64,000 bases of DNA from Haloprofundus halobius (GTDB lineage: Archaea; Halobacteriota; Halobacteria; Halobacteriales; Haloferacaceae). Made by a program: the position numbers and the translations under genes. Location of the stretch: NCBI RefSeq assembly GCF_020097835.1, contig NZ_CP083666.1, positions 2,108,001-2,172,000 on the forward strand, given 5' to 3'. Shown piece after piece: positions 1 through 64,000 of the stretch (within the stretch, counting starts at the first letter, position 1; each line of letters starts with the position of its first letter). Below the pieces are notes generated by a model, which worked only from the letters and a program-made list of their open reading frames with translations, did not search any database and was not told the DNA's origin.

Positions 1-1326
1 TCGGTCGCGTGCGAGCGACGCCCCGACGAGGAGCAACGGCGCCCCGAGTACCGCGAGGGCGACGGCGTAGACGCCCGTGAAGAGGACGAGAAGCAGGCTC
101 ATCCCGGCCACCGGGGTGGTGAGCGGCGACCACGACAATACTGGAAGCGCGAACGCCAACGTCGCCGTCGCAACGCCGAGTTTCCGGTCTCCACGACCGA
201 TCGCGTACCCCGCCGGGAGGAGCGCGAACGCTGGAACCACGAATGGAAGACTTGACAGGAGCGCCGTCGTCACGCCGGACGCGTCGAACAGCGCCGCCCC
301 GCCGATAGCCGCGGCGGCGGCGAGACACGTCGCAACGGCCGCCCCCACGAGTACGGTGCGGAACGTCGCGTGTTCGCGGACATCTCCCACCGAGAGCCCG
401 ATTCCGATCGCGGCGAGACCGACGCCGATTCCGAACATCGGCGCGTCGAATCCACCCATTCTGAATACGGTGATAGAGAGGAGTGGATACGCTGCTGCGA
501 GCACACCGACCGTGAGGAGGCCGGTCCCCGCGTAGTTCTCGACGCGCTCGAAGTGTCCACTCCGCGTTGAGAGCCACGACACCGCACCCGCGATGCCCGC
601 GACGAGAGTGGCGAAGAACGCGGTCGGCAGACCGACGAACACGCCCAGATTCAGCGCGGCGACCGGGCCGAGTTTCTCGGTGACGGCGAGCGGGCTCAGG
701 ACCGCCCCGAAAGCGCTGTCTTCGGGGACGAACGTGACGAAGTCGCCCTCGTCGGCGTCGGTGAACTCGGTGAGCGTCATTCGTCGCCCGTCCTCGGAGA
801 CGGTCGAACCGGGGACGGTCCAACCGACGCGCATCCCGTCGGGCGCGACGACGACGAGTTCGTCCGCGCCGAGTCCGTCGAGGTTGCGGTACCCGTACGA
901 CTCGGTGAACGCGCCCGAGCGGAGCGTGCCCCCGGCCGACCGCTCGGCGAACTCGGGCTCGCGGTAGCGCGCGGTTAGCACGCCGTCTTCCGAGACGGTC
1001 GTCGATAGCAGTTCGGTGTCCCACATCGCGCGGTCGGCGATGGTCTCGCGGAGTGTGGCGTTGGCTCGTAGTCGCGTTGCGGCCTCGGCGTCGGCGACGC
1101 GATTGCGGACGACCCACGTCGCGCTGCCGTTCTCGTGAACTCGGACGGTCGCGGTGCTCTCCTCGACCGAGAGGTCGACCCCGCGGTCGGCGGCCGTCTC
1201 GGCGAACGAGTCGCCGCACCCGTCGCAGAGCGGCCGCGGCGGTGGACGGGCGTCGGCGACTGGCGCGACGAGCGAGGTCGCGAGGAGGGTGGCGCAAAGG
1301 AGGGCGAACCACAGCGGGCGATTCAT
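1..1326 (-). CDS. Membrane protein with secreted N-terminal domain (3' end cut by window edge)
   Basis: The reading frame opens with ATG at 1324-1326 on the minus strand and stays open to base 1, so about 442 residues are visible and the C-terminus lies outside the window. It begins with a typical signal peptide (MNRPLWFALLCATLLATSLV), followed by a CDGCG cysteine motif and an outer domain of roughly 190 residues. Seven or more hydrophobic helices follow from about residue 225. This suggests an exported, membrane-anchored sensor or transporter-like protein. I do not recognise the family and assign no function. It is divergent from the small membrane gene that follows. Confidence 0.75.
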   Translation of the reverse strand, partial: MNRPLWFALLCATLLATSLVAPVADARPPPRPLCDGCGDSFAETAADRGVDLSVEESTATVRVHENGSATWVVRNRVADAEAATRLRANATLRETIADRAMWDTELLSTTVSEDGVLTARYREPEFAERSAGGTLRSGAFTESYGYRNLDGLGADELVVVAPDGMRVGWTVPGSTVSEDGRRMTLTEFTDADEGDFVTFVPEDSAFGAVLSPLAVTEKLGPVAALNLGVFVGLPTAFFATLVAGIAGAVSWLSTRSGHFERVENYAGTGLLTVGVLAAAYPLLSITVFRMGGFDAPMFGIGVGLAAIGIGLSVGDVREHATFRTVLVGAAVATCLAAAAAIGGAALFDASGVTTALLSSLPFVVPAFALLPAGYAIGRGDRKLGVATATLAFALPVLSWSPLTTPVAGMSLLLVLFTGVYAVALAVLGAPLLLVGASLARDR

Positions 1327-1460
1327 GTCACCGATGTGTATCGTGTCGGCCAAGAAGGTATCGGAGGCTGAAACGACCGCTGCACCTTCGCTCGTGTGGG
1401 ACGGATGCTGACTCTCGGTGGGAGAAATCCTTAATTCTTAGACAGGAGAGCACGAATACG

Positions 1461-1694
1461 ATGAACGTCGGCAAAGTCCTCCAGTCGAGTCGCTTCTCGA
1501 CAATCGACCCCGCGGTAGCAGTCGCGCTCCCGATCGCCGTCGCGCCGTTCGGCTACCTCGTCGGATATCTGTTCGTCGTCCACCTCGTCGCCTCCGAGGC
1601 GGAGGCCGTCTGGCTGACGACCGTCGTAGCGACCACCCTGGCATTTCTCGGCTACTCGCTCGCGTTCGACACCGATTCTGGACCGGACCGCTAA
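1461..1694 (+). CDS. Small two-helix membrane protein
   Basis: A 77-residue protein starting at ATG 1461, chosen because the upstream in-frame extension is arginine-rich and antisense to the neighbouring gene. It has two hydrophobic segments (about residues 17-40 and 48-66) separated by a short acidic loop, and a charged C-terminal tail ending in DSGPDR. It sits between the divergent membrane gene and a DUF4336 gene that starts 40 bases downstream on the same strand. Small proteins of this shape are common and mostly uncharacterised in haloarchaea; no function is proposed. Confidence 0.6.
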   Translation: MNVGKVLQSSRFSTIDPAVAVALPIAVAPFGYLVGYLFVVHLVASEAEAVWLTTVVATTLAFLGYSLAFDTDSGPDR

Positions 1695-1733
1695 GCCCCG
1701 AACCTCCATCCCTTCGGGCATCGTCCACCGCGT

Positions 1734-2432
1734 ATGGTCGCCGCTCACGAACCGCTCGAACGCCTCGACACCGGTCTCTGGACCTACCGCGAACCGCTGC
1801 GCTTCTTCGGCCTCGAAATCGGCCGCGTAATGGTCGTCGTCCGCCTCTCAAGTGGCGGTCTGTTCGTCCACTCGCCGGCCGAACTGACCACCGACCTCCG
1901 CCGGGCGTTGGCCGAACTCGGCGACGTACGGTTCGTCGTCCCGGCGAGCAAACTCCACGGTCACCTGTACATGGAGCAGTACCGCGAGGCGTACCCGCGC
2001 GCAGAGTTACTGGCTGCGCCGGGACTCGACAAGCGGCGAACCGACCTGGATTTCGACGGTCTCCTCGGCGGAACGTCCGACCCGCGGTGGAGCGCCGACC
2101 TCGACCAGACGGCGTTTCTCGGTCACCGCTGGCTCTCCGAAATCGAGTTCTACCACCGCCCGAGTCGAACGCTGATCCTCGGCGACGTCTGCTATCACGT
2201 TACTGCCGACGCACCGTTTTTCACCCGCCTCGCCGCTCGTTTCGCCGGAATCTACGGCCGCCTCGCAATGCCGCCGGACCTCCGTAGGACGATAGTAAAC
2301 GAGGCGGCGGCGCGGAACTCGGTCCGAAAAATGCTCGCGTGGGAGTTCGACCGAGTGCTCGTCGGGCACGGGTCGGTGGTAGAGTCCGAGGGACGCGCGG
2401 CCGTTCGCGAGGCGTTCGACTGGTTGCTCTGA
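1734..2432 (+). CDS. DUF4336 family protein (metallo-beta-lactamase-like fold)
   Basis: A 232-residue protein with the DUF4336 signature order: an early LWTYREP motif, RVMVVVRLSSGGLFVHSP around residues 32-50, a KLHGHLYMEQYREAYPRAEL block near 76-95, and APGLDKRRTDLDFDGLL near 98. DUF4336 proteins resemble metallo-beta-lactamase folds but lack the complete HxHxDH metal site, and no such motif is seen here. The catalytic role is unknown. Length is normal for the family, and the ATG start leaves about 40 bases after the upstream gene. The family call is firm; the function is not. Confidence 0.8.
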   Translation: MVAAHEPLERLDTGLWTYREPLRFFGLEIGRVMVVVRLSSGGLFVHSPAELTTDLRRALAELGDVRFVVPASKLHGHLYMEQYREAYPRAELLAAPGLDKRRTDLDFDGLLGGTSDPRWSADLDQTAFLGHRWLSEIEFYHRPSRTLILGDVCYHVTADAPFFTRLAARFAGIYGRLAMPPDLRRTIVNEAAARNSVRKMLAWEFDRVLVGHGSVVESEGRAAVREAFDWLL

Positions 2433-2480
2433 CGCGTCGAAACGGACGAAGTTATAGGCTGCCGACCACCATCACCGGTT

Positions 2481-3209
2481 ATGCACTGCGGCCGGTGCGG
2501 CACGCCGTTGGAGAAACCCGGAGACTACTGTCTGACCTGCCGCACCGGCAACTGCGACGCCGTCGTCCTCGACTGTTCGCGCGACCGCGCGACGCTCACG
2601 TTTCTCGACGAAGAGACCATTATCGGCGAGACGACGGTGACGACGATGCCCGAGACGGGCGAGGAGTCCGGCGTCGTCGAACTGCGGAACTTCGCCGGGC
2701 GCGTCGCCGACGAGATCCGGCGCAAGCGCCCCGAGACGGTGTACGCCGCGGGCGACCGCGAGGTCATCCGCGAGACGCGCGCGCAACTGCACTACGAGTT
2801 CTACCGCGTCCGCGACGGCGACCCCGTCGAGGCCGTACTGGAGAGCCGCGGCGAACGCACGCTCGAAGTCGTCGAGGCGTCGCCGGGCGAGAAACTCGGC
2901 GGGTCGCACACGACGCTCATCGGCGGGCGAAACGGTCGCAAGGCCATCGGCGTCGTCGCCGGCCACCCGCACGTCAAGAAGATCGTGCCCGGCCCCATCG
3001 ACGCCGGGGGGAAGGGGTCGCGGACGAGCCTCCGCGCGAAGGTGACGCGCGCCGACGACAACGGCAACGTCCGCCTGCTGTTGCGTGACGGGTCGAGCGT
3101 GCAGGAGAACCGCGTGGTGACGACGGCGATGGACAGAGAGACGGGCGAACGCGTCCGCGACGACCTGAACGAGGCGCTCGTCGACGCGGAACTCCGATCC
3201 GCAGACTGA
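2481..3209 (+). CDS. DUF2103 family predicted metal-binding protein
   Basis: A 242-residue archaeal protein. An N-terminal zinc-ribbon-like module (CGRCG, then CLTC and a further Cys within the first 26 residues) is followed by a central domain and a C-terminal part of about 95 residues containing GGSHTTLIGGRNGRKAIGVV and VKKIVPGPIDAGGKGSRTSL. These are recognisable DUF2103 (COG4031) features. The family is predicted to bind metal and has no established function. ATG 2481 places the first cysteine at residue 3, as expected for an intact zinc ribbon. It converges on the opsin-activator-like regulator, with a tandem repeat between them. Confidence 0.8.
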   Translation: MHCGRCGTPLEKPGDYCLTCRTGNCDAVVLDCSRDRATLTFLDEETIIGETTVTTMPETGEESGVVELRNFAGRVADEIRRKRPETVYAAGDREVIRETRAQLHYEFYRVRDGDPVEAVLESRGERTLEVVEASPGEKLGGSHTTLIGGRNGRKAIGVVAGHPHVKKIVPGPIDAGGKGSRTSLRAKVTRADDNGNVRLLLRDGSSVQENRVVTTAMDRETGERVRDDLNEALVDAELRSAD

Positions 3210-3240
3210 ACTCGGGTGACGGGACTGTGGTCAGTCGGCG

Positions 3241-3310
3241 GCGGACGACGCCGGACGACACCGGGCGACGCCGGACGACACCGGACGACACCGGGCGACG
3301 CCGGACGACA
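3241..3310. repeat. Seven tandem 10-bp units between convergent genes
   Basis: Seven consecutive 10-base units of the form CCGGACGACA or CCGGGCGACG (the first unit begins with G instead of C) lie between the stop codons of DUF2103 (3209) and the convergent regulator (3323). The two variants are interspersed in the order variant, A, B, A, A, B, A. The array is too short and has no spacers, so it is not CRISPR. Slippage-type expansion in a termination region is the simplest reading. Confidence 0.85.
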
Positions 3311-3322
3311 CCGAGGCCGTGG

Positions 3323-4030
3323 TCAATCGGCGGTGCCGTCCCGCGTCTCTCGGTCCGTCGTCCGGTCGGTCGACGACGGATTCGCGGAATCGCCGTCCGA
3401 CACCGTGTTCTGCAACAGCGTCTGGAGTCCGCGGCGGAGGCGCTCGGACACCGCCTGTCCGGAGACGTCGAATTCGTCGCCGAGATCGGCGAGCGAACAC
3501 CGGCGCGGTACCTCGAAGTAGCCCGCGTCGACGGCCTCGGTCAACACGTCGCGTTGGGCGTCGGTGAGACCGTACTGTCCCTGCCCGCGAGTCGACGCGC
3601 GGTAGAGTCGGTGGAGCCGAAACGAGAGTCCGGTGTCGATACAGCGCTGGCGGTACGCCGAGACGGACGCCCGGTTGGGAAACTGCATCCGGAGCGACCA
3701 CCCGTCGGCGTTGGCCTCCGCGGCGAGCATCACCGCGTCCAGTTCCGTGCGGATGTAGTACGTCGAGGCGTCGGCGCCTTCGGGGCTGAGCGTGATGCGG
3801 TACTGTCGCCAGTCGTCGGCCTCGTCGAGGACGTCGGCGTCCGCGACGGTCGGGTCGTCGTCGAGCGCCGCGTGGAACGTGGCGAGACCGTCACCCGTGG
3901 CTCGAACCTGCAGGAGGACCGTCCCGCACTCCCGCGCGTACTGCTGGTCCAGCGCGACGGTGACGCCCGGAGCGCTCGTCAACGTCGTTTCGAGGATCGA
4001 CGTCGAGAGGGTGAGTTCGGCGATGAGCAT
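3323..4030 (-). CDS. Bacterio-opsin activator-like HTH transcriptional regulator
   Basis: A 235-residue regulator with an N-terminal bacterio-opsin-activator-type sensory domain (about residues 1-150) and a C-terminal HTH_10 domain (about 155-210). The HTH is marked by YGLTDAQRDVLTEAVDAGYF followed by PRRCSLADLGDEFDVSGQAV, the usual order in the haloarchaeal Bat family. Such proteins bind DNA and control small regulons; the signal is unknown. ATG 4030 is chosen because the conserved MLIAELTL start appears there. The tail after about residue 212 is Ser/Asp/Thr-rich and low complexity. A second member is at 58111-58761. Confidence 0.85.
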   Translation of the reverse strand: MLIAELTLSTSILETTLTSAPGVTVALDQQYARECGTVLLQVRATGDGLATFHAALDDDPTVADADVLDEADDWRQYRITLSPEGADASTYYIRTELDAVMLAAEANADGWSLRMQFPNRASVSAYRQRCIDTGLSFRLHRLYRASTRGQGQYGLTDAQRDVLTEAVDAGYFEVPRRCSLADLGDEFDVSGQAVSERLRRGLQTLLQNTVSDGDSANPSSTDRTTDRETRDGTAD

Positions 4031-4153
4031 CTGTCGTTCGACTCGGTTCTACGAACGTATAGTAGACGATTCGCTAAAAATGCATCGTACGGCCGTCGAA
4101 AATACGCCGCCCGCTCGGTCGATCTGCTCGAATCAAAAAAAAAAGCGGAGCGG

Positions 4154-4546
4154 CTACCGCAACTCTTCGACGGCTGTGAGGTCGACCCAGTCGTGGAGTA
4201 TCGGACTCTCCGTCTGCTCGACGGTGCCCTCCTGTTCGTCGTACGAGAGCGCGCCGATATCGTCGAGCTTCGGCAGGTGGACGTGTCGGAGCGACACCAG
4301 CAGACTCCGGAAGTGGTCGGGTTCGACGCTCTCCCGACAGTCGACCTCCCACGCGGTCATCGTGTCGGCGATGTCGTACACGTCGACCTCCTCCCCGTTC
4401 ACCTGGTGAAGGTAGTACAGCACGTCGCGACGGCGACGGTTCGAGAGCGCTTCGAACGCTTCGTCCAGGCGCGCGCGGTCGACGGTCGTAGACGGTGCGT
4501 GTGTCGGATGGTCGCTCTGGCGTCCGAGCGTGTGGTTGTTGCACAT
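4154..4546 (-). CDS. DUF7344-like winged-helix regulator
   Basis: A haloarchaeal winged-helix protein of about 130 residues. It shows the typical DEAFEALSNRRRRDVLYYLH helix-turn-helix entry, then a VYDIADTMTAWE segment and LVSLRHVHLPKLDDIGALSY, which closes the winged helix. The family is taken to regulate transcription; targets are unknown. ATG 4546 begins the MCNNHTLG sequence. An alternative ATG at 4600 adds 18 non-conserved residues but is supported by a TATA box about 30 bases upstream of it, so both starts remain possible. A run of A/T lies just downstream of the stop and could help terminate transcription. Confidence 0.75.
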   Translation of the reverse strand: MCNNHTLGRQSDHPTHAPSTTVDRARLDEAFEALSNRRRRDVLYYLHQVNGEEVDVYDIADTMTAWEVDCRESVEPDHFRSLLVSLRHVHLPKLDDIGALSYDEQEGTVEQTESPILHDWVDLTAVEELR

Positions 4547-4630
4547 GGTGAGGTGAGCACCCGGGAATACTCCCAGCGCGGGTAGAAACCGGCGCCACAT
4601 CGTTCAAACTGTGGCGCTTTCACAGCCATG

Positions 4631-4638
4631 GTTTTATA
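4631..4638 (-). promoter_or_regulatory. TATA box for the DUF7344-like regulator
   Basis: On the minus strand the sequence reads ATATAAAA in an otherwise GC-rich stretch. Haloarchaeal TATA boxes lie about 26-27 bases before the start of transcription, which places the transcript start near 4605-4607. That is almost on the ATG at 4600 and about 60 bases before the ATG at 4546. Confidence 0.55.
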
Positions 4639-4738
4639 TGAACGATAGCGCCATCCAGGAAGAGTCGCGAGGAGATACGTTCCGGCCGGAGGTGGACTCG
4701 TAGGCTTTATCTGTCCGCTCGGGATAGTTGCCACCACT

Positions 4739-5005
4739 ATGGCCGACAATAAGGCACGACAGACCGGTAGCTCGGGCCGCTTCGGCGCGCGCTACGGTCG
4801 CGTCGCGCGCAAGCGGGTCTCCGACATCGAATCCGAGATGCGAAACGCCAGCGTCGACGGCGACGACGTCAAACGCCTCGGTACGGGCATCTGGGTCAAC
4901 AAAGAGACCGGCGAGAAGTTCACCGGCGGCGCGTACCGCCCCGAGACGCCCGGCGGACGCTCCGTCCGGCGCTCCATCCGCGCAGCGCTCGACGAAGACG
5001 AATAG
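4739..5005 (+). CDS. rpl37ae: 50S ribosomal protein L37Ae (eL43), cysteine-free form
   Basis: An 88-residue ribosomal protein of the large subunit. The family pattern is clear: [19 protein letters not shown] at the start, [20 protein letters not shown] in the middle, and [15 protein letters not shown] at the end. Most L37Ae proteins carry a four-cysteine zinc finger between these blocks. Here all four cysteines are absent and the finger is replaced by a short DGDDVK linker and VNKETGEK. It heads the cluster rpl37ae, rpoP, pcc1, pfdB and DUF3194, with only 8 bases to rpoP. Start ATG 4739 fits the conserved N-terminus. Confidence 0.95.
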
Positions 5006-5013
5006 TTCTACAA

Positions 5014-5148
5014 ATGAGTTACAAATGCTCCCGCTGTAAGCGCGACGTCGAACTCGACGAGTACGGGGGCGTCCGTTGTCCGTACTGCGGTCACCGCGTA
5101 CTCCTGAAGGAACGCGCCCGCGTCGTCAAAGAAGTCGACGTGAAGTGA
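5014..5148 (+). CDS. rpoP: DNA-directed RNA polymerase subunit P (Rpo12)
   Basis: A 44-residue zinc-ribbon protein beginning [19 protein letters not shown] with a second knuckle [20 protein letters not shown] and the usual VKEVDVK end. The CxxC...CxxC pattern and length match archaeal Rpo12, a small subunit of the archaeal RNA polymerase (the counterpart of eukaryotic Rpb12). It is complete at its normal size. It lies 8 bases after rpl37ae and 10 bases before pcc1, the standard archaeal arrangement, and is presumably co-transcribed with them. Confidence 0.95.
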
Positions 5149-5158
5149 CCGGCGGCTA

Positions 5159-5425
5159 GTGTCGCATCTGAGCGTTCTCCGCTTTTCGTACCCCGACGAG
5201 CGACGCGCCCGTATCGTCGAACGGAGCGTCCGCGTCGAAGTCGGCGAGATCGACGACGAGCGGTCGCACGCGAGCGTCGCGAGAGAGGGCGACACCGTCG
5301 AAGTACGGGTCGAAGCCTCGGACCTCGTCGCGCTTCGCGCGGGCATCAACTCGTGGACCCGGATGGTCGCCGTCGCAGAGCGCGTGTCGGGACTGGGGGT
5401 CGCCGACCCGCAGACGGGAGAATAA
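5159..5425 (+). CDS. pcc1: KEOPS complex subunit Pcc1
   Basis: An 88-residue protein starting at GTG 5159, 10 bases after rpoP. It has the Pcc1 pattern: an N-terminal strand (LSVLRFSYPDERRARIVERS), a central acidic stretch, and the conserved DLVALRAGINSWTRMVAVAE helix. Pcc1 is the small dimerising subunit of KEOPS, which makes the universal t6A37 modification on ANN-decoding tRNAs together with Kae1, Bud32 and Cgi121. No better-placed ATG exists, so GTG is taken as the start. Position between rpoP and prefoldin beta is the common archaeal context. Confidence 0.9.
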   Translation: MSHLSVLRFSYPDERRARIVERSVRVEVGEIDDERSHASVAREGDTVEVRVEASDLVALRAGINSWTRMVAVAERVSGLGVADPQTGE

Positions 5426-5464
5426 ATACGGGGCTTTTTCAGTCCAGCGCACATCGGACCGACT

Positions 5465-5860
5465 ATGCAAGGAAATCTACCACCGGAAGCGCAGGAGAAG
5501 CTCGAAGAACTGCAGGACCTTCAGGAGACCGCACAGCGCGTCGGCACGCAGAAACAGCAGTCCGAGAGTACGCTCTCGGAGTCGAAGACGGCGCTCGAAG
5601 CGCTCGACGACATCGACGAGGACGCGACGATGTACCGCGAAGTCGGCGAACTGCTCGTCGAGACCGAGTACGACGAGGCCCGCGAGCAACTCGAAGACCG
5701 CGTCGAGAGCCTCGAGATTCGCGTCGAGCAGCTCTCGAAGCAGGAAGAACGCGTGCAGGACGAGTTCGAGAGTCTGCAGACGGAGCTCCAGCAGATGCTG
5801 CAGGGCGGCGGCGCGGGCGGTCCCGGCGGGATGGGCGGCCCCGGTGCAGGCGGCGCGTAG
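5465..5860 (+). CDS. pfdB: Prefoldin subunit beta
   Basis: A 131-residue protein that is mostly two long coiled-coil helices (about residues 5-45 and 70-112) joined by a short beta hairpin around [16 protein letters not shown]. This is the architecture of prefoldin beta, which forms the jellyfish-shaped alpha2-beta4 chaperone that holds unfolded proteins for the thermosome. The C-terminal tail is a Gly/Pro-rich stretch ([17 protein letters not shown]), common in halophilic members. Its TAG stop is immediately followed by the ATG of the DUF3194 gene, so the two are almost certainly co-translated. Confidence 0.95.
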
Positions 5861-6130
5861 ATGAGCGCCGACGTCGAACCAAGCGACGACGAAATCGTCG
5901 AAACGGCCGCCGACGCCGCCGAGGGCGTCATCTTCGCTCACTACAGCCAGTCAGCGGTGCGTGACATGGACGTGACGGTCACGTTCGAGGACGGCGTCTT
6001 GGACGTGGACGTGTATCTGAACGCGCCCGACGACGACGTCGACCCCGAAACCGTCGCCGACGAGGCCGCGCTGGCGGCGCGCGACGCCGTCGACGGCCTG
6101 TTCGCCGCGACCGAGTCGTCGAGCGAGTGA
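5861..6130 (+). CDS. DUF3194 family protein
   Basis: An 89-residue acidic protein whose ATG abuts the stop of prefoldin beta. It contains VIFAHYSQSAVRDMDVTVTF followed by DGVLDVDVYLNAP and a C-terminal helix with VADEAALAARDAVDGLFA, matching DUF3194, an archaeal family usually found next to pfdB. The biochemical role is unknown; location suggests a link to prefoldin or to the same regulon. Length is normal and nothing is missing. Confidence 0.85.
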   Translation: MSADVEPSDDEIVETAADAAEGVIFAHYSQSAVRDMDVTVTFEDGVLDVDVYLNAPDDDVDPETVADEAALAARDAVDGLFAATESSSE

Positions 6131-6208
6131 CGCCGCCGTTTCGGTTTTTCTTTCCGACGGTATCGCGGAGGGGAACAGCTAAGCGGCAGTAGTGTTAATA
6201 GTTACCAC

Positions 6209-6415
6209 ATGGCTATCAGAGGGCGAGGTGGAACGACGGCGCTGGACAAACTGCGGTCGCACTACGACCGAGTCGACCTGCGGTGTCCTCGGTGCGGCTA
6301 CGAGGACAGCGACGGCCGGTGGACCGCCCGGACGAGCGGTTCGCAGGTGCTCTACCGACACGTCTGTCCGAGCTGCGGCGAGATTCGGACGCGGACGCTC
6401 CGACTCGGCCGGTGA
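6209..6415 (+). CDS. Small two-knuckle zinc finger protein (HVO_0649-like)
   Basis: A 68-residue protein with two CxxC pairs: RCPRCGYEDSDGRW in the middle and VCPSCGEIRTRTLRL at the end. The spacing fits a single zinc ribbon. The N-terminal GRGGTTALDKLRSHYDRVDL and the overall arrangement recall the haloarchaeal HVO_0649 zinc finger family; that family name is from memory and is moderately certain. Such proteins are frequent in haloarchaea and are suspected to act as regulators or small adaptors. It follows the prefoldin cluster after 78 bases. Confidence 0.75.
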   Translation: MAIRGRGGTTALDKLRSHYDRVDLRCPRCGYEDSDGRWTARTSGSQVLYRHVCPSCGEIRTRTLRLGR

Positions 6416-6753
6416 GCGGGGACTGACGGCCGACGCCGCGGTCGGCAGTCGCCGAGCGCTCGCCGCATCTTCCGAGCTATCCTACCGCAATCGAGAGAGA
6501 TTCTACTGTTCGACAGACTCCAATCGACGGCTAGTGTAGTGCTCCCGAAAGGGTCACGTCTACCTCTGCAGTTGCATACCGGTTAAACGTCTCCATGTGG
6601 TAGCTGTGGTACCGATGAGATGTAAGAGCCGATTACGGGTGAAAAGACACCCAATATCCGAGTCGACGAGAAGCCGAGCGCACGAATCGGGCCTCGTCGA
6701 CGTCTACTGTTCGAATTCGACCATGAAGACCGTCTCGAGGAGGGATAGATACG
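6416..6753. other. Intergenic region, no gene seen
   Basis: No reading frame here has coding character on either strand. The only clear signal is GAGGAGGG at 6737-6744, nine bases before the ATG at 6754. This is a Shine-Dalgarno-like site, which is unusual because most haloarchaeal genes lack one. The rest is moderate-GC sequence with no strong inverted repeat. Confidence 0.5.
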
Positions 6754-7917
6754 ATGACGACAGTGTTCGTTACGGACGGCCAGAGTCGTAGCGCTCTCGC
6801 CGTCGTCCGGTCGCTCGGCCGCCACGGCGTCCGCGTCGTCTGCGGCGATTCGACCCGGTTCGCGACCGCCTTCACGTCGAAACACGTCGACGAGTGCACC
6901 CTCTACCCGGACCCGAATACTCGTCCGGCCGCCTTCGTCGGGACGCTCGTCGACTACCTCCGCGACAACGACGTCGACGTACTGTTACCGGTCGGCCACG
7001 AGTCGACGCGACTGGTGAACCGGTCGCGGGAACTGCTGGCCGAGCACACCAACGTTCCAGTCGCCGGCAGGGAGGAGTTCGATCGGTTCGTGCGGAAGGA
7101 CTTCGTGATGAGCCAGGCCGAGAAATTGGACATCCCGCATCCGCGAACGGTGTTCCCCGAGAGCGTCGACGAGGCGTGCGAACTGGTCGAGACGCTCTCG
7201 TTTCCGGTAGTCGTCAAACTCCCATCCGAGGCTGGGTCGAAGGGACTGCAGTACGTCGAGGAGCCGGCGGCGTTCCGCGAGACGTTCCTCGAAGTGTATC
7301 GGGGTGGAGAGATGCCCATCGTTCAGGAGCGGATTCCGAGCAACGGACAGGGGATGGGTGCGGCGTTTCTGCGGTGGGACGGCGAGATAAAAGCTCGGTT
7401 CGCGTACCGACGGCTGCGGGAGTTCCCGCCCAGCGGCGGGCCCTCGACGCTCCGCGAGAGCATCCACGACGAGCGACTGTTCGAGGCGGGCGAGACGCTG
7501 CTCGACGACGTCGACTGGCAGGGCGTCGCGATGGTGGAGTTCAAGAACGACCCGCGGACGGACACGCCGAAACTGCTCGAGGTGAACCCGCGATTTTGGG
7601 GTTCACTCCACCTGCCGTACCGGTGTGGCGTCGAGTTCCCGTGGTTGTTGACGCAGTGCGCGCTCGGAGAGGACCCCGAACCGGTGACGACGTATCCCAC
7701 GGGAGTCCGGTGTCGCTTCCTCCTGCCGGGCGACGTGCTGAACCTGCTCAGTCGACACGACAGGGCGGCGGTTCGCGAGTTCTTCCCCATACGAGAGGAG
7801 GGGACGTACTTCGACATCCTCGACCGGTCGGACCCGCTGCCGACGCTCGGTCGACTCGCGGCGATCGCTCGCTACTCGGTCGACTACGACATGTGGCGCT
7901 ACGCTATCGTTCGGTGA
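6754..7917 (+). CDS. ATP-grasp family carboxylate-amine ligase-like protein
   Basis: A 387-residue ATP-grasp enzyme. The N-terminal pre-ATP-grasp domain starts MTTVFVTDGQSRSALAVVRS. The ATP-binding region includes FPVVVKLPSEAGSKGLQYVE (about 150-170) and IVQERIPSNGQGMG. The metal and phosphate end is marked by GVAMVEFKNDPRTDTPKLLE and then VNPRFWGSLHLP, with the conserved E...N pair. Members activate a carboxylate as acyl-phosphate and join it to an amine or thiol; the substrate here is unknown. The start is fixed by a strong GAGGAGGG site nine bases upstream. It lies 63 bases before a PEP-synthase-like gene, probably an operon. Confidence 0.85.
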   Translation: MTTVFVTDGQSRSALAVVRSLGRHGVRVVCGDSTRFATAFTSKHVDECTLYPDPNTRPAAFVGTLVDYLRDNDVDVLLPVGHESTRLVNRSRELLAEHTNVPVAGREEFDRFVRKDFVMSQAEKLDIPHPRTVFPESVDEACELVETLSFPVVVKLPSEAGSKGLQYVEEPAAFRETFLEVYRGGEMPIVQERIPSNGQGMGAAFLRWDGEIKARFAYRRLREFPPSGGPSTLRESIHDERLFEAGETLLDDVDWQGVAMVEFKNDPRTDTPKLLEVNPRFWGSLHLPYRCGVEFPWLLTQCALGEDPEPVTTYPTGVRCRFLLPGDVLNLLSRHDRAAVREFFPIREEGTYFDILDRSDPLPTLGRLAAIARYSVDYDMWRYAIVR

Positions 7918-7980
7918 GGCGAACGAGTAACGGCCTCGGCCGTCGTTCGAGAGGACGCGGACGAGGGAAGGAGAACCGAG

Positions 7981-10701
7981 ATGAACGAGTTCGAAGGCGA
8001 TCGGAGCAGTAGCATATACGTTACCAGATTGACAGACTCCGAAGCGACCGACCGCGCGCTCGTCGGTGGCAAGGCCGCGAACGTCGCCCGACTCGTCACC
8101 GCCGGGTTCACGGTGCCCGACGGGTTCTGCGTGACGACCGAGACGTATCGCGAGCTAGTGGACGACGAGGCGATACGGGCGTCGATTCGGGCGCTATCGC
8201 ACGTCGACCCGACGAACGCGACTGCGCTCGCTGACGCGGCGACGACCCTGCGAACACAGATTCGAGCGCAACAGTTCTCTCCGACGGTCCGGGACGCTAT
8301 CGAGCGAGCGGCGGCGGAGACTGCCAACGGAGTCGGTGAGGCGTTCGCGGTCCGGTCGAGCGCGACGGCCGAGGACCTCCCCGACGCCTCGTTCGCCGGG
8401 CAGCAGGAGACGTACCTCAACGTCCGGGGGAGAAACGAACTCGTCGACCGAGTCCGCGACTGCGTAGCGAGTCTGTTCACCGACCGCGCCATCGCCTACC
8501 GCGCGAAAAACGAGATCGCACACGAGGGCGTCTCCATCGCCGTCGTCGTCCAGCGAATGGTCGACGCCGACGTCTCCGGCGTCCTGTTCACCGCCGACCC
8601 GGAGACGGGGAACCGCCGGGTCGCCGCCATCGAAGCCGGCGTGGGTCTCGGCGAGGCGCTGGTGTCGGGCGAGGTGACCGCCGACGCCGTTCGAGTCGAC
8701 AGACGGACCGGAGAAGTTCTCGACTACGAAGTCGGCGAGAAAGCGGTCGCAGTCCGACCGGTCTCCGGCGGCGGAACGGCGCGCGTCGAACTCCCGTCCG
8801 ACGAACGGAGCCAGCGTGCGCTCTCCGACGACGAGGTGCGGACGCTCGTCGAGGTCGGCGCCGACATCGAGGCGCTGTTCGGACAGCCACAGGATATCGA
8901 GTGGTGCTTCGCCGACGGCCACCTGTACGTCCTCCAGTCGCGACCCATCACCTCGCTGTTTCCGGTGCCGTCGCCCGCACCGACCGACGACCGTCTCCAC
9001 GTCTACTACAGCGTCGGCCACGCGCAGGCGTTGCCCGAGGCGATGCCGCCGCTTGTCAGAGACGTGTGGCTGTCGTACGCGCAGTCGTCGCTCGCGGCGT
9101 TCGGCCTCGAGTCCGACGAACCGTGGGGCGTCGAAGCCGGTGGGCGCGTCTACGCAGATATCACGCGGGCGCTCCGCATCGATGCGCTCCGCGACGACGT
9201 TCCCCGATTTCTCGGCGCGGTGAGTGAGCCGATGTCGGTCGCGCTCGACGACCTACTGGCGCGCCGCGGTGACGAGTTCCGGACCGAACGGTCGCGGCGA
9301 GAGTCGGTCGCGTCTCTCCCTCGTACCGCAAAGAGCGCACTCACGGGCGTTCGACGAGGGTTCCCCTTGATCCGACTCATGGTGTCCGGCTTCTTCGGCG
9401 CGTTCGTCGGCGAACCGAACCCGCCGAGCTACGAGGAGGCGCTGTGGACCGTCTGGGGCGTCGAGACGGTCGAGGAGATACAGCACACAGAGCCCCTCAG
9501 AGACCGAGTTCGCGAACCGTTCGACCTCTTCGCTTCGGTCGACCGCTTCGGGTCGCTCCCGCGAATCGGCCCACTGTACGCGGCGCTCGTCGTCGACAGT
9601 TGGCTTCGGCATCGGTTCTCAGCCGTCGCTGCCGACGACGTGAACGCCGTCGGTCGAGGGTTTCCGAACGAACTGGTGACGCGACTCAATCTCGGCCTCG
9701 GCGACCTCGCGGACCTCGCGCGCGAGCACCCCGCTGTCGCCGACGCGCTCCGGGAGGGTGCGTCGCTCGACGACCTTCGACGGTACGAGGGCGGCGACGC
9801 GTTCCGAGACGCGTTCGACGACTACCTTCGCGAGTTCGGTCACCGCGCGACCGGCGAGATAGATCTCAGCCGACCGCGGTGGCGCGAGGACCCGTCCGGA
9901 CTCCTCGCGACGGTTCGAGCGAACCTCGAACACGGCGAGAGCGGCGAACACCGCGAGCATCTCCGAGAGATGCAGGCCGAGGCCGAGCGCGCGGCCGAGC
10001 GACTCGAAGACCGGGTCGATCACGGGATTTTGGGTCCGGTTCGCAGACGAATCCTCAGGCAGCTACTCCGGACCTACCGCGGCTACATCCAGACGCGGGA
10101 GTATCCGAAGCAGGGGACCGCGTACATGTTCACGGCGTGGCGCGAGGTGCTTCTCGAAGCGGGCGAGTCGCTCGTCGCCGACGGACAGTTAGACGAAGCC
10201 GACGACGTCTGGTTCCTCCGGCGGGACGAACTGTTCGCCGCCTTGGCGGGCGAGTCGCTCTCGGTCGACATCGACGCCCGGCGCGCGACGTTCGAGCGAC
10301 ACGCGGCGATGGACGCGCCGCCGATTCTGACCAGCGAGGGCGAAGCACCCACTCCCACCGTCGCCCGCGACGACGTTCCGGCGGGCGCACTCGTCGGGAC
10401 GGGCGTCTCCGGGGGCGTCGTCGAGGGCGTCGCCCGCGTCGTCCGCGACCCGACCGTCGAGACCATCGAGCGGGGAGAGATTCTCGTCGCCCCCTCCGCG
10501 GACCCCGGGTGGACGCCGCTGTTTCTCAACGCGGCGGGGATGGTCGTCGAAGTCGGCGGCCGGATGAGCCACGGCGCGCTCGTCGCCCGCGAGTACGGTA
10601 TCCCCGCGGTGGTGTCGGTGCCGCGTGCGACTCGGACCGTGCAAACGGGCCAGCGAATCCGCGTGGACGGGACGCGAGGAATCGTCGAGTTCGTCGACTG
10701 A
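7981..10701 (+). CDS. PEP synthase / rifampicin phosphotransferase-family protein
   Basis: A 906-residue three-domain protein. Residues about 20-325 form a pyruvate phosphate dikinase-type ATP-grasp domain (VGGKAANVARLVTAGFTVPD, then SSATAEDLPDASFAGQQETY, ending DIEWCFADGHLYVLQSRPIT). A long middle domain of about 450 residues lacks the normal PEP-synthase pyruvate barrel. The C-terminal swivel domain has the catalytic histidine in GRMSHGALVAREYGIPAVVS. This order matches rifampicin phosphotransferase-like enzymes more than true PEP synthase, so it may phosphorylate a small molecule by phosphohistidine transfer. AAGGAG at 7968-7973 supports ATG 7981. Confidence 0.85.
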   Translation: MNEFEGDRSSSIYVTRLTDSEATDRALVGGKAANVARLVTAGFTVPDGFCVTTETYRELVDDEAIRASIRALSHVDPTNATALADAATTLRTQIRAQQFSPTVRDAIERAAAETANGVGEAFAVRSSATAEDLPDASFAGQQETYLNVRGRNELVDRVRDCVASLFTDRAIAYRAKNEIAHEGVSIAVVVQRMVDADVSGVLFTADPETGNRRVAAIEAGVGLGEALVSGEVTADAVRVDRRTGEVLDYEVGEKAVAVRPVSGGGTARVELPSDERSQRALSDDEVRTLVEVGADIEALFGQPQDIEWCFADGHLYVLQSRPITSLFPVPSPAPTDDRLHVYYSVGHAQALPEAMPPLVRDVWLSYAQSSLAAFGLESDEPWGVEAGGRVYADITRALRIDALRDDVPRFLGAVSEPMSVALDDLLARRGDEFRTERSRRESVASLPRTAKSALTGVRRGFPLIRLMVSGFFGAFVGEPNPPSYEEALWTVWGVETVEEIQHTEPLRDRVREPFDLFASVDRFGSLPRIGPLYAALVVDSWLRHRFSAVAADDVNAVGRGFPNELVTRLNLGLGDLADLAREHPAVADALREGASLDDLRRYEGGDAFRDAFDDYLREFGHRATGEIDLSRPRWREDPSGLLATVRANLEHGESGEHREHLREMQAEAERAAERLEDRVDHGILGPVRRRILRQLLRTYRGYIQTREYPKQGTAYMFTAWREVLLEAGESLVADGQLDEADDVWFLRRDELFAALAGESLSVDIDARRATFERHAAMDAPPILTSEGEAPTPTVARDDVPAGALVGTGVSGGVVEGVARVVRDPTVETIERGEILVAPSADPGWTPLFLNAAGMVVEVGGRMSHGALVAREYGIPAVVSVPRATRTVQTGQRIRVDGTRGIVEFVD

Positions 10702-10707
10702 CGGCAG

Positions 10708-12744
10708 TCAGGCGAGAAAGAAGATGAGAACGCTCACGAGAATCGTCGTGCAGGCGATGGCCGCGGCGAACGCGCCGCCCATCGAGACGGCGACGTTGGC
10801 GTGGCTGGCAAGTGTCTCCGTGCGGTCGTTGCCGAAGACGGTCACCTCGGCGTGTTCGACGGCCATCCCGGACTCGACGGGTTCGCAGTCGGCGACCGCC
10901 TCCGAGACGAGACGCCGAATCAGCGACCGAAGTTCGTCGTGGTCGATGACCGCACCGACCTGGTTGTCCGCCTTCACCGTGTTGACGATGTGCGTGTCGG
11001 TGGTCATCACCTCGGCGGTGTCGACGAGCGGTCCGCCGCCGTCGCCGACAGGGTCGGTGGTGTCGTCGGCGTCAGAGGCGTGGTCGGCGTCGCTTGCGCG
11101 TCCGCCGTCGCTTCGGGCCGCCGTGACGACGGCAGGTTCGTCGGCCACCGTCGAGTCGACGCTCGTGCAGAGGTCCGAGATGATTTCGTCGCGCAGGCCC
11201 GGTTCCATGTTGTTGCCGTCGACGAGCACGTAGGCGGTCGTCTCTCCGTGCACTTCGGAGACGGCGACGCGGATTCCGAGCGGACCGATGCCGTCGCGCG
11301 GCGTCCAGTCGGTCGGGTCCGAGGCGACGCCGAGTGTGAGCAGGCCGCCCTCGGCGTCGGCGAGCGCCCGTCCGACCGCTCCGGCACCGTGAATCATGTC
11401 GAACGAGCGCCGACTGCCGGGGGTGACGTGACCGAGGTCCGGCCCCTCCAGCCCGTTGTTGCTGTTGTGCGCGTCGACGAGCAGTACGTTGTCGAGTCCG
11501 CTGGTCCGTGCCTCCGTCGCCGCCGAGAGGCCGACCGAGTACTCCACGTCGTCGGCGAAGTTCGGTGCGAACGTCGAGACGACGAGCGCGTCGTCGCCGA
11601 AGCGCTGTCCGACGAGTTTCGCCTCGCCGGAGTCGACGCGGACGCTCGCGCTGGCCTCGGCGCTGTATTCGATGCGTTCGTGGGCGTTCTCGGCGGCTTC
11701 GAGGATGGTGTCGACCTCGCGTTCGGTGACGAGGTTGAAGTCGTGTCCGGCCGTCGCGTGCGGCGGGAACGCGAGCCCTTCGGTGCGGCGGGCGACGCGC
11801 TCGGGGAAGTTGCCGCCGCCGATCTCGCCCATCGGTCCGGGGTGAATCATCGGGAGGACGAACTGGGCTTTCTCCTCGCCCTCGCCGTCGCGAAACGCCA
11901 ACACGGTGACGGGGACGACCGCCTCCTGACCCAGTTGCTCGAAGAAGTCCTCCAGTTCGCGGGAGCCTTCGGCGATGTGGCCGATGAATCCGCGGATGAA
12001 GTCGAGCACCGAGACGCCGAGGCTGTTGCGCCACGGCCGGTCGATGACTTCGAGGAAGGCGTAGACGCTCATCGCGTAGATGACGCACATGACGCCGAGG
12101 AGGACGAAGTGGTCCGGTGTGAGCGCCGACAGCACGTCGGGCGCTTGGGCCGAGCGCGAGAAGTACGGCATCAGGTAGGCGTCGAGGATGGGGCCGCCGA
12201 CTTCGAGGTAGCTGAGCGTTCCGCTGTAGATGAAGAGCAGGAACGCCGAGGCGAGCGTCTGGATGCTCGCCGGAATCGACGCGACGAGAATCGACGACCG
12301 CGACACCGCTATGATGACGAGCAGTCGGAGCGCGAAGATGGACGCGAGCGCGACGACGAGCACGTCGTAGACGAACCGCTGGTCGAGCGAGGTGAGCACG
12401 GCGAGGATGGCCGCCACGGTGAGCAGTCCGACGAGGACGATCTCGCAGGCCAGCGCCAGCAGCGACGACCGGTTCGGCGTCAAGCGACCGCCGAAAAAGC
12501 GGTCGACGCCGGTGGTCGCGACGCTGGCGACCACGGTCGGAATCCCGACGAAGAAGATCCCCTCCCAGGCGTCTTTGCCGACGAAAAACAGCCCGCGCCA
12601 CGTGCCGTCCCGGAGGCCGGAGTCGAACGCGCCGACGCCCGCAATAGCGGCGATGAGCAGCGCGAACCCGAGGCTCGCGTACCACGACGGGGCGCGGAAG
12701 ATGAACCGCGAGAGCCCAGCGAGGTTGCTCTGCGTCGCTGTCAT
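10708..12744 (-). CDS. DUF2070 family membrane protein
   Basis: A 678-residue protein with about seven hydrophobic helices in the first 250 residues and a further helix at the extreme C-terminus (AAIACTTILVSVLIFFLA). Between them is a large soluble domain with FVLPMIHPGPMGEIGGGNFP, GHDFNLVTEREVDTILEAAE and LLVDAHNSNNGLEGPDLGHV, all typical of archaeal DUF2070 (COG3356). The histidine and aspartate motifs in the soluble part suggest a metal-dependent or hydrolytic activity, but no reaction is established. A Ser/Asp/Thr-rich linker lies near residues 545-570. It converges on the PEP-synthase-like gene with a 6-base gap. Confidence 0.85.
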   Translation of the reverse strand: MTATQSNLAGLSRFIFRAPSWYASLGFALLIAAIAGVGAFDSGLRDGTWRGLFFVGKDAWEGIFFVGIPTVVASVATTGVDRFFGGRLTPNRSSLLALACEIVLVGLLTVAAILAVLTSLDQRFVYDVLVVALASIFALRLLVIIAVSRSSILVASIPASIQTLASAFLLFIYSGTLSYLEVGGPILDAYLMPYFSRSAQAPDVLSALTPDHFVLLGVMCVIYAMSVYAFLEVIDRPWRNSLGVSVLDFIRGFIGHIAEGSRELEDFFEQLGQEAVVPVTVLAFRDGEGEEKAQFVLPMIHPGPMGEIGGGNFPERVARRTEGLAFPPHATAGHDFNLVTEREVDTILEAAENAHERIEYSAEASASVRVDSGEAKLVGQRFGDDALVVSTFAPNFADDVEYSVGLSAATEARTSGLDNVLLVDAHNSNNGLEGPDLGHVTPGSRRSFDMIHGAGAVGRALADAEGGLLTLGVASDPTDWTPRDGIGPLGIRVAVSEVHGETTAYVLVDGNNMEPGLRDEIISDLCTSVDSTVADEPAVVTAARSDGGRASDADHASDADDTTDPVGDGGGPLVDTAEVMTTDTHIVNTVKADNQVGAVIDHDELRSLIRRLVSEAVADCEPVESGMAVEHAEVTVFGNDRTETLASHANVAVSMGGAFAAAIACTTILVSVLIFFLA

Positions 12745-12857
12745 GCCGACGAGATTGGACGCCCGCCTCCTAAAACCTCGCTACTTGTCGTTCGGCGTTG
12801 ACTGTCCGCCCGTCTGTCAGTCACGGCAGGCGCGACGCTGGGGCCGGTTCGCGTCGT

Positions 12858-13409
12858 TCAGGACTCGCAGCGGGCGATGAAGTTCTCGAACACCTCCTGG
12901 CCGCGCTCGGTGTGGGCGACCTCGGGGTGCCACTGGACGCCGTAGAGTTCTTGGTCGGCGTCGCTCATCGCCTCGATGCCGCAGACGTCGCTCGTCGCGG
13001 TGTGGGTGAAACCGTCGGGCAGTTCCTTCACCTCGTCGGCGTGGCTCGCCCAGACGCGGGTCCGGGGCGCGAGCGAACCGACGAGCGGGTCCTCGTCGTC
13101 GAGTACTTCGACGGTGACGTCGGCGTAGCCGCCGTAGTCGCCCGACCCGACGCGCCCGCCGAGTTCGGTCGCCATCACCTGCATGCCGAGACAGATGCCG
13201 AGCACCGGAACGTCGAGGTCGAGATACTCCGCGGAGCGCCCTGCGCGGTCGGCGTCGGGGCCGCCCGAGAGGACGACACCGTCGGCGTCTACCTCCTCGG
13301 GCGGCGTCTCGTTGTCGACGATATCGGCGTCGACGCCGGCGTCGCGCAATGCCCGCTGCTCCAGATGTGTGAACTGCCCGTGGTTGTCGATGACGACGAC
13401 TCTGGTCAT
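12858..13409 (-). CDS. guaA: GMP synthase glutamine amidotransferase subunit A
   Basis: A 183-residue class I glutamine amidotransferase. It begins MTRVVVIDNHGQFTHLEQRA and has the catalytic cysteine in VLGICLGMQVMA and the His/Glu pair in YGVQWHPEVAHTERG. The length corresponds to the separate amidotransferase subunit of archaeal two-subunit GMP synthase, which supplies ammonia for converting XMP to GMP; the ATP-pyrophosphatase subunit GuaB-type partner is not in this window. ATG 13409 is preferred because the sequence upstream of it is not conserved in character. Confidence 0.93.
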   Translation of the reverse strand: MTRVVVIDNHGQFTHLEQRALRDAGVDADIVDNETPPEEVDADGVVLSGGPDADRAGRSAEYLDLDVPVLGICLGMQVMATELGGRVGSGDYGGYADVTVEVLDDEDPLVGSLAPRTRVWASHADEVKELPDGFTHTATSDVCGIEAMSDADQELYGVQWHPEVAHTERGQEVFENFIARCES

Positions 13410-13522
13410 GGCGGAGATTGGACCGACGAGCCTAAAAACGAATCGGAGTCGGGTCGAAGTGATCACGTTCGTGCATTCTTCGATGGCGACACGTTCTTGT
13501 CGATTGATAAAAGCGTCGGGCT

Positions 13523-13957
13523 ATGAAGCGGCGACAACTACTCGCTACGGTGGGTCTCGGCGCAGTCGCGGGACTCGCCGGGTGCGGAAGCCCGAGTTGA
13601 GGATCGTCGACGACGGCGGCACCGATTTCCTCTCCCGTCGTCGAAGACGGACGCGAGGAGTACGCCCACGACATCACCGTGCAGAACGACCGAGAGACCG
13701 AAGAGGCGGTCACGGTCACCGTCGAACGAGAGGGCGAGACGCTGTACCGTCGAACGCACTCCGTTACAGGCGGCGAGGAACGGACGGTGGCCGGGTTCGT
13801 CGACGAGTCACTTCCGGAGGGCGAACAGGAAGTCGAGGTGTGTCTCGAGGCGGTCGGCGAGTCGAGTTGTACGGACTTTCGCGTTCACCCGTGTTACGGA
13901 GGTGTCTGGGCGTCACTCGACGGAGACGGCGTAGCGGCGTTCATCGACGCCTGCTGA
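13523..13957 (+). pseudogene. Lipoprotein gene interrupted by an in-frame TGA
   Basis: ATG 13523 opens a lipoprotein signal MKRRQLLATVGLGAVAGLAG followed by the lipobox cysteine, then TGA at 13598-13600 after 25 codons. The same frame continues without another stop to 13957 and encodes a beta-rich domain (DITVQNDRETEEAVTVTVER, VAGFVDESLPEGEQEVEV) ending in a cysteine. The signal, the Ser/Thr-rich linker after the stop and the domain together form one normal haloarchaeal lipoprotein of about 144 residues. A CGA to TGA change would explain the break. A sequencing error is also possible. The last 17 bases overlap the convergent VOC gene. Confidence 0.75.
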
Positions 13958-14378
13958 GCGCCGCCGGGTCGAACCGCCGGTTCCTGCCGTCCCACTCGTC
14001 CTGGTCGTTCGCCTCGCGCGTGTCGAGGTACACCTCGACGCCGTTGCCGTCGGGGTCGTCGAAGTACAGCGCCTTGCTGATGCCGTGGTCGACGGGAGCG
14101 ACCGAGACGCCTCGCTCGTCGAGCGTCTCGTACGTCGCTCGCAACTCGGCGGGCGTCTCGACCTCCCACGCACTGTGATAGAGGCCGACGCCCGGGCCGG
14201 GGTCGGCAGCGTCGTCGCCGAGCGCTTGCAGGGCTAAATCGTGGTGGTGCGACCCGAACGAGAGGAACGCGTAGTTCACGTGGCGTTCCGTCACGTCGAG
14301 GCCGAGAAGTGACGAGTAGAAGTCGACGGCGCGGTCCAGTTCTCTGACTTTCAGGTGAACGTGACCGAGGTGTGGCAT
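13941..14378 (-). CDS. VOC family (glyoxalase/dioxygenase-like) protein
   Basis: A 145-residue vicinal-oxygen-chelate fold protein made of two beta-alpha-beta-beta-beta modules. The first begins MPHLGHVHLKVRELDRAVDF with a metal-ligand histidine at HVHLKV. The second contains LYHSAWEVETPAELRATYET (His ligand) and ALYFDDPDGNGVEVYLDTRE (Glu ligand). The YFDDPDGNGVEVY signature is typical of catechol-dioxygenase-like VOC proteins. Substrate cannot be predicted. The gene is complete and converges on the lipoprotein pseudogene, overlapping it by 17 bases. Confidence 0.85.
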   Translation of the reverse strand: MPHLGHVHLKVRELDRAVDFYSSLLGLDVTERHVNYAFLSFGSHHHDLALQALGDDAADPGPGVGLYHSAWEVETPAELRATYETLDERGVSVAPVDHGISKALYFDDPDGNGVEVYLDTREANDQDEWDGRNRRFDPAALSRRR

Positions 14379-14400
14379 GACTCGCGTAGGACGGGAACCG

Positions 14401-14982
14401 TCAAGAACGTTCGTCGGACGTGCGATCGAACCGCTCGCTCGCGGACCGAAATCCGAACTCGGCCTGTTCCTCGCTGCGGCGCTGTTCGCGCGCGGCCAGC
14501 GCCTCCGCGTCGGGGTTCACGTCGTCGTCGACGCGCGCGAACGACTTGTGGACTTTCGCGTGACACCACCGGCAGAGCGACACCGTGATCTCGTGACTCG
14601 GTTCGGCGTCGTCCCCGTTGGCGTCGTTTCCACGGCCTCCGCTACGCTCTCCGCCTCCGCCGTGATACGAGAGGTGGTGTTCCTCCAGCAGCGGACGCGC
14701 CGACGACTGATGCGCCATCCGAATCTCGGGCAGTCCACAGCGGACGCACTCGCGGCCGTCGGTGGTCGAGCGGTAATGCGGGCAGTCGCGCCACTCGCAG
14801 GCGGTCTCGCCGACGAGACAGCGGTAGTCGTCGGCGCGGCGTGCCCGGGCGAACTCGGGGTCGTTGCCCGCGTGCGAGAGCGCGTAGCGACAGCGGCCGT
14901 CGCCGGTCAGGTGGTCACAGCGCCCGGCCAGCTCGTAGGGGTCGTCCACGCCGACCGGTGTCCCCTTCGGCGTCTTCTCCAT
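14401..14982 (-). CDS. Cysteine-rich HNH-like protein (haloarchaeal conserved)
   Basis: A protein of 193 residues from ATG 14982 (MEKTPKGTPVGVDDPYELAG). It carries several Cys/His clusters: CDHLTGDGRCRYA, then CEWRDCPHY, then ECVRCGLPE, then LLEEHHLSYHGG, then VSLCRWCHAKVHKSFARV. The CxxC, HH and CxxCHxxVH order matches an HNH-type endonuclease fold with extra zinc sites. It may belong to a haloarchaeal DUF family (DUF7097 is a guess). An upstream GTG/ATG extension to 15117 is low complexity and judged non-coding. Whether it cuts DNA is untested. Confidence 0.7.
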   Translation of the reverse strand: MEKTPKGTPVGVDDPYELAGRCDHLTGDGRCRYALSHAGNDPEFARARRADDYRCLVGETACEWRDCPHYRSTTDGRECVRCGLPEIRMAHQSSARPLLEEHHLSYHGGGGERSGGRGNDANGDDAEPSHEITVSLCRWCHAKVHKSFARVDDDVNPDAEALAAREQRRSEEQAEFGFRSASERFDRTSDERS

Positions 14983-15290
14983 ACGGAGGTCTGTCGGGCC
15001 GACACTACTTGTACTCTCGACGTTCGAGCGTCGCCCGCCGCGCTGTCGACCGTCGCCCGAACGACCGACTCGCGTCTCGGTGTCGGAGTCGGCGGTGGTC
15101 GCGCCGGGGTCCAACACCGGCTAGACCCGAAGACACTCTCGAAACCATATTATTCTGGTTTCTTACCAGATATAAAATTACTTCAAAACGTTCGACTATG
15201 AAACGGTAGTTTGAAATCGTCGGATGTTGGTAGATGGATTACAACCAGATTACTGCTGGTCAACGACGCCAGCATAGCCGCGAAATATCT

Positions 15291-15641
15291 ATGAAAGACC
15301 ATTCATCACACACCGGGCACTCTTACGATACGGATCGCTATCGACAACGGCACGAAGCTATCGTCGACCCCGGCGAGACGGATCTCTCGTTCGCGGTCAT
15401 CGATGCGATAGCGGCCGTAGAGGGCGTCGACCCGCTCGAACTCGACCCCTTCATGCACGAATCCATCGACCCCGACGCGCTGAACAGCCTCTTCGCCGGC
15501 ACCGAGGAGACGTCCCTCGGCGGTTCCGTCGCGTTCGAGGCACTCAGCTACACCGTCGTCGTCGAAAGTCACGGCCGAATCACCATCTACGAGCAGAAAG
15601 ACAGCGGCGGGCGGCGGCCGCTCGCGGCCGGTATGCGGTAA
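15291..15641 (+). CDS. HalOD1 output domain protein
   Basis: A 116-residue protein from ATG 15291 (MKDHSSHTGHSYDTDRYRQR). An alternative ATG at 15234 adds 19 poorly conserved residues. The HalOD1 domain covers about residues 30-105: DLSFAVIDAIAAVEGVDPLE, then FMHESIDPDALNSLF, then a closing SYTVVVESHGRITIYE strand pair. HalOD1 is a haloarchaeal output domain of unknown molecular role often found as a stand-alone small protein. An AT-rich stretch with GATATAAAATT at 15169-15179 lies upstream and could be its promoter. Confidence 0.8.
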   Translation: MKDHSSHTGHSYDTDRYRQRHEAIVDPGETDLSFAVIDAIAAVEGVDPLELDPFMHESIDPDALNSLFAGTEETSLGGSVAFEALSYTVVVESHGRITIYEQKDSGGRRPLAAGMR

Positions 15642-15694
15642 CCGTCGTCGGAAGAACCTGACACACTTTTGTAGTTCCGTCGTGACGCCGAGTC

Positions 15695-16030
15695 GTGCAA
15701 CTCGTTCACGAGAACCGACCGATAGCGACCACCGTCGAGTTCGCGGACACGCTCCTCACACAGACTCGTGGACTGATGTTTCGGCGCTCGGTCCCCGACG
15801 ACTACGCGCTCGTCTTCCGGTTCGACGAGGCCGAACGACGAAGCCTCCACATGCTTTTCGTCTCGTTCCCGATAGACGCGCTGTGGGTCGTCGACGGTGA
15901 GGTGACCAAACACGCCCGACTCTCCGAGTGGACCGGTCTCGGATGGGGCACCGCCGACACCATCGTCGAACTCCCCGCCGGTGCCGCAGACGGCGTCGAC
16001 ACGGGCGACTCGGTCGAACTCGTCGAGTGA
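15695..16030 (+). CDS. DUF192 family protein
   Basis: A 111-residue protein starting at GTG 15695. It contains the DUF192 hallmarks TRGLMFRRSVPDDYALVFRF, LHMLFVSFPIDALWVVDGEV and the closing TADTIVELPAGAADGVD with a Gly-Asp turn. DUF192 is a small beta-barrel fold of unknown function, found in bacteria and archaea, often exported; here no signal peptide is seen. GTG is the only reasonable start, giving the usual M-L-V-H-E opening. It is complete. Confidence 0.85.
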   Translation: MQLVHENRPIATTVEFADTLLTQTRGLMFRRSVPDDYALVFRFDEAERRSLHMLFVSFPIDALWVVDGEVTKHARLSEWTGLGWGTADTIVELPAGAADGVDTGDSVELVE

Positions 16031-16276
16031 CACGGCGAGGAAGCGAGCGCGGGCGACGCATCCGACAGGCAAGTTCTGTCGTACCCCACAGGTTGATACG
16101 TGGGGGCGTCCACGGGGCATCCACAATGTCGGACCACACCGGCACGGAGGATAGGGTAAGTCGCCGCGAGGCGACTGGCCGAGAAATTCCGCGCCCAAGA
16201 TAACTTCTCGACCGACGACGCGAACGCGGCTGCCAACCCGTTCGCAGCGTCGCTCGACGGACGCGACGTACTGCTT

Positions 16277-17755
16277 TTGGATACGACGCTCAGAGACGGC
16301 GAGCAAGCGCCGGGTGTCTCGCTCTCGACCGACGAGAAGGTCGACATCGCACGCGCACTCGACAGAGCGGCGGTGCCGTTCGTCGAAGCCGGGAGCGCCT
16401 GCACCGGCGCGGGCGAGCGCGACGCCATCGCCCGCGTCGCCGACCTCGGCCTCGACGCGACGGTGACGAGTTTCGCGCGCGGCGTCCGCGCCGACGTCGA
16501 TCTCGCGCTCGACTGCGGCGTCGACGGCGTCAACCTCGTCGTCCCCGCCAGCGACCGCCACGTCGAGGGGAAGGTGGGTACCGACCGCGACTCCGTGGTC
16601 GAGACGACGGTCGAACTCGTCGAGTACGCCCGCGACCACGGCCTCTGGGTCGAGGTGCTGGGCGAGGACGGCTCGCGGGCCGACGTCGACTTCCTCGACC
16701 GCCTCGCGGCGACGGCGCACGACGCCGGAGCGGACCGCTTCTGCTACTGCGATACTGTCGGCTACGGCAGCCCCGAGCACACCGAGCGCGTCGTCTCGCG
16801 ACTCGCCGATCACGGCCCGACGAGCACGCACGTCCACGACGACCTGGGCTTCGCGATGACGAACGTCCACGCCAGCCTCCGGGCGGGCGCGGACCTCGTC
16901 CACGCAACCGTCAACGGCGTCGGCGAGCGCGCGGGCAACGTCGCGCTCGAAGAGGTCGCGGTCGCGCTCTCGCACTGCTACGGCGTCGACTGCGCGAAGC
17001 TCGACGAACTGTACTCGCTGGCGCAGACCGTCGCGCGCGCGACGGAGACGCCGCTGCCACCGAACAAGGCCGTCGTCGGCGAGAACGCCTTCGCCCACGA
17101 GAGCGGCATCCACACCGACGGCACGTTGAAGGACGAGGCGATGTACGAACCGTACCCGCCCGAGATGGTCGGCCGCGAGCGGCGACTCGTCCTCGGCAAA
17201 CACGCCGGCGGAGCGGGCGTCCGGGCCGCGCTCGACGAACACGCTGTCGAGGTGACCGACGACGAACTCGCGCGAGTCGTCGAACGCGTCAAGGGTCTCG
17301 CCGAGCGCGGCAAGCGCGTCACCGACGCCGACCTGCTCACCATCGCCGAGGACGTTCAGGGTCGCTCACGCGAGCGCCGCGTCCGCCTCGTCGACCTGCA
17401 GGCGACAAGCGGCGGCGGGGTGCCGACCGCCAGCGTCCGCCTCGCCGTCGACGACGAGGAACGCGTCGCCGCCGGAACGGGCAACGGCCCCGTCGACGCC
17501 GCAGTCGAGGCGGTCCGGACGGCGCTCGGTCCCGACGCCGCCTTCCAGTTGGAGTCGTACCACGTCGACGCCATCTCCGGCGGCACCGACGCCGTCGTCA
17601 CCGTCGAAGTCGAACTCTCGCGCGACGACCGGACGGTGAGCGTCGCGGCGGCGGACGCCGACATCACCCGCGCGAGCGTCGTCGCGATGGTCGACGCACT
17701 CGACCGACTACGCGCTCCGAGAGCGGTCACGGAGGCACCGCCCACCGACGACTAA
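16277..17755 (+). CDS. LeuA / citramalate / homocitrate synthase family protein, N-terminus probably frameshifted
   Basis: A 2-isopropylmalate synthase-family enzyme that condenses acetyl-CoA with a 2-oxo acid. The TIM barrel opens with LLLDTTLRDGEQAPGVS, has the metal-binding histidines in THVHDDLGFAMTNVHASL, and ends with GENAFAHESGIHTDGTLK. A LeuA-type dimerisation/regulatory domain covers about residues 360-475. The in-frame TTG at 16277 is the first usable codon, but the frame is open back to 16160 and upstream residues (AEKFRAQDNFSTDDANA) look like real protein. ATG 16126 in another frame gives MSDHTGTEDRV, suggesting one extra base near 16159. The exact substrate is not determined. Confidence 0.8.
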   Translation: MDTTLRDGEQAPGVSLSTDEKVDIARALDRAAVPFVEAGSACTGAGERDAIARVADLGLDATVTSFARGVRADVDLALDCGVDGVNLVVPASDRHVEGKVGTDRDSVVETTVELVEYARDHGLWVEVLGEDGSRADVDFLDRLAATAHDAGADRFCYCDTVGYGSPEHTERVVSRLADHGPTSTHVHDDLGFAMTNVHASLRAGADLVHATVNGVGERAGNVALEEVAVALSHCYGVDCAKLDELYSLAQTVARATETPLPPNKAVVGENAFAHESGIHTDGTLKDEAMYEPYPPEMVGRERRLVLGKHAGGAGVRAALDEHAVEVTDDELARVVERVKGLAERGKRVTDADLLTIAEDVQGRSRERRVRLVDLQATSGGGVPTASVRLAVDDEERVAAGTGNGPVDAAVEAVRTALGPDAAFQLESYHVDAISGGTDAVVTVEVELSRDDRTVSVAAADADITRASVVAMVDALDRLRAPRAVTEAPPTDD

Positions 17756-17894
17756 ACAGAGAGATGGAGCGGGAGAGAGCCACAGAGCGGCACACGTGTC
17801 AACTCGTCTCGGCTACGAATCGAAAGATGCCGTGGCGATGGTCGTCGTTTTAGCTATCCCGATACTTATCACGAGTGACGAGACTACTGAGCGT

Positions 17895-18482
17895 ATGAGA
17901 CGTCGCCGCTTCTGTGCCCTCCTCGGAACGGTCGGTGTCGGCGCAACCGCCGGGTGTACCGACCGACTGCCGGAGTTCGGTCCGAACACCCAGTTTCCGC
18001 CCGCTGCTCGCGACGCCGACTTCGACCCGATGCTCGACGACAGCCCCGCCGAACGTGTCGACGTCGGCTCCCGGGTCGGCGTCCTCCGTCCGGCGGACAA
18101 CGGACCGCACGGCCTCAACGTGTGGAACGACGGTCCGACCCGCGAGATAACCGTCTCCGTCTTCCGAAACACGTTCCCGGCGCACGAGGCGTTCGAGCGA
18201 ACGTTCGAACTCGCCGCCGGCGAGTACGTCGCGTTGACGCTGCACCGACCGGCGAACTACACGAGCGTCGTCTCCGTCGAGGACGCGACGGATGGGTCCG
18301 GCGGGACGAACGAAACGAACGGAACCGGCGGAGCCGGGGGAACCGACGCGACTGCCGCGTCTGTCGGCGTCGACCGCTCGAACTTCGACTGCAACGAGTC
18401 GGCGACGACCGTCGCCGTCCGCGAATCCGGGCGGATGGAGTGTTCGTCGTGGTCGACGACGATGGGGTGCGGTCCGCTGTAG
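17895..18482 (+). CDS. Secreted lipoprotein, haloarchaeal
   Basis: A 195-residue protein with a Tat-like lipoprotein signal: MRRRRFCALLGTVGVGATAG followed by a lipobox cysteine at residue 21. The mature part contains a beta-rich domain around HGLNVWNDGPTREITVSVFR and AFERTFELAAGEYVALTLHR, then a Gly/Thr/Asn/Ala-rich linker and a C-terminal segment with four cysteines that could form disulfides. It is predicted to be lipid-anchored on the cell surface. ATG 17895 is chosen because it starts the signal; ATACTTATC at 17870-17878 is a candidate TATA box. No function is recognised. Confidence 0.75.
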   Translation: MRRRRFCALLGTVGVGATAGCTDRLPEFGPNTQFPPAARDADFDPMLDDSPAERVDVGSRVGVLRPADNGPHGLNVWNDGPTREITVSVFRNTFPAHEAFERTFELAAGEYVALTLHRPANYTSVVSVEDATDGSGGTNETNGTGGAGGTDATAASVGVDRSNFDCNESATTVAVRESGRMECSSWSTTMGCGPL

Positions 18483-18542
18483 TCGACCGGCGACGGAACT
18501 GAAACACCGAAGTGGGTCGAACGCGAACCCCGACCCGTCACC

Positions 18543-18857
18543 GTGAGCGAGTTCCTCGTCGAGGTCAAACCCTCCGCGCGGCGGACCAACGGCGCGGTCG
18601 GCGAGGCCGTCGTCCGCCGCGGGTCGCGCCGCCGTTTCGGAACGCGAGACGCCGCCGAGTTCTGGGCGGCGTCGCTCTCCGAGCGCGGCGAGCGCCGCGT
18701 CTGGATTCGACTCGCCGACCCGCGGGACGGTTCCGACACCGACGGCTACCTCGTCGGCCGCCATGGACCGCGCGCGCTCGACGGCGCGTACGACAAGCGA
18801 CGTCGACGGCTTCGCGGCGGTGACGGCGGTGAACAGTCCGGATTCGACCGGTTCTAG
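18543..18857 (+). CDS. Conserved haloarchaeal protein of unknown function
   Basis: A 104-residue basic protein starting at GTG 18543 (reads MSEFLVEVKPSARRTNGAVG). It has two short strands, an AAEFWAASLSERGERRVWIR helix-strand, and a C-terminal stretch GRHGPRALDGAYDKRRRRL. Codon use and the absence of frame breaks support a real gene. No named domain is recognised with confidence. It overlaps the last four bases of the convergent AI-2E transporter gene. Confidence 0.65.
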   Translation: MSEFLVEVKPSARRTNGAVGEAVVRRGSRRRFGTRDAAEFWAASLSERGERRVWIRLADPRDGSDTDGYLVGRHGPRALDGAYDKRRRRLRGGDGGEQSGFDRF

Positions 18858-19846
18858 TGAGCAGGCGGGGTGGCGTACTCCCTGACGTAGACCTCGACCA
18901 GCGCCTTCAGCACGCCGAGGATAATGGGGCCGAAGAAGATGCCCATGAAGCCGAGCGCGGCGACGCCGCCGAAGATGCCGACGACGAACAGTCCGGGGTT
19001 GAGACGCGCCTCACGCCCGCCGATGACGGGACGGAGATAGTTGTCCGAGAGGCTGACGACGACGGCACCGTAGACGAAGAGAAACACCGCCGAGACGTAC
19101 TGGCCGGTGAGCGCCAGATACACCGACGCCGGGAACCAGACGACGGACGCACCGATGAGCGGCAGAAGCGACAGGAGAATCGTGACGACGGTCCAGAATA
19201 CGGCGCTCGGGAAGCCAACGATAGCGAACCCGATTCCGGTGAGGACACCCTGGACGAGAGCGACCAGGACGTTCCCGACCAGCACCGCCCACATGAGTCG
19301 GTCGATGCGGGCGTGGAGCTCGTCCTGTATCGGCGTCGGAAGCGGGACCGCCCGACGAATCCACGTGACGAGCGCTGTCCCGTCCGTCAGCAGGTAGTAG
19401 AGCAAAAACAGGAGGACGGTGAGGCCGATGACCGCGTTCGAGAGGCCGCCGAAGATGTCAACGACGCTGTCGACGAGCGACGACCCGCTTCCCTGCGCGG
19501 AACCGAACAGCGCTTCGACCGACAGGTTCGCGGGTACGAGTTCCTCGAACGCCGTCGACCTCGACAGCAGTTCTCGGACGGCGGTGACGACGGTGCGGGC
19601 CTCTCCGAGAACGACCTGAACGACGAGGACGACCGGAAGCAGTACTGCCAACGTCGAGACGACGATGAGTGCGGCGGCGGCGACGCGAGCGCCGACTCTG
19701 GGTTCGAGCCGTCGGTGGAGCGGCTTCAACACGTAGGCGAGAAGCACCGCCGCGAGGACGTACTGGAGGAACGAGAACAGCAAGAACGCCGAGAGGGCTC
19801 CGACGAGTCCTATCGCGAGCAGGAGAAACAAGCGGTCGCGGTCCAT
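18854..19846 (-). CDS. AI-2E family transporter (UPF0118)
   Basis: A 330-residue integral membrane protein with about eight hydrophobic helices. It has the family pattern of an N-terminal two-helix pair (MDRDRLFLLLAIGLVGALSA), a soluble loop around LSRSTAFEELVPANLSVEAL, and conserved C-terminal segments FPSAVFWTVVTILLSLLPLI and DNYLRPVIGGREARLNPGLF followed by GFMGIFFGPIILG. The family includes the E. coli TqsA exporter and sodium/proton antiporters, so the transported substrate cannot be fixed from sequence. It is full length with a clear ATG start. Confidence 0.88.
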   Translation of the reverse strand: MDRDRLFLLLAIGLVGALSAFLLFSFLQYVLAAVLLAYVLKPLHRRLEPRVGARVAAAALIVVSTLAVLLPVVLVVQVVLGEARTVVTAVRELLSRSTAFEELVPANLSVEALFGSAQGSGSSLVDSVVDIFGGLSNAVIGLTVLLFLLYYLLTDGTALVTWIRRAVPLPTPIQDELHARIDRLMWAVLVGNVLVALVQGVLTGIGFAIVGFPSAVFWTVVTILLSLLPLIGASVVWFPASVYLALTGQYVSAVFLFVYGAVVVSLSDNYLRPVIGGREARLNPGLFVVGIFGGVAALGFMGIFFGPIILGVLKALVEVYVREYATPPAH

Positions 19847-19907
19847 ACCCCTAGAAGGAGTGACAAGTGGATAAATCGGCAGTACCGCCCGGTCCGGGGT
19901 CGACGAC

Positions 19908-20414
19908 TCAGTTTCGCTCGTGGCTTCGAGAGGCGTCTCGCGTTTCGGGTTCGCCGACGTCTCGCTCCCCCGGCGGCGACTCGCTACCCTCGCCGCTTCG
20001 CAGCAGTTGTGTCAGTTTCCGCTCGAATTCCTCATCGGTCACCTCGCCGTCGGCGTACCGCATCTGCAACACGCTCACCGGGTCGGGGTCGCGGGAGTCG
20101 TCGAAGGCGACGGAAGAGCGCCGAGCGAGCGTGGATGCTCGTTCCAGCGACTCGCGGGCGAGCGAGTAGGTCGCCGCGAGGCCGACGACGCCGAACAGAA
20201 GCACCCCCCACGCCGAGAAGATATCGTTGGGGACGGCGAGCAGAAACGCCAGCGAGGCGAGCGTCCGTTCGAGGATTCCCTCCCGAAGGAGTCCCGAGAG
20301 GAGGTACGAAGCCCCCGAGAGAACCAACTCGACGCTCAAGACGAGTGCGAGGAGTGCGACAATCGCCTTCGACGGCGACCACGAGACCGCCCGACTGTCG
20401 GCTGGCCGTTGCAT
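19908..20414 (-). CDS. SHOCT-domain membrane protein
   Basis: A 168-residue protein from ATG 20414 (MQRPADSRAVSWSPSKAIVA). Two hydrophobic helices lie near residues 17-45 and 66-82, followed by a cytoplasmic region ending with a SHOCT motif, VLQMRYADGEVTDEEFERKL, near residue 120. SHOCT is a short C-terminal domain thought to aid oligomerisation. A charged tail rich in Glu, Ser and Arg follows. A longer reading frame to 20711 crosses tRNA-derived sequence and is rejected. The upstream region up to the tRNA has no other gene. Confidence 0.75.
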   Translation of the reverse strand: MQRPADSRAVSWSPSKAIVALLALVLSVELVLSGASYLLSGLLREGILERTLASLAFLLAVPNDIFSAWGVLLFGVVGLAATYSLARESLERASTLARRSSVAFDDSRDPDPVSVLQMRYADGEVTDEEFERKLTQLLRSGEGSESPPGERDVGEPETRDASRSHERN

Positions 20415-20633
20415 GCACAGCGTTTCAGCGGAACAGGGTATGTATGTTTCCGTCCTCGTCTGCGGCGAAGGGAGACGTCCCAGGGGCGTATCTGGGGGAG
20501 AGAGTGTCGAACGACGCGGTGTTCGCTCCCGCTGGTCGCTCGTCCTCTCGTTCATCTCTCTTGGCTTGCGCGTACAGCGAACCGAGCCTCGCGGCGCGAT
20601 AAAACGCGCCGCTCGGAGTATTGGTTCTCTGAA

Positions 20634-20657
20634 AAGCGCCGAGGGAGAGATTTGAAC
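20634..20657 (-). repeat. Duplicate of the tRNA-Ser 3' end (candidate attachment site)
   Basis: Twenty-four bases here are identical to 20768-20791, the 3' end and T-arm of tRNA-Ser(CGA), in the same orientation. Such duplication is the usual mark left by a tyrosine-integrase element that inserts at a tRNA 3' end. Only 110 bases separate the two copies, so what remains is a scar or a very small remnant. An inverted 13-base copy of the same T-arm (TTCAAATCTCTCC) lies at 20690-20702. Confidence 0.8.
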
Positions 20658-20770
20658 CACGGTCACTCGCTGGTGCTCGTTCCCCGATTCAAATCTCTCC
20701 ACGAATTGCACACCGCGACCCGTCGTGCGAGAGACACGGCGGTCTCTCGCGGGTGTGGGTCGCGAAGAAG

Positions 20771-20855
20771 CGCCGAGGGAGAGATTTGAACTCTCGAGTC
20801 CGAATGGACAGTAGATTTCGAATCTACCGCCTTGGCCAGGCTAGGCTACCTCGGC
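20771..20855 (-). tRNA. tRNA-Ser(CGA)
   Basis: On the minus strand an 85-base cloverleaf is visible: acceptor GCCGAGG pairing with CCTCGGC, a D-arm with GCCTAGCCTGGCCAAGGC, an anticodon arm GTAGATTCGAAATCTAC with anticodon CGA, a long variable arm typical of class II tRNA (TGTCCATTCGGACTCG), and T-arm AGAGTTCAAATCTCT, with discriminator G. The long variable arm and CGA anticodon identify tRNA-Ser reading UCG codons. No CCA is encoded. The 3' end is duplicated 134 bases downstream. Confidence 0.95.
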
Positions 20856-20981
20856 TCGCAGTCCTACAATCGGTAGCCCTCGTTTAATCGGTTTCGGTTT
20901 CTGTGAGACGATTCGACAGTGCGACCGACACTCACGATGGGCCAATGGGTCTAAGTTCACCGAGAACGCCTGTCTGCACAC

Positions 20982-21944
20982 ATGGACATCTCCGACGCAA
21001 GCTCCGCCTGTGACCGGGTCCTCGACACGGTCAAAGGTGCGGTCATCGCAGACGACGAGTTCTTCGAGCGCATCATGCTCGGCGTTCTCGCCCGTGGTCA
21101 CGTCCTCCTCGAAGACGTTCCGGGCACCGGAAAGACGCTCACCGCCCGCAGCATCGCGCAGGCGCTCGGCCTCAGTTTCTCCCGCGTCCAGTTCACTCCC
21201 GACCTGCTCCCCTCCGACGTCACCGGGACGAACATCTTCAACGAGCAGGACCGCAGTTTCGAGTTCTCCGAGGGCCCCATCTTCGCGAACATCGTCCTCG
21301 CCGACGAGATAAACCGCGCGCCGCCGAAGACGCAGGCGGCGCTGCTGGAGGCGATGGAGGAGGGTCAGGTGACCGTCGACGGCGAGACCCACCAGTTGCC
21401 AAAGCCTTTCTTCGTCATCGCGACGCAGAACCCCGTCGAACAGGAGGGGACGTTCCCGCTCCCCGAGGCGCAGGTCGACCGGTTCTCGGTGAAAACGGCC
21501 ATCGGCTACCCGCAACTCGACGGCGAGGTCGAACTGCTGCACCGCCGCGCCGGGCGCGACACCCGAAGTCCGTCCGTCGAGCGAGTGCTCTCGCCGGACG
21601 AGGTGCTGGCGATGCGAGCGACGCCCGAGCGCGTCCGCGTCCACGACGATCTGCTGCGGTACATGGCCGAGATAACCCACGCGACGCGCAACGACCGCCG
21701 CGTCGCCGTCGGCGTCTCGCCGCGCGGCACCCAACGGATGTTCGAGACCGCCCGCGCCCGCGCCGTCTACGTGGGTCGCGAGTTCGTCACTCCCGACGAC
21801 GTCAAGCGCGTCAGCCACCCGGTGTTGGCTCACCGCTTGGTGCTCACGCCGGACGCGAAGGTCTCCGACGTGGACAAAGGCGACGTCGTCGACGACGTAC
21901 TCGACTCCGTCGACGTGCCGACCGTCGAGTTCGAAGCGCGATAA
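20982..21944 (+). CDS. MoxR family AAA+ ATPase
   Basis: A 320-residue AAA+ ATPase of the MoxR/RavA group. Walker A is EDVPGTGKTL near residue 46, Walker B is NIVLADEINRAPPKTQAALL, sensor 1 is FFVIATQNPVEQEGTFPLPE and the Arg-containing segment is AQVDRFSVKTAIGYPQ. MoxR ATPases act as chaperone-like assembly factors for secreted or metal-containing complexes and usually lie beside DUF58 and von Willebrand-type proteins. The convergent four-gene operon to the right (21986-25291) carries exactly such partners (DUF58, DUF4129). Confidence 0.93.
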   Translation: MDISDASSACDRVLDTVKGAVIADDEFFERIMLGVLARGHVLLEDVPGTGKTLTARSIAQALGLSFSRVQFTPDLLPSDVTGTNIFNEQDRSFEFSEGPIFANIVLADEINRAPPKTQAALLEAMEEGQVTVDGETHQLPKPFFVIATQNPVEQEGTFPLPEAQVDRFSVKTAIGYPQLDGEVELLHRRAGRDTRSPSVERVLSPDEVLAMRATPERVRVHDDLLRYMAEITHATRNDRRVAVGVSPRGTQRMFETARARAVYVGREFVTPDDVKRVSHPVLAHRLVLTPDAKVSDVDKGDVVDDVLDSVDVPTVEFEAR

Positions 21945-21985
21945 CCGCCCCTCGACTCGGCGTCGACGACGCCGACCTCTCGTTT

Positions 21986-22483
21986 TCAGTCGCGGAGCGC
22001 CGCGACCAACGCGACGACGCCCAACAGCAGGAACACGAGCGCCGTCACCGGTTGTCCCCCACCGGCGGCCCGGTACGCGCCGTAGCCCACAGCGGTGGCG
22101 ACCGCACCGACCGAGAGCGTCGACGCCGCGTGGACGAGTTCGACCCGAGTCGTGTCAGTCTCTCGTCCCAGTTGCTCGCCGAGGCCGATTGCGTTCTCGC
22201 CGACGTCCCACGCGAACACCGCCGCGAGCAGGCCGACCAGCAGTAGTTCGGGACCCGACCCGGCGACGCCACCGAAGACGACGGCGGCGAACAGCGCGAC
22301 GCCGCCGGCGGTCACCGCCCGCCGCCCCCCGACGAGCAGTCCGACTCCGAGGACGACGACGCCGACGCCGGCGGCCGAAAGCGCCGTCGGCGAACTCAGC
22401 GCCGCCGCCAGCAGACAGACACCGGCACCGACCATCGAAAGCGAGACGCTCAGAAGCGCCGGCTTCCGCGTGATTTCGCTCAC
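21986..22483 (-). CDS. DUF7519-like membrane protein of the MoxR/DUF58 operon
   Basis: A 165-residue protein starting at GTG 22483, overlapping the end of the DUF58 gene by four bases. It has about five hydrophobic helices in the first 100 residues (ALLSVSLSMVGAGVCLLAAA at the start) and one more after residue 130. It is the last gene of the DUF4129-DUF7269-DUF58 operon. The position corresponds to a haloarchaeal family I recall as DUF7519; that label is moderately certain. No catalytic residues stand out, so a membrane scaffold role in this complex is only an inference. Confidence 0.7.
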   Translation of the reverse strand: MSEITRKPALLSVSLSMVGAGVCLLAAALSSPTALSAAGVGVVVLGVGLLVGGRRAVTAGGVALFAAVVFGGVAGSGPELLLVGLLAAVFAWDVGENAIGLGEQLGRETDTTRVELVHAASTLSVGAVATAVGYGAYRAAGGGQPVTALVFLLLGVVALVAALRD

Positions 22484-23754
22484 GACGACCACCGCTCCCG
22501 CGAGCGGGCGAGTTCGCTCGCCAGCGACTCGTCGCGCCAGTCGATGACGCGGATACCGGTCCGGCGGAGTCGGCTCATCCGGTTCCGTCGTTCGACGCGC
22601 GCGAGGCGACGGCCGGGCGTCTCGTCGGCCGTCGGGTCGGGGCTGACGACGGTGACGAGGTGGCCGTAGGCGTCGAGTCGCCGCGCCGCGGTGACGACGT
22701 AGTCGTCGACCAGCGGCGAGAACAGGATGATCTGTGCGTCCGCCGGGAGTCGGCGCTGCAGTCGGCGGAGTCGAATCGAGGGGAAGAACACCTCGTCCTC
22801 GGTTGGTGTGGGCGCGAGCGCCGGATGCGTCGCCAGCAGCCGTCGCCCTCGCGCGCGGTGGTCTTCGCCTGTCCCCGGCGACAGCCAGAGTTCCTCCGCC
22901 GCGAACGCCGCCAGTCCGACGCGGTCGCCGCCGTCGAGCAGCGCGACGAACGTCTCGCCGGCGGCCTCCGCGGCGCGTTCGACGGCGTTCGGCGCGTCCT
23001 CCTCCGGCGCGAGATACGACTCTTCGCGGGCGTCGACGAGTAACACGACCGTCGCCGCGCGCTCCTCGCGAAACTCGGTCGTCGCGAGTTCGCCGGTCCG
23101 CGCGAGGCGGTTCCAGTCGACGCGCTTGAGCGGATCGCCACGGCGGTAGTCGCGCGTCGAGGTGAACTCCAGTCCCGCACCCGCCACGTCCGTCGTGACA
23201 CGTCCGGTGTACTGCGTCGTCAGGCCGCGAAGCAGGAGGTTCTCCGTCGCCGACAGCGTCGGTTCGCAGCGGAGCACTGTCTCGGTGTTCGTCTCCGTCA
23301 CCCGCTCGTTGCTCCCGCTCGCGTTGCGGGCGATGACCCACATCGGCTCCCACTCGTGTTCGCCGCGAACCGCGCGAACCGCGTAGGAGAAGCGCGCCCG
23401 TTTGCCGGGTCTGAGCGCCGTTCCGAGTCGGGCGGTGCCGTCGGTGACCTCCAGCGCGGGCGGGACGCCGTCGACGAGACGGAGGTCGGGAAGCACCGCG
23501 TCGCCCGTGTTGCGGACCGTGACGGTGACGCGGACGGTGTCGTCGGGTTCGGGTGTCGTGTCGTCGAGTTCGCGCGACACCGTCACCGACGGCTCGGGAA
23601 CGTCGCCACCGTAGGCGTAGGCGGCGTAGGCGATGCCCAGTACCCCGGCGAGCAGCAGCGCCGGTTGTCGCGGGGAGACGAGAATCGCGAGGCTGCCGGC
23701 CAGGAGCGCGAGCGCTTCCACGCCCGTCCAGCGGTTCGTCTCGAAGGCGCTCAC
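22480..23754 (-). CDS. DUF58 domain-containing membrane protein
   Basis: A 424-residue protein from GTG 23754 (reads MSAFETNRWTGVEALALLAG). Two N-terminal membrane helices precede an extracytoplasmic beta region and a C-terminal DUF58 core with YRRGDPLKRVDWNRLARTGE, a von Willebrand-like segment ATVVLLVDAREESYLAPEED and DAQIILFSPLVDDYVV. DUF58 proteins pair with MoxR ATPases in membrane-associated assembly systems. The four-base overlaps on both sides (with DUF7269 upstream and the small membrane gene downstream) show translational coupling in one operon. Confidence 0.88.
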   Translation of the reverse strand: MSAFETNRWTGVEALALLAGSLAILVSPRQPALLLAGVLGIAYAAYAYGGDVPEPSVTVSRELDDTTPEPDDTVRVTVTVRNTGDAVLPDLRLVDGVPPALEVTDGTARLGTALRPGKRARFSYAVRAVRGEHEWEPMWVIARNASGSNERVTETNTETVLRCEPTLSATENLLLRGLTTQYTGRVTTDVAGAGLEFTSTRDYRRGDPLKRVDWNRLARTGELATTEFREERAATVVLLVDAREESYLAPEEDAPNAVERAAEAAGETFVALLDGGDRVGLAAFAAEELWLSPGTGEDHRARGRRLLATHPALAPTPTEDEVFFPSIRLRRLQRRLPADAQIILFSPLVDDYVVTAARRLDAYGHLVTVVSPDPTADETPGRRLARVERRNRMSRLRRTGIRVIDWRDESLASELARSRERWSS

Positions 23755-24302
23755 CGTCTCCCCTCCTGAATCGCGTCGAGTTCGTCGATGACGTGGCGCG
23801 CGCTCCGCGCGAACGACGACTCGGTCCGGAACAGCGCCCGGAGTCGGGAGGCGAGCGACGGACGGGGCGGAGCGTCCTGCAGCGCCGCGGCCGCGACCGG
23901 GTCGTCGGTCCACGTTCCGTCGTCGAGTCGCGCCGCCGCCTCGTCGCGCGTCAGTCCGCCGTATCCCGTCAGCGTCTCCAGCGCCGCCTCGTGGAGGCGG
24001 TTCCGCAGCTGCTCGCGGCGGTGTGCCCGCCCCAACGACCGGTCGCCCACGAACTCGATGTCGAGGTCGTCGCCGGGCGTCGGTACGCGGTAGCGGAGTT
24101 CGGGGTCGTCGGTCGTCGTCGCGCGAAACTGCGTCTTACGACGCGACAGCCCGTATCGGACGCCCTGAACGAGCGCGAGAACGCCGACCAGCGTCACGAC
24201 GAGGTAGTCGAGGTCGAACAGTCCGCCGAGTCCGCGGTTGACGACGACGGCGAAGCCGAACACCGTCGCGACGAGACCCACGAACGCGGTGGCGGTTCTC
24301 AC
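23751..24302 (-). CDS. DUF7269-like membrane-anchored protein
   Basis: A 183-residue protein starting at GTG 24302, overlapping both neighbours by four bases. Two helices fill the first 50 residues (TAFVGLVATVFGFAVVVNRG and DYLVVTLVGVLALVQGVRYG). A cytoplasmic domain follows with LRNRLHEAALETLTGYGGLT and a winged-helix-like end with DEAAARLDDGTWTDDPVAAA. It is the usual middle gene of the haloarchaeal DUF4129-DUF58 operon, a family I recall as DUF7269. Function is unknown; coupling to its neighbours argues for one membrane complex. Confidence 0.75.
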   Translation of the reverse strand: MRTATAFVGLVATVFGFAVVVNRGLGGLFDLDYLVVTLVGVLALVQGVRYGLSRRKTQFRATTTDDPELRYRVPTPGDDLDIEFVGDRSLGRAHRREQLRNRLHEAALETLTGYGGLTRDEAAARLDDGTWTDDPVAAAALQDAPPRPSLASRLRALFRTESSFARSARHVIDELDAIQEGRR

Positions 24303-25291
24303 CGACGCTCCCCCCGCTCGCTATCCGTGCCGTCCCCGCCCGTCGGACCGTCCTCGCCGTACGTCGACTCGATGCGCCGGAGGGCCGCGACGGCACGCTC
24401 CTCGCGGTCGGCCGTCACCGCACCGTCGCCGTAGCGGACGTACTCGAAGAGGTCGGTGAGTTCGCGCACGTCCTCGTGGGCCATTCCGGCGTTCTCGGCG
24501 GCGGCGGCGAACTCCTCCGGGGTGCTCGTCCGCGGGTTGTCGACGTCGAGCAGACCAGTCATCTCGGTCCACGCCCGGTACACCTCGTTGTCGGTGTCGG
24601 CGTCGGCTTCGATTCGGTCGGCCGCCCGTCCCGCCGCCTGTCCGAGAGCGGCGATGTCAGGCGTCGGGTCGTCGTCCGTGTCGGCGCCGTCGACGAGTTC
24701 GTCGTCGTCGCCGGTGGAGACGAAGAGCAGAAACACCGCGCCGACGAGGACGAAGCCGAGAACCGCGAGCAACAACAGCGACGGCGTCGTGAACGTCTCG
24801 CCCGTCCCGGTGAGTCCCGACGACCCGGACGCCCCGGAGAGCAGCGAACTGTTGTTCGTCCCGTCGCTGGTACTGAACCCGAACGACGACTGCGACGTGG
24901 CACACGACGTAAGCAACACGTAGAGAATGAAGACGAGACTCCCGAAGGAGACGGTGAACGCGAGGCCGAGGAGGTACGACCCCGTCCGATAGCGGGCGAC
25001 GGCGTTCATCGCGACGAACGCGCCGACGATGGCGGGGACGACCCACCACTGCGTCAGCCACGGGACACAGAAACTGAGGAGCGGACCGTTCCCGTCCCCC
25101 TCACCGCCCAACGGCGGATTCTCGGGGGCCTGCTCGTCGTCGCCGCCGATGGCACCGCTGTCGGAGGTGCCGAGGCCGAAACTGCCGCCGTCGTCGGAGA
25201 CGACCGCGGAGTCGAGCGTCGCGGCGGCGAGGGCGAGCGCGCAGACGGCGAGGGCGGCGAGACCGATCCGGAGGGCTGTCTCTCTCTGCAC
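24299..25291 (-). CDS. DUF4129 domain-containing membrane protein
   Basis: A 330-residue protein starting at GTG 25291, the first gene of the operon. It has an N-terminal helix, a Gly/Asp-rich outer region, two central helices and a further helix around TPSLLLLAVLGFVLVGAVFL, then a cytoplasmic DUF4129 domain with VYRAWTEMTGLLDVDNPRTS, PEEFAAAAENAGMAHEDVRE and LTDLFEYVRYGDGAVTADRE. DUF4129 is common in operons with transglutaminase-like or DUF58 proteins. The C-terminal tail is polar. Upstream in-frame residues to 25354 lack a better start. Confidence 0.85.
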   Translation of the reverse strand: MQRETALRIGLAALAVCALALAAATLDSAVVSDDGGSFGLGTSDSGAIGGDDEQAPENPPLGGEGDGNGPLLSFCVPWLTQWWVVPAIVGAFVAMNAVARYRTGSYLLGLAFTVSFGSLVFILYVLLTSCATSQSSFGFSTSDGTNNSSLLSGASGSSGLTGTGETFTTPSLLLLAVLGFVLVGAVFLLFVSTGDDDELVDGADTDDDPTPDIAALGQAAGRAADRIEADADTDNEVYRAWTEMTGLLDVDNPRTSTPEEFAAAAENAGMAHEDVRELTDLFEYVRYGDGAVTADREERAVAALRRIESTYGEDGPTGGDGTDSERGERR

Positions 25292-25380
25292 GACACGTGA
25301 TAGCGTGACAACGCCGTATAGTGGTTGCGACACCGACTCGTCAACCAGAGACAACGAACTCGCGCCCGACGGCAGCGCGC

Positions 25381-26376
25381 TCAGTCGGAGGTCGCCGGTT
25401 CGAGGGCGCGCTCGTCGAGCAGGGGGAACGAATCGAAGTATCCCTCGTCGGTGCTCTCGGCGACCGCACCGTCGCGAGCGCCGTCGGCGACCGCGTAGCG
25501 GTACGCTTCGGTCCGGTCGTCGTCGCCGCCGAGCGGAACCATCGAGACGGCGGTTCCGTCGGGCGTCACCCGGACGAGGAGATACCCCTGCGGGAACGAG
25601 CAGGCGGCGGGCGTCGTCACCTGCGTCACACCGTCGGACGCCGCCGAACCGCCGCTGGCGCGACTCGCCGAGCCACCGACGCGAGCGGCTGTCGGCCAGT
25701 GAATGTGTCCCGAGAGCGCCAGTTCGACATCGGCCGCGTCGAGCGCTTCGACCACGGCGTCAGCGTTTCGGAGTTGGAAGTGGTCCGTCTCGGGGAACCG
25801 GTCGAAGAGACGACCGACGTGCGTCGTCGGGTGGTGAAAGACGGCGACCGTCGGCGTCTCGGGGTCGGCGGCGTCCACCAGCCAGTCGAGTTGCGCCTCG
25901 GAGATACGCCCCGCGTGGCCCTCACGCAGCGTTCCGTCGGCGTCGGCGGCGCTGTTGAGACAGACGACATCGAGGCCGCCGAGACGGGTCCGGTACGGGA
26001 GTTCGTCGGGACAGTAGGCCTCGACGAACGACGACAGCGGCGGCGTCTCGTGGTCGTCGAACGTCTTGGAAACGTCGTGGTTACCCGGCACGGCGACGTA
26101 CGGCGCGTCGAGGTCGGAGAGAATCTCGGCGACGCGGTCGAACTCCGCCGGCGTCCCGTCTTTCGTCAAGTCGCCCGCGAAGACGAGTCCGTCGACGTCT
26201 CGGCGGTTCACGTCGGCGACGACGGCTTCGAGGCGGGACTCGGTCCGGTGAAACACTTTCCACGTCCCCTCGGCGTCGGCGGTGACGTGGGCGTCGGAGA
26301 CGACGGCGAACGTCGTCTCGGGGGCTTTCGGTCGTTCGAGGTGCGCAAGTTGGGTTTCGCGGGTAGGGCCGGACAT
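25381..26376 (-). CDS. Calcineurin-like metallophosphoesterase
   Basis: A 331-residue phosphoesterase. All five metal motifs are visible: FAVVSDAHVT (DxH), GLVFAGDLTKDG (GDx), VAVPGNHDVSKTF (GNHD), VAVFHHPTTHVG (H) and LALSGHIHWPTA (GHxH). The enzyme should use two metal ions to cleave a phosphoester; substrate is unknown. No signal peptide is present, so it is cytoplasmic. It is a single gene following the MoxR-associated operon on the same strand but separated from it by about 90 bases. Confidence 0.9.
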   Translation of the reverse strand: MSGPTRETQLAHLERPKAPETTFAVVSDAHVTADAEGTWKVFHRTESRLEAVVADVNRRDVDGLVFAGDLTKDGTPAEFDRVAEILSDLDAPYVAVPGNHDVSKTFDDHETPPLSSFVEAYCPDELPYRTRLGGLDVVCLNSAADADGTLREGHAGRISEAQLDWLVDAADPETPTVAVFHHPTTHVGRLFDRFPETDHFQLRNADAVVEALDAADVELALSGHIHWPTAARVGGSASRASGGSAASDGVTQVTTPAACSFPQGYLLVRVTPDGTAVSMVPLGGDDDRTEAYRYAVADGARDGAVAESTDEGYFDSFPLLDERALEPATSD

Positions 26377-26569
26377 CGGTGTTCGGCGGGGCTAGTCCGT
26401 CAGGCCGGGTAAACACACCGGCCGCGTTCTATCCTCGCCGCCGTCGCGTACGGGTGGCTTCCCGAGACGGAGGGGTGCGAGTGAACTACCCTACTTCGCT
26501 CGGTCTGACGATCTCGCCGGGAGCCGCCTCGGTGATCGGGTCCGACACATGTCGCTCGCGTCCGTGAAT

Positions 26570-26602
26570 CGGCGGGTCGACGGCGGGTCGACGGCGGGTC
26601 GA
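26570..26602. repeat. Three tandem 11-bp units
   Basis: Three perfect copies of CGGCGGGTCGA lie just past the stop codon of the small minus-strand gene at 26614. They do not encode anything recognisable. They may form or disturb a transcription end, or be a recent slippage expansion. Confidence 0.8.
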
Positions 26603-26613
26603 ATCGACCGGTA

Positions 26614-26793
26614 TTACCGGTTCTCGGTCGACGAGGCCACGAGAAACGTTCTCGAACCTTTCCGTTCGAGGTACAGTTCGACACCGCGTTCGCGCTGGCG
26701 GTCGATGCAGGCGGGAACCTCCTCGGCGGCTAGTTCGGTGATGTCGATGCACTTCCGCGACTGCTCTCGGTCGCCCCTCACGGCGATGCTCAT
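26614..26793 (-). CDS. Small basic/acidic protein, unknown function
   Basis: A 59-residue protein reading MSIAVRGDREQSRKCIDITE and ending FLVASSTENR. It has one amphipathic helix with two cysteines (CIDITELAAEEVPACIDRQR) and a predicted C-terminal strand (GVELYLERKGSRTFLVA). Codon use matches neighbouring genes and the frame has no internal stop. The length and layout suggest a stand-alone regulator or adaptor. It is not assigned to a family. Three tandem 11-base units follow its stop. Confidence 0.5.
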   Translation of the reverse strand: MSIAVRGDREQSRKCIDITELAAEEVPACIDRQRERGVELYLERKGSRTFLVASSTENR

Positions 26794-26890
26794 ACTCGTA
26801 CATTCACGTTCAGTAACTTGTAGGCGAGCCTAGTAGAGTGAAAGTGAAACTGAACGACTGCGTCGGGGTCGACCGGTCGGGAAGAGCGAG

Positions 26891-27877
26891 TCAGAACTCC
26901 GAGAGCGCGGTCTGGTTTCGCTTCAGCGACCGGGCCTCGTAGTCCAGTTCCCCGGCGAGATAGTCGGCGAACTCGTCGGCGAAGCCGTGGTTCGTGTACA
27001 CCTCTTCGGGGTCGGTCCGTGCGACTACGTCGACGAGTTCGGCGAAGTCGCAGTGGTCCGAGAGCGGAAACGTCTCGTCGTAGTCGCCTCGGAAGCGGAA
27101 ACTCCGGTCGACGGCCCACCCCGAGACGCCGACCTTCAGCGCGCCCGTCTCCTCGACGATATCGTCGACGAACGCGAGTCGACTCGTCTGCGTCGGCAGC
27201 ACGAGCGCGTCGCCGGCACCGAGTTCGACGTCGCGCGTGAACCGCGAGGCGTCGAACGACACGTCGAGGTGGCTCTCGATGACGGCGTTGATACGCGCGA
27301 CGGCCTCCGTGACGAACAGCCGCGAGCGGTCGGAGCGCCCCGCGAGCAACTGGAGTTTCTGCGCCCGGCCGAGCGAGTAACCGAACAGCAAGACGGGCGT
27401 CTCGTGGGTGTCGTCGAGCCAGTCGACGAGTTCGCGCTCGATCTCGGCCTGCGGGGGAAAGACGTACTCGGGCTTGCCGTACGTCGACTCTATTATCAGC
27501 ACGTCCGCGTCCGGCGGGTCGAAGCCGTCGAGGTAGAACCGGTCGCGCGTCGAGATGTCGCCGGTGTAGCAGTACCGCGTCTCGCCGTCGTCGACGACGG
27601 CGGCCGTCGACCCGGCGACGTGACCCGCATTCACGAGTTCGACCGCCGGATGCGGCGTCGGGGTCAGCGGCTCTCTGTCGTCGCGGCGGGCGTTCGTTAG
27701 CGCGGCGGTGAGCTCCGAACAGATCACGTCGCCCGGAGCCGAGCGGTAGAGGTGGTCGCCGTGGGCGTGGCTCAGCGCGTTTATCTCGCCGTCGACGTAC
27801 TCGCTATCGGCGGCCACCGTCTCGCCCGTCGCAAGGTCGATGCGGATGCCGTCGGTGTATCTGACGCTGCCGGTCAC
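26891..27877 (-). CDS. Metallo-beta-lactamase-fold exonuclease-like protein (COG1236 type)
   Basis: A 328-residue protein starting at GTG 27877 (reads MTGSVRYTDGIRIDLATGET). It has the MBL metal motif NALSHAHGDH near residue 36, a second-domain histidine and Asp in RYCYTGDISTRDRFYLDG, and a C-terminal SDHCDFAELVDVVARTDPEE with the conserved histidine. This resembles the mRNA 3'-end processing / DNA-ligase-associated exonuclease group. It most likely cleaves RNA or DNA. The ATP-dependent DNA ligase is 6 kb away, not adjacent. An upstream extension to 27970 is poorly conserved. Confidence 0.82.
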   Translation of the reverse strand: MTGSVRYTDGIRIDLATGETVAADSEYVDGEINALSHAHGDHLYRSAPGDVICSELTAALTNARRDDREPLTPTPHPAVELVNAGHVAGSTAAVVDDGETRYCYTGDISTRDRFYLDGFDPPDADVLIIESTYGKPEYVFPPQAEIERELVDWLDDTHETPVLLFGYSLGRAQKLQLLAGRSDRSRLFVTEAVARINAVIESHLDVSFDASRFTRDVELGAGDALVLPTQTSRLAFVDDIVEETGALKVGVSGWAVDRSFRFRGDYDETFPLSDHCDFAELVDVVARTDPEEVYTNHGFADEFADYLAGELDYEARSLKRNQTALSEF

Positions 27878-28159
27878 TATGTACTGAGAGGTATCGAGAG
27901 GTAAAGTCGGTTCTGCCGGTTGGTAGGCCCCATTGGAAATCCTCAGCCGACGACAGACACATCGTGCCAAATACGGAGATTCTATTCATCAAATTATTCG
28001 AGTGGTGATATATGCCGTAAGGGAGGATGATCTACGAGCAGTTGAGATGTACTGACTTAGGCTTGTGAACGCTTCTGCACGCCCGCAATTAATGCTTATT
28101 TCCATGACCCGCGAAGAGTCAGTATACTCCGAACGCTGCTGTCGGTCATCGGTCTGGTA

Positions 28160-28516
28160 ATGGTGTCGATTCCACGCAGGATCGTCGAAACTGCGGAGAC
28201 CTTAGCGTTTGAGAACCCAGAGGACGCCATACTCCGTGGATGGACCATCCCGATGGCCCGCTTCGAAGGGATCGGGTACCTCCTCCTCGTCCGTCGGACT
28301 GGTTCCCTCTCGGGGGCCGTAGGTGTGATATTTGGCCTATTTGGATCAGCGGCGGCGGTCACACCGCGTCGGTACCTGGATTTTGGGTTGTCGCTCGCCT
28401 ATGAGAATCCAGAAGACATCACCGTTAAATCGTGGGTGATCCCGGTGACGCGGGTGCTTGGAATTACTGCGTTAGTGCTGACGGTCGTGTCACTCCGCGG
28501 TGAGCGTGACGATTGA
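28160..28516 (+). CDS. Small membrane protein with internal duplication
   Basis: A 118-residue protein. Two similar halves are visible: TAETLAFENPEDAILRGWTI with PMARFEGIGYLLLV, and FGLSLAYENPEDITVKSWVI with PVTRVLGITALVLT, about 62 residues apart. Two hydrophobic helices follow the repeated motifs. The open frame extends upstream to 28109 and encodes a plausible first helix (SILRTLLSVIGLVM) but contains no ATG, GTG or TTG before 28160, so the natural start may have been lost. A role cannot be assigned. Confidence 0.65.
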   Translation: MVSIPRRIVETAETLAFENPEDAILRGWTIPMARFEGIGYLLLVRRTGSLSGAVGVIFGLFGSAAAVTPRRYLDFGLSLAYENPEDITVKSWVIPVTRVLGITALVLTVVSLRGERDD

Positions 28517-29080
28517 TGCTGCGGAGGTGCTATGTCTGCGCATGAAGGCCGAGATCACCGCGTGACCGATCAGCAGAACCCCACCGACCAGAAACAGCGT
28601 CGGACTCTACTGTTCATTCACGTCACACTGTGAAGCGGTGGCCCTGAATACAAGCAAATCACCGAGCCCAGACATAATTTACTGAGGGCAGGATTCAGAG
28701 TCCCGTTTTGCGAGATACACGCCTTGTATTCAGCAGCCGGTGAGCGATCTTCTCAACTACTGTCAGTACTGGATTGCAAGATACAGAGGGTGTATTCAGC
28801 AACCACTCGCACTCGTCGGTGAGTACGCAGAAGAGGGCTACAGCGGAGTGCCGCATCGCCGTGTGGGAGCGCTAACGAAGGGGCGATCACCGATGCCGAG
28901 GACTCCCTGAGTGTAACTGGTGAGTGACTTGCATCGTCTGCACAGCAATCAGCACCTGCCGATAAGTCACTAGATAGCTTTCTTACACTCTCGATAGTAG
29001 TTATCGTGTCTCTCAATACCACTATCCGTGGCGCTGAGGGTCCAGAAGTATTCTCCATCGGGGGAATGGGGTAAGAAGCC
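28517..29080. other. Intergenic region with repeat-derived sequence
   Basis: No complete gene is seen. On the minus strand, about 36 codons (28516-28610) read like a membrane-helix remnant (LFLVGGVLLIGHAVISAF) with no start codon. CTGAATACAAG at 28644-28654 and its complement at 28723-28733 form 11-base inverted ends of a 90-base unit. A 72-base dispersed repeat follows at 28731-28802. Confidence 0.5.
28731..28802 (+). repeat. 72-base dispersed repeat, copy A
   Basis: This block is 65/72 identical to 58911-58982 with no gaps, beginning CAGCAGCCGGTGAGCGA and ending near GTGTATTCAGCAA. A 20-base core (GATACAGAGGGTGTATTCAG) recurs exactly at 57061-57080. Short variants of the TGTATTCAGCA end occur near 33672 and 59590. 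It looks like the remains of an insertion element end or a small mobile repeat. Confidence 0.75.
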
Positions 29081-30469
29081 ATGGCAACAGCAGCAAAAGA
29101 CGATAAAGAGGAGATCGAGCAACTACGGGGAACGCTTCGCGGTGATTTGATTCAACCCGACGATCCGAGGTTCGACGACGCGCGCGCCATCTACAACGCG
29201 ATGATTGACAAGCATCCGCGGCTGATCGCCCGGTGTGCGAACGTTGCGGACGTGATTACAGCTGTGACCTTCGGACGCGACCACGATCTCGACACGGCGA
29301 TTCGGAGCGGTGGCCACAACGGTGCCGGTCTGGGCACGGTCGACGACGGACTGGTCATTGACCTCTCGGAGATGACCGGCATCCGCGTCAATCCTGAAGC
29401 GAAAACCGTCCACGTTGAATCCGGCTGCACCTGGGGTGACGTCGATCATGCCACGCACGCCTTCGGGCTGGCAACGGTGAGTGGGGTGGTTTCGACGACT
29501 GGCGTCGGCGGGCTGTCCCTGGGCGGCGGTCACGGCTACCTCACTCGAAAGTACGGGCTGACCATCGACAATCTGCTGAGTGCAGATGTCGTGCTGGCCG
29601 ACGGCCGTCTGGTTCACGCGAGTGAAGACGAGAACCCCGACCTGTTCTGGGCGCTGCGCGGCGGCGGCGGGAACTTTGGCGTCGTCACCTCATTCGAATT
29701 CCGGCTCTACCCGGTGGAGACGGTCATCGCCGGGCCGATGTTCTGGCCGATCGACGACCTTGAAGAGACCATGCGGTGGTACCGCGAGTGGTTGCCGGAG
29801 CAACCGGAGGACGTGTACGCCGCCTACGTGACTGCCGAGGTGCCGGGCGATCCCTTCCCTGAGGAACTCCACGGTGAGAAGGTCTGCGGGCTCGTGTGGT
29901 GCTGTCTCGAGTCGGAAGCGGAGACCGAAGCCGCGCTCCAATCGGCACGGGACGCCGCCGAGCCGATCTTCGAACACGTCGGAACAATGCCGTACCCGGC
30001 GCTCCAGAGCTTGTTCGACGATCTCCTTCCGCCGGGTGATCAGTGGTACTGGAAAGGTGACTTCGTGCGCGACCTAACCGACGAGGCCATCGCCGAGCAT
30101 CAGTGCTTTGCCGAAGTGCCGACGCGACAATCAGGGATGCATCTCTACCCCATCGATGGCGCCGTCAACCGCGTGGACAGGGACGAGACCGCCTGGAGCC
30201 GCCGCGACGTCAACTGGTCGATGGTCATCTTCGGCGTGGATGGGGATCCGGCCAACCGCGATCTGATCACCGAGTGGGCCCATGATTACTGGGAGGCGGT
30301 CCATCCACACACGGCCGGCGGAGCGTACGTGAACTTCATGATGGAGGAGGGACGAGACCGGATTCGAGCCACCTACGGCGACAACTACGAACGACTGCAG
30401 GAGGTCAAGGCGAAATACGATCCGGAGAACTTCTTCCACGTGAACCAAAACATCGAGCCGGCGTCATGA
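29081..30469 (+). CDS. FAD-binding oxidoreductase, berberine-bridge-enzyme type
   Basis: A 462-residue flavoprotein. The FAD-binding domain shows RCANVADVITAVTFGRDHDL, then IRSGGHNGAGLGTVDDGLVI with the histidine typical of covalent FAD attachment (RSGGHN), then VGGLSLGGGHGYLTRKYGLT. A C-terminal BBE segment ends YDPENFFHVNQNIEP. Members oxidise alcohols, sugars or amines with O2 or another acceptor. No signal peptide is seen. It heads a patch that also holds ribB (overlap ATGA), a hydrolase and a nitroreductase-like gene. An A-rich start (MATAAKDDKEEIE) is unusual for this GC-rich genome. Confidence 0.88.
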   Translation: MATAAKDDKEEIEQLRGTLRGDLIQPDDPRFDDARAIYNAMIDKHPRLIARCANVADVITAVTFGRDHDLDTAIRSGGHNGAGLGTVDDGLVIDLSEMTGIRVNPEAKTVHVESGCTWGDVDHATHAFGLATVSGVVSTTGVGGLSLGGGHGYLTRKYGLTIDNLLSADVVLADGRLVHASEDENPDLFWALRGGGGNFGVVTSFEFRLYPVETVIAGPMFWPIDDLEETMRWYREWLPEQPEDVYAAYVTAEVPGDPFPEELHGEKVCGLVWCCLESEAETEAALQSARDAAEPIFEHVGTMPYPALQSLFDDLLPPGDQWYWKGDFVRDLTDEAIAEHQCFAEVPTRQSGMHLYPIDGAVNRVDRDETAWSRRDVNWSMVIFGVDGDPANRDLITEWAHDYWEAVHPHTAGGAYVNFMMEEGRDRIRATYGDNYERLQEVKAKYDPENFFHVNQNIEPAS

Positions 30470-31194
30470 GTCGCTTCGAGAGGGCCGAGCCGTCCCGCTC
30501 AGCGGGAGTACAGAGAGACCCATCCATGTCCGAGAGTAACCACCGGTCGTCGGTCGAAATCCGTGAGGCGGTCAGGGCCCTCCGCGCCGGTGATCCGGTG
30601 TTGATTCACGACGCCGCTGATCGGGAGGGAGAGACGGATCTCGTCTATCCCGCGTGGGCGGTCACACCCGCGGCCATCAAGCGGCTCCGTACTGACGCAG
30701 GCGGACTCGTCTGTGTTGCAGTGGCCGAGCGGGTGGCCCGGCAGTGGGATCTGCCGTTCGTTCAGGAGGCGCTCGATCACCCCGCGGCTGCGAACCACGA
30801 CCTCGGGTACGACGAGCGCTCGTCGTTCTCATTGACGGTAAATCACCGCGATACCTACACAGGTATCACAGACAATGACCGCGCTCTGACCATCTCCACC
30901 ATCGGGGCGACCGCTGCGGCCCCCGAGACGATCGACTTTCCGGCAACGTTCCGCACGCCCGGCCACGTCCACCTGCTTCGCGCAGCGCCCAACTTGCTGG
31001 CCGACCGGCAGGGACATACAGAACTCGGCATCGTACTGGCGGAGGCAGCGGCTCTACCACCGGCTGTGGTCGTCTGCGAGATGCTTAGCGACGAGACCGG
31101 TCGGGCACGATCGCCGGCCGCTGCGAAGGCGTACGCTAATCGTACAGGGTACCCTTACGTGGAAGGTAAACACCTTATCGAGCGATTCGGATAA
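30466..31194 (+). CDS. ribB: 3,4-dihydroxy-2-butanone-4-phosphate synthase
   Basis: A 242-residue RibB enzyme that makes the four-carbon unit of riboflavin from ribulose-5-phosphate. Recognisable motifs are LRAGDPVLIHDAADREGETD, FSLTVNHRDTYTGITDNDRA and TPGHVHLLRAAPNLLADRQG HTE, followed by VVCEMLSDETGRARSPAAAK. The start ATG 30466 overlaps the stop of the FAD oxidase gene, so the two are translationally coupled; ATG 30526 (MSESNHRSSVEIREAVRA) is an alternative that matches the usual archaeal length. Flavin synthesis beside a flavoenzyme suggests local cofactor supply. Confidence 0.9.
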   Translation: MSRFERAEPSRSAGVQRDPSMSESNHRSSVEIREAVRALRAGDPVLIHDAADREGETDLVYPAWAVTPAAIKRLRTDAGGLVCVAVAERVARQWDLPFVQEALDHPAAANHDLGYDERSSFSLTVNHRDTYTGITDNDRALTISTIGATAAAPETIDFPATFRTPGHVHLLRAAPNLLADRQGHTELGIVLAEAAALPPAVVVCEMLSDETGRARSPAAAKAYANRTGYPYVEGKHLIERFG

Positions 31195-31218
31195 CGACTT
31201 CCGGTTCCATTACCTCTG

Positions 31219-32031
31219 GTGATGACTATGCCGTACATCTACTGTAACGGGGCAGACCTCTATTACGAGGACCACGGCCAGGGCCACCCAATCATTTTTC
31301 TTCACGGCGTGATGTGCAGTCTCAGGTTTTTCGAACTGCAGTTAACTGGCCTCTCGGACGAGTACTGCACAGTTGCCGTCGATTTCAGAGGGCACGGCCG
31401 GTCGGAGAAGACGGAACTCGGACACACCGTCGCGCAGTACGCCCGCGATCTCCATACCTTCCTCGAACAGCAAAACCTTGAGGATGTCGTCATAGTTGGG
31501 TGGTCGATGGGGGCCTTCGTTTCGTGGGATTACGTGGAACAATTCGGCACCGAACGGATACGAGGGCTGGTTGATGTCGATATTGAGGCGTCCCGGTTCC
31601 AGTAGGACGACTACGACTACGGACTTACCAACTTGGAGGGGCTAATAGATACGCTCACAGCGGTGCAGGGAGACCAGATGAGCTTCGCCGAACGCTTCAC
31701 GGAGCAAGTCTTCTCGAACCCCACCACCGAGCTGAAAACGTTACAGCTCGACGAGACGTCTCGGACACCGGCACCGATCAAAAGCGCCATCCTATTCGAC
31801 GCGCTCACGCGCGATTACCGGACCGTTCTCCCCGAAATCGATGTCCCGATGTTGGTGTGCGCCGGTACGACCGAAACACGGGGACCGGGGACCGTCGCGG
31901 CAGTGAGGCACGTTGCGGACCTCGTCCCGGACGCCGCGTTCGAACTCTTCGAAGCCAGCGGCCACTATCCGCCTCTTGAGCAGCCCGAGCGGTTCAATCG
32001 CGTCTTGAGTCAATTCGTAGACTCGCTGTGA
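31219..32031 (+). pseudogene. Alpha/beta hydrolase interrupted by an in-frame TAG
   Basis: The frame encodes an alpha/beta hydrolase: MPYIYCNGADLYYEDHGQGH, then oxyanion-hole IIFLHGVMCSL, then the nucleophile elbow VVIVGWSMGAFVSW with the catalytic serine, then LVDVDIEASRFQ and TAG at 31603-31605. The same frame continues DDYDYGLTNLEGLIDTLTAV and ends with the catalytic-histidine region FEASGHYPPLEQPERFNRVL before TGA at 32031. About 270 residues in total is normal for the family. A TGG to TAG change (Trp in FQWDDYDYG) is the simplest explanation. The protein would be cut before its Asp and His, so it is probably inactive. Confidence 0.8.
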
Positions 32032-32158
32032 GCGATACACCTCTGTATCTCGTATATCCCATGAAGACCCTCTAAAACAGTATCAGGAAGACCCTGCAAG
32101 ATGTAGAGAGATCTTCGATAGCGGCCTCCGTATACTCGTCTCCGACTGTGTGAGGCAA

Positions 32159-33460
32159 TCACGACGGGGTTTTCTCTTCGTGCCACCGCTGCATATGCTC
32201 GGCGTGGGTATCGAGGTACGCACCGGCTTTGAACTGTGCGTCATAGTAGTCTGTGTCAATATGGTGTGCCTGGACGCAACCGGGCAGCACCATCGTCGGC
32301 ACCGTCCCCGGGAACTTCCCGTGTTTGTCGTAGACGTACTGGGCAATCTCACCGAGGCACTCGACCGTCTCGTCGTCGTATGGCTCGATCGAGCGCTTCA
32401 CCGCCTCGCTGTCCTCCCACGGACCAGGTGTCGCCGGATCGTAGGTGCCGCCCGGACCGAACTTCCGCTCGACGAGTTCGTCGACTGCCGCGTGCATGTC
32501 CGGGTAGTACGGTGGACAGAGGCTCTCGTACTGGTCGTCGAGGCCCACTGGGTTTGGCGCGGTCCAGTCGTCATTGTCGACGAACCGGAATCCGAGCCCC
32601 TCAAGGTCGTCGCGCATCGGAGCGCCAAACAGGCTCAGCTCGTTGATCCCGGCGAAGTACAACCCACCCAATCCCATCGCCTGCATTGTGAGCACCATGT
32701 TGTGTGCCATGAAGGCTAACTCAGCACAGTTCTGTTCCAAGGTGGCGCGTTCGAGGAAGGACAGCGGGAACGCCTTCTCATCGTCTAACAACCCTGATTC
32801 GATGTACGGCCCGAGGTCGCCGGCCGGTTCACCGATCTCGTCATCCATGATTACGTAGCCGTTCTCGACGAACAGACAGAGGAGCGCCAGCATCTCTTCG
32901 CTGGCGTCACCGACGGGCATGAACAGCGTCGACCCCGGCGTATTGGTCCACCAGTGGTTCGGTTCGAGGATGTGGCCGGACTCGGCGGGAATGTCCACCC
33001 GCTCGTCGGCGAGTGTCTCTGTGTGTGCTCTGGCCACTACCAGAATGCGTTCGGCGTCGTCTTTGAGGTCCATTGCCTCGCGGAGCCGGCTTGGTTCGAC
33101 GCTCCGGGTGTTCGTTAGGTATGTGCCGTCGTCGTCGGTATAGAACAGGACCGGTGTGCCGATCCCGGCCGCCGTCGGTGCCGTTCGACCGGTCAACCGG
33201 ACAGAGAAGTCGGTGTGCTCGTCTGGCCGATGCGGGCCGAACGGAATCCCGTAGTGCCACCCACTCACCCCGGTCCCGGCAGCGACGAGGACCGATTGTT
33301 CGAGGTCGGATAACGGGAGCGGGTCAGCGTTCGATTCGAATGCTAGTGGCCCCGATGGGATCGACAAGCCGCGACCGAATCGGCGAGACCGTCGCCCAAA
33401 AATGGCCTGAAGTAGAGGATACTCGAACAGTTCGGTTAGGGATTGTGTGGCGTCAGGCAT
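32159..33460 (-). CDS. Nitroreductase-like fold protein (flavin-binding, putative)
   Basis: A 433-residue protein from ATG 33460 (MPDATQSLTELFEYPLLQAI). It opens with a nitroreductase-type pattern: FGRRSRRFGRGLSIPSGPLA, then PLSDLEQSVLVAAGTGVSGW. Later blocks include SRLREAMDLKDDAERILVVA, LEQNCAELAFMAHNMVLTMQ and AMGLGGLYFAGINELSLFGA, consistent with the flavin-binding alpha+beta core, followed by a long C-terminal part with a YDDETVECLGEIAQYVYDKH stretch. It is longer than simple nitroreductases (about 200). Flavin binding is inferred and fits the adjacent ribB and FAD oxidase. Substrate unknown. Confidence 0.6.
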   Translation of the reverse strand: MPDATQSLTELFEYPLLQAIFGRRSRRFGRGLSIPSGPLAFESNADPLPLSDLEQSVLVAAGTGVSGWHYGIPFGPHRPDEHTDFSVRLTGRTAPTAAGIGTPVLFYTDDDGTYLTNTRSVEPSRLREAMDLKDDAERILVVARAHTETLADERVDIPAESGHILEPNHWWTNTPGSTLFMPVGDASEEMLALLCLFVENGYVIMDDEIGEPAGDLGPYIESGLLDDEKAFPLSFLERATLEQNCAELAFMAHNMVLTMQAMGLGGLYFAGINELSLFGAPMRDDLEGLGFRFVDNDDWTAPNPVGLDDQYESLCPPYYPDMHAAVDELVERKFGPGGTYDPATPGPWEDSEAVKRSIEPYDDETVECLGEIAQYVYDKHGKFPGTVPTMVLPGCVQAHHIDTDYYDAQFKAGAYLDTHAEHMQRWHEEKTPS

Positions 33461-33753
33461 GATGAATCCTCGGTGTGTAACCGAGTATCGATTGTGGTGA
33501 GAGCACATACGGGTCTGGTGATGTTCTGTCTTGCATGGACGGGTTGACCTCCATCCTACTATGAGGTCCAGTCACATAATGTCATCTCGTGAAACATCTA
33601 CAGGAGTTGAACAGGTTGTACTATTTTTCGAGGAAACGGTGTGCTATGCGTCGGTCCGCTCGTGAACGATATGCGTATTGTATTCAGCACGACCTCTGAA
33701 ACCGATCACCGCGTGAGGGTTTCACCAGAGCCAGCCAGTACCATCTCTCCTGC

Positions 33754-35484
33754 TTACTGCTCGTCGTACAGCCGCTCGACTTTTGAGAGCGAGTCGACCT
33801 CCTCCGGCGACAGGTCGTCACGGAACTCCGAGAACCGGGGAAAGCGCAGGGCGTACCCCGACTCGGTCTCCGTGGATCGCTGTATCTCCTCGTACTCGAC
33901 TTCGACGACGACCTCCGGGCGAACGCGAACCTCGCGGCCCCGTCGGTCGGTGACGAGCGGGTCGAGTCGATGCGTCATCTCCGCGAGCTGTTCGTCGGTC
34001 AGTCCCGAGAACATCCAGCCCACGTCGCGGAGTTCGTCGGTGTCGTCGTCGCGGCAGGCGAGGTGGAGGCGGCCGAGGAACTCGCTCTTTCGCCCCTCGC
34101 TCCACTTCGCGCCGACGACGACGAGGTCGAGCGGCTCCATCACAGGTTTCACTTTCAGCATGTAGCCGACCCGCGACCCGGGTTGGTACGCCGCGTCGAG
34201 GTTCTTCACCATGATTCCCTCGTGGCCCTGTGAGAGGGCGTCCTCGTAGAACTCGCGGGCCTCGGTTTCGTCGGCGGGTGCGATGGCGATCGCCGGTTCC
34301 AGCGCGCCGGAGCCGTCCGCGTCGCCGTCGAGACAGTCACCGAGCGTATCGACGCGCTCGCGAAGGGAGTCGTCGAGCAGCGACTCGCCGTCGACGTAGA
34401 GCGCGTCGAACAGATGCGTCACGACCGGAACGGACTCGACTAACTCCTCGATACGCTCCTCGCGCTTTATGCGCTGCGAGAGTTCCTGAAACGGGAGTGG
34501 TCGCCCCGTCTCGGGGCCGTATCCCACCGTCTCGCCTTCGAGGATGCAGTCGGTCGCGGAGACGCGCTCTCGGACCGCCGCGACGACCTCGGGGAACTGC
34601 TCTGTGACGTCTTCGAGACGACGGGTGAAGACGCGCACCTCGTCGCCACGCTTGTGAATCTGCGTTCGGAGGCCGTCGTACTTGTACTCGCAACGAACCG
34701 CCGCGGCGGTGGTCGTCTCGGACTCGTCTGTCTCCGTCTCCGCTCCGCCACCCACCTCCACGAGCGCCTCGTCGACGCCTTCGGCTTTCTGCGCGAGCAT
34801 CACCTTCACCGGGCGGAACAGCGCCACGTCGAGCGCTCGAAGCCCCTCGACTCCCTCGTCTCGCGCCGTCTCCGCGACGACGCGGAAGTCGTTCGTCAGC
34901 TGGTGGGCGCGCTCGACCGCCGCGACGGCCTCGTCGTCCCCGTCGAGAAACGCCGCCGCGACGGCGTCGCGGACGGTCCCCTCGCCGATACCGAGGCGCA
35001 TCGCGCCGACGATAGTGCGGACGACGTATCGCGCCTCGTCGGGGACGGCGCTCGTCAGCAGCTTCGCCACGCCGTCAACGCGACGGGACTGGCTCCCCTC
35101 GCCCGCGTACTCGGCGACGGAGACGAGCGTCTCGTGGACTGTCTCGACCGTCAGCGTCTCCGAGAACAGCGTCTGCTGACTTCGGTTCTCGACCGCCAGC
35201 GCCGCGGCGTCGCCCAGGTCGCCCTGTTCGCGCCACCACCTTTCGACCCGGTCGTCGTCGACGCCGGTCGCTTTCCGTATCGCCTCGCGGGTGAGACTGG
35301 AGGAGACACCGAGTTCGCGGCCGTCCCACGCCGGGAACACGCGTCCGCGGATCAGCGTGACGACGAGGGGCAGCTCCGCCTCGCTTGCGGCGGCGAAGCA
35401 GTCGGCCACCACGGCCGTCTTCTCGGTGGTGGAAGCGGTCGCTTCGAGGCGCCGGTAGACGTCGACGAGGGCGGCGTACTCCAT
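33754..35484 (-). CDS. lig: ATP-dependent DNA ligase
   Basis: A 576-residue archaeal ATP-dependent DNA ligase. An N-terminal DNA-binding helical domain (about residues 1-200) precedes the adenylation domain with motif I CEYKYDGLRTQIHKRGDEVR carrying the catalytic lysine, motif III-like HLFDALYVDGESLLDDSLRE, motif IV EGIMVKNLDAAYQPGSRVGY and motif V MLKVKPVMEPLDLVVVGAKW. A C-terminal OB-fold contains the final basic motif ALRFPRFSEFRDDLSPEE. It seals nicks in DNA during replication and repair. Length and motifs are complete. Confidence 0.95.
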   Translation of the reverse strand: MEYAALVDVYRRLEATASTTEKTAVVADCFAAASEAELPLVVTLIRGRVFPAWDGRELGVSSSLTREAIRKATGVDDDRVERWWREQGDLGDAAALAVENRSQQTLFSETLTVETVHETLVSVAEYAGEGSQSRRVDGVAKLLTSAVPDEARYVVRTIVGAMRLGIGEGTVRDAVAAAFLDGDDEAVAAVERAHQLTNDFRVVAETARDEGVEGLRALDVALFRPVKVMLAQKAEGVDEALVEVGGGAETETDESETTTAAAVRCEYKYDGLRTQIHKRGDEVRVFTRRLEDVTEQFPEVVAAVRERVSATDCILEGETVGYGPETGRPLPFQELSQRIKREERIEELVESVPVVTHLFDALYVDGESLLDDSLRERVDTLGDCLDGDADGSGALEPAIAIAPADETEAREFYEDALSQGHEGIMVKNLDAAYQPGSRVGYMLKVKPVMEPLDLVVVGAKWSEGRKSEFLGRLHLACRDDDTDELRDVGWMFSGLTDEQLAEMTHRLDPLVTDRRGREVRVRPEVVVEVEYEEIQRSTETESGYALRFPRFSEFRDDLSPEEVDSLSKVERLYDEQ

Positions 35485-35590
35485 CGGATCGACTACGGGC
35501 CGAAGCCGAATAAGGGCTCTCCGGGTGCGATCCGAGGCGATTCGGCTACGAGAGCTCGATGCGAGTGGTTTCCGATGTCTCTATCCGATT

Positions 35591-35630
35591 GTCGGCGTCT
35601 GTATCCCTGTGTCGGCGCCTGTATCCCTGC
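35591..35630. repeat. Two tandem 20-bp units
   Basis: Two adjacent units of the form GTCGGCGTCTGTATCCCTGT and GTCGGCGCCTGTATCCCTGC, 18 of 20 bases alike, lie between the ligase gene and the small zinc protein. Their purpose is not evident. Confidence 0.8.
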
Positions 35631-35649
35631 GTCTCTACCTGCGGACTGG

Positions 35650-35808
35650 TCACTCCAGCGATTCGGCGGCGTATTCGGCGACGTCGCCGGAACCACAGCA
35701 CTGACAGCGCTCGTCGTCCGGGTCGAGCGTGGTTCCGCAGCGACGACACTCGTAGAGCGTCGCGTCGTGCGTCCCTCGTCCGACGACCGCTTTGACAGAT
35801 TCGAACAT
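35650..35808 (-). CDS. Small zinc-ribbon protein
   Basis: A 52-residue protein reading MFESVKAVVGRGTHDATLYE then CRRCGTTLDPDDERCQCCGS and GDVAEYAAESLE. Four cysteines in two CxxC pairs form a classic zinc ribbon. Such 50-residue haloarchaeal zinc proteins are abundant and unassigned in function. The gene lies alone between the ligase and the GtrA/sulfatase pair. The start ATG 35808 and the acidic C-terminus give a compact, complete protein. Confidence 0.75.
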   Translation of the reverse strand: MFESVKAVVGRGTHDATLYECRRCGTTLDPDDERCQCCGSGDVAEYAAESLE

Positions 35809-35953
35809 AGATGGTGGTGGGGGAGTATCCGTCCCCTCTCAGTTGTCTGAGACTGCAGATGCATTAGAAAGTTTTCCATCCAGACTGAAAGTGATTACTG
35901 GGCCGCAGTCGTGCGATTGCGCGTATGAACGGTCCGATAAAAAGACGGCGTCC

Positions 35954-36379
35954 TCAATCGGCCCACGTCCACCGCGAGTCGAGGACGTACCGGTAGACGC
36001 CGCTGATGACGATGGCGACGCCGTTGGCGGGGAGATACGACACGTCGCGCCACGACACCAGCGCGTAGAGGATGGCGAGCTGTATCGGGATGGCGCTGCC
36101 GCGGACGAGGTTCGTCTTCACCAACCCGACGAGAAAGGCGTTGAGGCCGGTGTTCTGGAACGCCTGGAAGGTCCACGCGTTGTTCAGCACGTACTGGAAG
36201 ACGATGGTCAGTTCGATGGCGATCGTCGCGCTGAACAGATAGTTCATCCCGGTCTGCTCGACGAACAGCCACAGCAACACCATCTGGATGCCTGCGGCGA
36301 CGGCACCGACGATGACGAACCGACGCAGTCGGACGGCCATCGGTCCGTCGACGAGGGCGCGGAGCAGCGCTCGGACCAT
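35954..36379 (-). CDS. GtrA family membrane protein
   Basis: A 141-residue protein from ATG 36379 with four hydrophobic helices. The GtrA pattern is clear: LRRFVIVGAVAAGIQMVLLW, then ATIAIELTIVFQYVLNNAWT with the conserved NxxWTF, and the closing VYRYVLDSRWTW. GtrA proteins move lipid-linked sugars or help polysaccharide transfer in the membrane. The gene starts three bases after the TAA of the upstream sulfatase, so the two are co-transcribed, linking it to cell-surface glycan work. Confidence 0.88.
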   Translation of the reverse strand: MVRALLRALVDGPMAVRLRRFVIVGAVAAGIQMVLLWLFVEQTGMNYLFSATIAIELTIVFQYVLNNAWTFQAFQNTGLNAFLVGLVKTNLVRGSAIPIQLAILYALVSWRDVSYLPANGVAIVISGVYRYVLDSRWTWAD

Positions 36380-36381
36380 CG

Positions 36382-37827
36382 TTACCGATACCCGAGCGCG
36401 GAGAGGCGAGTCTCGACGGCGTCGTCGACGGTGCTCTCGTCGTCGGAGTCGGCGCGTTCGGGCTCGGTGGCTTCGGCGAGCCGTTCGGCGTGCTCGCGGA
36501 CCGACTCGCGGAGGCGGGAGAGGACGGCGTCCGCCCCCGGGGTCGGGTCGGCCGCCCGGTCGGTCTGCTGGTCGGGGTCGCTCGGGCGGTGGTACAGTTC
36601 GGCCTCGCCGGTCGCCGTATTTTCGATGTACGTCCACTCGCTGGTTCGCACGCTGACGAGCAGGTCGCCGTCGTCGAGGCCGCGCGGAATCGGCTGCTGG
36701 GTCACGTCGTCACCGCGGACGGCGACCGAGATGACCGGTTCGTCCGCGGGGTCTGCGCCGTCTTCGACGCTCGAAACGAGGCTTTCGCCGGTCCACTCGG
36801 CGGGTGCGTCCACCCCGAAGAGGTCGCAGACCGTCGGCGGGACGGCGTCGAGGCCGACCGGTCCGTCGATTCGGTGGGGCGCTGCGCCCGGCACGTCGAC
36901 GACGAGCGGGACGTGGACGAGTTCGTCGTAGAGCTTCGGGTAGTGCGCGAGGTGACCGTGTTCCTGAAACTCCTCGCCGTGGTCGCCGGCGACGACGACG
37001 GCCGTCGCGTCGCGCTGACCTGTCGCGTCGAGCGCGTCGAGAACCCGTCCGACGCTCGCGTCGACCTGCCTGACCGCACCTTGGTACAGCGTCCGGAGGT
37101 CCGCGAGCGTCCGGTCGCCGACCTCCCGGCCGAGACCGGTTCGCGTGTGTGCCAAGAGCATCCGGTGCGTGCCGAACACCGCCGAGGACACCTCGCGGAT
37201 GTAGCGCGGTGCGGGGACGTAGGGTGTGTGGACGTCCATGTAGTGAATCCAGAGGAAGAACGGTTCGTCGGCGTCTTCGACGAACGACGTCGCCGCGCGC
37301 TCCACGTCGAGCATGCGCGACGTGTCGAGGAACGGGCGGTCGTCCTCGTCACGCCGCAGGCGCGAGGAGAGTCGCCGAAACGGCGACGCGGCGAGTTGCA
37401 ACCAGCCCTCGACCGTCGGGTGGGCGGCGAGATACTGCCCGTAGATACTCGACCCGATGTCGGCGACGAACGCCTCGAACTCGTCGAATCCCTCGTCGTA
37501 TCCCCAATGTTCGGTGAGAAAGCCGTTGGCGGCGTTGAACCCGCCGGTGGCGACGCCGGCGGTCGACAGCGTCTCGGCGAGCGTCGGCGTCTCGCTCACG
37601 CCGATGCGTCCCGTGTCCGCGAACGTCGGTCGAGAGGCGAGCAGACCGGGGAACGAGAACGGCGTCCAGTTGCCCGTCGCAAACGCGTGCTCGAACACCG
37701 TTCCGCGGTCGGCCAGTCCCTGTAGCACGGGAGTGTGCCGCTCGGCGTCGTACGGACTGATCGCGTCCGCACGGAGCGAGTCGACCGTCACGAGTACCAC
37801 GTTGGTGAGTTCAGCGTCTGTCGTCAT
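36382..37827 (-). CDS. Sulfatase / alkaline-phosphatase-fold family protein
   Basis: A 481-residue sulfatase-fold protein. N-terminal NVVLVTVDSLRADAISPY carries metal-binding Asp; ERHTPVLQGLADRGTVFEHA follows; the metal site closes with VVVAGDHGEEFQEHGHLAHY. A substrate region includes FLWIHYMDVHTPYVPAPRYI. The usual Cys/Ser formylglycine position is replaced by the TGNWTPFSFPGLLAS segment, which may place a Thr or Ser as the nucleophile, as in phosphotransferases of this fold. There is no signal peptide. Paired with GtrA it probably modifies a surface glycan or lipid, although the true substrate is open. Confidence 0.85.
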   Translation of the reverse strand: MTTDAELTNVVLVTVDSLRADAISPYDAERHTPVLQGLADRGTVFEHAFATGNWTPFSFPGLLASRPTFADTGRIGVSETPTLAETLSTAGVATGGFNAANGFLTEHWGYDEGFDEFEAFVADIGSSIYGQYLAAHPTVEGWLQLAASPFRRLSSRLRRDEDDRPFLDTSRMLDVERAATSFVEDADEPFFLWIHYMDVHTPYVPAPRYIREVSSAVFGTHRMLLAHTRTGLGREVGDRTLADLRTLYQGAVRQVDASVGRVLDALDATGQRDATAVVVAGDHGEEFQEHGHLAHYPKLYDELVHVPLVVDVPGAAPHRIDGPVGLDAVPPTVCDLFGVDAPAEWTGESLVSSVEDGADPADEPVISVAVRGDDVTQQPIPRGLDDGDLLVSVRTSEWTYIENTATGEAELYHRPSDPDQQTDRAADPTPGADAVLSRLRESVREHAERLAEATEPERADSDDESTVDDAVETRLSALGYR

Positions 37828-38084
37828 GGATAGCGAACCGTCTTGCCACAGACTGACGCCCCTTCGTCCGCCGCCCGGCGACTCTTTCGGTCGGCCCTCG
37901 GGGAGACGGTTCGGTCAGTCTCGAATCGGATGCGCCAGTAACGGCCCGTGTCTACGCAGGACATCCCCCTCACAGTTTCGGTTTCGATGGACTGTCTCGG
38001 ATAGACGGTTCCGTCCCTTAGATGGCTCTAAACCGGCGCTCGTCTCCATTGCTCGCCGCACGACTTCACGACATGCGGTTGATA

Positions 38085-38795
38085 TCACGGGCGCCGACCG
38101 TCTTCGGAGAGGCGCACACTCGGTGAGGCAACTACGTCCAGCCCTGGACTGTAGTACCGAACCGGTGCACCCGCCGGGCGGGCGAATCCGTTCGCTCGAA
38201 AGAGACTCTCGCGCTCGATGGCGGCGTCGGCCGGGTAGAGTGTCCACGGTTCGTGAGTGACGTCGGTGTAGCGGAGGCTCCCGTCGGACGCCTCGGTGTA
38301 GAAGCGGTGGCGTTCGGTGAGAAACGCCGCTAGTGGGTCGTCGGTCGACGAGAACGGCTCGCCGGTCGGCCAGTACGTCGCCCGGTAGTGGGCGGGTCTG
38401 TCGCCGGGGTGGAGTCGCCGACTCCGAAACCGGACGCAGTCGTCGTCCAGTTCGAGCGAAATCCGGGCGTAGTAGTACGGGAGGTGGTGGAACACGCGCG
38501 CGCCGAGGACGCTCAGAACACCCTGCGCGTCGAGGCTGAAGAAGTACACCGCCGGGTCTCCCTCGTGGGTGACGTACGTCCGGAGGTTCAGTTCGGGAAG
38601 TGGGACGCTCGCCCACCGGGGCAACCCTCTCGGGCGGACGTTCACGTTGGTGAACGGCACCACCGAGAGCCACCCGGAGCCGTCGTGTTCGTCGACGGCG
38701 AGCGACTCGGGGAGATGGGACGCGAGGTGGTCGGCGTCGACGCGCCAGTTGTCGAACAACAGATGTCGCCATCCCATCGCTAGCGGGAGAACCAT
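38085..38795 (-). CDS. DUF2071 (YqjF-like) family protein
   Basis: A 236-residue protein from ATG 38795. It has the YqjF/DUF2071 pattern: AMGWRHLLFDNWRVDADHLA and SHLPESLAVDEHDGSGWLSV at the start, FTNVNVRPRGLPRWASVPLP LNLRTYV and GDPAVYFFSLDAQGVLSVLG in the middle, and FLTERHRFYTEASDGSLRYT towards the end. The fold is acetoacetate-decarboxylase-like in character, but function is unknown. It is complete and stands alone with about 250 bases of non-coding sequence on its 3' side. Confidence 0.85.
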   Translation of the reverse strand: MVLPLAMGWRHLLFDNWRVDADHLASHLPESLAVDEHDGSGWLSVVPFTNVNVRPRGLPRWASVPLPELNLRTYVTHEGDPAVYFFSLDAQGVLSVLGARVFHHLPYYYARISLELDDDCVRFRSRRLHPGDRPAHYRATYWPTGEPFSSTDDPLAAFLTERHRFYTEASDGSLRYTDVTHEPWTLYPADAAIERESLFRANGFARPAGAPVRYYSPGLDVVASPSVRLSEDGRRP

Positions 38796-38975
38796 ACTCG
38801 AACGTACACCTCTTCGATAGTAAACGTCGGCGGTGTGAGCGACCGAACGACGCCGGGAAGACGGCGTATTGGACGGGGCGACACGCTACGATTATGGCCG
38901 GAATATCTGGACACAAATCAACCGTCCGGGCAAGTATCAACATTTCCCGTAAGTTCAACATATGAAACTGGTAGG

Positions 38976-38985
38976 AAATTATATG
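38976..38985 (+). promoter_or_regulatory. TATA element of the subtilisin-like protease gene
   Basis: An A/T island reading AAATTATATG lies 24-33 bases before the GTG at 39009. This is the spacing expected if transcription starts on or next to the first codon, as in leaderless haloarchaeal genes. It supports GTG 39009 over the GTG codons at 38994 and 39000. Confidence 0.55.
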
Positions 38986-39008
38986 TAGATTGTGTGAAAG
39001 TGTCTATC

Positions 39009-40442
39009 GTGACACATCACAACAGGCGGACGTTTCTGAAGTTCACCGGTACAGCACTCGGCGGCCTCGCGCTCGGCGCGGGGACGGCGGCGGGCGCGAC
39101 GGGGGCCGACGAGCGGTTCCTCGTCGACCTGCGCGAGGTTTCGCGCGCCGAGGTCCCCGACGACGTCGAAATCATCCACGACCTCTCGGAGGTCGACCTG
39201 CTGGTTGCGCGCGGTGACGCCGCCGCCGTCGGCGGAGCGCCCGCGACGACGCCCGACGTGACGGTGTATCAGGCCAACGGCGGGGTCGCCGCCGAGGCGA
39301 GCGGCCCGAAGGCGAACAACGAGAACAGCGCGAGCCACAACCACGACGGTCCGGCGACGAACACCGAACTCCAGTGGGACAAGCGCGTCCAGAGCGTCGG
39401 CGACCTGACCGACAAGCCCGGCGGCGGCAAGTTCATCCACGACGTGACGAAGGGCGCGGGTACGCGCGTCGCCGTCGTCGACTCCGGCGTCTACGACGGT
39501 CACCCGGACCTCGCCGACGTCGTCAACCCGGAACTGTCGGCGAACTTCACGACCGACGGGATGGACTTCCGCCCGAACGGCGCGGGCGACCACGGGACAC
39601 ACGTCGCGGGCACCATCGCGGCGACGAACAGCAACGACGGCCCCGCCGGCGGCGTTCTCGGCACGGCCCCAGAGACCGAACTGCTCTCGCTTCGCGTCTT
39701 CTCGGGCGTCGAGGGCGTGACGGGCGACACGCTCGCCGCGCTCGTCTACGCGGCCAATCAGGGCTGTGACGCCGCGAACATCAGTCTCGGCTATCCGGCA
39801 CCGTACGTCGACCCCGAGGAGTATCCGGAGCTGATCGCCATCCAGGAGGCGTACCGACGCGTCGCCGAGTACGCCCGCACCCAGGAGATGATCATCGTCA
39901 ACTCCGCCGGCAACGACGGCCTCGACATGGACGCCGAAGGAATCCTGAGCCTGCCGACCGAAGTCGAGGGCATCTTCGGCGTCTCCGCGACCGGTCCCAT
40001 CGGCTTCGGTTGGGGCGAGAAAACCGACGACAACGAGGAGAAGTGGCTCACCGGCGACCGCCTCGAAGAGCCGACGACGGACCCGGCGTTCTACACGAAC
40101 TACGGCAGCGCCGTCGACGTCTCCGCCGGCGGCGGGGATGCCGACCTCGACGCGCTCGACGGCGGCGTCGAGGGCGCAGAACGTGACCTCGTGTTCTCGA
40201 CGGTCAACGTCGTCGAGGAGGACGGCTCCGCCGTCCCCGGCTACGGCTGGAAAGCCGGCACCTCGATGGCCGCGCCGCAGGTTTCGGGTGCCGTGGCGCT
40301 TGTTCGCTCGCTGCGACCCGACGCCAGCGCCGAGGAGGTCGAGGCACTCATCATGGAGACGGCGAGCGACGCCGAGGGCGGCGAGACGTACCACGGCGCG
40401 GGCCACCTCGACCTGAAGCGACTGGTGAAGGCGGCGGAGTAG
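39009..40442 (+). CDS. Subtilisin-like serine protease (halolysin type, S8 family)
   Basis: A 477-residue secreted protease from GTG 39009. A twin-arginine signal (NRRTFLKFTGTALGGLALGA) predicts Tat export. A propeptide of about 130 residues follows. The catalytic triad is in ALVVDSG-type context: RVAVVDSGVYDGHPDL (Asp), GDHGTHVAGTIAATNS (His) and GWKAGTSMAAPQVSGAVALV (Ser). The oxyanion Asn is in IIVNSAGNDGLDMDAEG. No large C-terminal domain is present, unlike classical halolysins. The enzyme degrades extracellular protein. The promoter position suggests a leaderless transcript. Confidence 0.9.
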   Translation: MTHHNRRTFLKFTGTALGGLALGAGTAAGATGADERFLVDLREVSRAEVPDDVEIIHDLSEVDLLVARGDAAAVGGAPATTPDVTVYQANGGVAAEASGPKANNENSASHNHDGPATNTELQWDKRVQSVGDLTDKPGGGKFIHDVTKGAGTRVAVVDSGVYDGHPDLADVVNPELSANFTTDGMDFRPNGAGDHGTHVAGTIAATNSNDGPAGGVLGTAPETELLSLRVFSGVEGVTGDTLAALVYAANQGCDAANISLGYPAPYVDPEEYPELIAIQEAYRRVAEYARTQEMIIVNSAGNDGLDMDAEGILSLPTEVEGIFGVSATGPIGFGWGEKTDDNEEKWLTGDRLEEPTTDPAFYTNYGSAVDVSAGGGDADLDALDGGVEGAERDLVFSTVNVVEEDGSAVPGYGWKAGTSMAAPQVSGAVALVRSLRPDASAEEVEALIMETASDAEGGETYHGAGHLDLKRLVKAAE

Positions 40443-40463
40443 TCGAACTACCCGGCAGGCCCG

Positions 40464-40688
40464 CTATCGGTCGGTTCGCACGTCCGAGGATTCGAGTTCC
40501 TCGACGCGCCGTTCCAGTTCTTCGAGACGCTGTTCGATGCTCGGGGACTCCTCGTCGTCGACAACCGTCTCTTCGAGCCGATTCACTCGATGGACTAATC
40601 CGCTGAGCGGCCACTCCGTCCGTTCGGAGGACATGCCCGCGAAATCCTCCGCCTCCGCGCCCAGCACGTGGCGTTCGAGCGTCTGCAC
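40464..40688 (-). CDS. Small coiled-coil protein
   Basis: A 74-residue protein starting at GTG 40688 (reads MQTLERHVLGAEAEDFAGMS). Two heptad stretches are visible: LVHRVNRLEETVVDDEE and SIEQRLEELERRVEELESSD, ending in a polar tail. The frame is open a further 15 codons upstream with continuing heptads (DGDRLERRV), but no start codon is found there. A coiled-coil adaptor role is possible; no family is recognised. It converges on the protease gene with a 21-base gap. Confidence 0.55.
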   Translation of the reverse strand: MQTLERHVLGAEAEDFAGMSSERTEWPLSGLVHRVNRLEETVVDDEESPSIEQRLEELERRVEELESSDVRTDR

Positions 40689-40997
40689 TCGTCGTTCCAG
40701 TCGGTCTCCGTCGCTTATCGTTAGGGTCTACGCGTCTCGAGTGGATGTATCTTAGACCGGCGTCGACGATGTGGATCAAAACGGAGTGGGGGAGTTGGTT
40801 GGATGAGAACTTCGACTTCTCTCGTTTGGCGAACGCCAACGGCGGTGGTTCAGAATCGTTCGTATAGCGCACTCGTTACGATAGTAGCTCTCGAATCGAC
40901 AGATTCGTGCGTCTCGATTATTTGTTGCGATAGAGACTGAAGGAGAAATTCCACCATATATTTGATGGAATAAATTGTAGACATAATCGTTGAAACG

Positions 40998-41270
40998 ATG
41001 AGCGTCATTCAGGAGTCGAGCGCGAAGGCGGAGGCAGTCGCACCAAGTCAGGTAGTCGTCGAACGGGTCGCCGCTTCGGAGGGAGTCGCGCAGACGGAGC
41101 TCGTACCACTATACGAGGCCGTCGACCCCGAAGCGTTAGATGTGCTCGCCGAGACCGGAAGAGACGGCGATTCCGCGCTCTGGATCGAGTTTCCGTACCA
41201 TGGGTACGAGGTGACCGTCACCAGCGAAGGTGCGGTCCACATCGACAAGGGCGCGGAGTTCCGGAGCTAA
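40998..41270 (+). CDS. HalOD1 output domain protein
   Basis: A 90-residue protein starting at ATG 40998. The HalOD1 core spans about residues 19-85: VVVERVAASEGVAQTELVPL YEAVDPEALDVL, then LWIEFPYHGYEVTVTSEGAV. An AT-rich promoter with ATATATTT at 40953-40960 lies about 38 bases before the start. The next small zinc-type gene begins five bases after its stop. HalOD1 proteins are suspected regulators; the target is unknown. Confidence 0.82.
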   Translation: MSVIQESSAKAEAVAPSQVVVERVAASEGVAQTELVPLYEAVDPEALDVLAETGRDGDSALWIEFPYHGYEVTVTSEGAVHIDKGAEFRS

Positions 41271-41274
41271 ACTG

Positions 41275-41439
41275 GTGGGCGAGCGCTACGAACTGAACTG
41301 TACCGACTGCTCGTTTCGGAGGACAGTAAGGGGAGAGTACACGGAAGTGTTAGCTGTCATTGAGGCTCACAGGAAGGAACAGTGCGCCGGTCCTGCGGAG
41401 CATTTCGTCAACGTCCATCGCCTGAGTGGTAGCGAATAG
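41275..41439 (+). CDS. Small zinc-knuckle protein downstream of HalOD1
   Basis: A 54-residue protein beginning at GTG 41275 (reads MGERYELNCTDCSFRRTVRG). It has a CxxC pair near residue 9 and later HRKEQCAGPAEHFVNVHRLS with His and Cys that could complete a zinc site. This pairing of a HalOD1 gene with a small putative zinc protein is common in haloarchaea (possibly a DUF7837-type family, from memory). It starts four bases after the HalOD1 stop codon and is most likely in the same operon. Confidence 0.65.
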   Translation: MGERYELNCTDCSFRRTVRGEYTEVLAVIEAHRKEQCAGPAEHFVNVHRLSGSE

Positions 41440-41820
41440 TACGTCCGCATCGCTGTTGAGCACGTTCGTCGCACTTCCGTACGGTCGAATCGGGTATCCA
41501 GCTTCTGAGGGTCCAGGAGAGTTCGTCGGGTGCTCGCGACGACCGCACCGACTCCGAGAAATCGCTCGTCGCCGGACCGCGCAGCGATCAGATTCCCAGT
41601 CGCATCCCCCTCGTGACGAAGATGATTCCGAGCATCACCGGCTCGTTGAACAGACTGATGAGTGGTACTCGTTTCCCGAGCGACGCGAGCGCGTCGGGTC
41701 TGGGGTAACTTACTGTTAGTCGGAAACACCTCCGTCTACCCTACAGAGATTACTTATCGGAACTATCGGAAATTACCCGGTTCCGTTTATTATCGTTCCC
41801 GCAGAAGAGTGCTGACAAGC
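41440..41820. other. Intergenic region with degraded ORF and orc promoter
   Basis: No intact gene is seen. On the minus strand from about 41700 to 41360, three frames give protein-like pieces (PLISLFNEPVMLGIIFVTR, EGDATGNLIAARSGDERFLG, GYPIRPYGSATNVLNSDADV), suggesting a gene lost by frameshifts. The right end holds two TATCGGAA repeats (41755 and 41764) and a TATA-like TTTATTAT at 41786-41793, about 30 bases before the orc start. Confidence 0.45.
41755..41771. repeat. TATCGGAA repeat pair, candidate Orc-binding site
   Basis: Two TATCGGAA octamers start at 41755 and 41764. Further copies start at 42419, 42432 (inside orc) and 42842 (just after its stop). Five copies within 1.1 kb is far above chance for one octamer. 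The location around an Orc1/Cdc6 gene suggests an origin or an autoregulatory site; no long AT-rich unwinding element is obvious. Confidence 0.5.
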
Positions 41821-42834
41821 ATGATAAACGATGCTCGCGTGCTGCAACCCGAGTTCATCCCGCAGGAGATCGAGCATCGTAATCAAGAGACGAACGTCCT
41901 CTCGAACGCACTCAAACCGATTATGGATGGTCAACCTGGCGAGACGTCGCTCTTACTTGGACCGTCCGGTGTTGGGAAAACGTGCATCGCGCAGTTCACC
42001 GTCGAACGACTCCGAGAGAACGTCCTCGACATCAATACCCAGTACATCAATTGCTGGCAGGACTACACTCGGTTTCGTGTGCTCTACCGCATTCTCGAAG
42101 GAATCGACCAGACGGTAGACATCCACCGGCGCTCCACACCACGGGACGAACTCCTGACTCGTATCCAGGAGTACGACGGACCGCACTATGTCGTCATTCT
42201 CGACGAAGTCGACCAACTCGAGGACAAAAGTGTCCTCTACGACCTCTATCGCACGCGTAAGATTACGATGGTACTCATCGCCAATCGTGAAGAGGACCTA
42301 TTTTCGATGTTCGATGAACGCTTGACGAGTCGTCTGCATGGGAGCGTCCGAGTTGAATTTGAGAGGTACCACCTCGATGAACTCGTCGCAATTCTCGCTG
42401 CGCGGGCACGCTGGGGATTATCGGAAAGCGCTATCGGAAATCAGCAACTTGCACTCATTGCCGACGCTGCAGCTGGTGATGCGAGAATCGGAATCAGTAT
42501 CCTCCGCAACGCTGCGCGACTCGCAGATCAGCAGTCTCACAACACGATCTCGAACGAGGTTCTACACGAGGCTGTCCCCGATGGACGCGAAGAGATCCGG
42601 CGCTCAACCGCCGACAAGTTACGTGAGCATCAGCGCGTCCTCTACGAAATTTTGCTCGATAGGGGTGAGATGAGTCCGGGTGATCTCTACGACGAATACT
42701 GCGAGCACGTCGACGAACCGAAGACGAAGCGAACCGTCCGCAACTACCTCCAGAAGATGGAGCAATACCGACTCATTGTCGCCCAGGGCGAGAAGCGTGC
42801 GCGGACCTACAGACCTCGGAAGGAAGCATCCTGA
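41821..42834 (+). CDS. orc: Orc1/Cdc6-family replication initiator
   Basis: A 337-residue AAA+ initiator. Walker A is TSLLLGPSGVGKTCIAQFTV, Walker B is PHYVVILDEVDQLEDKSVLY, sensor 1 is ITMVLIANREEDLF and sensor 2 lies in GDARIGISILRNAARLADQQ. The C-terminal winged helix (about 270-330) includes LYEILLDRGEMSPGDLYDEY. Such proteins bind origin repeats and load the MCM helicase. It is shorter than main chromosomal Orc proteins, as is usual for accessory copies. The ATG 41821 is supported by a TATA box 28-35 bases upstream. It precedes a PolB operon. Confidence 0.88.
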   Translation: MINDARVLQPEFIPQEIEHRNQETNVLSNALKPIMDGQPGETSLLLGPSGVGKTCIAQFTVERLRENVLDINTQYINCWQDYTRFRVLYRILEGIDQTVDIHRRSTPRDELLTRIQEYDGPHYVVILDEVDQLEDKSVLYDLYRTRKITMVLIANREEDLFSMFDERLTSRLHGSVRVEFERYHLDELVAILAARARWGLSESAIGNQQLALIADAAAGDARIGISILRNAARLADQQSHNTISNEVLHEAVPDGREEIRRSTADKLREHQRVLYEILLDRGEMSPGDLYDEYCEHVDEPKTKRTVRNYLQKMEQYRLIVAQGEKRARTYRPRKEAS

Positions 42835-42905
42835 AACGCACTATCGGAATTTCGGAAACGGCCCTGTCTTGGTTATGACACAAAAGCCGCCTAGGTTCTC
42901 CTGTG

Positions 42906-43586
42906 ATGTACCAGCCAACCAACGACCAACCGATACTCCCGACGCTAAAGGACGGGATGACACTCTTACAGGCGAATCGCAGAGCGACAGGTGCGTTACA
43001 GTCGCTCGTTCTTGATCACCTCCTACTGGAGGATGGGGACGCAGTCTGGGTCGACGCTCGTGGAAACGGAACGACCCAGCAACTGTGCCGAATCGCACCG
43101 AATATGAGAGTACTCGACCGGGTTCACATCGCTCGGGGGTTCACACCGTGGCAGCACTATAGCCTGCTAACGGACCTCTCAGATGAGATCACCAACGACG
43201 CGTCGCTTGTCGTCCTTCCGGAGTTCGACTGGTTCTACCGGACCGACGACCTCCGACGCGGCGAGGGCGAACGGATGTTTTCGGAGGCGGTCTCGCGAGT
43301 TGCGGAGTTGCTCGACGATGTCGAGGTACCGATCCTCCTCACGCTCTCGGAGAGAGACGGACTCATCGAACCACTCCACGACGCAGTTTCGGAAACGGTC
43401 GAGTGTGAGCTGACCAAGTACGGTCCACGATTTTCAGGCGACTCGTTCGAGACGCTCGTCTACCCACTCGAGAACGGGATGGTCCAGACAACGATCGCGT
43501 ATTGGAACCAGATTCTCGCCGCCCGTCACCCGGCCGTAATTCCGGCGATGACATCACCGGAGGTGACCACCGTTGGGGCGAACTAA
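42906..43586 (+). CDS. PolB-operon protein, possibly an inactivated RecA-like fold
   Basis: A 226-residue protein located between orc and polB. The order of elements recalls a RecA/RadA-type ATPase core: AVWVDARGNGTTQQLCRIAP where a Walker A loop would lie, and DASLVVLPEFDWFYRTDDLR where Walker B would lie. However, the GKT/S triplet is missing (RGNGTTQ), so ATP hydrolysis is unlikely. A later YPLENGMVQTTIAYWN strand matches this fold loosely. Conserved RecA-like degenerate partners of PolB2 are known in archaea; that this is one is inference. GTG 42903 is an alternative start. Confidence 0.55.
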   Translation: MYQPTNDQPILPTLKDGMTLLQANRRATGALQSLVLDHLLLEDGDAVWVDARGNGTTQQLCRIAPNMRVLDRVHIARGFTPWQHYSLLTDLSDEITNDASLVVLPEFDWFYRTDDLRRGEGERMFSEAVSRVAELLDDVEVPILLTLSERDGLIEPLHDAVSETVECELTKYGPRFSGDSFETLVYPLENGMVQTTIAYWNQILAARHPAVIPAMTSPEVTTVGAN

Positions 43587-43602
43587 TCCGACGTACTGTG
43601 AC

Positions 43603-43833
43603 ATGGTTCGGGCGACCGAGAACCGGTGGTCGGACTACCGGCGAGCGCTCAGACACGGTGACCAACCGCACTTTGACCAGTTGTTCGAGCACGCTCGCGC
43701 TCACGCGGATGCCGGTGGGTATCTCAACCACCAGTTCGTCGAGATTCCGATTCTGTTCTCCATCGCACTCGAACAGGAGAAGCGAATCGCGGCGCTCGAA
43801 AGTCGGATGAACGTCCACGAATTCGTTGAGTGA
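43603..43833 (+). CDS. Small protein upstream of PolB
   Basis: A 76-residue protein from ATG 43603 (MVRATENRWSDYRRALRHGD). It is mostly helical: QPHFDQLFEHARAHADAGGY and FVEIPILFSIALEQEKRIAA LE. Its stop codon at 43831-43833 lies two bases before the ATG of the polymerase gene, so they are coupled. It may be an accessory subunit of the polymerase; no family is recognised. A TTG-initiated form from 43573 is less likely. Confidence 0.6.
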   Translation: MVRATENRWSDYRRALRHGDQPHFDQLFEHARAHADAGGYLNHQFVEIPILFSIALEQEKRIAALESRMNVHEFVE

Positions 43834-43835
43834 CC

Positions 43836-45944
43836 ATGCCGTTCAAATTCGACTATCTCGACAGAGACGTGCTCAAGTGGTCGCTGACGCCCGGCGGCGC
43901 GGAGTTCACTCGGGACTCCTCGTACGATCCGACGATATACGTCTCAGCGCATGGCGACGGCAACCTCGAAGAGATAACGGAGGTTCTGCGTCGACATCCG
44001 AAGGTCACGCTCGCGCACTTGGTAGAGGAGCGAACCGGGTTCAGACACGACCCGGAACCAGTACTGCGCGTCAATGTTGTCGGCTTGGATGCAGTTACCG
44101 ATGTTGCACACGAAGTCAGGGGGTGGGGAAAGCCCGGAGAGTATCGGTGTTACAACGTCGATTTGAGTCGAGAGTTCAGATACTGTCTTGAGGAGGACGT
44201 GTCGCCGATACCGAATCGGGACCTCTCAGTTCTCGATGTTTCGATTCCAGAGCTACAGTTGTCTAGTGGTCAGATTACGACGGTCGAATTAGGCGACGAG
44301 GAGGTGAGTGGGACACGAGAGGATGTCCTCGAAGCGGTGAGCAATCGGCTCAGTACCGATGATCCCGACATCCTCCTCGTCAACACAAGCAAGGTGATTC
44401 CGAAGCTGTACGAGCAAGCTAACCAAGTCGGGAACCGAGAGTTCGATTTGAGTCGTCTCTCCGGCTGGCAGCAACTCGCGAGAGAGTCGACGTATACGAG
44501 TTACGGAAAAGTCGGTCATTCACCAGCACGATACAACCTCCCTGGACGGGTGATCATCGACCGCTCGAACACGTTCATGTGGAACCAGACGAATCTCGAC
44601 GGCTGTCTCGACCTCGTCGGACGGTCGGGGAAACCGCTTCAGGAGCTAGCTTGGTCTTCTATCGGCAATATCCTCACAGCGATTCAAATCCGAGAGGCGC
44701 GGAAACGAGGTGTGCTGGTTCCGTGGAACTCCTGGCGACACGAGCAGTTCAAGACAATGCGCCAGTTGCACGAAGCCGACCGCGGTGGGTTCACGTTCGC
44801 TCCGAAAGTCGGCCTGCACGAAGATGTCCACGAACTCGATTTTTCATCGTTGTACCCAAACATCATCGTCACTCGCAACGTGAGTCCCGAGAAGATTCGC
44901 TGTGAATGCCACGCCGGTCGAGAGGACGTACCGGGGCTGGGTTACTGCATCTGCGACGAGCGAGGATACCTCCCGGACGTCCTCGAACCGCTCATTGAAG
45001 ACCGCGACGCAATCAAGGCCGAGCTTCGCGAGACAGACGATCCGGTGCAAGAGAAGGTACTGGAGGGGCGCTCGAACGCCATCAAGTGGATTCTCGTCTC
45101 CTGCTTCGGCTATCAGGGATTCTCGAACGCGAAGTTCGGCCGTATCGAGTGCCACGAGGCGATCAACGCGTTTGCTCGTGAGATTCTGCTCGACTCGAAG
45201 CAGGTGTTCGAGCAGAACGGCTGGGAGATCGTCCACGGTATCGTTGACAGTATCTGGGTTCGCCGGATTGAGGATGAGACGCAAACGCCGCTTGAGGAAC
45301 TCGCCGAGCGGATTACTCGCGAGGTCGGGATTCGGTTGGAGTACGAGGCAGCCTACGACTGGATCGCGTTCGTCCCGATGCGTGACAGCAACGCTGGTGC
45401 GTTGACGAAGTATTTCGGGAAGGTTGCTGGCGAGGACGAGTACAAGTATCGAGGTATCGAGTGCCGCCAGCGCAGCACACCGGACTTTATCGAGGAAGCG
45501 CAGAAGGATCTGGTTCGGGTACTCGACGAACATCGAGAACCGGAGATGGTCTGCGACCGACTGAAGCTGTGGGTCGAGCGCCTTCGGCGCGGTGGCGTCG
45601 AACCGGAACACCTCCTCATCAACAACCGAGTCTCGAAACGCGTCGACGAGTATTCGCAGTACACGCGGAACGTCGCAGCGCTCGAACGGGCCGAAGGACA
45701 TGGCCTCAGTCGAAGTCCGGGCGAGAGCGTCTCTTACGTCGTCGTCGGCGACGACAAACGGTCGAGAGATCGAGTGGCGCTGGCACACGAAGACCTTACT
45801 GAGTACGATGTCTCGTTCTACGAGACGCTACTGCTCCGGGCAGCGGAGAGCATTCTCTCACCCCTCGGATGGCGTCAGTCTGCTATTGAGAATGCGCTGT
45901 CAGGGTCGCAGGATTCGAAGCTCTCGGCTTTCGAGAGTTGGTGA
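43836..45944 (+). CDS. polB2: Family B DNA polymerase (PolB2-like, exonuclease degenerate)
   Basis: A 702-residue family B polymerase. Motif A is VHELDFSSLYPNIIVTRNVS, motif B is GRSNAIKWILVSCFGYQGFS and motif C is IVHGIVDSIWVRRIED. The catalytic Asp of motif A and the second Asp of motif C (VDS) are kept; the first Asp of the canonical DTD is Ile. In the N-terminal domain the DxE exonuclease motif is not intact, so proofreading is probably lost. Cysteines in EKIRCECHAGREDVPGLGYC ICDE could bind zinc or an iron-sulfur cluster. Proteins like this in haloarchaea lie beside Orc genes. Confidence 0.85.
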   Translation: MPFKFDYLDRDVLKWSLTPGGAEFTRDSSYDPTIYVSAHGDGNLEEITEVLRRHPKVTLAHLVEERTGFRHDPEPVLRVNVVGLDAVTDVAHEVRGWGKPGEYRCYNVDLSREFRYCLEEDVSPIPNRDLSVLDVSIPELQLSSGQITTVELGDEEVSGTREDVLEAVSNRLSTDDPDILLVNTSKVIPKLYEQANQVGNREFDLSRLSGWQQLARESTYTSYGKVGHSPARYNLPGRVIIDRSNTFMWNQTNLDGCLDLVGRSGKPLQELAWSSIGNILTAIQIREARKRGVLVPWNSWRHEQFKTMRQLHEADRGGFTFAPKVGLHEDVHELDFSSLYPNIIVTRNVSPEKIRCECHAGREDVPGLGYCICDERGYLPDVLEPLIEDRDAIKAELRETDDPVQEKVLEGRSNAIKWILVSCFGYQGFSNAKFGRIECHEAINAFAREILLDSKQVFEQNGWEIVHGIVDSIWVRRIEDETQTPLEELAERITREVGIRLEYEAAYDWIAFVPMRDSNAGALTKYFGKVAGEDEYKYRGIECRQRSTPDFIEEAQKDLVRVLDEHREPEMVCDRLKLWVERLRRGGVEPEHLLINNRVSKRVDEYSQYTRNVAALERAEGHGLSRSPGESVSYVVVGDDKRSRDRVALAHEDLTEYDVSFYETLLLRAAESILSPLGWRQSAIENALSGSQDSKLSAFESW

Positions 45945-46122
45945 ACGTGCAACGAAACTTCGCGACTACTGCAACACAGAACTTCTTCGTTAAGCTCTCA
46001 GGCAGCGTAAGTATGTCGAGTGAACCAACCATGGCATTCCAGATGGTTACTTGGACCGAAACCAAGCGACTGGATCGCCTGTCGGTCCGGACGTATTTCC
46101 AAGCAATAGTGAGGGAAAGACG

Positions 46123-46611
46123 ATGAGTGACATCCCACCAGAGACGTCGGCCCGACGCGAATCCATCGATCCACCCGTCACTTCGGCCACTTCCAAACCA
46201 TCAGACTCCACGTCACGGCGTGAGTCGATTAGCGGCTACGGGCTAACGCTCACCCTCGTCGGTGCCGTTCTGCTCGCACTAGCGTACTACGGTGTCATTG
46301 CAGTAGAGGCAACACGTGACCTCGGACGGGCGCTCCCGGAGCCGTTTTACTTCCTCGTACTTGCCTTCCTCTTCGTGCTCGAACTGCTCGCGCGTCGTGA
46401 ACTGAGCGCACTCACGCTCGCACGAGCAATTGCCTTTACTGCGGTGTATGGGACACTATTCGTCTTTTCAGTCGAGGGCGGTGCGTACCTCTGGGACAAT
46501 CCGGGAGTGGCACTCGGAGATTTCGCCGGAGTCACGGTGCTTGCTGTGGCCCTTGTCGTCTCTGCGCTCATATACGTTGGATACTTGACTCTCGTCAAAT
46601 ATTGGCGGTAA
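46123..46611 (+). CDS. Four-helix membrane protein
   Basis: A 162-residue protein from ATG 46123 (MSDIPPETSARRESIDPPVT). After a Ser/Thr/Pro-rich first 45 residues come four hydrophobic helices: LTLTLVGAVLLALAYYGVIA, PFYFLVLAFLFVLELLARRE, LARAIAFTAVYGTLFVFSVE and FAGVTVLAVALVVSALIYVG. No channel or enzyme motif is seen. It follows the polymerase gene after 178 bases and its link to replication is uncertain. The upstream in-frame start at 46051 is not favoured. Confidence 0.7.
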   Translation: MSDIPPETSARRESIDPPVTSATSKPSDSTSRRESISGYGLTLTLVGAVLLALAYYGVIAVEATRDLGRALPEPFYFLVLAFLFVLELLARRELSALTLARAIAFTAVYGTLFVFSVEGGAYLWDNPGVALGDFAGVTVLAVALVVSALIYVGYLTLVKYWR

Positions 46612-46672
46612 CAAACGCTTCGTGGTCTGTTTCGTCTGTTCGAGTAACAAGATAAGACCGAATCCCTCGTGT

Positions 46673-47314
46673 CTACAGTATCACGTATACCATCTCCATT
46701 GGGAGGTCTTTTGGATCTGTTTTGGGCTCACTAGGAAGTGTTCGGGGTGGGCCGGTAAACGAGCTTGCTGTGAGTGCAAGCACAAATGCATCCAACAGAT
46801 CGTCATTAGAAGCATCAGTCTTGATAGCAAGACCTGCATTCCGCAAGTGCGTTAATACGTCCTCATCTACTTGTTCGAGAACTTCAACACGGCGCAAAAA
46901 AGCCATGAGTGGTTGACTTGTCTTCGAGTGCTTCATTGTCTCCTCGTCGTTCAACGCCTAGAAACAGACCTCAGAGTGGATTTTCTGGTGATTCCCTGCG
47001 CTTCTTCGGAGTTCGTGAGGAAAGGGGTCCAACTCCCCGATCTTATCCAAAATCACCCACGTTTGCGTGTCGAGACTCCCATCAGTCAACTCCTCTTGCT
47101 TTGCCTTCGCTGACTCGTAGTTATCGCAATACACCACGTCTCGAATGGGTGTTGGAAAGACACTCAAATGCCGAACTAGGCTCAGTTTTTCACGGCCTTT
47201 CGAATCGCAGTACTGTTTCTCGTCGGACTTCTCCTGAAGGTCAATGGGGACATCGATGAGAATTATATCAGCATCCCGGTGGTCTTCCCAGAGGTTCTCA
47301 ACGAAATTCGACAC
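46673..47314 (-). pseudogene. DUF429 (RNase H-like) gene, truncated at the 5' end and stopped by TAG
   Basis: The frame encodes DUF429 signatures: ADIILIDVPIDLQEKSDEKQ YCD, then HLSVFPTPIRDVVYCDNYES and then LDTQTWVILDKIGELDPFPH, then HSEVCF. A TAG at 46958-46960 (minus strand) follows where DUF429 proteins usually have Trp (EVCFWALN). The same frame then continues ALNDEETMKHSKTSQPLMAF and ends DLPMEMVYVIL, the normal tail. The first 50 or so residues of the family (VYGVDxxx start) are missing, with GTG at 47314 abutting a truncated HD gene on the other strand. It is therefore a double-hit remnant. Confidence 0.75.
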
Positions 47315-47540
47315 CGACGTGCGTCAGGCCGTTGACGCACTCATGAGGCGAGAAACGAACGGTGAAAAAGAACCCTACGAGGAGTTTATTGCCCGCGCTG
47401 CACAGAATCCATTAGCACAATAGGTGAAGATCGCTGATATTGAGGGCAACATGGATCTGACTCGGCTAGATGCTGTGAGTGATGATATCCTCGAGAAACA
47501 GGCGAAATATCATCAAGCGTGGGTACAATTATCAGAGTAG
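47298..47540 (+). pseudogene. HD-domain phosphohydrolase fragment with in-frame TAG
   Basis: The open frame reads VRQAVDALMRRETNGEKEPY EEFIARAAQNPLAQ, then TAG (47421-47423), then VKIADIEGNMDLTRLDAVSD DILEKQAKYHQAWVQLSE and TAG at 47538. This is the C-terminal half of an HD-type phosphohydrolase like those that hydrolyse (p)ppGpp-like nucleotides, where an NPLA-R/K-VKIADxEDNMDL motif is expected. The N-terminal metal-binding half is missing. The left end meets the truncated DUF429 gene head-to-head, which indicates one deletion event. Confidence 0.65.
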
Positions 47541-47616
47541 CACTATCAAGCAATATGTGGGGACTTGCCGTAGGTCAAATCGTGAGCACAAGGGAAAATC
47601 AAACGAGCGGATTAGA

Positions 47617-47826
47617 ATGTCGCGAACCAATATTAGAATTGAGATGACTGAACCACCCAACGTGAACACCAAATTCGCCTCGGATGAAGGGCGTATAATC
47701 ACTCGTCATCAGGTAGGCATGTCTGTCTGGAAAGAAGGGGCAACAGTTGAACAAACAGATAGTGGACACTTAGTCAACGGTGTCGAGTACCGTCAAATCG
47801 CGGGTAACGAGGACGCTTTAGTGTGA
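47617..47826 (+). CDS. Small hypothetical protein
   Basis: A 69-residue protein from ATG 47617 (MSRTNIRIEMTEPPNVNTKF). It has a predicted mixed alpha/beta pattern, with IITRHQVGMSVWKEGATVEQ and DSGHLVNGVEYRQIAGNEDA. A longer frame upstream to 47479 crosses the HD fragment and is not used. The DNA is clearly AT-richer than the core, as in other mobile-region genes. It ends eight bases before the next gene, so the two may be co-transcribed. No function recognised. Confidence 0.45.
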   Translation: MSRTNIRIEMTEPPNVNTKFASDEGRIITRHQVGMSVWKEGATVEQTDSGHLVNGVEYRQIAGNEDALV

Positions 47827-47833
47827 CTACGAA

Positions 47834-48163
47834 ATGATAAGAGACGATTCCGGACTCAATGAAGCGCTTGAAGAAGTCTCATTCCCCACTCCCCGTGCCG
47901 ATTGTATAGCCGCTGTTCTCGCAGTCCGAGAGTACATATGCACCACCAACGGTGCTACAAAGGAAGATATCGTCAATAGCCTCGTGCCCGAAGACAACTA
48001 TCCAATCGGGCACAATGCTGCCGCTGCGCGATGTAAACTCGGCGGTTACGATGAGTTCCGAGAGTGGTGGTGGCAACACATAGTAAAACCAGGGTTACTA
48101 GCCATACCAGACATTCAAGAACCAACACGCGGTGCAAGTACGTGGCGTCCACTAAAGAGATAA
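47834..48163 (+). CDS. Hypothetical protein (possible helix-turn-helix at N-terminus)
   Basis: A 109-residue protein from ATG 47834. It contains PRADCIAAVLAVREYICTTN then GATKEDIVNSLVPEDNYPIG, which could form a helix-turn-helix, and a C-terminal region with GGYDEFREWWWQHIVKPGLL and a Thr/Arg tail. The triple Trp is notable. Homologues of this size occur in haloarchaeal mobile regions from memory, but I cannot name the family. It follows another small gene by seven bases. Confidence 0.5.
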   Translation: MIRDDSGLNEALEEVSFPTPRADCIAAVLAVREYICTTNGATKEDIVNSLVPEDNYPIGHNAAAARCKLGGYDEFREWWWQHIVKPGLLAIPDIQEPTRGASTWRPLKR

Positions 48164-48166
48164 CTC

Positions 48167-48493
48167 GTGCCCATTGGTCAATCTGACTATTGTCTGTGTT
48201 ACCGACGACTGATATGCATCTTGCATCTGGAGTTTGGTGAGAATTCATTCACGTTGGACGATTACGTCATCAAGCCGGATTACCACGACCCAGATTTAGC
48301 CGTCATACTTGGGGTCACAGAAGAGGATGGTGATGAGGAAAACATCCGTATCGCATTTGTTGATCATCTCAAAGAACATCTCGGAGAGGATCCATATCTC
48401 CTGCCAGCGACGCTCACAGACTACTGTAACGAGAAGGATATCAAGTCATACACGTACGAATACGCGGACTTGAGTTTCGAGCATCAATACTGA
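48167..48493 (+). CDS. Hypothetical acidic protein
   Basis: A 108-residue protein from GTG 48167. The N-terminal 20 residues (PIGQSDYCLCYRRLICILHL) are not convincing, but the rest (GENSFTLDDYVIKPDYHDPD, LAVILGVTEEDGDEENIRIA and FVDHLKEHLGEDPYLLPATL) is acidic and helical in a normal halophilic way, so the true start may be further in. It follows the previous gene by three bases. Function unknown. Confidence 0.45.
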   Translation: MPIGQSDYCLCYRRLICILHLEFGENSFTLDDYVIKPDYHDPDLAVILGVTEEDGDEENIRIAFVDHLKEHLGEDPYLLPATLTDYCNEKDIKSYTYEYADLSFEHQY

Positions 48494-48564
48494 GCCGACA
48501 AGTCGCTGATTTCGCCAAATTAAGAAATCTGGATTTCGGAAATCACGATTTCCATTTCTAGAAC

Positions 48565-48837
48565 GTGCCCTCTCTTTCAGCTAACTGCTCCTGCCTTCGC
48601 GTGGATAAACTATGGTTGTTTGAACTACGTAGTCTAGACTACGATAGTTTAGACTACGCTAACCGTGAGCTTCACGTGCAGGTTCGTAGAAATGGAGAAT
48701 ATGCCGACGTTCGTGAACCACCTCGAGGTCAAGTGGTTCGAGGTACGGAGCGTCTCGTCATCACGGAAATCGGTGACCTCTCTATCAGAGTGTTTGAAGC
48801 GGCCGTAGATAGATTGGCCGCTTATTCTGAGGCGTGA
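48565..48837 (+). CDS. Hypothetical small protein with a palindrome cluster in its 5' part
   Basis: The frame from 48565 gives 90 residues, ending LVITEIGDLSIRVFEAAVDR LAAYSEA. A palindrome cluster at 48624-48658 lies inside this frame, which suggests that translation really begins later, for example at GTG 48676, leaving 53 residues (VQVRRNGEYADVREPPRGQV). It lies upstream of kptA on the same strand. No family is recognised. Confidence 0.4.
   Translation: MPSLSANCSCLRVDKLWLFELRSLDYDSLDYANRELHVQVRRNGEYADVREPPRGQVVRGTERLVITEIGDLSIRVFEAAVDRLAAYSEA
48624..48658. repeat. Overlapping palindromes ACTACGTAGT and GTAGTCTAGACTAC
   Basis: ACTACGTAGT (48624-48633) and GTAGTCTAGACTAC (48629-48642) are perfect palindromes that overlap. 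TAGACTACG occurs twice (48635 and 48650). The array looks like an operator for a dimeric DNA-binding protein. A further inverted repeat, GGAAATCACGATTTCC, is found just upstream at about 48536-48551. Confidence 0.55.
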
Positions 48838-48871
48838 GCCACAAGTCGGTCGCTATCCAACTTGTCGAGTA

Positions 48872-49504
48872 GTGATTCGGGTCTGCGACGACCATGGTTA
48901 TTTCGCTGAGGAGGACTGCCCCGTCTGCGGTAATGAAGGAAAGCCCGTACTCAACGAAAAGCGACGACGTCAACTCTCGAAGTTCATCAGCGGTGCGTTA
49001 CGTCACTTCCCCAACGACGTCGGTCTATCCATCGATTCACAGGGATGGACGAGTTACGATTCCCTCATCGATACTGTCACAGGCAAGTACGCGTGGGCTG
49101 AGTCCGGGCACGTAGAGGCAGTCGTTGCAACCGACGAAAAGGGGCGATTTGAGCGTCGAAATGATCGGATTCGTGCCGCCTACGGGCATTCAATCGATGT
49201 CGATCTCGAAGCGACCGAGTCGACAGTACCAGATCGACTGTATCACGGAACCGACCCAGAGGTGCTTGATTCGATTTTCGAGGAGGGATTGCGACCGATG
49301 TCACGGCAGTACGTACATCTCTCAGAAACGGTTGAGGAGGCGCGTGCTGTCGGGCAGAGACACGCTGACAATCCAGTTGTGCTCGCTGTCGACGCCAACG
49401 CGATGAAACGAGATGGATATCAAATCGACCGGCGAGGTGAGGGAACGTATACTGTTGAGCGTGTTCCGTCCAAATATGTCGATGACCGTGTTCGATCCGA
49501 ATGA
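48872..49504 (+). CDS. kptA: RNA 2'-phosphotransferase
   Basis: A 210-residue Tpt1/KptA enzyme from GTG 48872. It has an N-terminal zinc-knuckle-like part (MIRVCDDHGYFAEEDCPVCG), then the KptA core: QLSKFISGALRHFPNDVGLS, ERRNDRIRAAYGHSIDVDLE, RLYHGTDPEVLDSIFEEGLR and QYVHLSETVEEARAVGQR. The catalytic Arg-His-Arg-Arg set is present. Known members remove the 2'-phosphate at tRNA splice junctions using NAD+, or act on other capped RNA. It is complete in this mobile region, which raises the question of whether it serves the cell or the element. Confidence 0.88.
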   Translation: MIRVCDDHGYFAEEDCPVCGNEGKPVLNEKRRRQLSKFISGALRHFPNDVGLSIDSQGWTSYDSLIDTVTGKYAWAESGHVEAVVATDEKGRFERRNDRIRAAYGHSIDVDLEATESTVPDRLYHGTDPEVLDSIFEEGLRPMSRQYVHLSETVEEARAVGQRHADNPVVLAVDANAMKRDGYQIDRRGEGTYTVERVPSKYVDDRVRSE

Positions 49505-49579
49505 CTCTCCAGCACCCTAATATGTCTGTGGTGGTCGTTCAAAAATTTCGAAAATTTCCTTCGCCCGATTCTCCTTGTT

Positions 49580-49950
49580 TCAGGCGTTCGCAGTCACTTC
49601 CTCGAGAACACCATCGTCCTCCAACGCCGTAATCGCACGGGACGCCATCGAAAACTCGACGTCGAACAGCTTTGTGACGGTCTTCGTCGTGAGGGACGGC
49701 TGCTCGAAGAGCTTGCAGGCGAGTTGGATCTTCGTGTACGCGACACCGCCGTGTTCGTCCTCGTACCGCCGTCGAAGCTCGTCTAGTGGAAGTATGCGGA
49801 TAACGGATTCTTCGGCTTGCTTGGCGATTCTTCGATGAAAAACGAGAGCCACGCCTCCCAGTTACCGTCTGTCCGCACAGCGGTCATACGATCGACGTAG
49901 GCAGGCAAGCGTCTCGTAGAATTGCCCATCGAGTTCGGTTTCGTCTCTAC
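49580..49950 (-). pseudogene. Fic-family protein remnant with frameshift
   Basis: Reading from the right, frame one gives DRMTAVRTDGNWEAWLSFFI E, matching the post-active-site segment of Fic proteins. The frame then changes near 49835 and the second frame continues RIAKQAEESVIRILPLDELR, then YTKIQLACKLFEQPSLTTKT and FDVEFSMASRAITALEDDGV, the usual winged-helix C-terminus. The HPFxxGNGR active site is missing because the 5' part has been lost, and the C-terminus stops early after EVTANA. It is a dead fragment of a Fic-domain gene. Confidence 0.65.
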
Positions 49951-50022
49951 AGATGGCTGGATACCAATTGTTCGACTCGATTCGTAGCTGTCTTCGAGTT
50001 CCTGAGCGGAGCGGGTCTCCTA

Positions 50023-50673
50023 TCAGGGCCCAAACCCCGCGATGTCGGCACCGACCGTCGCTAACGCATCAGCGGGATTCGGGTCGTTGTCAGCGAGATG
50101 CGTGTACCGGTGTTCCGGGACGCTAGACAGAGCCGCTTCGACGGCCTCGCTGTACGTCTCGACGCCCGGTTCCGTTGGGTCGTTTCCCTCCCAGACATCT
50201 CGGATGACCGTCATCGAGTCGATACGCACTTCCAAACTGTGCGGCTCATAGCGAGTCAACAGTTCGGAGAGCCCGAGCCGGAGGGCGACGTACTCGGCGG
50301 TGTTGTTCCCCGCGTGGGAACCTACCGGTCGGCCGAGATTAGCGAGTTGTTCCTCCGAAGCGTCCATGATGACAGCGCCCGCACCAGCGGGACCTGGGTT
50401 GCCGCGTGAACTCCCATCGACGTAGAGAACGAAGGAATCGCCGTTTGGCTCGAGGAGAGGTGGTCGAGTGAGTTCCGATGCCAGCAGGTCTTCGAGCGCG
50501 TCTCGTAGCTCTGCCCGGGTCGTCGTGGGGTCGAACAGGCCGCCGAAACCGGGGACAGCGTCATCGATCACATCGACAGCGACTGTCATCTCGTAGCCGA
50601 CCTCCGCGAGTACCTCGTCGACGAGGATGGCGAGAGGCGAAAGGTGTTCGACTGGAAGAGATTCGTCGGTCAT
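50023..50673 (-). CDS. rnhA: Ribonuclease HI family protein
   Basis: A 216-residue RNase HI-like protein. A haloarchaeal N-terminal domain of about 75 residues precedes the catalytic core: SFVLYVDGSSRGNPGPAGAG (first Asp), GNNTAEYVALRLGLSELLTR (Glu), LEVRIDSMTVIRDVWEGNDP (Asp) and ADNDPNPADALATVGADI (last Asp). Such enzymes degrade the RNA strand of RNA-DNA hybrids. It lies 153 bases after a TumE-like gene on the same strand and appears intact. It may be part of the mobile region rather than the main housekeeping copy. Confidence 0.88.
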   Translation of the reverse strand: MTDESLPVEHLSPLAILVDEVLAEVGYEMTVAVDVIDDAVPGFGGLFDPTTTRAELRDALEDLLASELTRPPLLEPNGDSFVLYVDGSSRGNPGPAGAGAVIMDASEEQLANLGRPVGSHAGNNTAEYVALRLGLSELLTRYEPHSLEVRIDSMTVIRDVWEGNDPTEPGVETYSEAVEAALSSVPEHRYTHLADNDPNPADALATVGADIAGFGP

Positions 50674-50826
50674 CTCGCTGTCTCCGTTTGGCCTCGGTAC
50701 CGAGAGTCAACGTCCCCGCCTGTAGGTGACCTCATCGTCTGGTCGGACCGCTGCATAGTGGTACTTCGGCGGTCGAGCGGAATAATCTCTTCAGGTGCTC
50801 GCGCTCCTATGACACAGGGTCGCAAC

Positions 50827-51261
50827 TCAGACCGTCCAGAACGCTCGTTGTCGGTCTTCAATTTCGGAGAGGACTGTCGAGAGGACGTCCCGCCAATCTT
50901 CCGGGTATGATGTATCTTCTCCGGGCGTCGGTGCGTTCGGTCCAGGGTGGATGTGGTCGCGCGCGTTGTGACTCGACGGATGGTGGTCCCAGCGATAGTC
51001 GAATGTTCCATCGTGGTGGGTCTCATGATAGTGGATAGAGAAATCTCCGTTCGAATACCAGATTATCTCGAGGCGGGCGGTCTCGACGCTATTTGGGTAG
51101 AAGTTCGAATCGTATATACAGACGAGTCGGTCAGGGGCGAACGCCGGGCGGAGAGTAGTTCGGGTGAATCGACCATCGGTTGCAAGTCGTTCGTCGATGG
51201 TTTCGAGTCGGTCAAAATCGACCGGCGCTCCGCTTTCATCCGTATTCTCCCCGCCTGTCAT
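50827..51261 (-). CDS. TumE/DUF6516-like protein, module 1 (putative toxin)
   Basis: A 144-residue protein. Its core ARLEIIWYSNGDFSIHYHET and DYRWDHHPSSHNARDHIHPG resembles the TumE (DUF6516) toxin family, which has a strand-rich fold with YxYH, R-D and HxH motifs. The C-terminal helix DWRDVLSTVLSEIEDRQRAF W closes it. It overlaps by four bases the HTH gene upstream (51258-51827), the normal toxin-antitoxin layout. A clear paralogue pair sits at 61779-62756. Toxin activity is a prediction only. Confidence 0.6.
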   Translation of the reverse strand: MTGGENTDESGAPVDFDRLETIDERLATDGRFTRTTLRPAFAPDRLVCIYDSNFYPNSVETARLEIIWYSNGDFSIHYHETHHDGTFDYRWDHHPSSHNARDHIHPGPNAPTPGEDTSYPEDWRDVLSTVLSEIEDRQRAFWTV

Positions 51262-51827
51262 GCCGTGCTGCGTTCAACTGAGCCGTCAGAGCCGGACAAC
51301 GCCTGTTCGAGAAGCGTGATACGGCGCTGCGTTGTCTTCCACATTGAGATGTCATCCCAGACAGCCTCGAGGGAACGATCGGACTCAGCTGCAAACTGCG
51401 AAAGAGAGACCTCCTCTGGAGACTCGACGCCGAATTCAGCCGCGTACGATTGTTCGCGCTCTGTCTCGTCTTCGAGGAATCCGAGCAATTCGTTACTCGT
51501 ATACTGATTGCGAAGTGTCTGGACACGTCGCCACCGGAGGAATTCGTCGTTGCGTTCGTACGTCGCTGGTGACGTCGTGACTCGTGTGGCGATTCCCATT
51601 CGCTCGAACCACTTCAGATATTCACGCGCCGCGTCGACTCCATGACCAGCGAGGTCAGCGACTTCGTCGACAGGTGTAGGGCGATTAAGTGCAAGGACTG
51701 CATCGAAGAAATCGTCGCGTGTGCGTTCGCCGCGGACGACATCCTCAGGTGACGTCAAGGCATCGAAGTCCGGTTTCTCACCACGCTCGTGGGGGGTAGC
51801 CTTCAGGTCGTCGCGTGGTTCCTCCAT
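51258..51827 (-). CDS. Winged-helix regulator, module 1 (putative antitoxin)
   Basis: A 189-residue protein. The N-terminal winged helix includes TRDDFFDAVLALNRPTPVDE, VADLAGHGVDAAREYLKWFE and MGIATRVTTSPATYERNDEF with the RMGIA...PATYxRN signature shared with 62229-62756. A coiled-coil-like second half contains YTSNELLGFLEDETEREQSY. It likely binds DNA and represses its own operon. Its stop overlaps the start of the TumE-like gene. I recall such haloarchaeal regulators as DUF7342 but am not certain. Confidence 0.65.
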   Translation of the reverse strand: MEEPRDDLKATPHERGEKPDFDALTSPEDVVRGERTRDDFFDAVLALNRPTPVDEVADLAGHGVDAAREYLKWFERMGIATRVTTSPATYERNDEFLRWRRVQTLRNQYTSNELLGFLEDETEREQSYAAEFGVESPEEVSLSQFAAESDRSLEAVWDDISMWKTTQRRITLLEQALSGSDGSVERSTA

Positions 51828-52159
51828 AGAAGCATGCAGAGGTTGAAACGGAATAAGTCTTTTCTCTATGGTATTATCCCGTTTGAAGGTGGCCGAGTAA
51901 ACTACTCTGCCCTACTCGCTTCGCTCGTTGAGGAAAGCAAGCACCCGATGCGACGGAGGTGCAATGGGGAGATGAACCTGCGAATGTCGAGCCCTTGTAT
52001 GTCTTGTTCAGCCGGTCGGGATACACCGACGATCTCAGACACGCAGCTGATATCCGAAGCAATGTCTGTCTCTATCTCTATCCCCGAAGAGATCCTTACG
52101 AGTGCATAGGAGTAACTCGACGAGATCGAGATGTCCCGCCTAGACTTGTACTGAAGATA
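51828..52159. other. Intergenic region holding a UPF0175-like antitoxin remnant
   Basis: No intact gene is seen. At 52062-52109 a 15-codon frame, MSVSISIPEEILTSA then TAG, is the start of a UPF0175-type antitoxin; two more stops follow in the same frame (TAA and TGA) while LDEIEMSRLDLY continues. The block at 51890-51980 resembles repeated insertion-element flanking sequence, with a direct tract CTACTCGCTTCGCTCGTTGA. Confidence 0.45.
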
Positions 52160-53092
52160 TCATATCCCCACTCCCTGCAGGTCCTCGTATCGCTCTCGAA
52201 GCGTCACAGGAGACGTCCCAGCTGCCTCTGCAATCTCTGCCTGCGTGACTGCCTCACCGAATTCGTCGACGGCCATGGAGATACACGCTGCTGCAATGCC
52301 TGAAGGCGCTCGCCCGTTCGCTACTCCCTCATCCCAGGCGATATCTGCAAGTTCGAGTGCCTGCCGTTCGGCCAGTCGTGAGACATCACACACAGACGCA
52401 ATCCGCGGCACGAGTTGCTTCGGTCGCTGTACCACTGTCGCTAACCCCAACTCGGCGTTGAGCACTTTGTAGTCGTTCTTCACGCGCCCGCGTCGACACG
52501 CAGCCACCTGTGCAACTTCATCGAGCGTCCGAGTCACATTCGTACATCGACACGCTGCGTACAGACTTGCCGCTGTCATCGACTCAATTGATCGTCCGAC
52601 GAGGAGGTTCTCTTTTTGAGCCGTTCTGAATATTTGTGAGGCGAACTCGGTCACGCTTTCGTCAACTCCGAGCGCACTGCTCATCCGCTTGATCTCACCA
52701 AACCCATGTGCGAGGTTTCGCTCCTGTTTTGAGCCGAACCGCGCCCGGTTCTGCTGCTTTCGAAGCCGGCCGAACTCTCGTTGTCTTTTACCTGAGAGCG
52801 TCTTGCCGTATCCGTCCGTTTTGTAGCCGATTTCGGTCGACAGTCCCCGATCGTGCCGACTTACTGTCAACGGCGCCCCAGTCCGTTTTCGACTCCGCTC
52901 TTCCGATGAAAAGACACGTGGCTCAGCCGTTTTGTCAATCCAGTATTCGTTGACAATCAGCCCGCACTCGCTACACCGGTGTTCACCGCCTTCAGTTCGG
53001 AGTCTGCCGTCACATTCGGGGCAGTGTTTGGTTTGGATGGTCTGTCCGTTCGATTCGTCAAACGTTGTGGTGTAGACATTTCTCGTCGTCAT
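52160..53092 (-). CDS. tfb: Transcription initiation factor TFB (accessory copy)
   Basis: A 310-residue archaeal TFIIB from ATG 53092 (MTTRNVYTTTFDESNGQTIQ). The zinc ribbon is HCPECDGRLRTEGGEHRCSE CGLIV, followed by the B-finger/linker (VFSSEERSRKRTGAPLTVSR) and two cyclin-like repeats (about 115-205 and 210-305), the second ending with PVTLRERYEDL. TFB recruits RNA polymerase to TBP/TATA complexes. Haloarchaea use several TFBs for different promoter classes; this one lies in a mobile region and may serve its genes. An upstream form to 53131 is unlikely. Confidence 0.9.
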   Translation of the reverse strand: MTTRNVYTTTFDESNGQTIQTKHCPECDGRLRTEGGEHRCSECGLIVNEYWIDKTAEPRVFSSEERSRKRTGAPLTVSRHDRGLSTEIGYKTDGYGKTLSGKRQREFGRLRKQQNRARFGSKQERNLAHGFGEIKRMSSALGVDESVTEFASQIFRTAQKENLLVGRSIESMTAASLYAACRCTNVTRTLDEVAQVAACRRGRVKNDYKVLNAELGLATVVQRPKQLVPRIASVCDVSRLAERQALELADIAWDEGVANGRAPSGIAAACISMAVDEFGEAVTQAEIAEAAGTSPVTLRERYEDLQGVGI

Positions 53093-53161
53093 CTTCGATC
53101 TCGGGACGACCACTTTCTGACCGCCCCGCACCCCTCGGGGGCGGCGATAAAATTCTCTGAG

Positions 53162-53206
53162 TTACCGTCTCACAGTCGTCCCTGGTCGGACGAACCAACC
53201 ATCCGG
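53162..53206 (-). pseudogene. Fragment of a SWIM-protein C-terminus
   Basis: Fifteen codons on the minus strand encode PDGWFVRPGTTVRR followed by TAA. This matches the end of the SWIM zinc-finger protein at 54267-54818 (PDGRFVRPGTIVRK) almost exactly. It lies upstream of the tfb start and shows that a second copy of the SWIM gene once existed here and was lost, probably by recombination. Confidence 0.65.
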
Positions 53207-53311
53207 CTGCTCTGTCAACAAGGGGTGAGAAAATGTATCGCTGAACATCACGGTAACCCTGTGAGAAGGACTATTCTTGTCCGTTGTGAGCTAGCCTAAG
53301 CTATCTACTTG

Positions 53312-53926
53312 ATGCGCCAGCCAGCGCGTACGATTGCCATCGTTGGACCAGATGGAAGCGGAAAAACCACACAGGCGAAGCTCCTCGTTGAGCACCTCCA
53401 AGCGATCGGTTACGACGCTCACTACGTTCACGCGCTCTACTACCTCTCTGACACAATTCCCTGTGCAGATCGACTCCGGAGACAACTTGGCCCACGGAAG
53501 ACACAAACGCACGGTCCGAGTACTTCCCGTCTATTGTACCTTCTTCGACGGGTACTGTTCGCCGTGGTTGGCTTTTGGTTTGCACTGGTCACGATAGGGG
53601 TTGTTTCCATTCGGTTTCATGACCAAGTTGTCGTCTTTGACCGGTATTATCACCAATTCTTCTACGATGTGTATGGACCGTCGGGTGTCTTCCTTTCATG
53701 CCTGCTTCCCCAACCGGGACGGGTGATTTACCTGGATGCCGACCTGGCCACCATCCAATTGCGCATGGACACGACAGACCGAGCAGTCGATACGGAGTAC
53801 TACGCGACCGTCATTGAGTTCTACGACGAGTGTTCAACTGAAGGGTGGCTCTCCTTCTGTGCAAAACTCCCGAGAGAATCCCTTCACGACCGAATTTTCG
53901 AGGCGATTTCTTATGGTCTCGATTGA
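53312..53926 (+). CDS. Thymidylate-kinase-like P-loop kinase
   Basis: A 204-residue protein from ATG 53312. The P-loop TIAIVGPDGSGKTTQAKLLVEH matches thymidylate kinase-type enzymes. A DR[YFH]-like motif appears as VVFDRYYHQFFYDVYG, and PQPGRVIYLDADLATIQLRM resembles the LID region. Two hydrophobic stretches (LFAVVGFWFALVTIGVVSI) are unusual for a soluble dTMP kinase and suggest membrane association. Such proteins often cluster with polysaccharide genes. Activity on dTMP is not assured. The TTG three bases earlier is an alternative start. Confidence 0.7.
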   Translation: MRQPARTIAIVGPDGSGKTTQAKLLVEHLQAIGYDAHYVHALYYLSDTIPCADRLRRQLGPRKTQTHGPSTSRLLYLLRRVLFAVVGFWFALVTIGVVSIRFHDQVVVFDRYYHQFFYDVYGPSGVFLSCLLPQPGRVIYLDADLATIQLRMDTTDRAVDTEYYATVIEFYDECSTEGWLSFCAKLPRESLHDRIFEAISYGLD

Positions 53927-54266
53927 TGGAGAGTACTGCACAAAAGTCGACTGCCAAGCGAACCCTGTCCACACGGCCGGGTTGATGGCGACATCGGCGA
54001 CGAGATCACGTATCTGATCGGCGATATCGATCTTCTGCTTTATCGGCGGCGGTTCTGAGGATCATTGTGTGTTCGGATGGTGGGGACGTATCCGGTACAC
54101 CTTCGTGGACAGCACTAACCCACCGGCTACGTTAGTGTATCTCCTTTTATACTTGGTATACGAATGTGCCAGGTGGAGACTCTCTCGTGAAAATCAGGAG
54201 CCGATAGTATACTTGGGTCCTTCCGCGTGGGTACCCCTGTAAGTTTGTCACCACCCTACCGCCAGC
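53927..54266. other. Intergenic region, possible gene remnant
   Basis: A plus-strand frame with no start codon reads RVDGDIGDEITYLIGDIDLL LYRRRF before a stop at about 54058. It could be the tail of a lost protein. The rest has no coding character. The region is AT-richer near 54140-54170 (ATACTTGGTATACG). Confidence 0.4.
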
Positions 54267-54818
54267 TCACTTCCTCACAATCGTCCCTGGTCGAACAAAC
54301 CGGCCATCCGGTCGTGGCGTCTTTGCTGCGCGAATTTCCATGTCGACGCGACGAATGTGCTTACACCCATTCACAGGATCTCGTTTCTCGTAGTCAGGAC
54401 AGCTACAACTCCGTGCGGCGATATCGACGACGTACGTATTCCCGCTCTCGCTGTGGACGACGTACTGCGGTCCACACGTTCCGAAACGGACGTCGATAGC
54501 TTCGGTTATCGCCCGGCGAGTTCGCGGGTCGTCGATCGAATACCCACCATCAGTTACGGCATCGGTCGATGATTCGATAGTGCACGATTCGATGAAATCC
54601 TCAACGTCGTTGCGCTCTTGGCCGCATTTCTCACAGCGCCAGTAGCTCGTTCGGTACTCGCGTACCTGCGGATCTGGGAGTTCTACGTAGCTGTCTGTTG
54701 GTTCTCGGCCGGGTACCCATTCGGCGACTCGAAGGAGTTGGTGTTGCCTCCAGTTTCGAGAACGGCTGAGTTGGTTACTGGTCGGTCCTGCGTCCGCGGG
54801 TTGCTTCTGACTCGACAT
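54267..54818 (-). CDS. SWIM zinc-finger protein
   Basis: A 183-residue protein with a SWIM domain, SCSCPDYEKRDPVNGCKHIR R, of the form CxCxxxxxx...CxH, near residues 135-155. A preceding CEKCGQERNDVEDFIESC motif supplies another possible zinc site. SWIM domains bind DNA, RNA or protein, and small SWIM proteins are common beside mobile elements and TFB genes in haloarchaea. The C-terminus PDGRFVRPGTIVRK is duplicated as a fragment at 53162. ATG 54818 is used. Confidence 0.85.
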   Translation of the reverse strand: MSSQKQPADAGPTSNQLSRSRNWRQHQLLRVAEWVPGREPTDSYVELPDPQVREYRTSYWRCEKCGQERNDVEDFIESCTIESSTDAVTDGGYSIDDPRTRRAITEAIDVRFGTCGPQYVVHSESGNTYVVDIAARSCSCPDYEKRDPVNGCKHIRRVDMEIRAAKTPRPDGRFVRPGTIVRK

Positions 54819-54937
54819 GGTAAATACGGAGACGACTAAGTGAACTTCGCGCCTCCAGCCCTCTGGGGCGCGAAAAACAGGCCAAGAGTAGAGGCGATAC
54901 CCGTGCGAGTGCGAACTGGGTTTGTGAATTCGGTCTA

Positions 54938-55996
54938 CTACTGCCGCTTGTCACCAGTCACAGCCTGGTCACGCAAGTTATAGAGGCGCTCATACTCGAA
55001 CTCAGGATGAGTCCAATACTCATATCCACTAAGTACCTTGTCTCGATCTCGTTCCACCAATTCGTGAAGCAATTCCTTCGCTGCCCCAGTAAAAGAACAC
55101 AGTTCGTTGTCATAGAGCCACTCTAGCGCGTCAGATTGCCCCCGATTTTCGGTGACACGTCCGCGCCAGAAATCATCCTCAGGGTCCCACTCTCTGTTGG
55201 CTTGATCGGGTACTCTCGCTTTGTCGAATACGACGATGTCACCGGGAGCCAACACATCCCGTTCAAGAAGTACTGAGAGAGTCGTTTTATATTCGCCACT
55301 TTGCGTCTGCTTCTCCTGTTTCTGTCGGCGTCTGGTCATGTACTCTTCGGCTTCTGTGACCGGGATAACCTGCTGTGTATTGAGTAAGATTCGGCCTTGG
55401 TGTTCGTGGGCCTCGATACGGACACACGTGATGTCGACTCCATACTCCTCGATGAGCCACATGACCGGAGAAGTGATTTCGATGCCATACTCGCCTGCAG
55501 CAAGCAGAATACGTGGCTTATCGCTCAACTCGAAATCGGCCCATCCATCCTCTGTCTTGGTTACGTACTCTCCACCGAGATTCCTATCGAGGAACTCAAC
55601 GAAATCTGCACCAACATCCTCTGGAGAGTACTCCTCGTTGTCTCTCGTATTCCAAAAGGTTCGATACTCTTTTTGAACGTCCTCGGCTGTTAGTGTAGAG
55701 CAATAGCTGGCGTATTTTATCGCTTGGAGGTCGGTCGTTTTGTCTGCTTTGTCTCGCTTGAGTTCGACGACAACGAGTTTCCCGGATGTGTCAAGAGCAA
55801 GGACGTCAAGTCGGTCGGCTGTATCCTCGAAGCCTTCAAACTCAGATGTGACCACGAGAAGTTCTTCACCCAGAATGCGTGGTTCATCGATGACCCACTC
55901 CTCGAGGTCTTGCCGTTCGAGTATCCCTAGTGATGAGAACTGATGTTCAGGAAGGTGGTTGAGAGATTGAGTATCCTTGTCAACAGAAAATATCAT
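54938..55996 (-). CDS. NucS/DUF91-like PD-(D/E)XK nuclease
   Basis: A 352-residue protein from ATG 55996 (MIFSVDKDTQSLNHLPEHQF). The N-terminal nuclease domain has the PD-(D/E)XK pattern DRLDVLALDTSGKLVVVELK with downstream lysine and Q/Y residues (DKADKTTDLQAIKYASYCS), as in NucS/DUF91. The rest contains TEAEEYMTRRRQKQEKQTQS and ends with a helical region. Such proteins can cut mismatched or branched DNA or act in defence. It may be intact. It lies in the region between the SWIM gene and DoxX. Confidence 0.75.
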   Translation of the reverse strand: MIFSVDKDTQSLNHLPEHQFSSLGILERQDLEEWVIDEPRILGEELLVVTSEFEGFEDTADRLDVLALDTSGKLVVVELKRDKADKTTDLQAIKYASYCSTLTAEDVQKEYRTFWNTRDNEEYSPEDVGADFVEFLDRNLGGEYVTKTEDGWADFELSDKPRILLAAGEYGIEITSPVMWLIEEYGVDITCVRIEAHEHQGRILLNTQQVIPVTEAEEYMTRRRQKQEKQTQSGEYKTTLSVLLERDVLAPGDIVVFDKARVPDQANREWDPEDDFWRGRVTENRGQSDALEWLYDNELCSFTGAAKELLHELVERDRDKVLSGYEYWTHPEFEYERLYNLRDQAVTGDKRQ

Positions 55997-56145
55997 GCAC
56001 ACGCATAGTATAGCTGTGTGGTCAAATAATATCTCCCACACACTATTACGATACTGTACTCAGCCGGTCGAAGAGTTACCCAGCCGTATCGCTGGTTCTA
56101 TGTGAAGAGGAAAACAGGAAAAAGCACGAGAAGAGACGGAGAGCG

Positions 56146-56715
56146 CTACCCGAGGATGTAGTCGAGCTTCGGGTACTTCTCGATGAGCGCGACGCCGTCG
56201 ATCTCGTAGCGTTCGACGAGTGCGTCGAGGCCGAGGATGCGGCCAGCACCGAACGCTGCGACCGCGAGGAACACCAACGCGTACATGAAGTCGCTGTTGA
56301 TGAATCCGTGCGCAAGGTCCCAGTTCCCGAAGTAGAAGAGGACCATCATCATTGCCCCGAAGAACGCCGCCAGGCGGGTCAACAGGCCGACCATGATGCC
56401 GAGGCCGATGGCGACCTCACCCCACGGGACGGCGATGTCGACGAAGCTGACGAACCACGGCGTCTGGCTCATCCACAGGAACACGCCCGCGAGCGGGTTG
56501 CCGTTGGTCGCGGCGACGTTCGCGAGGTAGCCTTGCGAGGCGAATCCACCGAGGACCTTCGTCACTCCCGAGTAGAGAAACGCGAAGCCGATGACGAGTC
56601 GGAGTGCGAGGACGAACCACGCACTAAGGCTGTGGGCCTGTCCGCGAATAGTGTAGCCACCGATGGAGCTCTCAAAGGAATTTACAGTAGTTGTTGGAAT
56701 GTTGTTTGCAGACAT
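56146..56715 (-). CDS. DoxX family membrane protein
   Basis: A 189-residue membrane protein with four hydrophobic helices. DoxX signatures are VLALRLVIGFAFLYSGVTKV, GEVAIGLGIMVGLLTRLAAF and FGAMMMVLFYFGNWDLAHGF. A C-terminal amphipathic segment (LVERYEIDGVALIEKYPKLD) follows. DoxX proteins relate to quinone-linked oxidoreductases and thiol oxidation at the membrane; the exact partner here is not seen. The 5' side has a short AT-rich region (ATTAGATAATAAACACATATTG) suited to a promoter. It is complete. Confidence 0.88.
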   Translation of the reverse strand: MSANNIPTTTVNSFESSIGGYTIRGQAHSLSAWFVLALRLVIGFAFLYSGVTKVLGGFASQGYLANVAATNGNPLAGVFLWMSQTPWFVSFVDIAVPWGEVAIGLGIMVGLLTRLAAFFGAMMMVLFYFGNWDLAHGFINSDFMYALVFLAVAAFGAGRILGLDALVERYEIDGVALIEKYPKLDYILG

Positions 56716-57240
56716 TGGGAGAAACCTCCTACCTCTAGTAACGTTGTATTAGATAATAAACACATATTGAATGACTGTGTCACGCAGCCAAGGCATACAC
56801 ACGAGCGTATTCTCCAGTAACATCCTCCCCGCCGTAAACGGCGGGGCTTCCCACACGGTGGGAATCCGGCTTGGAAGGTTTCAGTCCGAAAACACCGAGA
56901 ATGGCGTCGCCCCGGTTCCGCTACAAGCTCTGATGGGGTGGAGCGATTTGGCGACTGCACAGAAATACATCCGTATCTCGGGGACAGCAACGGCTGATGC
57001 GCTGCGTCGAGTCCATCACCGGTAGGGACTTCTCAATCGTTCTTCAGTAGCAGTCTGCGAGATACAGAGGGTGTATTCAGTACGGGTGCGGGATTTCTTT
57101 CGTGGTAAACCACGCTGCATCACCTCTTAGGTCCTCATGTGAATAGAATCGGTGATTCTGTGGCTAAGAGCGTGAATCAGTATAATCTTCGCTAGAACAA
57201 ATCGAAATGGCAGAATATGCCGATATCTGTCCGTAGCGGC
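56716..57240. other. IS200/IS605-type hairpin and integrase tail between genes
   Basis: The 5' part holds an AT-rich promoter for DoxX. CCCCGCCG-TAAA-CGGCGGGG at 56827-56846 is a perfect 8-base stem like the ends of haloarchaeal IS200/IS605-family elements. The tail of a tyrosine recombinase follows (56901-57025). A copy of the 20-base repeat core, GATACAGAGGGTGTATTCAG, is at 57061-57080. Nothing else is seen up to 57240. Confidence 0.6.
56901..57025 (+). pseudogene. Tyrosine recombinase C-terminal fragment
   Basis: The frame encodes PVPLQALMGWSDLATAQKYI RISGTATADALRRVHHR and a stop. The GWSDLATAQKYI block is the end of an XerC/XerD-type integrase with the active-site tyrosine in QKY. The Arg-His-x-x-Arg part and all of the N-terminus are missing, and the IS-type hairpin sits directly upstream. 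It is a remnant of the integrase of a lost element. Confidence 0.7.
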
Positions 57241-57579
57241 TCAACGGTCGTCACCGCGTTTGAGTACTGGGCGGGCCTCGTGGAACCGTGACCCTCGTGT
57301 CACTGTCTCTTCGTGTCGATTAAGCTCAATCACTCCAGCAGTCTGTAATTCAAGAAGGTGGGCGTGGTGGAGTTCATAGACGAGTGTGACGTACTCCTCG
57401 CAGGAGAGGACTTCCTCATCCCGAATAATTGGTGTTGCATCGATTGTCTCTTCTGTTTCTAATGCAGTCACCACGCGCTGTTGTTGCTCTCGTAGCACAG
57501 TCAGGAAGTCCCCACGACTCGAATCCGCCCGCTCATTCATCTCCTGTCTCACCTCCGATATGGGAATTCTTGCATCCAT
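57241..57579 (-). CDS. DUF7344-like winged-helix regulator
   Basis: A 112-residue protein from ATG 57579 (MDARIPISEVRQEMNERADS). It has a compact winged-helix: RGDFLTVLREQQQRVVTALE, then CEEYVTLVYELHHAHLLELQ and TAGVIELNRHEETVTRGSRF. This is the arrangement of haloarchaeal DUF7344-type regulators, like 4154 and 59099. It may act with the HalOD1 and Bat-like genes to its right, all on the minus strand. Targets are unknown. Confidence 0.7.
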   Translation of the reverse strand: MDARIPISEVRQEMNERADSSRGDFLTVLREQQQRVVTALETEETIDATPIIRDEEVLSCEEYVTLVYELHHAHLLELQTAGVIELNRHEETVTRGSRFHEARPVLKRGDDR

Positions 57580-57694
57580 ACTTGGAGCCCGTATCCTGAT
57601 ACGGAATGACCTCAACATCAGGCATTAGTTTCCGGCCTATTCGAGACGTCCCACAGTTCGCACACACAATTTGATACGGAAGCATCGATACCGA

Positions 57695-57988
57695 TTATGT
57701 GTTCTCGGTGGGGGTTGCCTCAATAATTCCGTTGCTGCTTACTGTCACGTCAAAACCCTCGTAACAGAACGAAATACTAACACAGTTCCCGAGACCGTTA
57801 GATGACTCTGTAGCCAGTTTCTCAAGAGCGTCTGTTTCAATAGTAGACTGGAGCGGGGTCAAATGCAGTGGGTCCCTGTCAAGAGCGGTCGCAACAACTC
57901 CAACGACTGCTGAACTCGCCGAGTCACGAGTACTGTCGTACGTCGCCCGGAAACATTCTGTATCCACATCGAATTCAATAACACTCAT
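57695..57988 (-). CDS. HalOD1 output domain protein
   Basis: A 97-residue protein from ATG 57988 (MSVIEFDVDTECFRATYDST). The core shows SSAVVGVVATALDRDPLHLT, then TPLQSTIETDALEKLATESS and SISFCYEGFDVTVSSNGII, the HalOD1 pattern. It lies between a DUF7344-like gene and a Bat-like regulator, all in the same direction, forming a small regulatory island. An alternative upstream start at 58039 adds 17 residues. Confidence 0.8.
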   Translation of the reverse strand: MSVIEFDVDTECFRATYDSTRDSASSAVVGVVATALDRDPLHLTPLQSTIETDALEKLATESSNGLGNCVSISFCYEGFDVTVSSNGIIEATPTENT

Positions 57989-58110
57989 CGACGGTGTGAT
58001 TTTACCAGCCAGAATCTCTTGGGGGGGTTCCATCAACATAATGGAGGCTTTCTATGGGGTTGAGGGTGGCTTTTGCTTGCGCAACATACTTTTATATGAA
58101 GTTTCCATCC

Positions 58111-58761
58111 TCACTCGTCGGGAGTCACCAGGGTACTCGCTACGAGACGTCGAATACCGCGTTGTAACCGTGATGAGACCGCTTTCCGGGTGATCTTGAG
58201 TTCGTCTGCGAGATCTCCTTGAGTTGCGTCTCGCGGCGAGTCAAAGTATCCACGGGAATACGCCAGTACCAACGCTTTCCGTTGGCCATCTGTTAGATTG
58301 AACTCCCGATCAGACCTGATCGACGAAATAGCGTGTAGCTCAGTAAGCTCAACCGGAATACCGTTCTCTTGACAGTACGTCTGGAAATCTGAGAGGCCCT
58401 GTTGTTCGCTTGCACGGACCTCAAACGTCCATTGCTTGTTGTTTCCAATTCCAGAAAGGAGCGTAATATCGGTGTTGACGATAGCCGTCAGAATACTCTC
58501 ATAGTTGAGATTCCAATCAATACGAACAAACATCTGTTTCTCCAGTTGATCGATTACTTTGACCTGATTGATACCAAGATCAGCACTCAAATCTGTGGTG
58601 AGTTTAGCCGTGTCATCGGCAGAAATCCAGAAATAGGGGACAACCGCCTCACCCGTTGGTACAACCCGGTCTAACTCAATAGTTACATCGGTTAATTGCT
58701 CGAAAACAGCACTCAACGGGAAATCCGACTGCTCGATAGTGAATGAGGCCTCAATAGCCAT
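58111..58761 (-). CDS. Bacterio-opsin activator-like HTH regulator
   Basis: A 216-residue regulator of the same family as 3323-4030. An N-terminal sensory part (MAIEASFTIEQSDFPLSAVF) precedes the HTH_10 C-terminus: REFNLTDGQRKALVLAYSRG and DATQGDLADELKITRKAVSS then RLQRGIRRLVASTLV. Sequence composition is AT-richer than that of the first copy, suggesting separate origin. It probably controls nearby genes. The start ATG 58761 follows an A/T-rich stretch. Confidence 0.85.
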   Translation of the reverse strand: MAIEASFTIEQSDFPLSAVFEQLTDVTIELDRVVPTGEAVVPYFWISADDTAKLTTDLSADLGINQVKVIDQLEKQMFVRIDWNLNYESILTAIVNTDITLLSGIGNNKQWTFEVRASEQQGLSDFQTYCQENGIPVELTELHAISSIRSDREFNLTDGQRKALVLAYSRGYFDSPRDATQGDLADELKITRKAVSSRLQRGIRRLVASTLVTPDE

Positions 58762-59098
58762 ACCTGATTACTAGCGATTCAGCCTTTTGGGTTAGTCGCT
58801 ACTGATCCTCGGGGTACTTCCACCGTTTAGTAAACCAATGTCCTGTACTTACCGACCACCGTCCTTCGCAGATCAACTCTCACCTCATGCTGCATTCGCG
58901 CTGTGTATTACAGCAGCCGGTGAGCGAATTCCTCAACAACTGTCAGTATTGGATTGCAAGATATAGAGGGTGTAGTCAGCAAACGGTCGTCGTTTGTTCC
59001 ACCTAATTAGCGACGAAACGGCCGTTCAGTAGGTATGCGGACCTCCTATCCAAAGCCCTATCTCTTCATCTCTCCTACTTGCGACAGGATGGGAGAGA
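58762..59098. other. Intergenic region with the second 72-base repeat
   Basis: No gene is seen. The 72-base repeat copy B is at 58911-58982. The rest is divergent promoter sequence for the two flanking regulators, with an AT-rich stretch near 58990-59020. Confidence 0.55.
58911..58982 (+). repeat. 72-base dispersed repeat, copy B
   Basis: This copy is 65/72 identical to 28731-28802 without gaps. The differences are clustered at GAATTCC versus GATCTTC and single changes elsewhere. It lies between two divergent regulators, just as copy A lies beside an accessory gene cluster. Confidence 0.75.
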
Positions 59099-59497
59099 AT
59101 GACAAGCAACGAGGACGAGTCGGATGATTCAGCGTCCGAGTCGACGGATTCAATGAAGGACACTCCTCTCGAAGAGATACCACTCTCGGTGGATGCGATG
59201 CTGGATATCCTGGCAAACAGTCCCCGTCGTCACTTGCTGGAGTACCTGCGAGACCAGCCGGAGGGGACCGCCACGGTCGAGGAAGCCACCAAAGTCTTTC
59301 TCACGCAGCTTGCCAGAGAGAGTGGCCAACAGCCGAACCACGACGACGCGCAGGTCGACCTACATCATCATCACCTCCCGAAGTTAGCGGACGCCGGCGT
59401 CATAGAGTACGACGTCCGCACACAGACGATTCGTTACCGACCCCACGATCGGCTCGAAGAACTACACGACCTCATTCAGGACTTCCTGGAGGAGTAA
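59099..59497 (+). CDS. DUF7344-like winged-helix regulator
   Basis: A 132-residue protein. After an acidic Ser-rich N-terminus (MTSNEDESDDSASESTDSMK) the winged helix reads DAMLDILANSPRRHLLEYLR, then VEEATKVFLTQLARESGQQP, then VDLHHHHLPKLADAGVIEYD and RTQTIRYRPHDRLEELHDLI. The string of four histidines before LPKLADAGVIEYD matches the family pattern (H-x-H/LPKL). It is divergent from the Bat-like regulator. Function is presumed to be local transcription control. Confidence 0.85.
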   Translation: MTSNEDESDDSASESTDSMKDTPLEEIPLSVDAMLDILANSPRRHLLEYLRDQPEGTATVEEATKVFLTQLARESGQQPNHDDAQVDLHHHHLPKLADAGVIEYDVRTQTIRYRPHDRLEELHDLIQDFLEE

Positions 59498-59720
59498 GCC
59501 ACCCCTTGTGGCGTTGTAGGCATCCTCTGGATCTACCGATTCGATAGCTCGGATCAGAACACGAGGTTGTGCGGGATATGCGCTCTGTATTCACCACGGC
59601 CTAAGAATAATCATCAGTAAATGACGAGTTCCAACAGGGCCTTCTCAGTATATGACGTGACTGTCATAATATCACTAAGACATTAGTGAAACTTTTCGGT
59701 GATGCCTCCGAGTCAGTAGT

Positions 59721-61178
59721 ATGACCGGTCAACGGGCATTCCTTGCTCTCGTCGTTGCACTACTCGTCATTGTATCAGGATGTGCAGGGGGTGGGGTGAC
59801 AGATTCGTCACTAGAATCAGAAACCACGTCGCCAACAACCGCTGCTTCGACCCACACGGCGACCGAATCAACATCCACCGCAAACGGTACCGTAGATGTC
59901 CATTATATCAACGTGGGGCAGTCAGCGAGCACACTCATCGTCACGCCACAGAATGAGACAATACTCATCGATACGGGTGACTGGCGTAATGACGGAGAGT
60001 ACGTCCTCGAGTATTTGAAGCAACAGAACATCACCCGAATCGATCACCTCGTCACATCACACGCAGACGCTGATCATATTGGTGGGCACGCGGCCGTTAT
60101 CGAGTACTACGAAACACAAGCTAATGGTGTTGGTGCCGTCTACGATCCTGGACTCTCGTCGAGTTCACAAACGTACGAAGAGTACCTTGATGCAGTAGAG
60201 ACATACGACGTCCCGCTCTACCAGGTTGCCTCGGACGACACACTCCCCGTTGCAGGCGTAAACGTCTCTGTTCTTGCCCCACCAGAGGAACCTCTCGCAG
60301 GTGGGCAACGAAACGAGAACAGTATCGCGCTGATGGTGACACATGGTGAGCAACGATTCCTCTTTACTGGTGACGCTGAATCTGAAGGTGAGGAGTATCT
60401 CGTCGAGAAATACGGCTCCAAGCTCAACGCGACTGTTTTCCAGGCAGGTCATCACGGAAGCCGGTCAAGCAGTAGTGATGCTTTGCTTGAAGCGAGTTCG
60501 CCACAGGTCGCCGTTATCTCTAGTGCCTACGACTCTCAGTACGGGCATCCACATAACGAGACACTCACTCGATTCGCCGACCGTTCGATCCCGGCCTACT
60601 GGACGGCAGTTCACGGCAATGTAGTCATTTCGAGTGATGGTGAGAACCTCACCGTCTCAACGCAACGGAACGCGACAACGGACCCAACCGAACTGCGCTC
60701 CGCAGATCCAATCGAACCGGGAAGCGATGATCCGGTTGCAGAGCGTACCACGTTAACTGGCGGGATCAGCGACCCAGAGCCAATTGGCACCGATGGCGGA
60801 ACAGAGACGTCGACGCCAACTGAGACTCCTGACGAGTCGACCGATGCAGCACTCGCACTCGTAGACGTTCATGCGGACGCTGAAGGGAATGACAACGAGA
60901 ACCTCAATGACGAATATCTCGTCTTCGAAAATACGGGCGACGACTCGCTCGATATGTCCGGTTGGACCATCGAAGACGAAGCGGGACACACGTATACCGT
61001 TCCCTCAGGCTTCACTCTTGAGCCTGATGCGCAAGTAACACTCTATACGGGGAGTGGGACGGATTCAGACACAGAGCTCTACTGGGGATCCAGTAGCGCA
61101 ATCTGGAACAACGGCGGTGATACGGTGATCGTTACTGACGATACCGGGACTGGGGTACTGGAGGAGAGCTACGAATGA
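59721..61178 (+). CDS. ComEC-like MBL-fold lipoprotein with C-terminal lamin-tail domain
   Basis: A 485-residue secreted lipoprotein: MTGQRAFLALVVALLVIVSG then the lipobox Cys. A Ser/Thr linker leads to an MBL domain (DVHYINVGQSASTLIVTPQN, then HLVTSHADADHIGGHAAVIE, then RFLFTGDAESEGEEYLVEKY and VFQAGHHGSRSSSSDALLEA), as in the nuclease part of ComEC proteins. A second linker precedes an LTD beta-sandwich (about 385-485: NLNDEYLVFENTGDDSLDMS GWTIED). It probably hydrolyses extracellular DNA or nucleotides. A DUF3006 gene overlaps its stop. Confidence 0.88.
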   Translation: MTGQRAFLALVVALLVIVSGCAGGGVTDSSLESETTSPTTAASTHTATESTSTANGTVDVHYINVGQSASTLIVTPQNETILIDTGDWRNDGEYVLEYLKQQNITRIDHLVTSHADADHIGGHAAVIEYYETQANGVGAVYDPGLSSSSQTYEEYLDAVETYDVPLYQVASDDTLPVAGVNVSVLAPPEEPLAGGQRNENSIALMVTHGEQRFLFTGDAESEGEEYLVEKYGSKLNATVFQAGHHGSRSSSSDALLEASSPQVAVISSAYDSQYGHPHNETLTRFADRSIPAYWTAVHGNVVISSDGENLTVSTQRNATTDPTELRSADPIEPGSDDPVAERTTLTGGISDPEPIGTDGGTETSTPTETPDESTDAALALVDVHADAEGNDNENLNDEYLVFENTGDDSLDMSGWTIEDEAGHTYTVPSGFTLEPDAQVTLYTGSGTDSDTELYWGSSSAIWNNGGDTVIVTDDTGTGVLEESYE

Positions 61179-61462
61179 CCGAAAAGACATACACACTCGT
61201 ACTTGACCGATTCGAAGAGGACGACGCGGTCCTGTTGGTCGAAGAAGACGGCGACCTCGTCGACGAAATCGTCCTCCCCAAAGCGATGCTTCCGGTCGAC
61301 GGACAACATCAGGATGCACTCTTCTCGGTTCAGCATACAAGTGAGACAGTAACGGAACTGCAGTACGATTCGGAGCAAACACAGGAGCGCAAAGAGAGTG
61401 CGCAAGGACGATTCGATCGACTTTCGCAGCGTCTTCCAAGCGAAGACATGGACGAAACCTAA
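61175..61462 (+). CDS. DUF3006 domain protein
   Basis: A 95-residue protein whose ATG overlaps the stop of the MBL/LTD gene (ATGA). It begins MTEKTYTLVLDRFEEDDAVL then EDGDLVDEIVLPKAMLPVDG, the DUF3006 beta-barrel pattern, followed by a charged helix. DUF3006 genes regularly follow ComEC-like MBL genes in bacteria and archaea, so a functional link is likely although the role is unknown. It is complete. Confidence 0.85.
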   Translation: MTEKTYTLVLDRFEEDDAVLLVEEDGDLVDEIVLPKAMLPVDGQHQDALFSVQHTSETVTELQYDSEQTQERKESAQGRFDRLSQRLPSEDMDET

Positions 61463-61479
61463 CTTCGATACCTCTCCTT

Positions 61480-61794
61480 TCACTCGGTAGTGGCTGTCTT
61501 GAGTCGGCTGATAAGTTCCTTTGCTGTATTACTGATTCGCTGCAACCGGTCACCGACTGCTTCGGGGTCGTCGCCTTCCCACGCAGTCAGGTACAACGCA
61601 GAGCCACTCATGTCGAGACCGAAGTGCCGACCGACAATGTAGGCCGTTCCCTCTGCTTCGACCTCCCGCTTCGCTCGCTCTGCTTCGTCAAGCGCTGACT
61701 GGTGAAGGATCGCATGCGCAAGTTCGTGAATCAGCGTCCCGACGACTGCTGCGTCGTCCGGTTTCTGCTTGACCTCGATTACTGTGACGACCAT
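61480..61794 (-). pseudogene. ArdC-like / ImmA-IrrE-type metallopeptidase C-terminal fragment
   Basis: The frame gives TLIHELAHAILHQ with a zinc-peptidase HExxH, then REVEAEGTAYIVGRHFGLDM with the third ligand (E) and SGSALYLTAWEGDDPEAVGD. This is the C-terminal end of an ArdC-type antirestriction or DUF955 protein as found on mobile elements. The N-terminal ssDNA-binding domain is missing; the fragment's GTG/ATG lies inside the end of the TumE-like gene (overlap 61779-61794). It is judged a remnant, although a small active peptidase cannot be ruled out. Confidence 0.6.
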
Positions 61795-62228
61795 ACTGTC
61801 TCAATGCGTTGCTCTATCGCCGTGAGCACCGTGGAGTATACTTCGAGTGGATGCAGCGACGGGAGTTCGAGGTCAGTAATTTCGTCCGCAGACGGTGGCT
61901 TGTGGAAGTGCAACCGGGTGTTGTGCGTGTTCGGGTGGCGATCCCAGCGGCACTCCCAGTGTTCCCCGCTCTCGTGTTCTTCGACATAGTGGACCGAGAA
62001 ATCACCAGTCGTGAACCACCGAATGTCGAGTCGGGCCGCTGTCACCGAATCTGGGTATCGTCCAGCGTCAAGCAGTCCACGAAGCAGTCGGGGTTCGTAC
62101 GTATCCGGGTCGAACGCAGTCTCGGCGACGAGTAAATCCGACGACAGGTGCCGCTCCAGCAGGCGCAGCGTCTGTCGATCCGGTGGGCCTGTCGAGTGTG
62201 GGGCCGGATCCTCCGGTGGCTGACTCAT
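61779..62228 (-). CDS. TumE/DUF6516-like protein, module 2 (putative toxin)
   Basis: A 149-residue protein. Its core ARLDIRWFTTGDFSVHYVEE and ECRWDRHPNTHNTRLHFHKP has the same order as 50827-51261. The C-terminal helix LEVYSTVLTAIEQRIETVW also matches. Its ATG follows the TAG of the HTH gene directly, with no gap. The pair is therefore a diverged copy of the first module. Toxicity is predicted from the family, not shown. Confidence 0.6.
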   Translation of the reverse strand: MSQPPEDPAPHSTGPPDRQTLRLLERHLSSDLLVAETAFDPDTYEPRLLRGLLDAGRYPDSVTAARLDIRWFTTGDFSVHYVEEHESGEHWECRWDRHPNTHNTRLHFHKPPSADEITDLELPSLHPLEVYSTVLTAIEQRIETVWSSQ

Positions 62229-62756
62229 CTACGCTGGAATCAGATGCCCGTCGTTCTGGGAGAGCTGGCGAGCAAGTTCGTACAGCCTGATGTCGCGAAT
62301 CACGCCCTGCCACTCGCTGACTGCGGTCATCCGCTCGTGAATGGTTTCGTGACTATCGTGATCAAACACGTTGACGGCTGTTGGGTCTGACGTTTCGAAT
62401 TGGGCTTCGTATTCCGTTCGCTGGGCTTCAAGCGCCTCCACGCGGTCGATGATTGCTTCGACAGAGAGCTCGGTTGCGATTCGACTGGCGTCCTGCCATT
62501 CGAGATACCCCTCGTTTCGTTTGTATGTTGCCGGGCGGCTGTCTCTATCGGCTCGGGCGATGCCCATCTCCGCCAAACGGTCGAGATGCTTTTTCGCGGC
62601 GTTTGGAGAGCAGTCCGCAAGCTCAGCGATTTCGGTGTACGCAGTCGGAGAGGTGACCCCGAGGACGACGTCGTAGACACGACCAAACGTGTCTGTTCCC
62701 ATCTGCCACCGTCGCTGAGCATCGCTGGACGCGGGGGCCGGATCGAACTCGGTCAT
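62229..62756 (-). CDS. Winged-helix regulator, module 2 (putative antitoxin)
   Basis: A 175-residue protein. The winged helix includes DTFGRVYDVVLGVTSPTAYT then EIAELADCSPNAAKKHLDRL and AEMGIARADRDSRPATYKRN, followed by a coiled coil (IIDRVEALEAQRTEYEAQFE). The MGIA...PATYxRNxxxLxW signature matches 51258-51827. It is followed immediately by the TumE-like gene. It probably binds its own promoter to the right, where an AT-rich ATATATCTTTGG lies on the plus strand. Confidence 0.65.
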   Translation of the reverse strand: MTEFDPAPASSDAQRRWQMGTDTFGRVYDVVLGVTSPTAYTEIAELADCSPNAAKKHLDRLAEMGIARADRDSRPATYKRNEGYLEWQDASRIATELSVEAIIDRVEALEAQRTEYEAQFETSDPTAVNVFDHDSHETIHERMTAVSEWQGVIRDIRLYELARQLSQNDGHLIPA

Positions 62757-63237
62757 ACCAATCTGTAGGCGGCTGATCTCAATATATCTTTGGATAACTC
62801 ATATATGTGTGAGTGTTCTGGGGTTGGGTCCCTAGAAGGGCAGATTCGGTCTTATTGACCTCCTCCCGCGCCTAAAGACGCGGGTATGCGCTCGATTCTG
62901 TATCACGCAGCATTGCGACTGCCTTTCCGACCTGCCGGACGTGCTCACTCCGCTCCAGATCTAACTCCTCCCGCGAGAGACCACAGATGCAGCATCATAT
63001 TTGTACGTCATCGAACCATTCGTTCACGTAAGCACCATGAATTTCAAGAAGACCATTCGAGATCTCGAACGTCGGTACAACTTCGAGAACGGAGAGTACT
63101 GCCGATCGGTCGGTCGGTCGAACGCACACCTCCAAGACTAGAAGCATGAGTGTCTCTCATGTTTGATTCAATACAGTCAAGAAGTTTACTTGTAACTCGG
63201 GTTGGTCAATCGACGTATGCCCTCTTGAGGCCAGAGA
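62757..63237. other. Intergenic region with IS-type hairpin and small unclear frames
   Basis: CCCGCG-CCTAAAGA-CGCGGG at 62865-62884 is a stem-loop like the ends of haloarchaeal IS200/IS605 elements. To its right, on the minus strand, a start-less frame reads LSREELDLERSEHVRQVGKA and ends in TAG inside the hairpin. A 34-residue plus-strand frame at 63037-63141 (MNFKKTIRDLERRYNFENGE) may be a small gene or a fragment; I do not list it separately. Confidence 0.45.
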
Positions 63238-63777
63238 CTCAGAAGCGTCCAGTAAACCGTTGATAAACGGTCGTTTTGACTCCATATGCGAGGTAGCCAG
63301 CCAACCCGAGTGCTAACAGACTCAATGCAAGCGGGAGAATGAACGAGGTTGAAAATCCAAACAGCGGTACTCCGACTACGCTTAGTACGGCCATGCTGAG
63401 GGCCGCCAGTAAATTATGCTGAGGACCGCCAGTAAGTTGAGTGCGAGAAGTGACAAAATCAGGAGTACGATGAATTCTACAGATCGGTCAGCGCTACGCT
63501 CGGTGTCAGAGAGTGCGTAACCTGCGATCGTGCAAAGACACACGGCAATAACGATTCCTGGTGCACCACTGACGCTGAAATTGGTTTCTGTCGCAGCAAG
63601 GTATCCGCCGTAGGCGATCAATCCAATGAAGCCGAGCAGCAACCCGACAAATGCGCCTGTAACTGCGCCCAGAAGTCGACTTCGATGCTCTTGATACCAC
63701 TCTGTGTCGGCTCGATACGCCAGCAAGAATGCACCAAGAAATACAGAGACCGCTGTGAGGGTTGGAAGGACGAAATA
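63238..63777 (-). pseudogene. Membrane protein gene with 23-bp duplication and lost start
   Basis: From the right, the frame encodes IYFVLPTLTAVSVFLGAFLL, YRADTEWYQEHRSRLLGAVT, GFIGLIAYGGYLAATETNFS and VEFIVLLILSLLALNLLAVL, four helices. A tandem 23-base duplication (units 63393-63415 and 63416-63438, 21/23 alike) shifts the frame so that the ORF ends at 63382. The other frame then continues LSMAVLSVVGVPLFGFSTSF and LSLLALGLAGYLAYGVKTTV to a stop at 63238. The 5' end meets the first CRISPR repeat with no start codon. The gene is non-functional as it stands. Confidence 0.65.
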
Positions 63778-63940
63778 GATTCAGACGAACCCTTGTGGGG
63801 TTGAAGCCCCTCAGCGCGCCCGACGGGCCGACGGTCACGCTTGATTCAGACGAACCCTTGTGGGGTTGAAGCATCGTAACTCGGCGATTCGCCACCGAGA
63901 TTATCGGCATAATTCGGACGAACCTTTGTGAGATTGAAGC
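63778..63940 (+). CRISPR. Short CRISPR array, haloarchaeal type I-B repeat
   Basis: Three 30-base repeats are seen at 63778-63807, 63843-63872 and 63911-63940. The first two are identical (they begin GATTCAGACGAACCCTTGTG and end GGGTTGAAGC). The third has five changes, including CCTTTGTGAGATTG, as expected for a degenerate last repeat. Spacers are 35 and 38 bases. The repeat closely resembles that of Haloferax-type I-B arrays. The GTTGAAGC end gives the usual eight-base handle, so transcription is left to right. No cas gene is in the window. Confidence 0.85.
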
Positions 63941-64000
63941 GCCATGGGGGTCGAGAACGGCGAGATACCCAACGAGCGTCACAAACGAACGTCCAATCGA

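What the first reader, a model, noticed from the sequence alone, without database searches (positions are those of the whole stretch)
50827..62756. The same HTH + TumE-like gene pair occurs twice, 10 kb apart
The pairs 51258-51827/50827-51261 and 62229-62756/61779-62228 share order, coupling (4-base overlap or 0 gap), the MGIA...PATYxRN signature in the regulator and the RWDxHPxxHN core in the partner. TumE (DUF6516) is a toxin family, and a winged-helix partner with a coiled coil is a plausible antitoxin. Haloarchaeal versions are poorly described, and two diverged copies in one mobile region suggest an addiction or defence module. Differences in composition argue for independent arrival or long divergence.
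Basis: partly seen in the sequence, partly recalled or inferred. Interest (0 to 1): 0.8.

Follow-up and report, generated by a model that had tools for sequence, protein, structure and literature searches.

The report
Haloarchaeal toxin-antitoxin-like gene pair
Salt-loving archaea carry many copies of a two-gene unit, a DNA-binding protein followed by a partner distantly resembling the bacterial toxin TumE, and this little-studied unit is probably a family of toxin-antitoxin systems, though nobody has yet tested whether it is toxic.

Summary
In detail: both pairs exist with the stated coupling and motifs. The regulators are DUF7342. The window partners match no curated family; some relatives match TumE below its cut-off. 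The two pairs are part of a larger set: this genome has 11 DUF7342 genes, 8 followed by a partner. Elsewhere DUF7342 lies directly upstream in 75 of 80 partner loci and 20 of 20 more (17 new), and 118 of 139 DUF7342 hits have a partner. Both genes are under purifying selection, co-diversify and share conserved upstream elements. The TumE link is remote but supported by profile controls and by strand order in predicted models. True haloarchaeal TumE is a separate system with another HTH and toxin first, 30 of 30 loci. Best reading: a type II toxin-antitoxin module, DUF7342 the antitoxin and autorepressor, the partner a TumE-like toxin, perhaps an RNase. Toxicity is untested. A non-toxic regulatory pair remains possible.

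The parts
51258..51827 (-). pair 1, gene 1: DUF7342 regulator, probable antitoxin and autorepressor, 189 aa
   Evidence: Pfam PF24033 102.3 bits, cut-off 31.6
50827..51261 (-). pair 1, gene 2: partner, probable TumE-like toxin, 144 aa; overlaps gene 1 by 4 bases
   Evidence: no curated family; model pLDDT 90.9; family-level link to TumE
51828..51890 (-). region with the pair 1 promoter/operator-like element: ACGGGATAA ... TTATTCCGT, the right arm about 30 bases before the start codon
   Evidence: conserved in 15 aligned upstream regions; imperfect inverted repeat
62229..62756 (-). pair 2, gene 1: DUF7342 regulator, probable antitoxin and autorepressor, 175 aa
   Evidence: Pfam PF24033 80.5 bits
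61779..62228 (-). pair 2, gene 2: partner, probable TumE-like toxin, 149 aa, gap 0
   Evidence: 37% identical to the pair 1 partner; 90-93% identical to seven plasmid copies
62757..62815 (-). region with the pair 2 promoter/operator-like element: ACATATATGAG ... CAAAGATATATTGAG, about 35 bases before the start codon
   Evidence: a 12-column block 96% identical across 15 upstream regions, against 30-40% in the furthest upstream windows

Best explanation
Each pair is a type II toxin-antitoxin operon, antitoxin first. DUF7342 (a protein with weak winged-helix matches) is the antitoxin; it binds the partner and represses the operon at a conserved element near the TATA-like box. The partner is a TumE-like toxin with an extra N-terminal helix and strand. 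Its conserved H-Y ... R-W-D-x-H-P ... H-x-H residues lie on neighbouring strands and would form the active site. By analogy with TumE it would stop translation, perhaps as an RNase. When the module is lost or the regulator is depleted, freed toxin would halt growth, which would explain retention on plasmids and in variable numbers in genomes. Shown here: coupling, co-diversification, selection on both genes, a conserved upstream element, and probable remote homology to TumE at profile and predicted-fold level. Inferred: toxicity, neutralisation, RNase activity, autorepression, addiction.
For: Coupling: 75 of 80 partner loci have DUF7342 directly upstream on the same strand (my count from the table); 20 of 20 partners picked by partner search alone, 3 of which turned out to be loci already among the 80 (L053, L095, L104), so 17 new; 118 of 139 DUF7342 hits have a superfamily partner downstream. 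These surveys overlap in part. Asymmetry expected of TA: the 5 exceptions among the 80 are 3 partner fragments (second half only), 1 with about 1.6 kb between the genes and 1 at a contig edge, whereas 21 of 139 DUF7342 hits lack a detected partner, 8 of these being fragments or halves of split genes. DUF7342 copy number varies from 0 to 12 per genome, 50 of 58 genomes positive. Plasmids: 119 and 138 records. Selection: omega 0.11-0.20 for the partner and 0.08-0.18 for DUF7342, six comparisons each. Co-diversification: Spearman 0.68 over 192 pairs, largest of 300 permutations 0.04. TumE link: TumE is the most frequent weak Pfam hit, 14 of 57 members, best E 4.8e-4; hhalign score 22.7, reached by 0 of 200 column shuffles, maximum 21.0; the TumE profile reports 93 of 194 partners at E below 10 against 0 of 194 reversed; same strand order and motif placement in two predicted models. 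Two DUF7342 genes of this genome sit beside other TA-type genes, a nucleotidyltransferase and a Fic/Doc protein.
Against: No toxicity data. The two window partners do not hit TumE. All TumE signals are weak: hhalign probability only 7.6% and E 0.0046 for the best comparison; only 3 of 194 partners reach E below 0.1 with the TumE profile; a comparison with a smaller alignment found nothing; the c1 clade alone gives E 0.21, and the three c1-type partners of this genome scanned singly do not hit TumE. The c1 clade lacks the R and D of the TumE signature. The histidine strand of the TumE model has low confidence, pLDDT about 56-61. Foldseek finds no confident match in PDB or BFVD. The upstream element is an imperfect inverted repeat and may be mostly promoter. 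Coupling, co-diversification and selection would also fit a non-toxic two-gene regulatory unit.
Confidence: 0.62

Rival explanations
1. A two-gene transcription-control unit: DUF7342 is a repressor and the partner a ligand-binding or co-regulator subunit, without toxicity.
For: Strict pairing, co-diversification and the conserved upstream elements fit. The c1 clade lacks the R and D of the putative TumE active site. In four plasmid records looked at, DUF7342 is annotated as a transcriptional regulator (2) or HTH protein (2).
Against: Multi-copy, patchy and plasmid-borne distribution, probable remote homology to an experimentally validated toxin family (PMC10584680 passages), and a histidine-rich conserved core as in many enzymes.
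Confidence: 0.22
2. An anti-viral (abortive infection) module: same parts, but selected for protection against haloviruses rather than addiction.
Against: No PADLOC match to the partners. Defence neighbourhoods were not tested. No relatives in viral contigs (pair 1 partner family) or phages (pair 2 partner), which says nothing either way.
Confidence: 0.1
3. The partner is a ubiquitin-E2-like protein, since the best solved neighbours of its model are Atg10 and E2 enzymes and the pair 2 partner has an HPN motif (E2 motif recalled).
For: VIA-align Z 6.8 (4gsk_Y, Atg10, rmsd 4.0, 98 aligned) and many E2 chains at Z 4-5.
Against: Z under 8 may be a common arrangement only (note); no conserved cysteine: best Cys column 50 of 129 in c0 and 23 of 65 in c1. 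E1- or ubiquitin-like neighbours were not looked for.
Confidence: 0.03

Closest known systems
TumE-TumA toxin-antitoxin superfamily (DUF6516, PF20126; Durairaj et al. 2023, PMC10584680, passages seen)
   Same: Two-gene unit with a partner predicted to bind DNA; toxin predominantly downstream (clusters 1, 2, 4, 6 in the paper); alpha+beta fold with an antiparallel sheet; motif order Y ... R-[WY]-D ... H ... H on matching strands for clade c0; diverse unrelated antitoxins already proposed for TumE.
   Different: Below the TumE cut-off; about 140-170 aa, with an N-terminal helix and strand, against about 100 aa; antitoxin family DUF7342; gene order opposite to true haloarchaeal TumE; the c1 clade has G-W-H ... 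H-x-Q in place of R-[WY]-D ... H-x-H.
Haloarchaeal TumE + HVO_A0114-like HTH pairs (two copies in this genome, C2:76009 and C3:74097)
   Same: HTH + TumE, same class of organisms, in 3 of 30 loci within 2 kb of a DUF7342 gene.
   Different: Toxin gene first, HVO_A0114-like HTH second, in 30 of 30 loci, of 38 matches listed (PF25212 confirmed in the one scanned); clear TumE profile scores.
DUF7342 (PF24033)
   Same: Both regulators are members over the curated cut-off.
   Different: Pfam gives no function; no paper in the library holds the name, so the pairing described here has no source that I found.

Membership tests
DUF7342 (PF24033) | score over the Pfam gathering cut-off of 31.6 bits | tested here: met
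   102.3 and 80.5 bits
TumE (PF20126) | score over the Pfam gathering cut-off of 23.4 bits | tested here: not met
   window partners: no hit at E up to 1. Of 57 relatives scanned 14 hit, best E 4.8e-4, score not shown; the best scored singly is L093, 20.4 bits, E 5.1e-4
TumE (PF20126) | conserved core R-[WY]-D ... H ... H-x(x)-H after an aromatic strand (as seen in 25 haloarchaeal TumE) | tested here: met
   c0 clade, to which both window partners belong by motif: H 128/129, Y 126/129, R 127/129, D 117/129, H 127/129, H-x-H 127 and 128/129; TumE: R, D, N, H, H 25/25. The c1 clade does not keep R and D.
TumE (PF20126) | fold: two helices packed on an antiparallel seven-stranded sheet (paper) | tested here: inconclusive
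   partner H16-27 E32-38 E45-50 E59-69 E74-82 E85-93 E102-105 H123-140, pLDDT 90.9; haloarchaeal TumE E4-12 E18-25 E36-43 E49-54 E65-68 E75-77 H82-98, pLDDT 77.9 from 6 sequences, about 56-61 over residues 61-80; same order, but the models could not be superposed
TumE (PF20126) | toxic on expression, inhibits translation, neutralised by its partner | not testable with these tools
   needs experiment
Type II toxin-antitoxin system | two small co-oriented, coupled genes conserved as a unit | tested here: met
   75 of 80, 20 of 20 (17 new), 118 of 139
Type II toxin-antitoxin system | autoregulation at an operator next to the promoter | tested here: inconclusive
   conserved element and imperfect inverted repeat upstream; binding not shown
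Type II toxin-antitoxin system | toxin arrests growth and antitoxin neutralises it by direct binding | not testable with these tools
   needs experiment
Ubiquitin E2-like proteins | conserved catalytic cysteine | tested here: not met
   no Cys column above 50/129 (c0) or 23/65 (c1)

The most novel reading that the evidence does not exclude
DUF7342 is a haloarchaeal antitoxin platform that has taken several toxin types (TumE-like c0, the re-tooled c1 clade, a nucleotidyltransferase, perhaps Fic/Doc). c1, with G-W-H ... H-x-Q in place of the TumE residues, would be an enzyme with chemistry of its own on a TumE-like fold, and the whole would be one of the most abundant archaeal toxin-antitoxin families, so far unnamed.
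Probability: 0.2. Interest if true: 0.78.

Novelty: new variant of a known kind. Interest (0 to 1): 0.57.

Why it matters
If right, it names a two-gene system whose regulator is present in 50 of 58 sampled haloarchaeal genomes, up to 12 copies each, and whose partner is annotated 'hypothetical protein' wherever a feature is listed in the 80 plasmid rows shown. It would extend the recently found TumE toxins to a large archaeal branch with its own antitoxin family, testable in Haloferax volcanii, where DUF7342 also occurs (control).

Tried and rejected
TumE membership by direct profile scan: rejected for the two window genes. First profile-profile comparison with the tools' alignments (A3 against A4) aligned unrelated regions at E 0.18; repeated with 129 sequences and 50% match columns it gave E 0.0046, probability 7.6%, with the motifs in register; reversed columns scored 9.8 and DUF7342 against TumE 12.9. 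The c1 clade alone against TumE: E 0.21, not significant. In single scans of ten relatives, 6 hit TumE and 4 did not (L036, L037, L038 of this genome, and L096); L036 hit SPDY/DUF317 at E 0.0044, below its cut-off. Foldseek in PDB and BFVD: no match below E 0.1. VIA-align of the partner and of TumE: best Z 6.8 and 5.6, with unlike lists, so it gave no support for a shared fold. E2-like enzyme: rejected for lack of a conserved Cys. Local duplication of one pair: rejected, since pair 2 is 90-93% identical to plasmid copies elsewhere and 37% to pair 1. Viral carriage: no relatives in viral contigs or phages at the sensitivity used. MNT-HEPN: no HEPN-like gene was noticed among the ORFs after the nucleotidyltransferase in L280 (by eye, no profile scan). 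Literature: searches for DUF7342, for PF24033/HVO_A0114/HVO_A0261, for TumE with toxin-antitoxin, for TumE/TumA/DUF6516 and for haloarchaea with toxin-antitoxin or DUF6516; among the rows listed one paper, PMC10584680, is relevant to TumE, and only passages of it were seen. The others were seen as listings only; two searches listed 20 of 74 and 20 of 4,379.

Limits and dropped rows: the partner's start codon was chosen nearest to the regulator's stop, so its gap counts (-4 in 40, 0 in 16, -8 in 12 of 78) lean towards coupling; adjacency itself does not depend on this. Three sequences (L051:7030, L088, L091) were left out of the partner alignment and 80 were thinned to 55 at 85% likeness, to which the two window partners were added. 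Of the DUF7342 rows listed, six (in G029, G032, G057, G056, G048, G039) and the unlisted ones were not fetched; the 11 of this genome were read separately. One search counted ORF-level hits (fragments and split genes included) in 129 loci, and a partner by BLAST E up to 1e-4 among ORFs starting within about 400 bases. The surveys share some genomes.
Full report
OBSERVATION. Both gene pairs are present at the stated coordinates. Pair 1 is 51258-51827(-) followed by 50827-51261(-) with a 4-base overlap; pair 2 is 62229-62756(-) followed by 61779-62228(-) with no gap. The regulators share 29% identity (E 2e-17) and the partners 37% (E 5e-26). Both regulators are DUF7342, PF24033 (102.3 and 80.5 bits, cut-off 31.6). 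The partners reach no cut-off in Pfam and have no NCBIfam, PADLOC or PHROG hit.

THE GENOME. The window lies on a 3.2 Mb contig of a 3.95 Mb genome. That genome has 11 DUF7342 matches over cut-off on four contigs. Eight of the 11 are followed by a partner: the two window pairs, those at C1:83008, C3:93231 and C2:47142, and three more diverged ones after C4:1954, C3:72137 and C1:108441. Of the other three, one is followed by a nucleotidyltransferase (PF18765), one, 62 bases on, by a Fic/Doc-family protein (PF02661), and one is an N-terminally truncated copy.

COUPLING ELSEWHERE. A scan of genome contigs found 197 stretches encoding a relative of the pair 1 partner, of which the best 80 were kept, all in archaeal records, mostly named haloarchaea. 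In 75 of the 80, DUF7342 lies directly upstream on the same strand (counted from the table). Gaps, with the start codon chosen nearest to the regulator's stop, are mostly -4 (40), 0 (16) and -8 (12) among 78 measured. The five exceptions are three loci with only the second half of a partner (L088, L091, L121), one with about 1.6 kb between the genes (L110), and one at a contig edge (L123). From the other side, 50 of 58 genomes of the class have DUF7342 at E up to 1e-10, with up to 12 copies, and 118 of 139 DUF7342 hits in 129 fetched loci have a superfamily partner downstream; of the 21 without, 8 are truncated or split copies and one has a nucleotidyltransferase instead. With about 11 DUF7342 genes in a genome, chance adjacency would be well under 1% (inference). 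In a phylum-wide sample the partner profile finds 64 of 392 genomes, all 64 in the window's own order. Plasmid records: 119 and 138 with a match; in the 40 rows shown of each, wherever a feature is listed it is 'hypothetical protein' (one row also names a helix-turn-helix protein), and some rows have no annotation.

FAMILY ANATOMY. The partners fall into two clades, c0 (129 sequences, RWDxHPxxHN type) and c1 (65 sequences, GWHxD type), homologous by profile comparison (probability 98.8%, E 1.3e-16). In c0 the most conserved residues are H and Y of one strand (128/129, 126/129), R, D, H, P (127, 117, 127, 128 of 129) and H-x-H (127, 128 of 129); c1 has G and H of G-W-H in 65/65 and H and Q of H-x-Q in 64/65. 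Distances between regulators and between partners correlate (Spearman 0.68 over 192 pairs; largest of 300 permutations 0.04; agreement of clusterings, adjusted Rand 0.43 for 2 groups, 0.66 for 5, 0.82 for 12), as expected for linked genes that travel and diverge together; this does not by itself show binding. Both genes are under purifying selection by simple Nei-Gojobori counts: omega 0.11-0.20 for the partner and 0.08-0.18 for DUF7342 in six comparisons each.

RELATION TO TumE. TumE (DUF6516) was shown to be a translation-targeting toxin neutralised by its TumA partner (PMC10584680, passages seen). TumE is the most frequent weak Pfam match among 57 partners (14 members, best E 4.8e-4; the next family has 4); in single scans 6 of 10 relatives hit it, at best 20.4 bits against a cut-off of 23.4, and 4 did not, among them the three diverged partners of this genome. 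Profile against profile, c0 and haloarchaeal TumE score 22.7 (E 0.0046, probability only 7.6%), reached by none of 200 column shuffles (mean 11.6, maximum 21.0), with R-W-D on R-Y-D and the histidines in register; an earlier comparison with a smaller alignment failed, and c1 alone does not reach significance. A TumE profile reports 93 of 194 partners at E below 10 (3 below 0.1) against none of 194 reversed, and the c0 profile reports 14 of 25 TumE (7 below 0.1) against none reversed. Predicted structures agree in the order of strands: the partner (pLDDT 90.9) has H16-27 E32-38 E45-50 E59-69 E74-82 E85-93 E102-105 H123-140, with RWD at 90-92 in the fifth strand and H-x-H at 103-105 in the sixth; haloarchaeal TumE (pLDDT 77.9, six sequences, low confidence over 61-80) has E4-12 E18-25 E36-43 E49-54 E65-68 E75-77 H82-98, with RFD in the fourth strand and HHYH in the fifth. 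The partner thus looks like TumE plus an N-terminal helix and strand. I take this as probable remote homology, not membership; the models could not be superposed, and solved-structure searches with the two gave unlike lists.

HALOARCHAEAL TumE IS A DIFFERENT SYSTEM. Of 59 genomes, 27 have TumE over cut-off, including two copies here. In 30 of 30 TumE loci fetched (of 38 matches listed) there is an adjacent HVO_A0114-like HTH gene, and the toxin gene comes first; the one HTH scanned is PF25212. The DUF7342 module has the opposite order and another regulator family.

PROMOTER ELEMENT. Upstream of 15 pair-1-type operons lies a conserved block (12 columns at 89% identity against 27-42% further upstream) with an imperfect inverted repeat, roughly CGGAATAA-N16/17-TTATTCCG: mean 5.3 of 9 matches at the best offset, 4.8 at the next, against 2.4 (sd 0.8) over all offsets. 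Upstream of 15 pair-2-type operons lies another, with 12 columns at 96% against 30-40% in the furthest windows. They sit about 30-35 bases before the start codon, where a TATA-like box would be in leaderless haloarchaeal genes (recalled), so they may be promoter, operator or both.

MECHANISM. Most likely a type II toxin-antitoxin operon with DUF7342 as antitoxin and repressor and the partner as a TumE-like toxin acting on translation. Coupling, selection and co-diversification are shown, remote homology to TumE is probable; toxicity, neutralisation, RNase activity and autoregulation are inferred. The main rival is a non-toxic regulatory pair.

NOVELTY. The kind (TumE-like toxin with a DNA-binding antitoxin) is known. 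The family, its regulator, its gene order and its abundance in haloarchaea were not found in the paper searches made, in a library that lacks most subscription journals and preprints.

Noticed in passing
L037:4556-4870(+), L041:2459-2773(-): Two nearly identical true TumE genes in this genome (C3:74097 and C2:76009), each followed by an HVO_A0114-like HTH gene; toxin first in 30 of 30 haloarchaeal TumE loci fetched.
   Followed up: yes
window 52160-53131(-); L281-L283, L113, L114, L117, L119: A TFIIB-family transcription factor gene lies upstream of pair 1 here and upstream of several pair-2-type operons; a TFB-like ORF is found in 14 of 84 loci searched.
   Followed up: partly
L035:4047-4544(-), L225, L233, L239, L195, L245: Recurrent N-terminally truncated or split DUF7342 copies without a partner; three of them (L035, L225, L233) are convergent with an intact pair.
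   Followed up: partly
L039:1990-2993(-), L280: DUF7342 coupled by a 4-base overlap to a nucleotidyltransferase gene (PF18765 in L039) instead of the usual partner, in two genomes of one genus.
   Followed up: partly
L040:2508-3496(+): DUF7342 followed after 62 bases by a Fic/Doc-family gene.
   Followed up: no
window 61480-61794(-): A short ORF with an HELAH zinc-peptidase-like motif overlaps the 3' end of the pair 2 partner; similarity to MPTase-PolyVal and IrrE domains below their cut-offs, perhaps a remnant.
   Followed up: no
window 50023-50673(-): RNase H-like gene (PF13456, PF00075) just downstream of pair 1.
   Followed up: no
L136, L143, L151: True TumE pairs and DUF7342 genes lie within 2 kb of each other in three of 30 TumE loci, suggesting clusters of such modules.
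   Followed up: no
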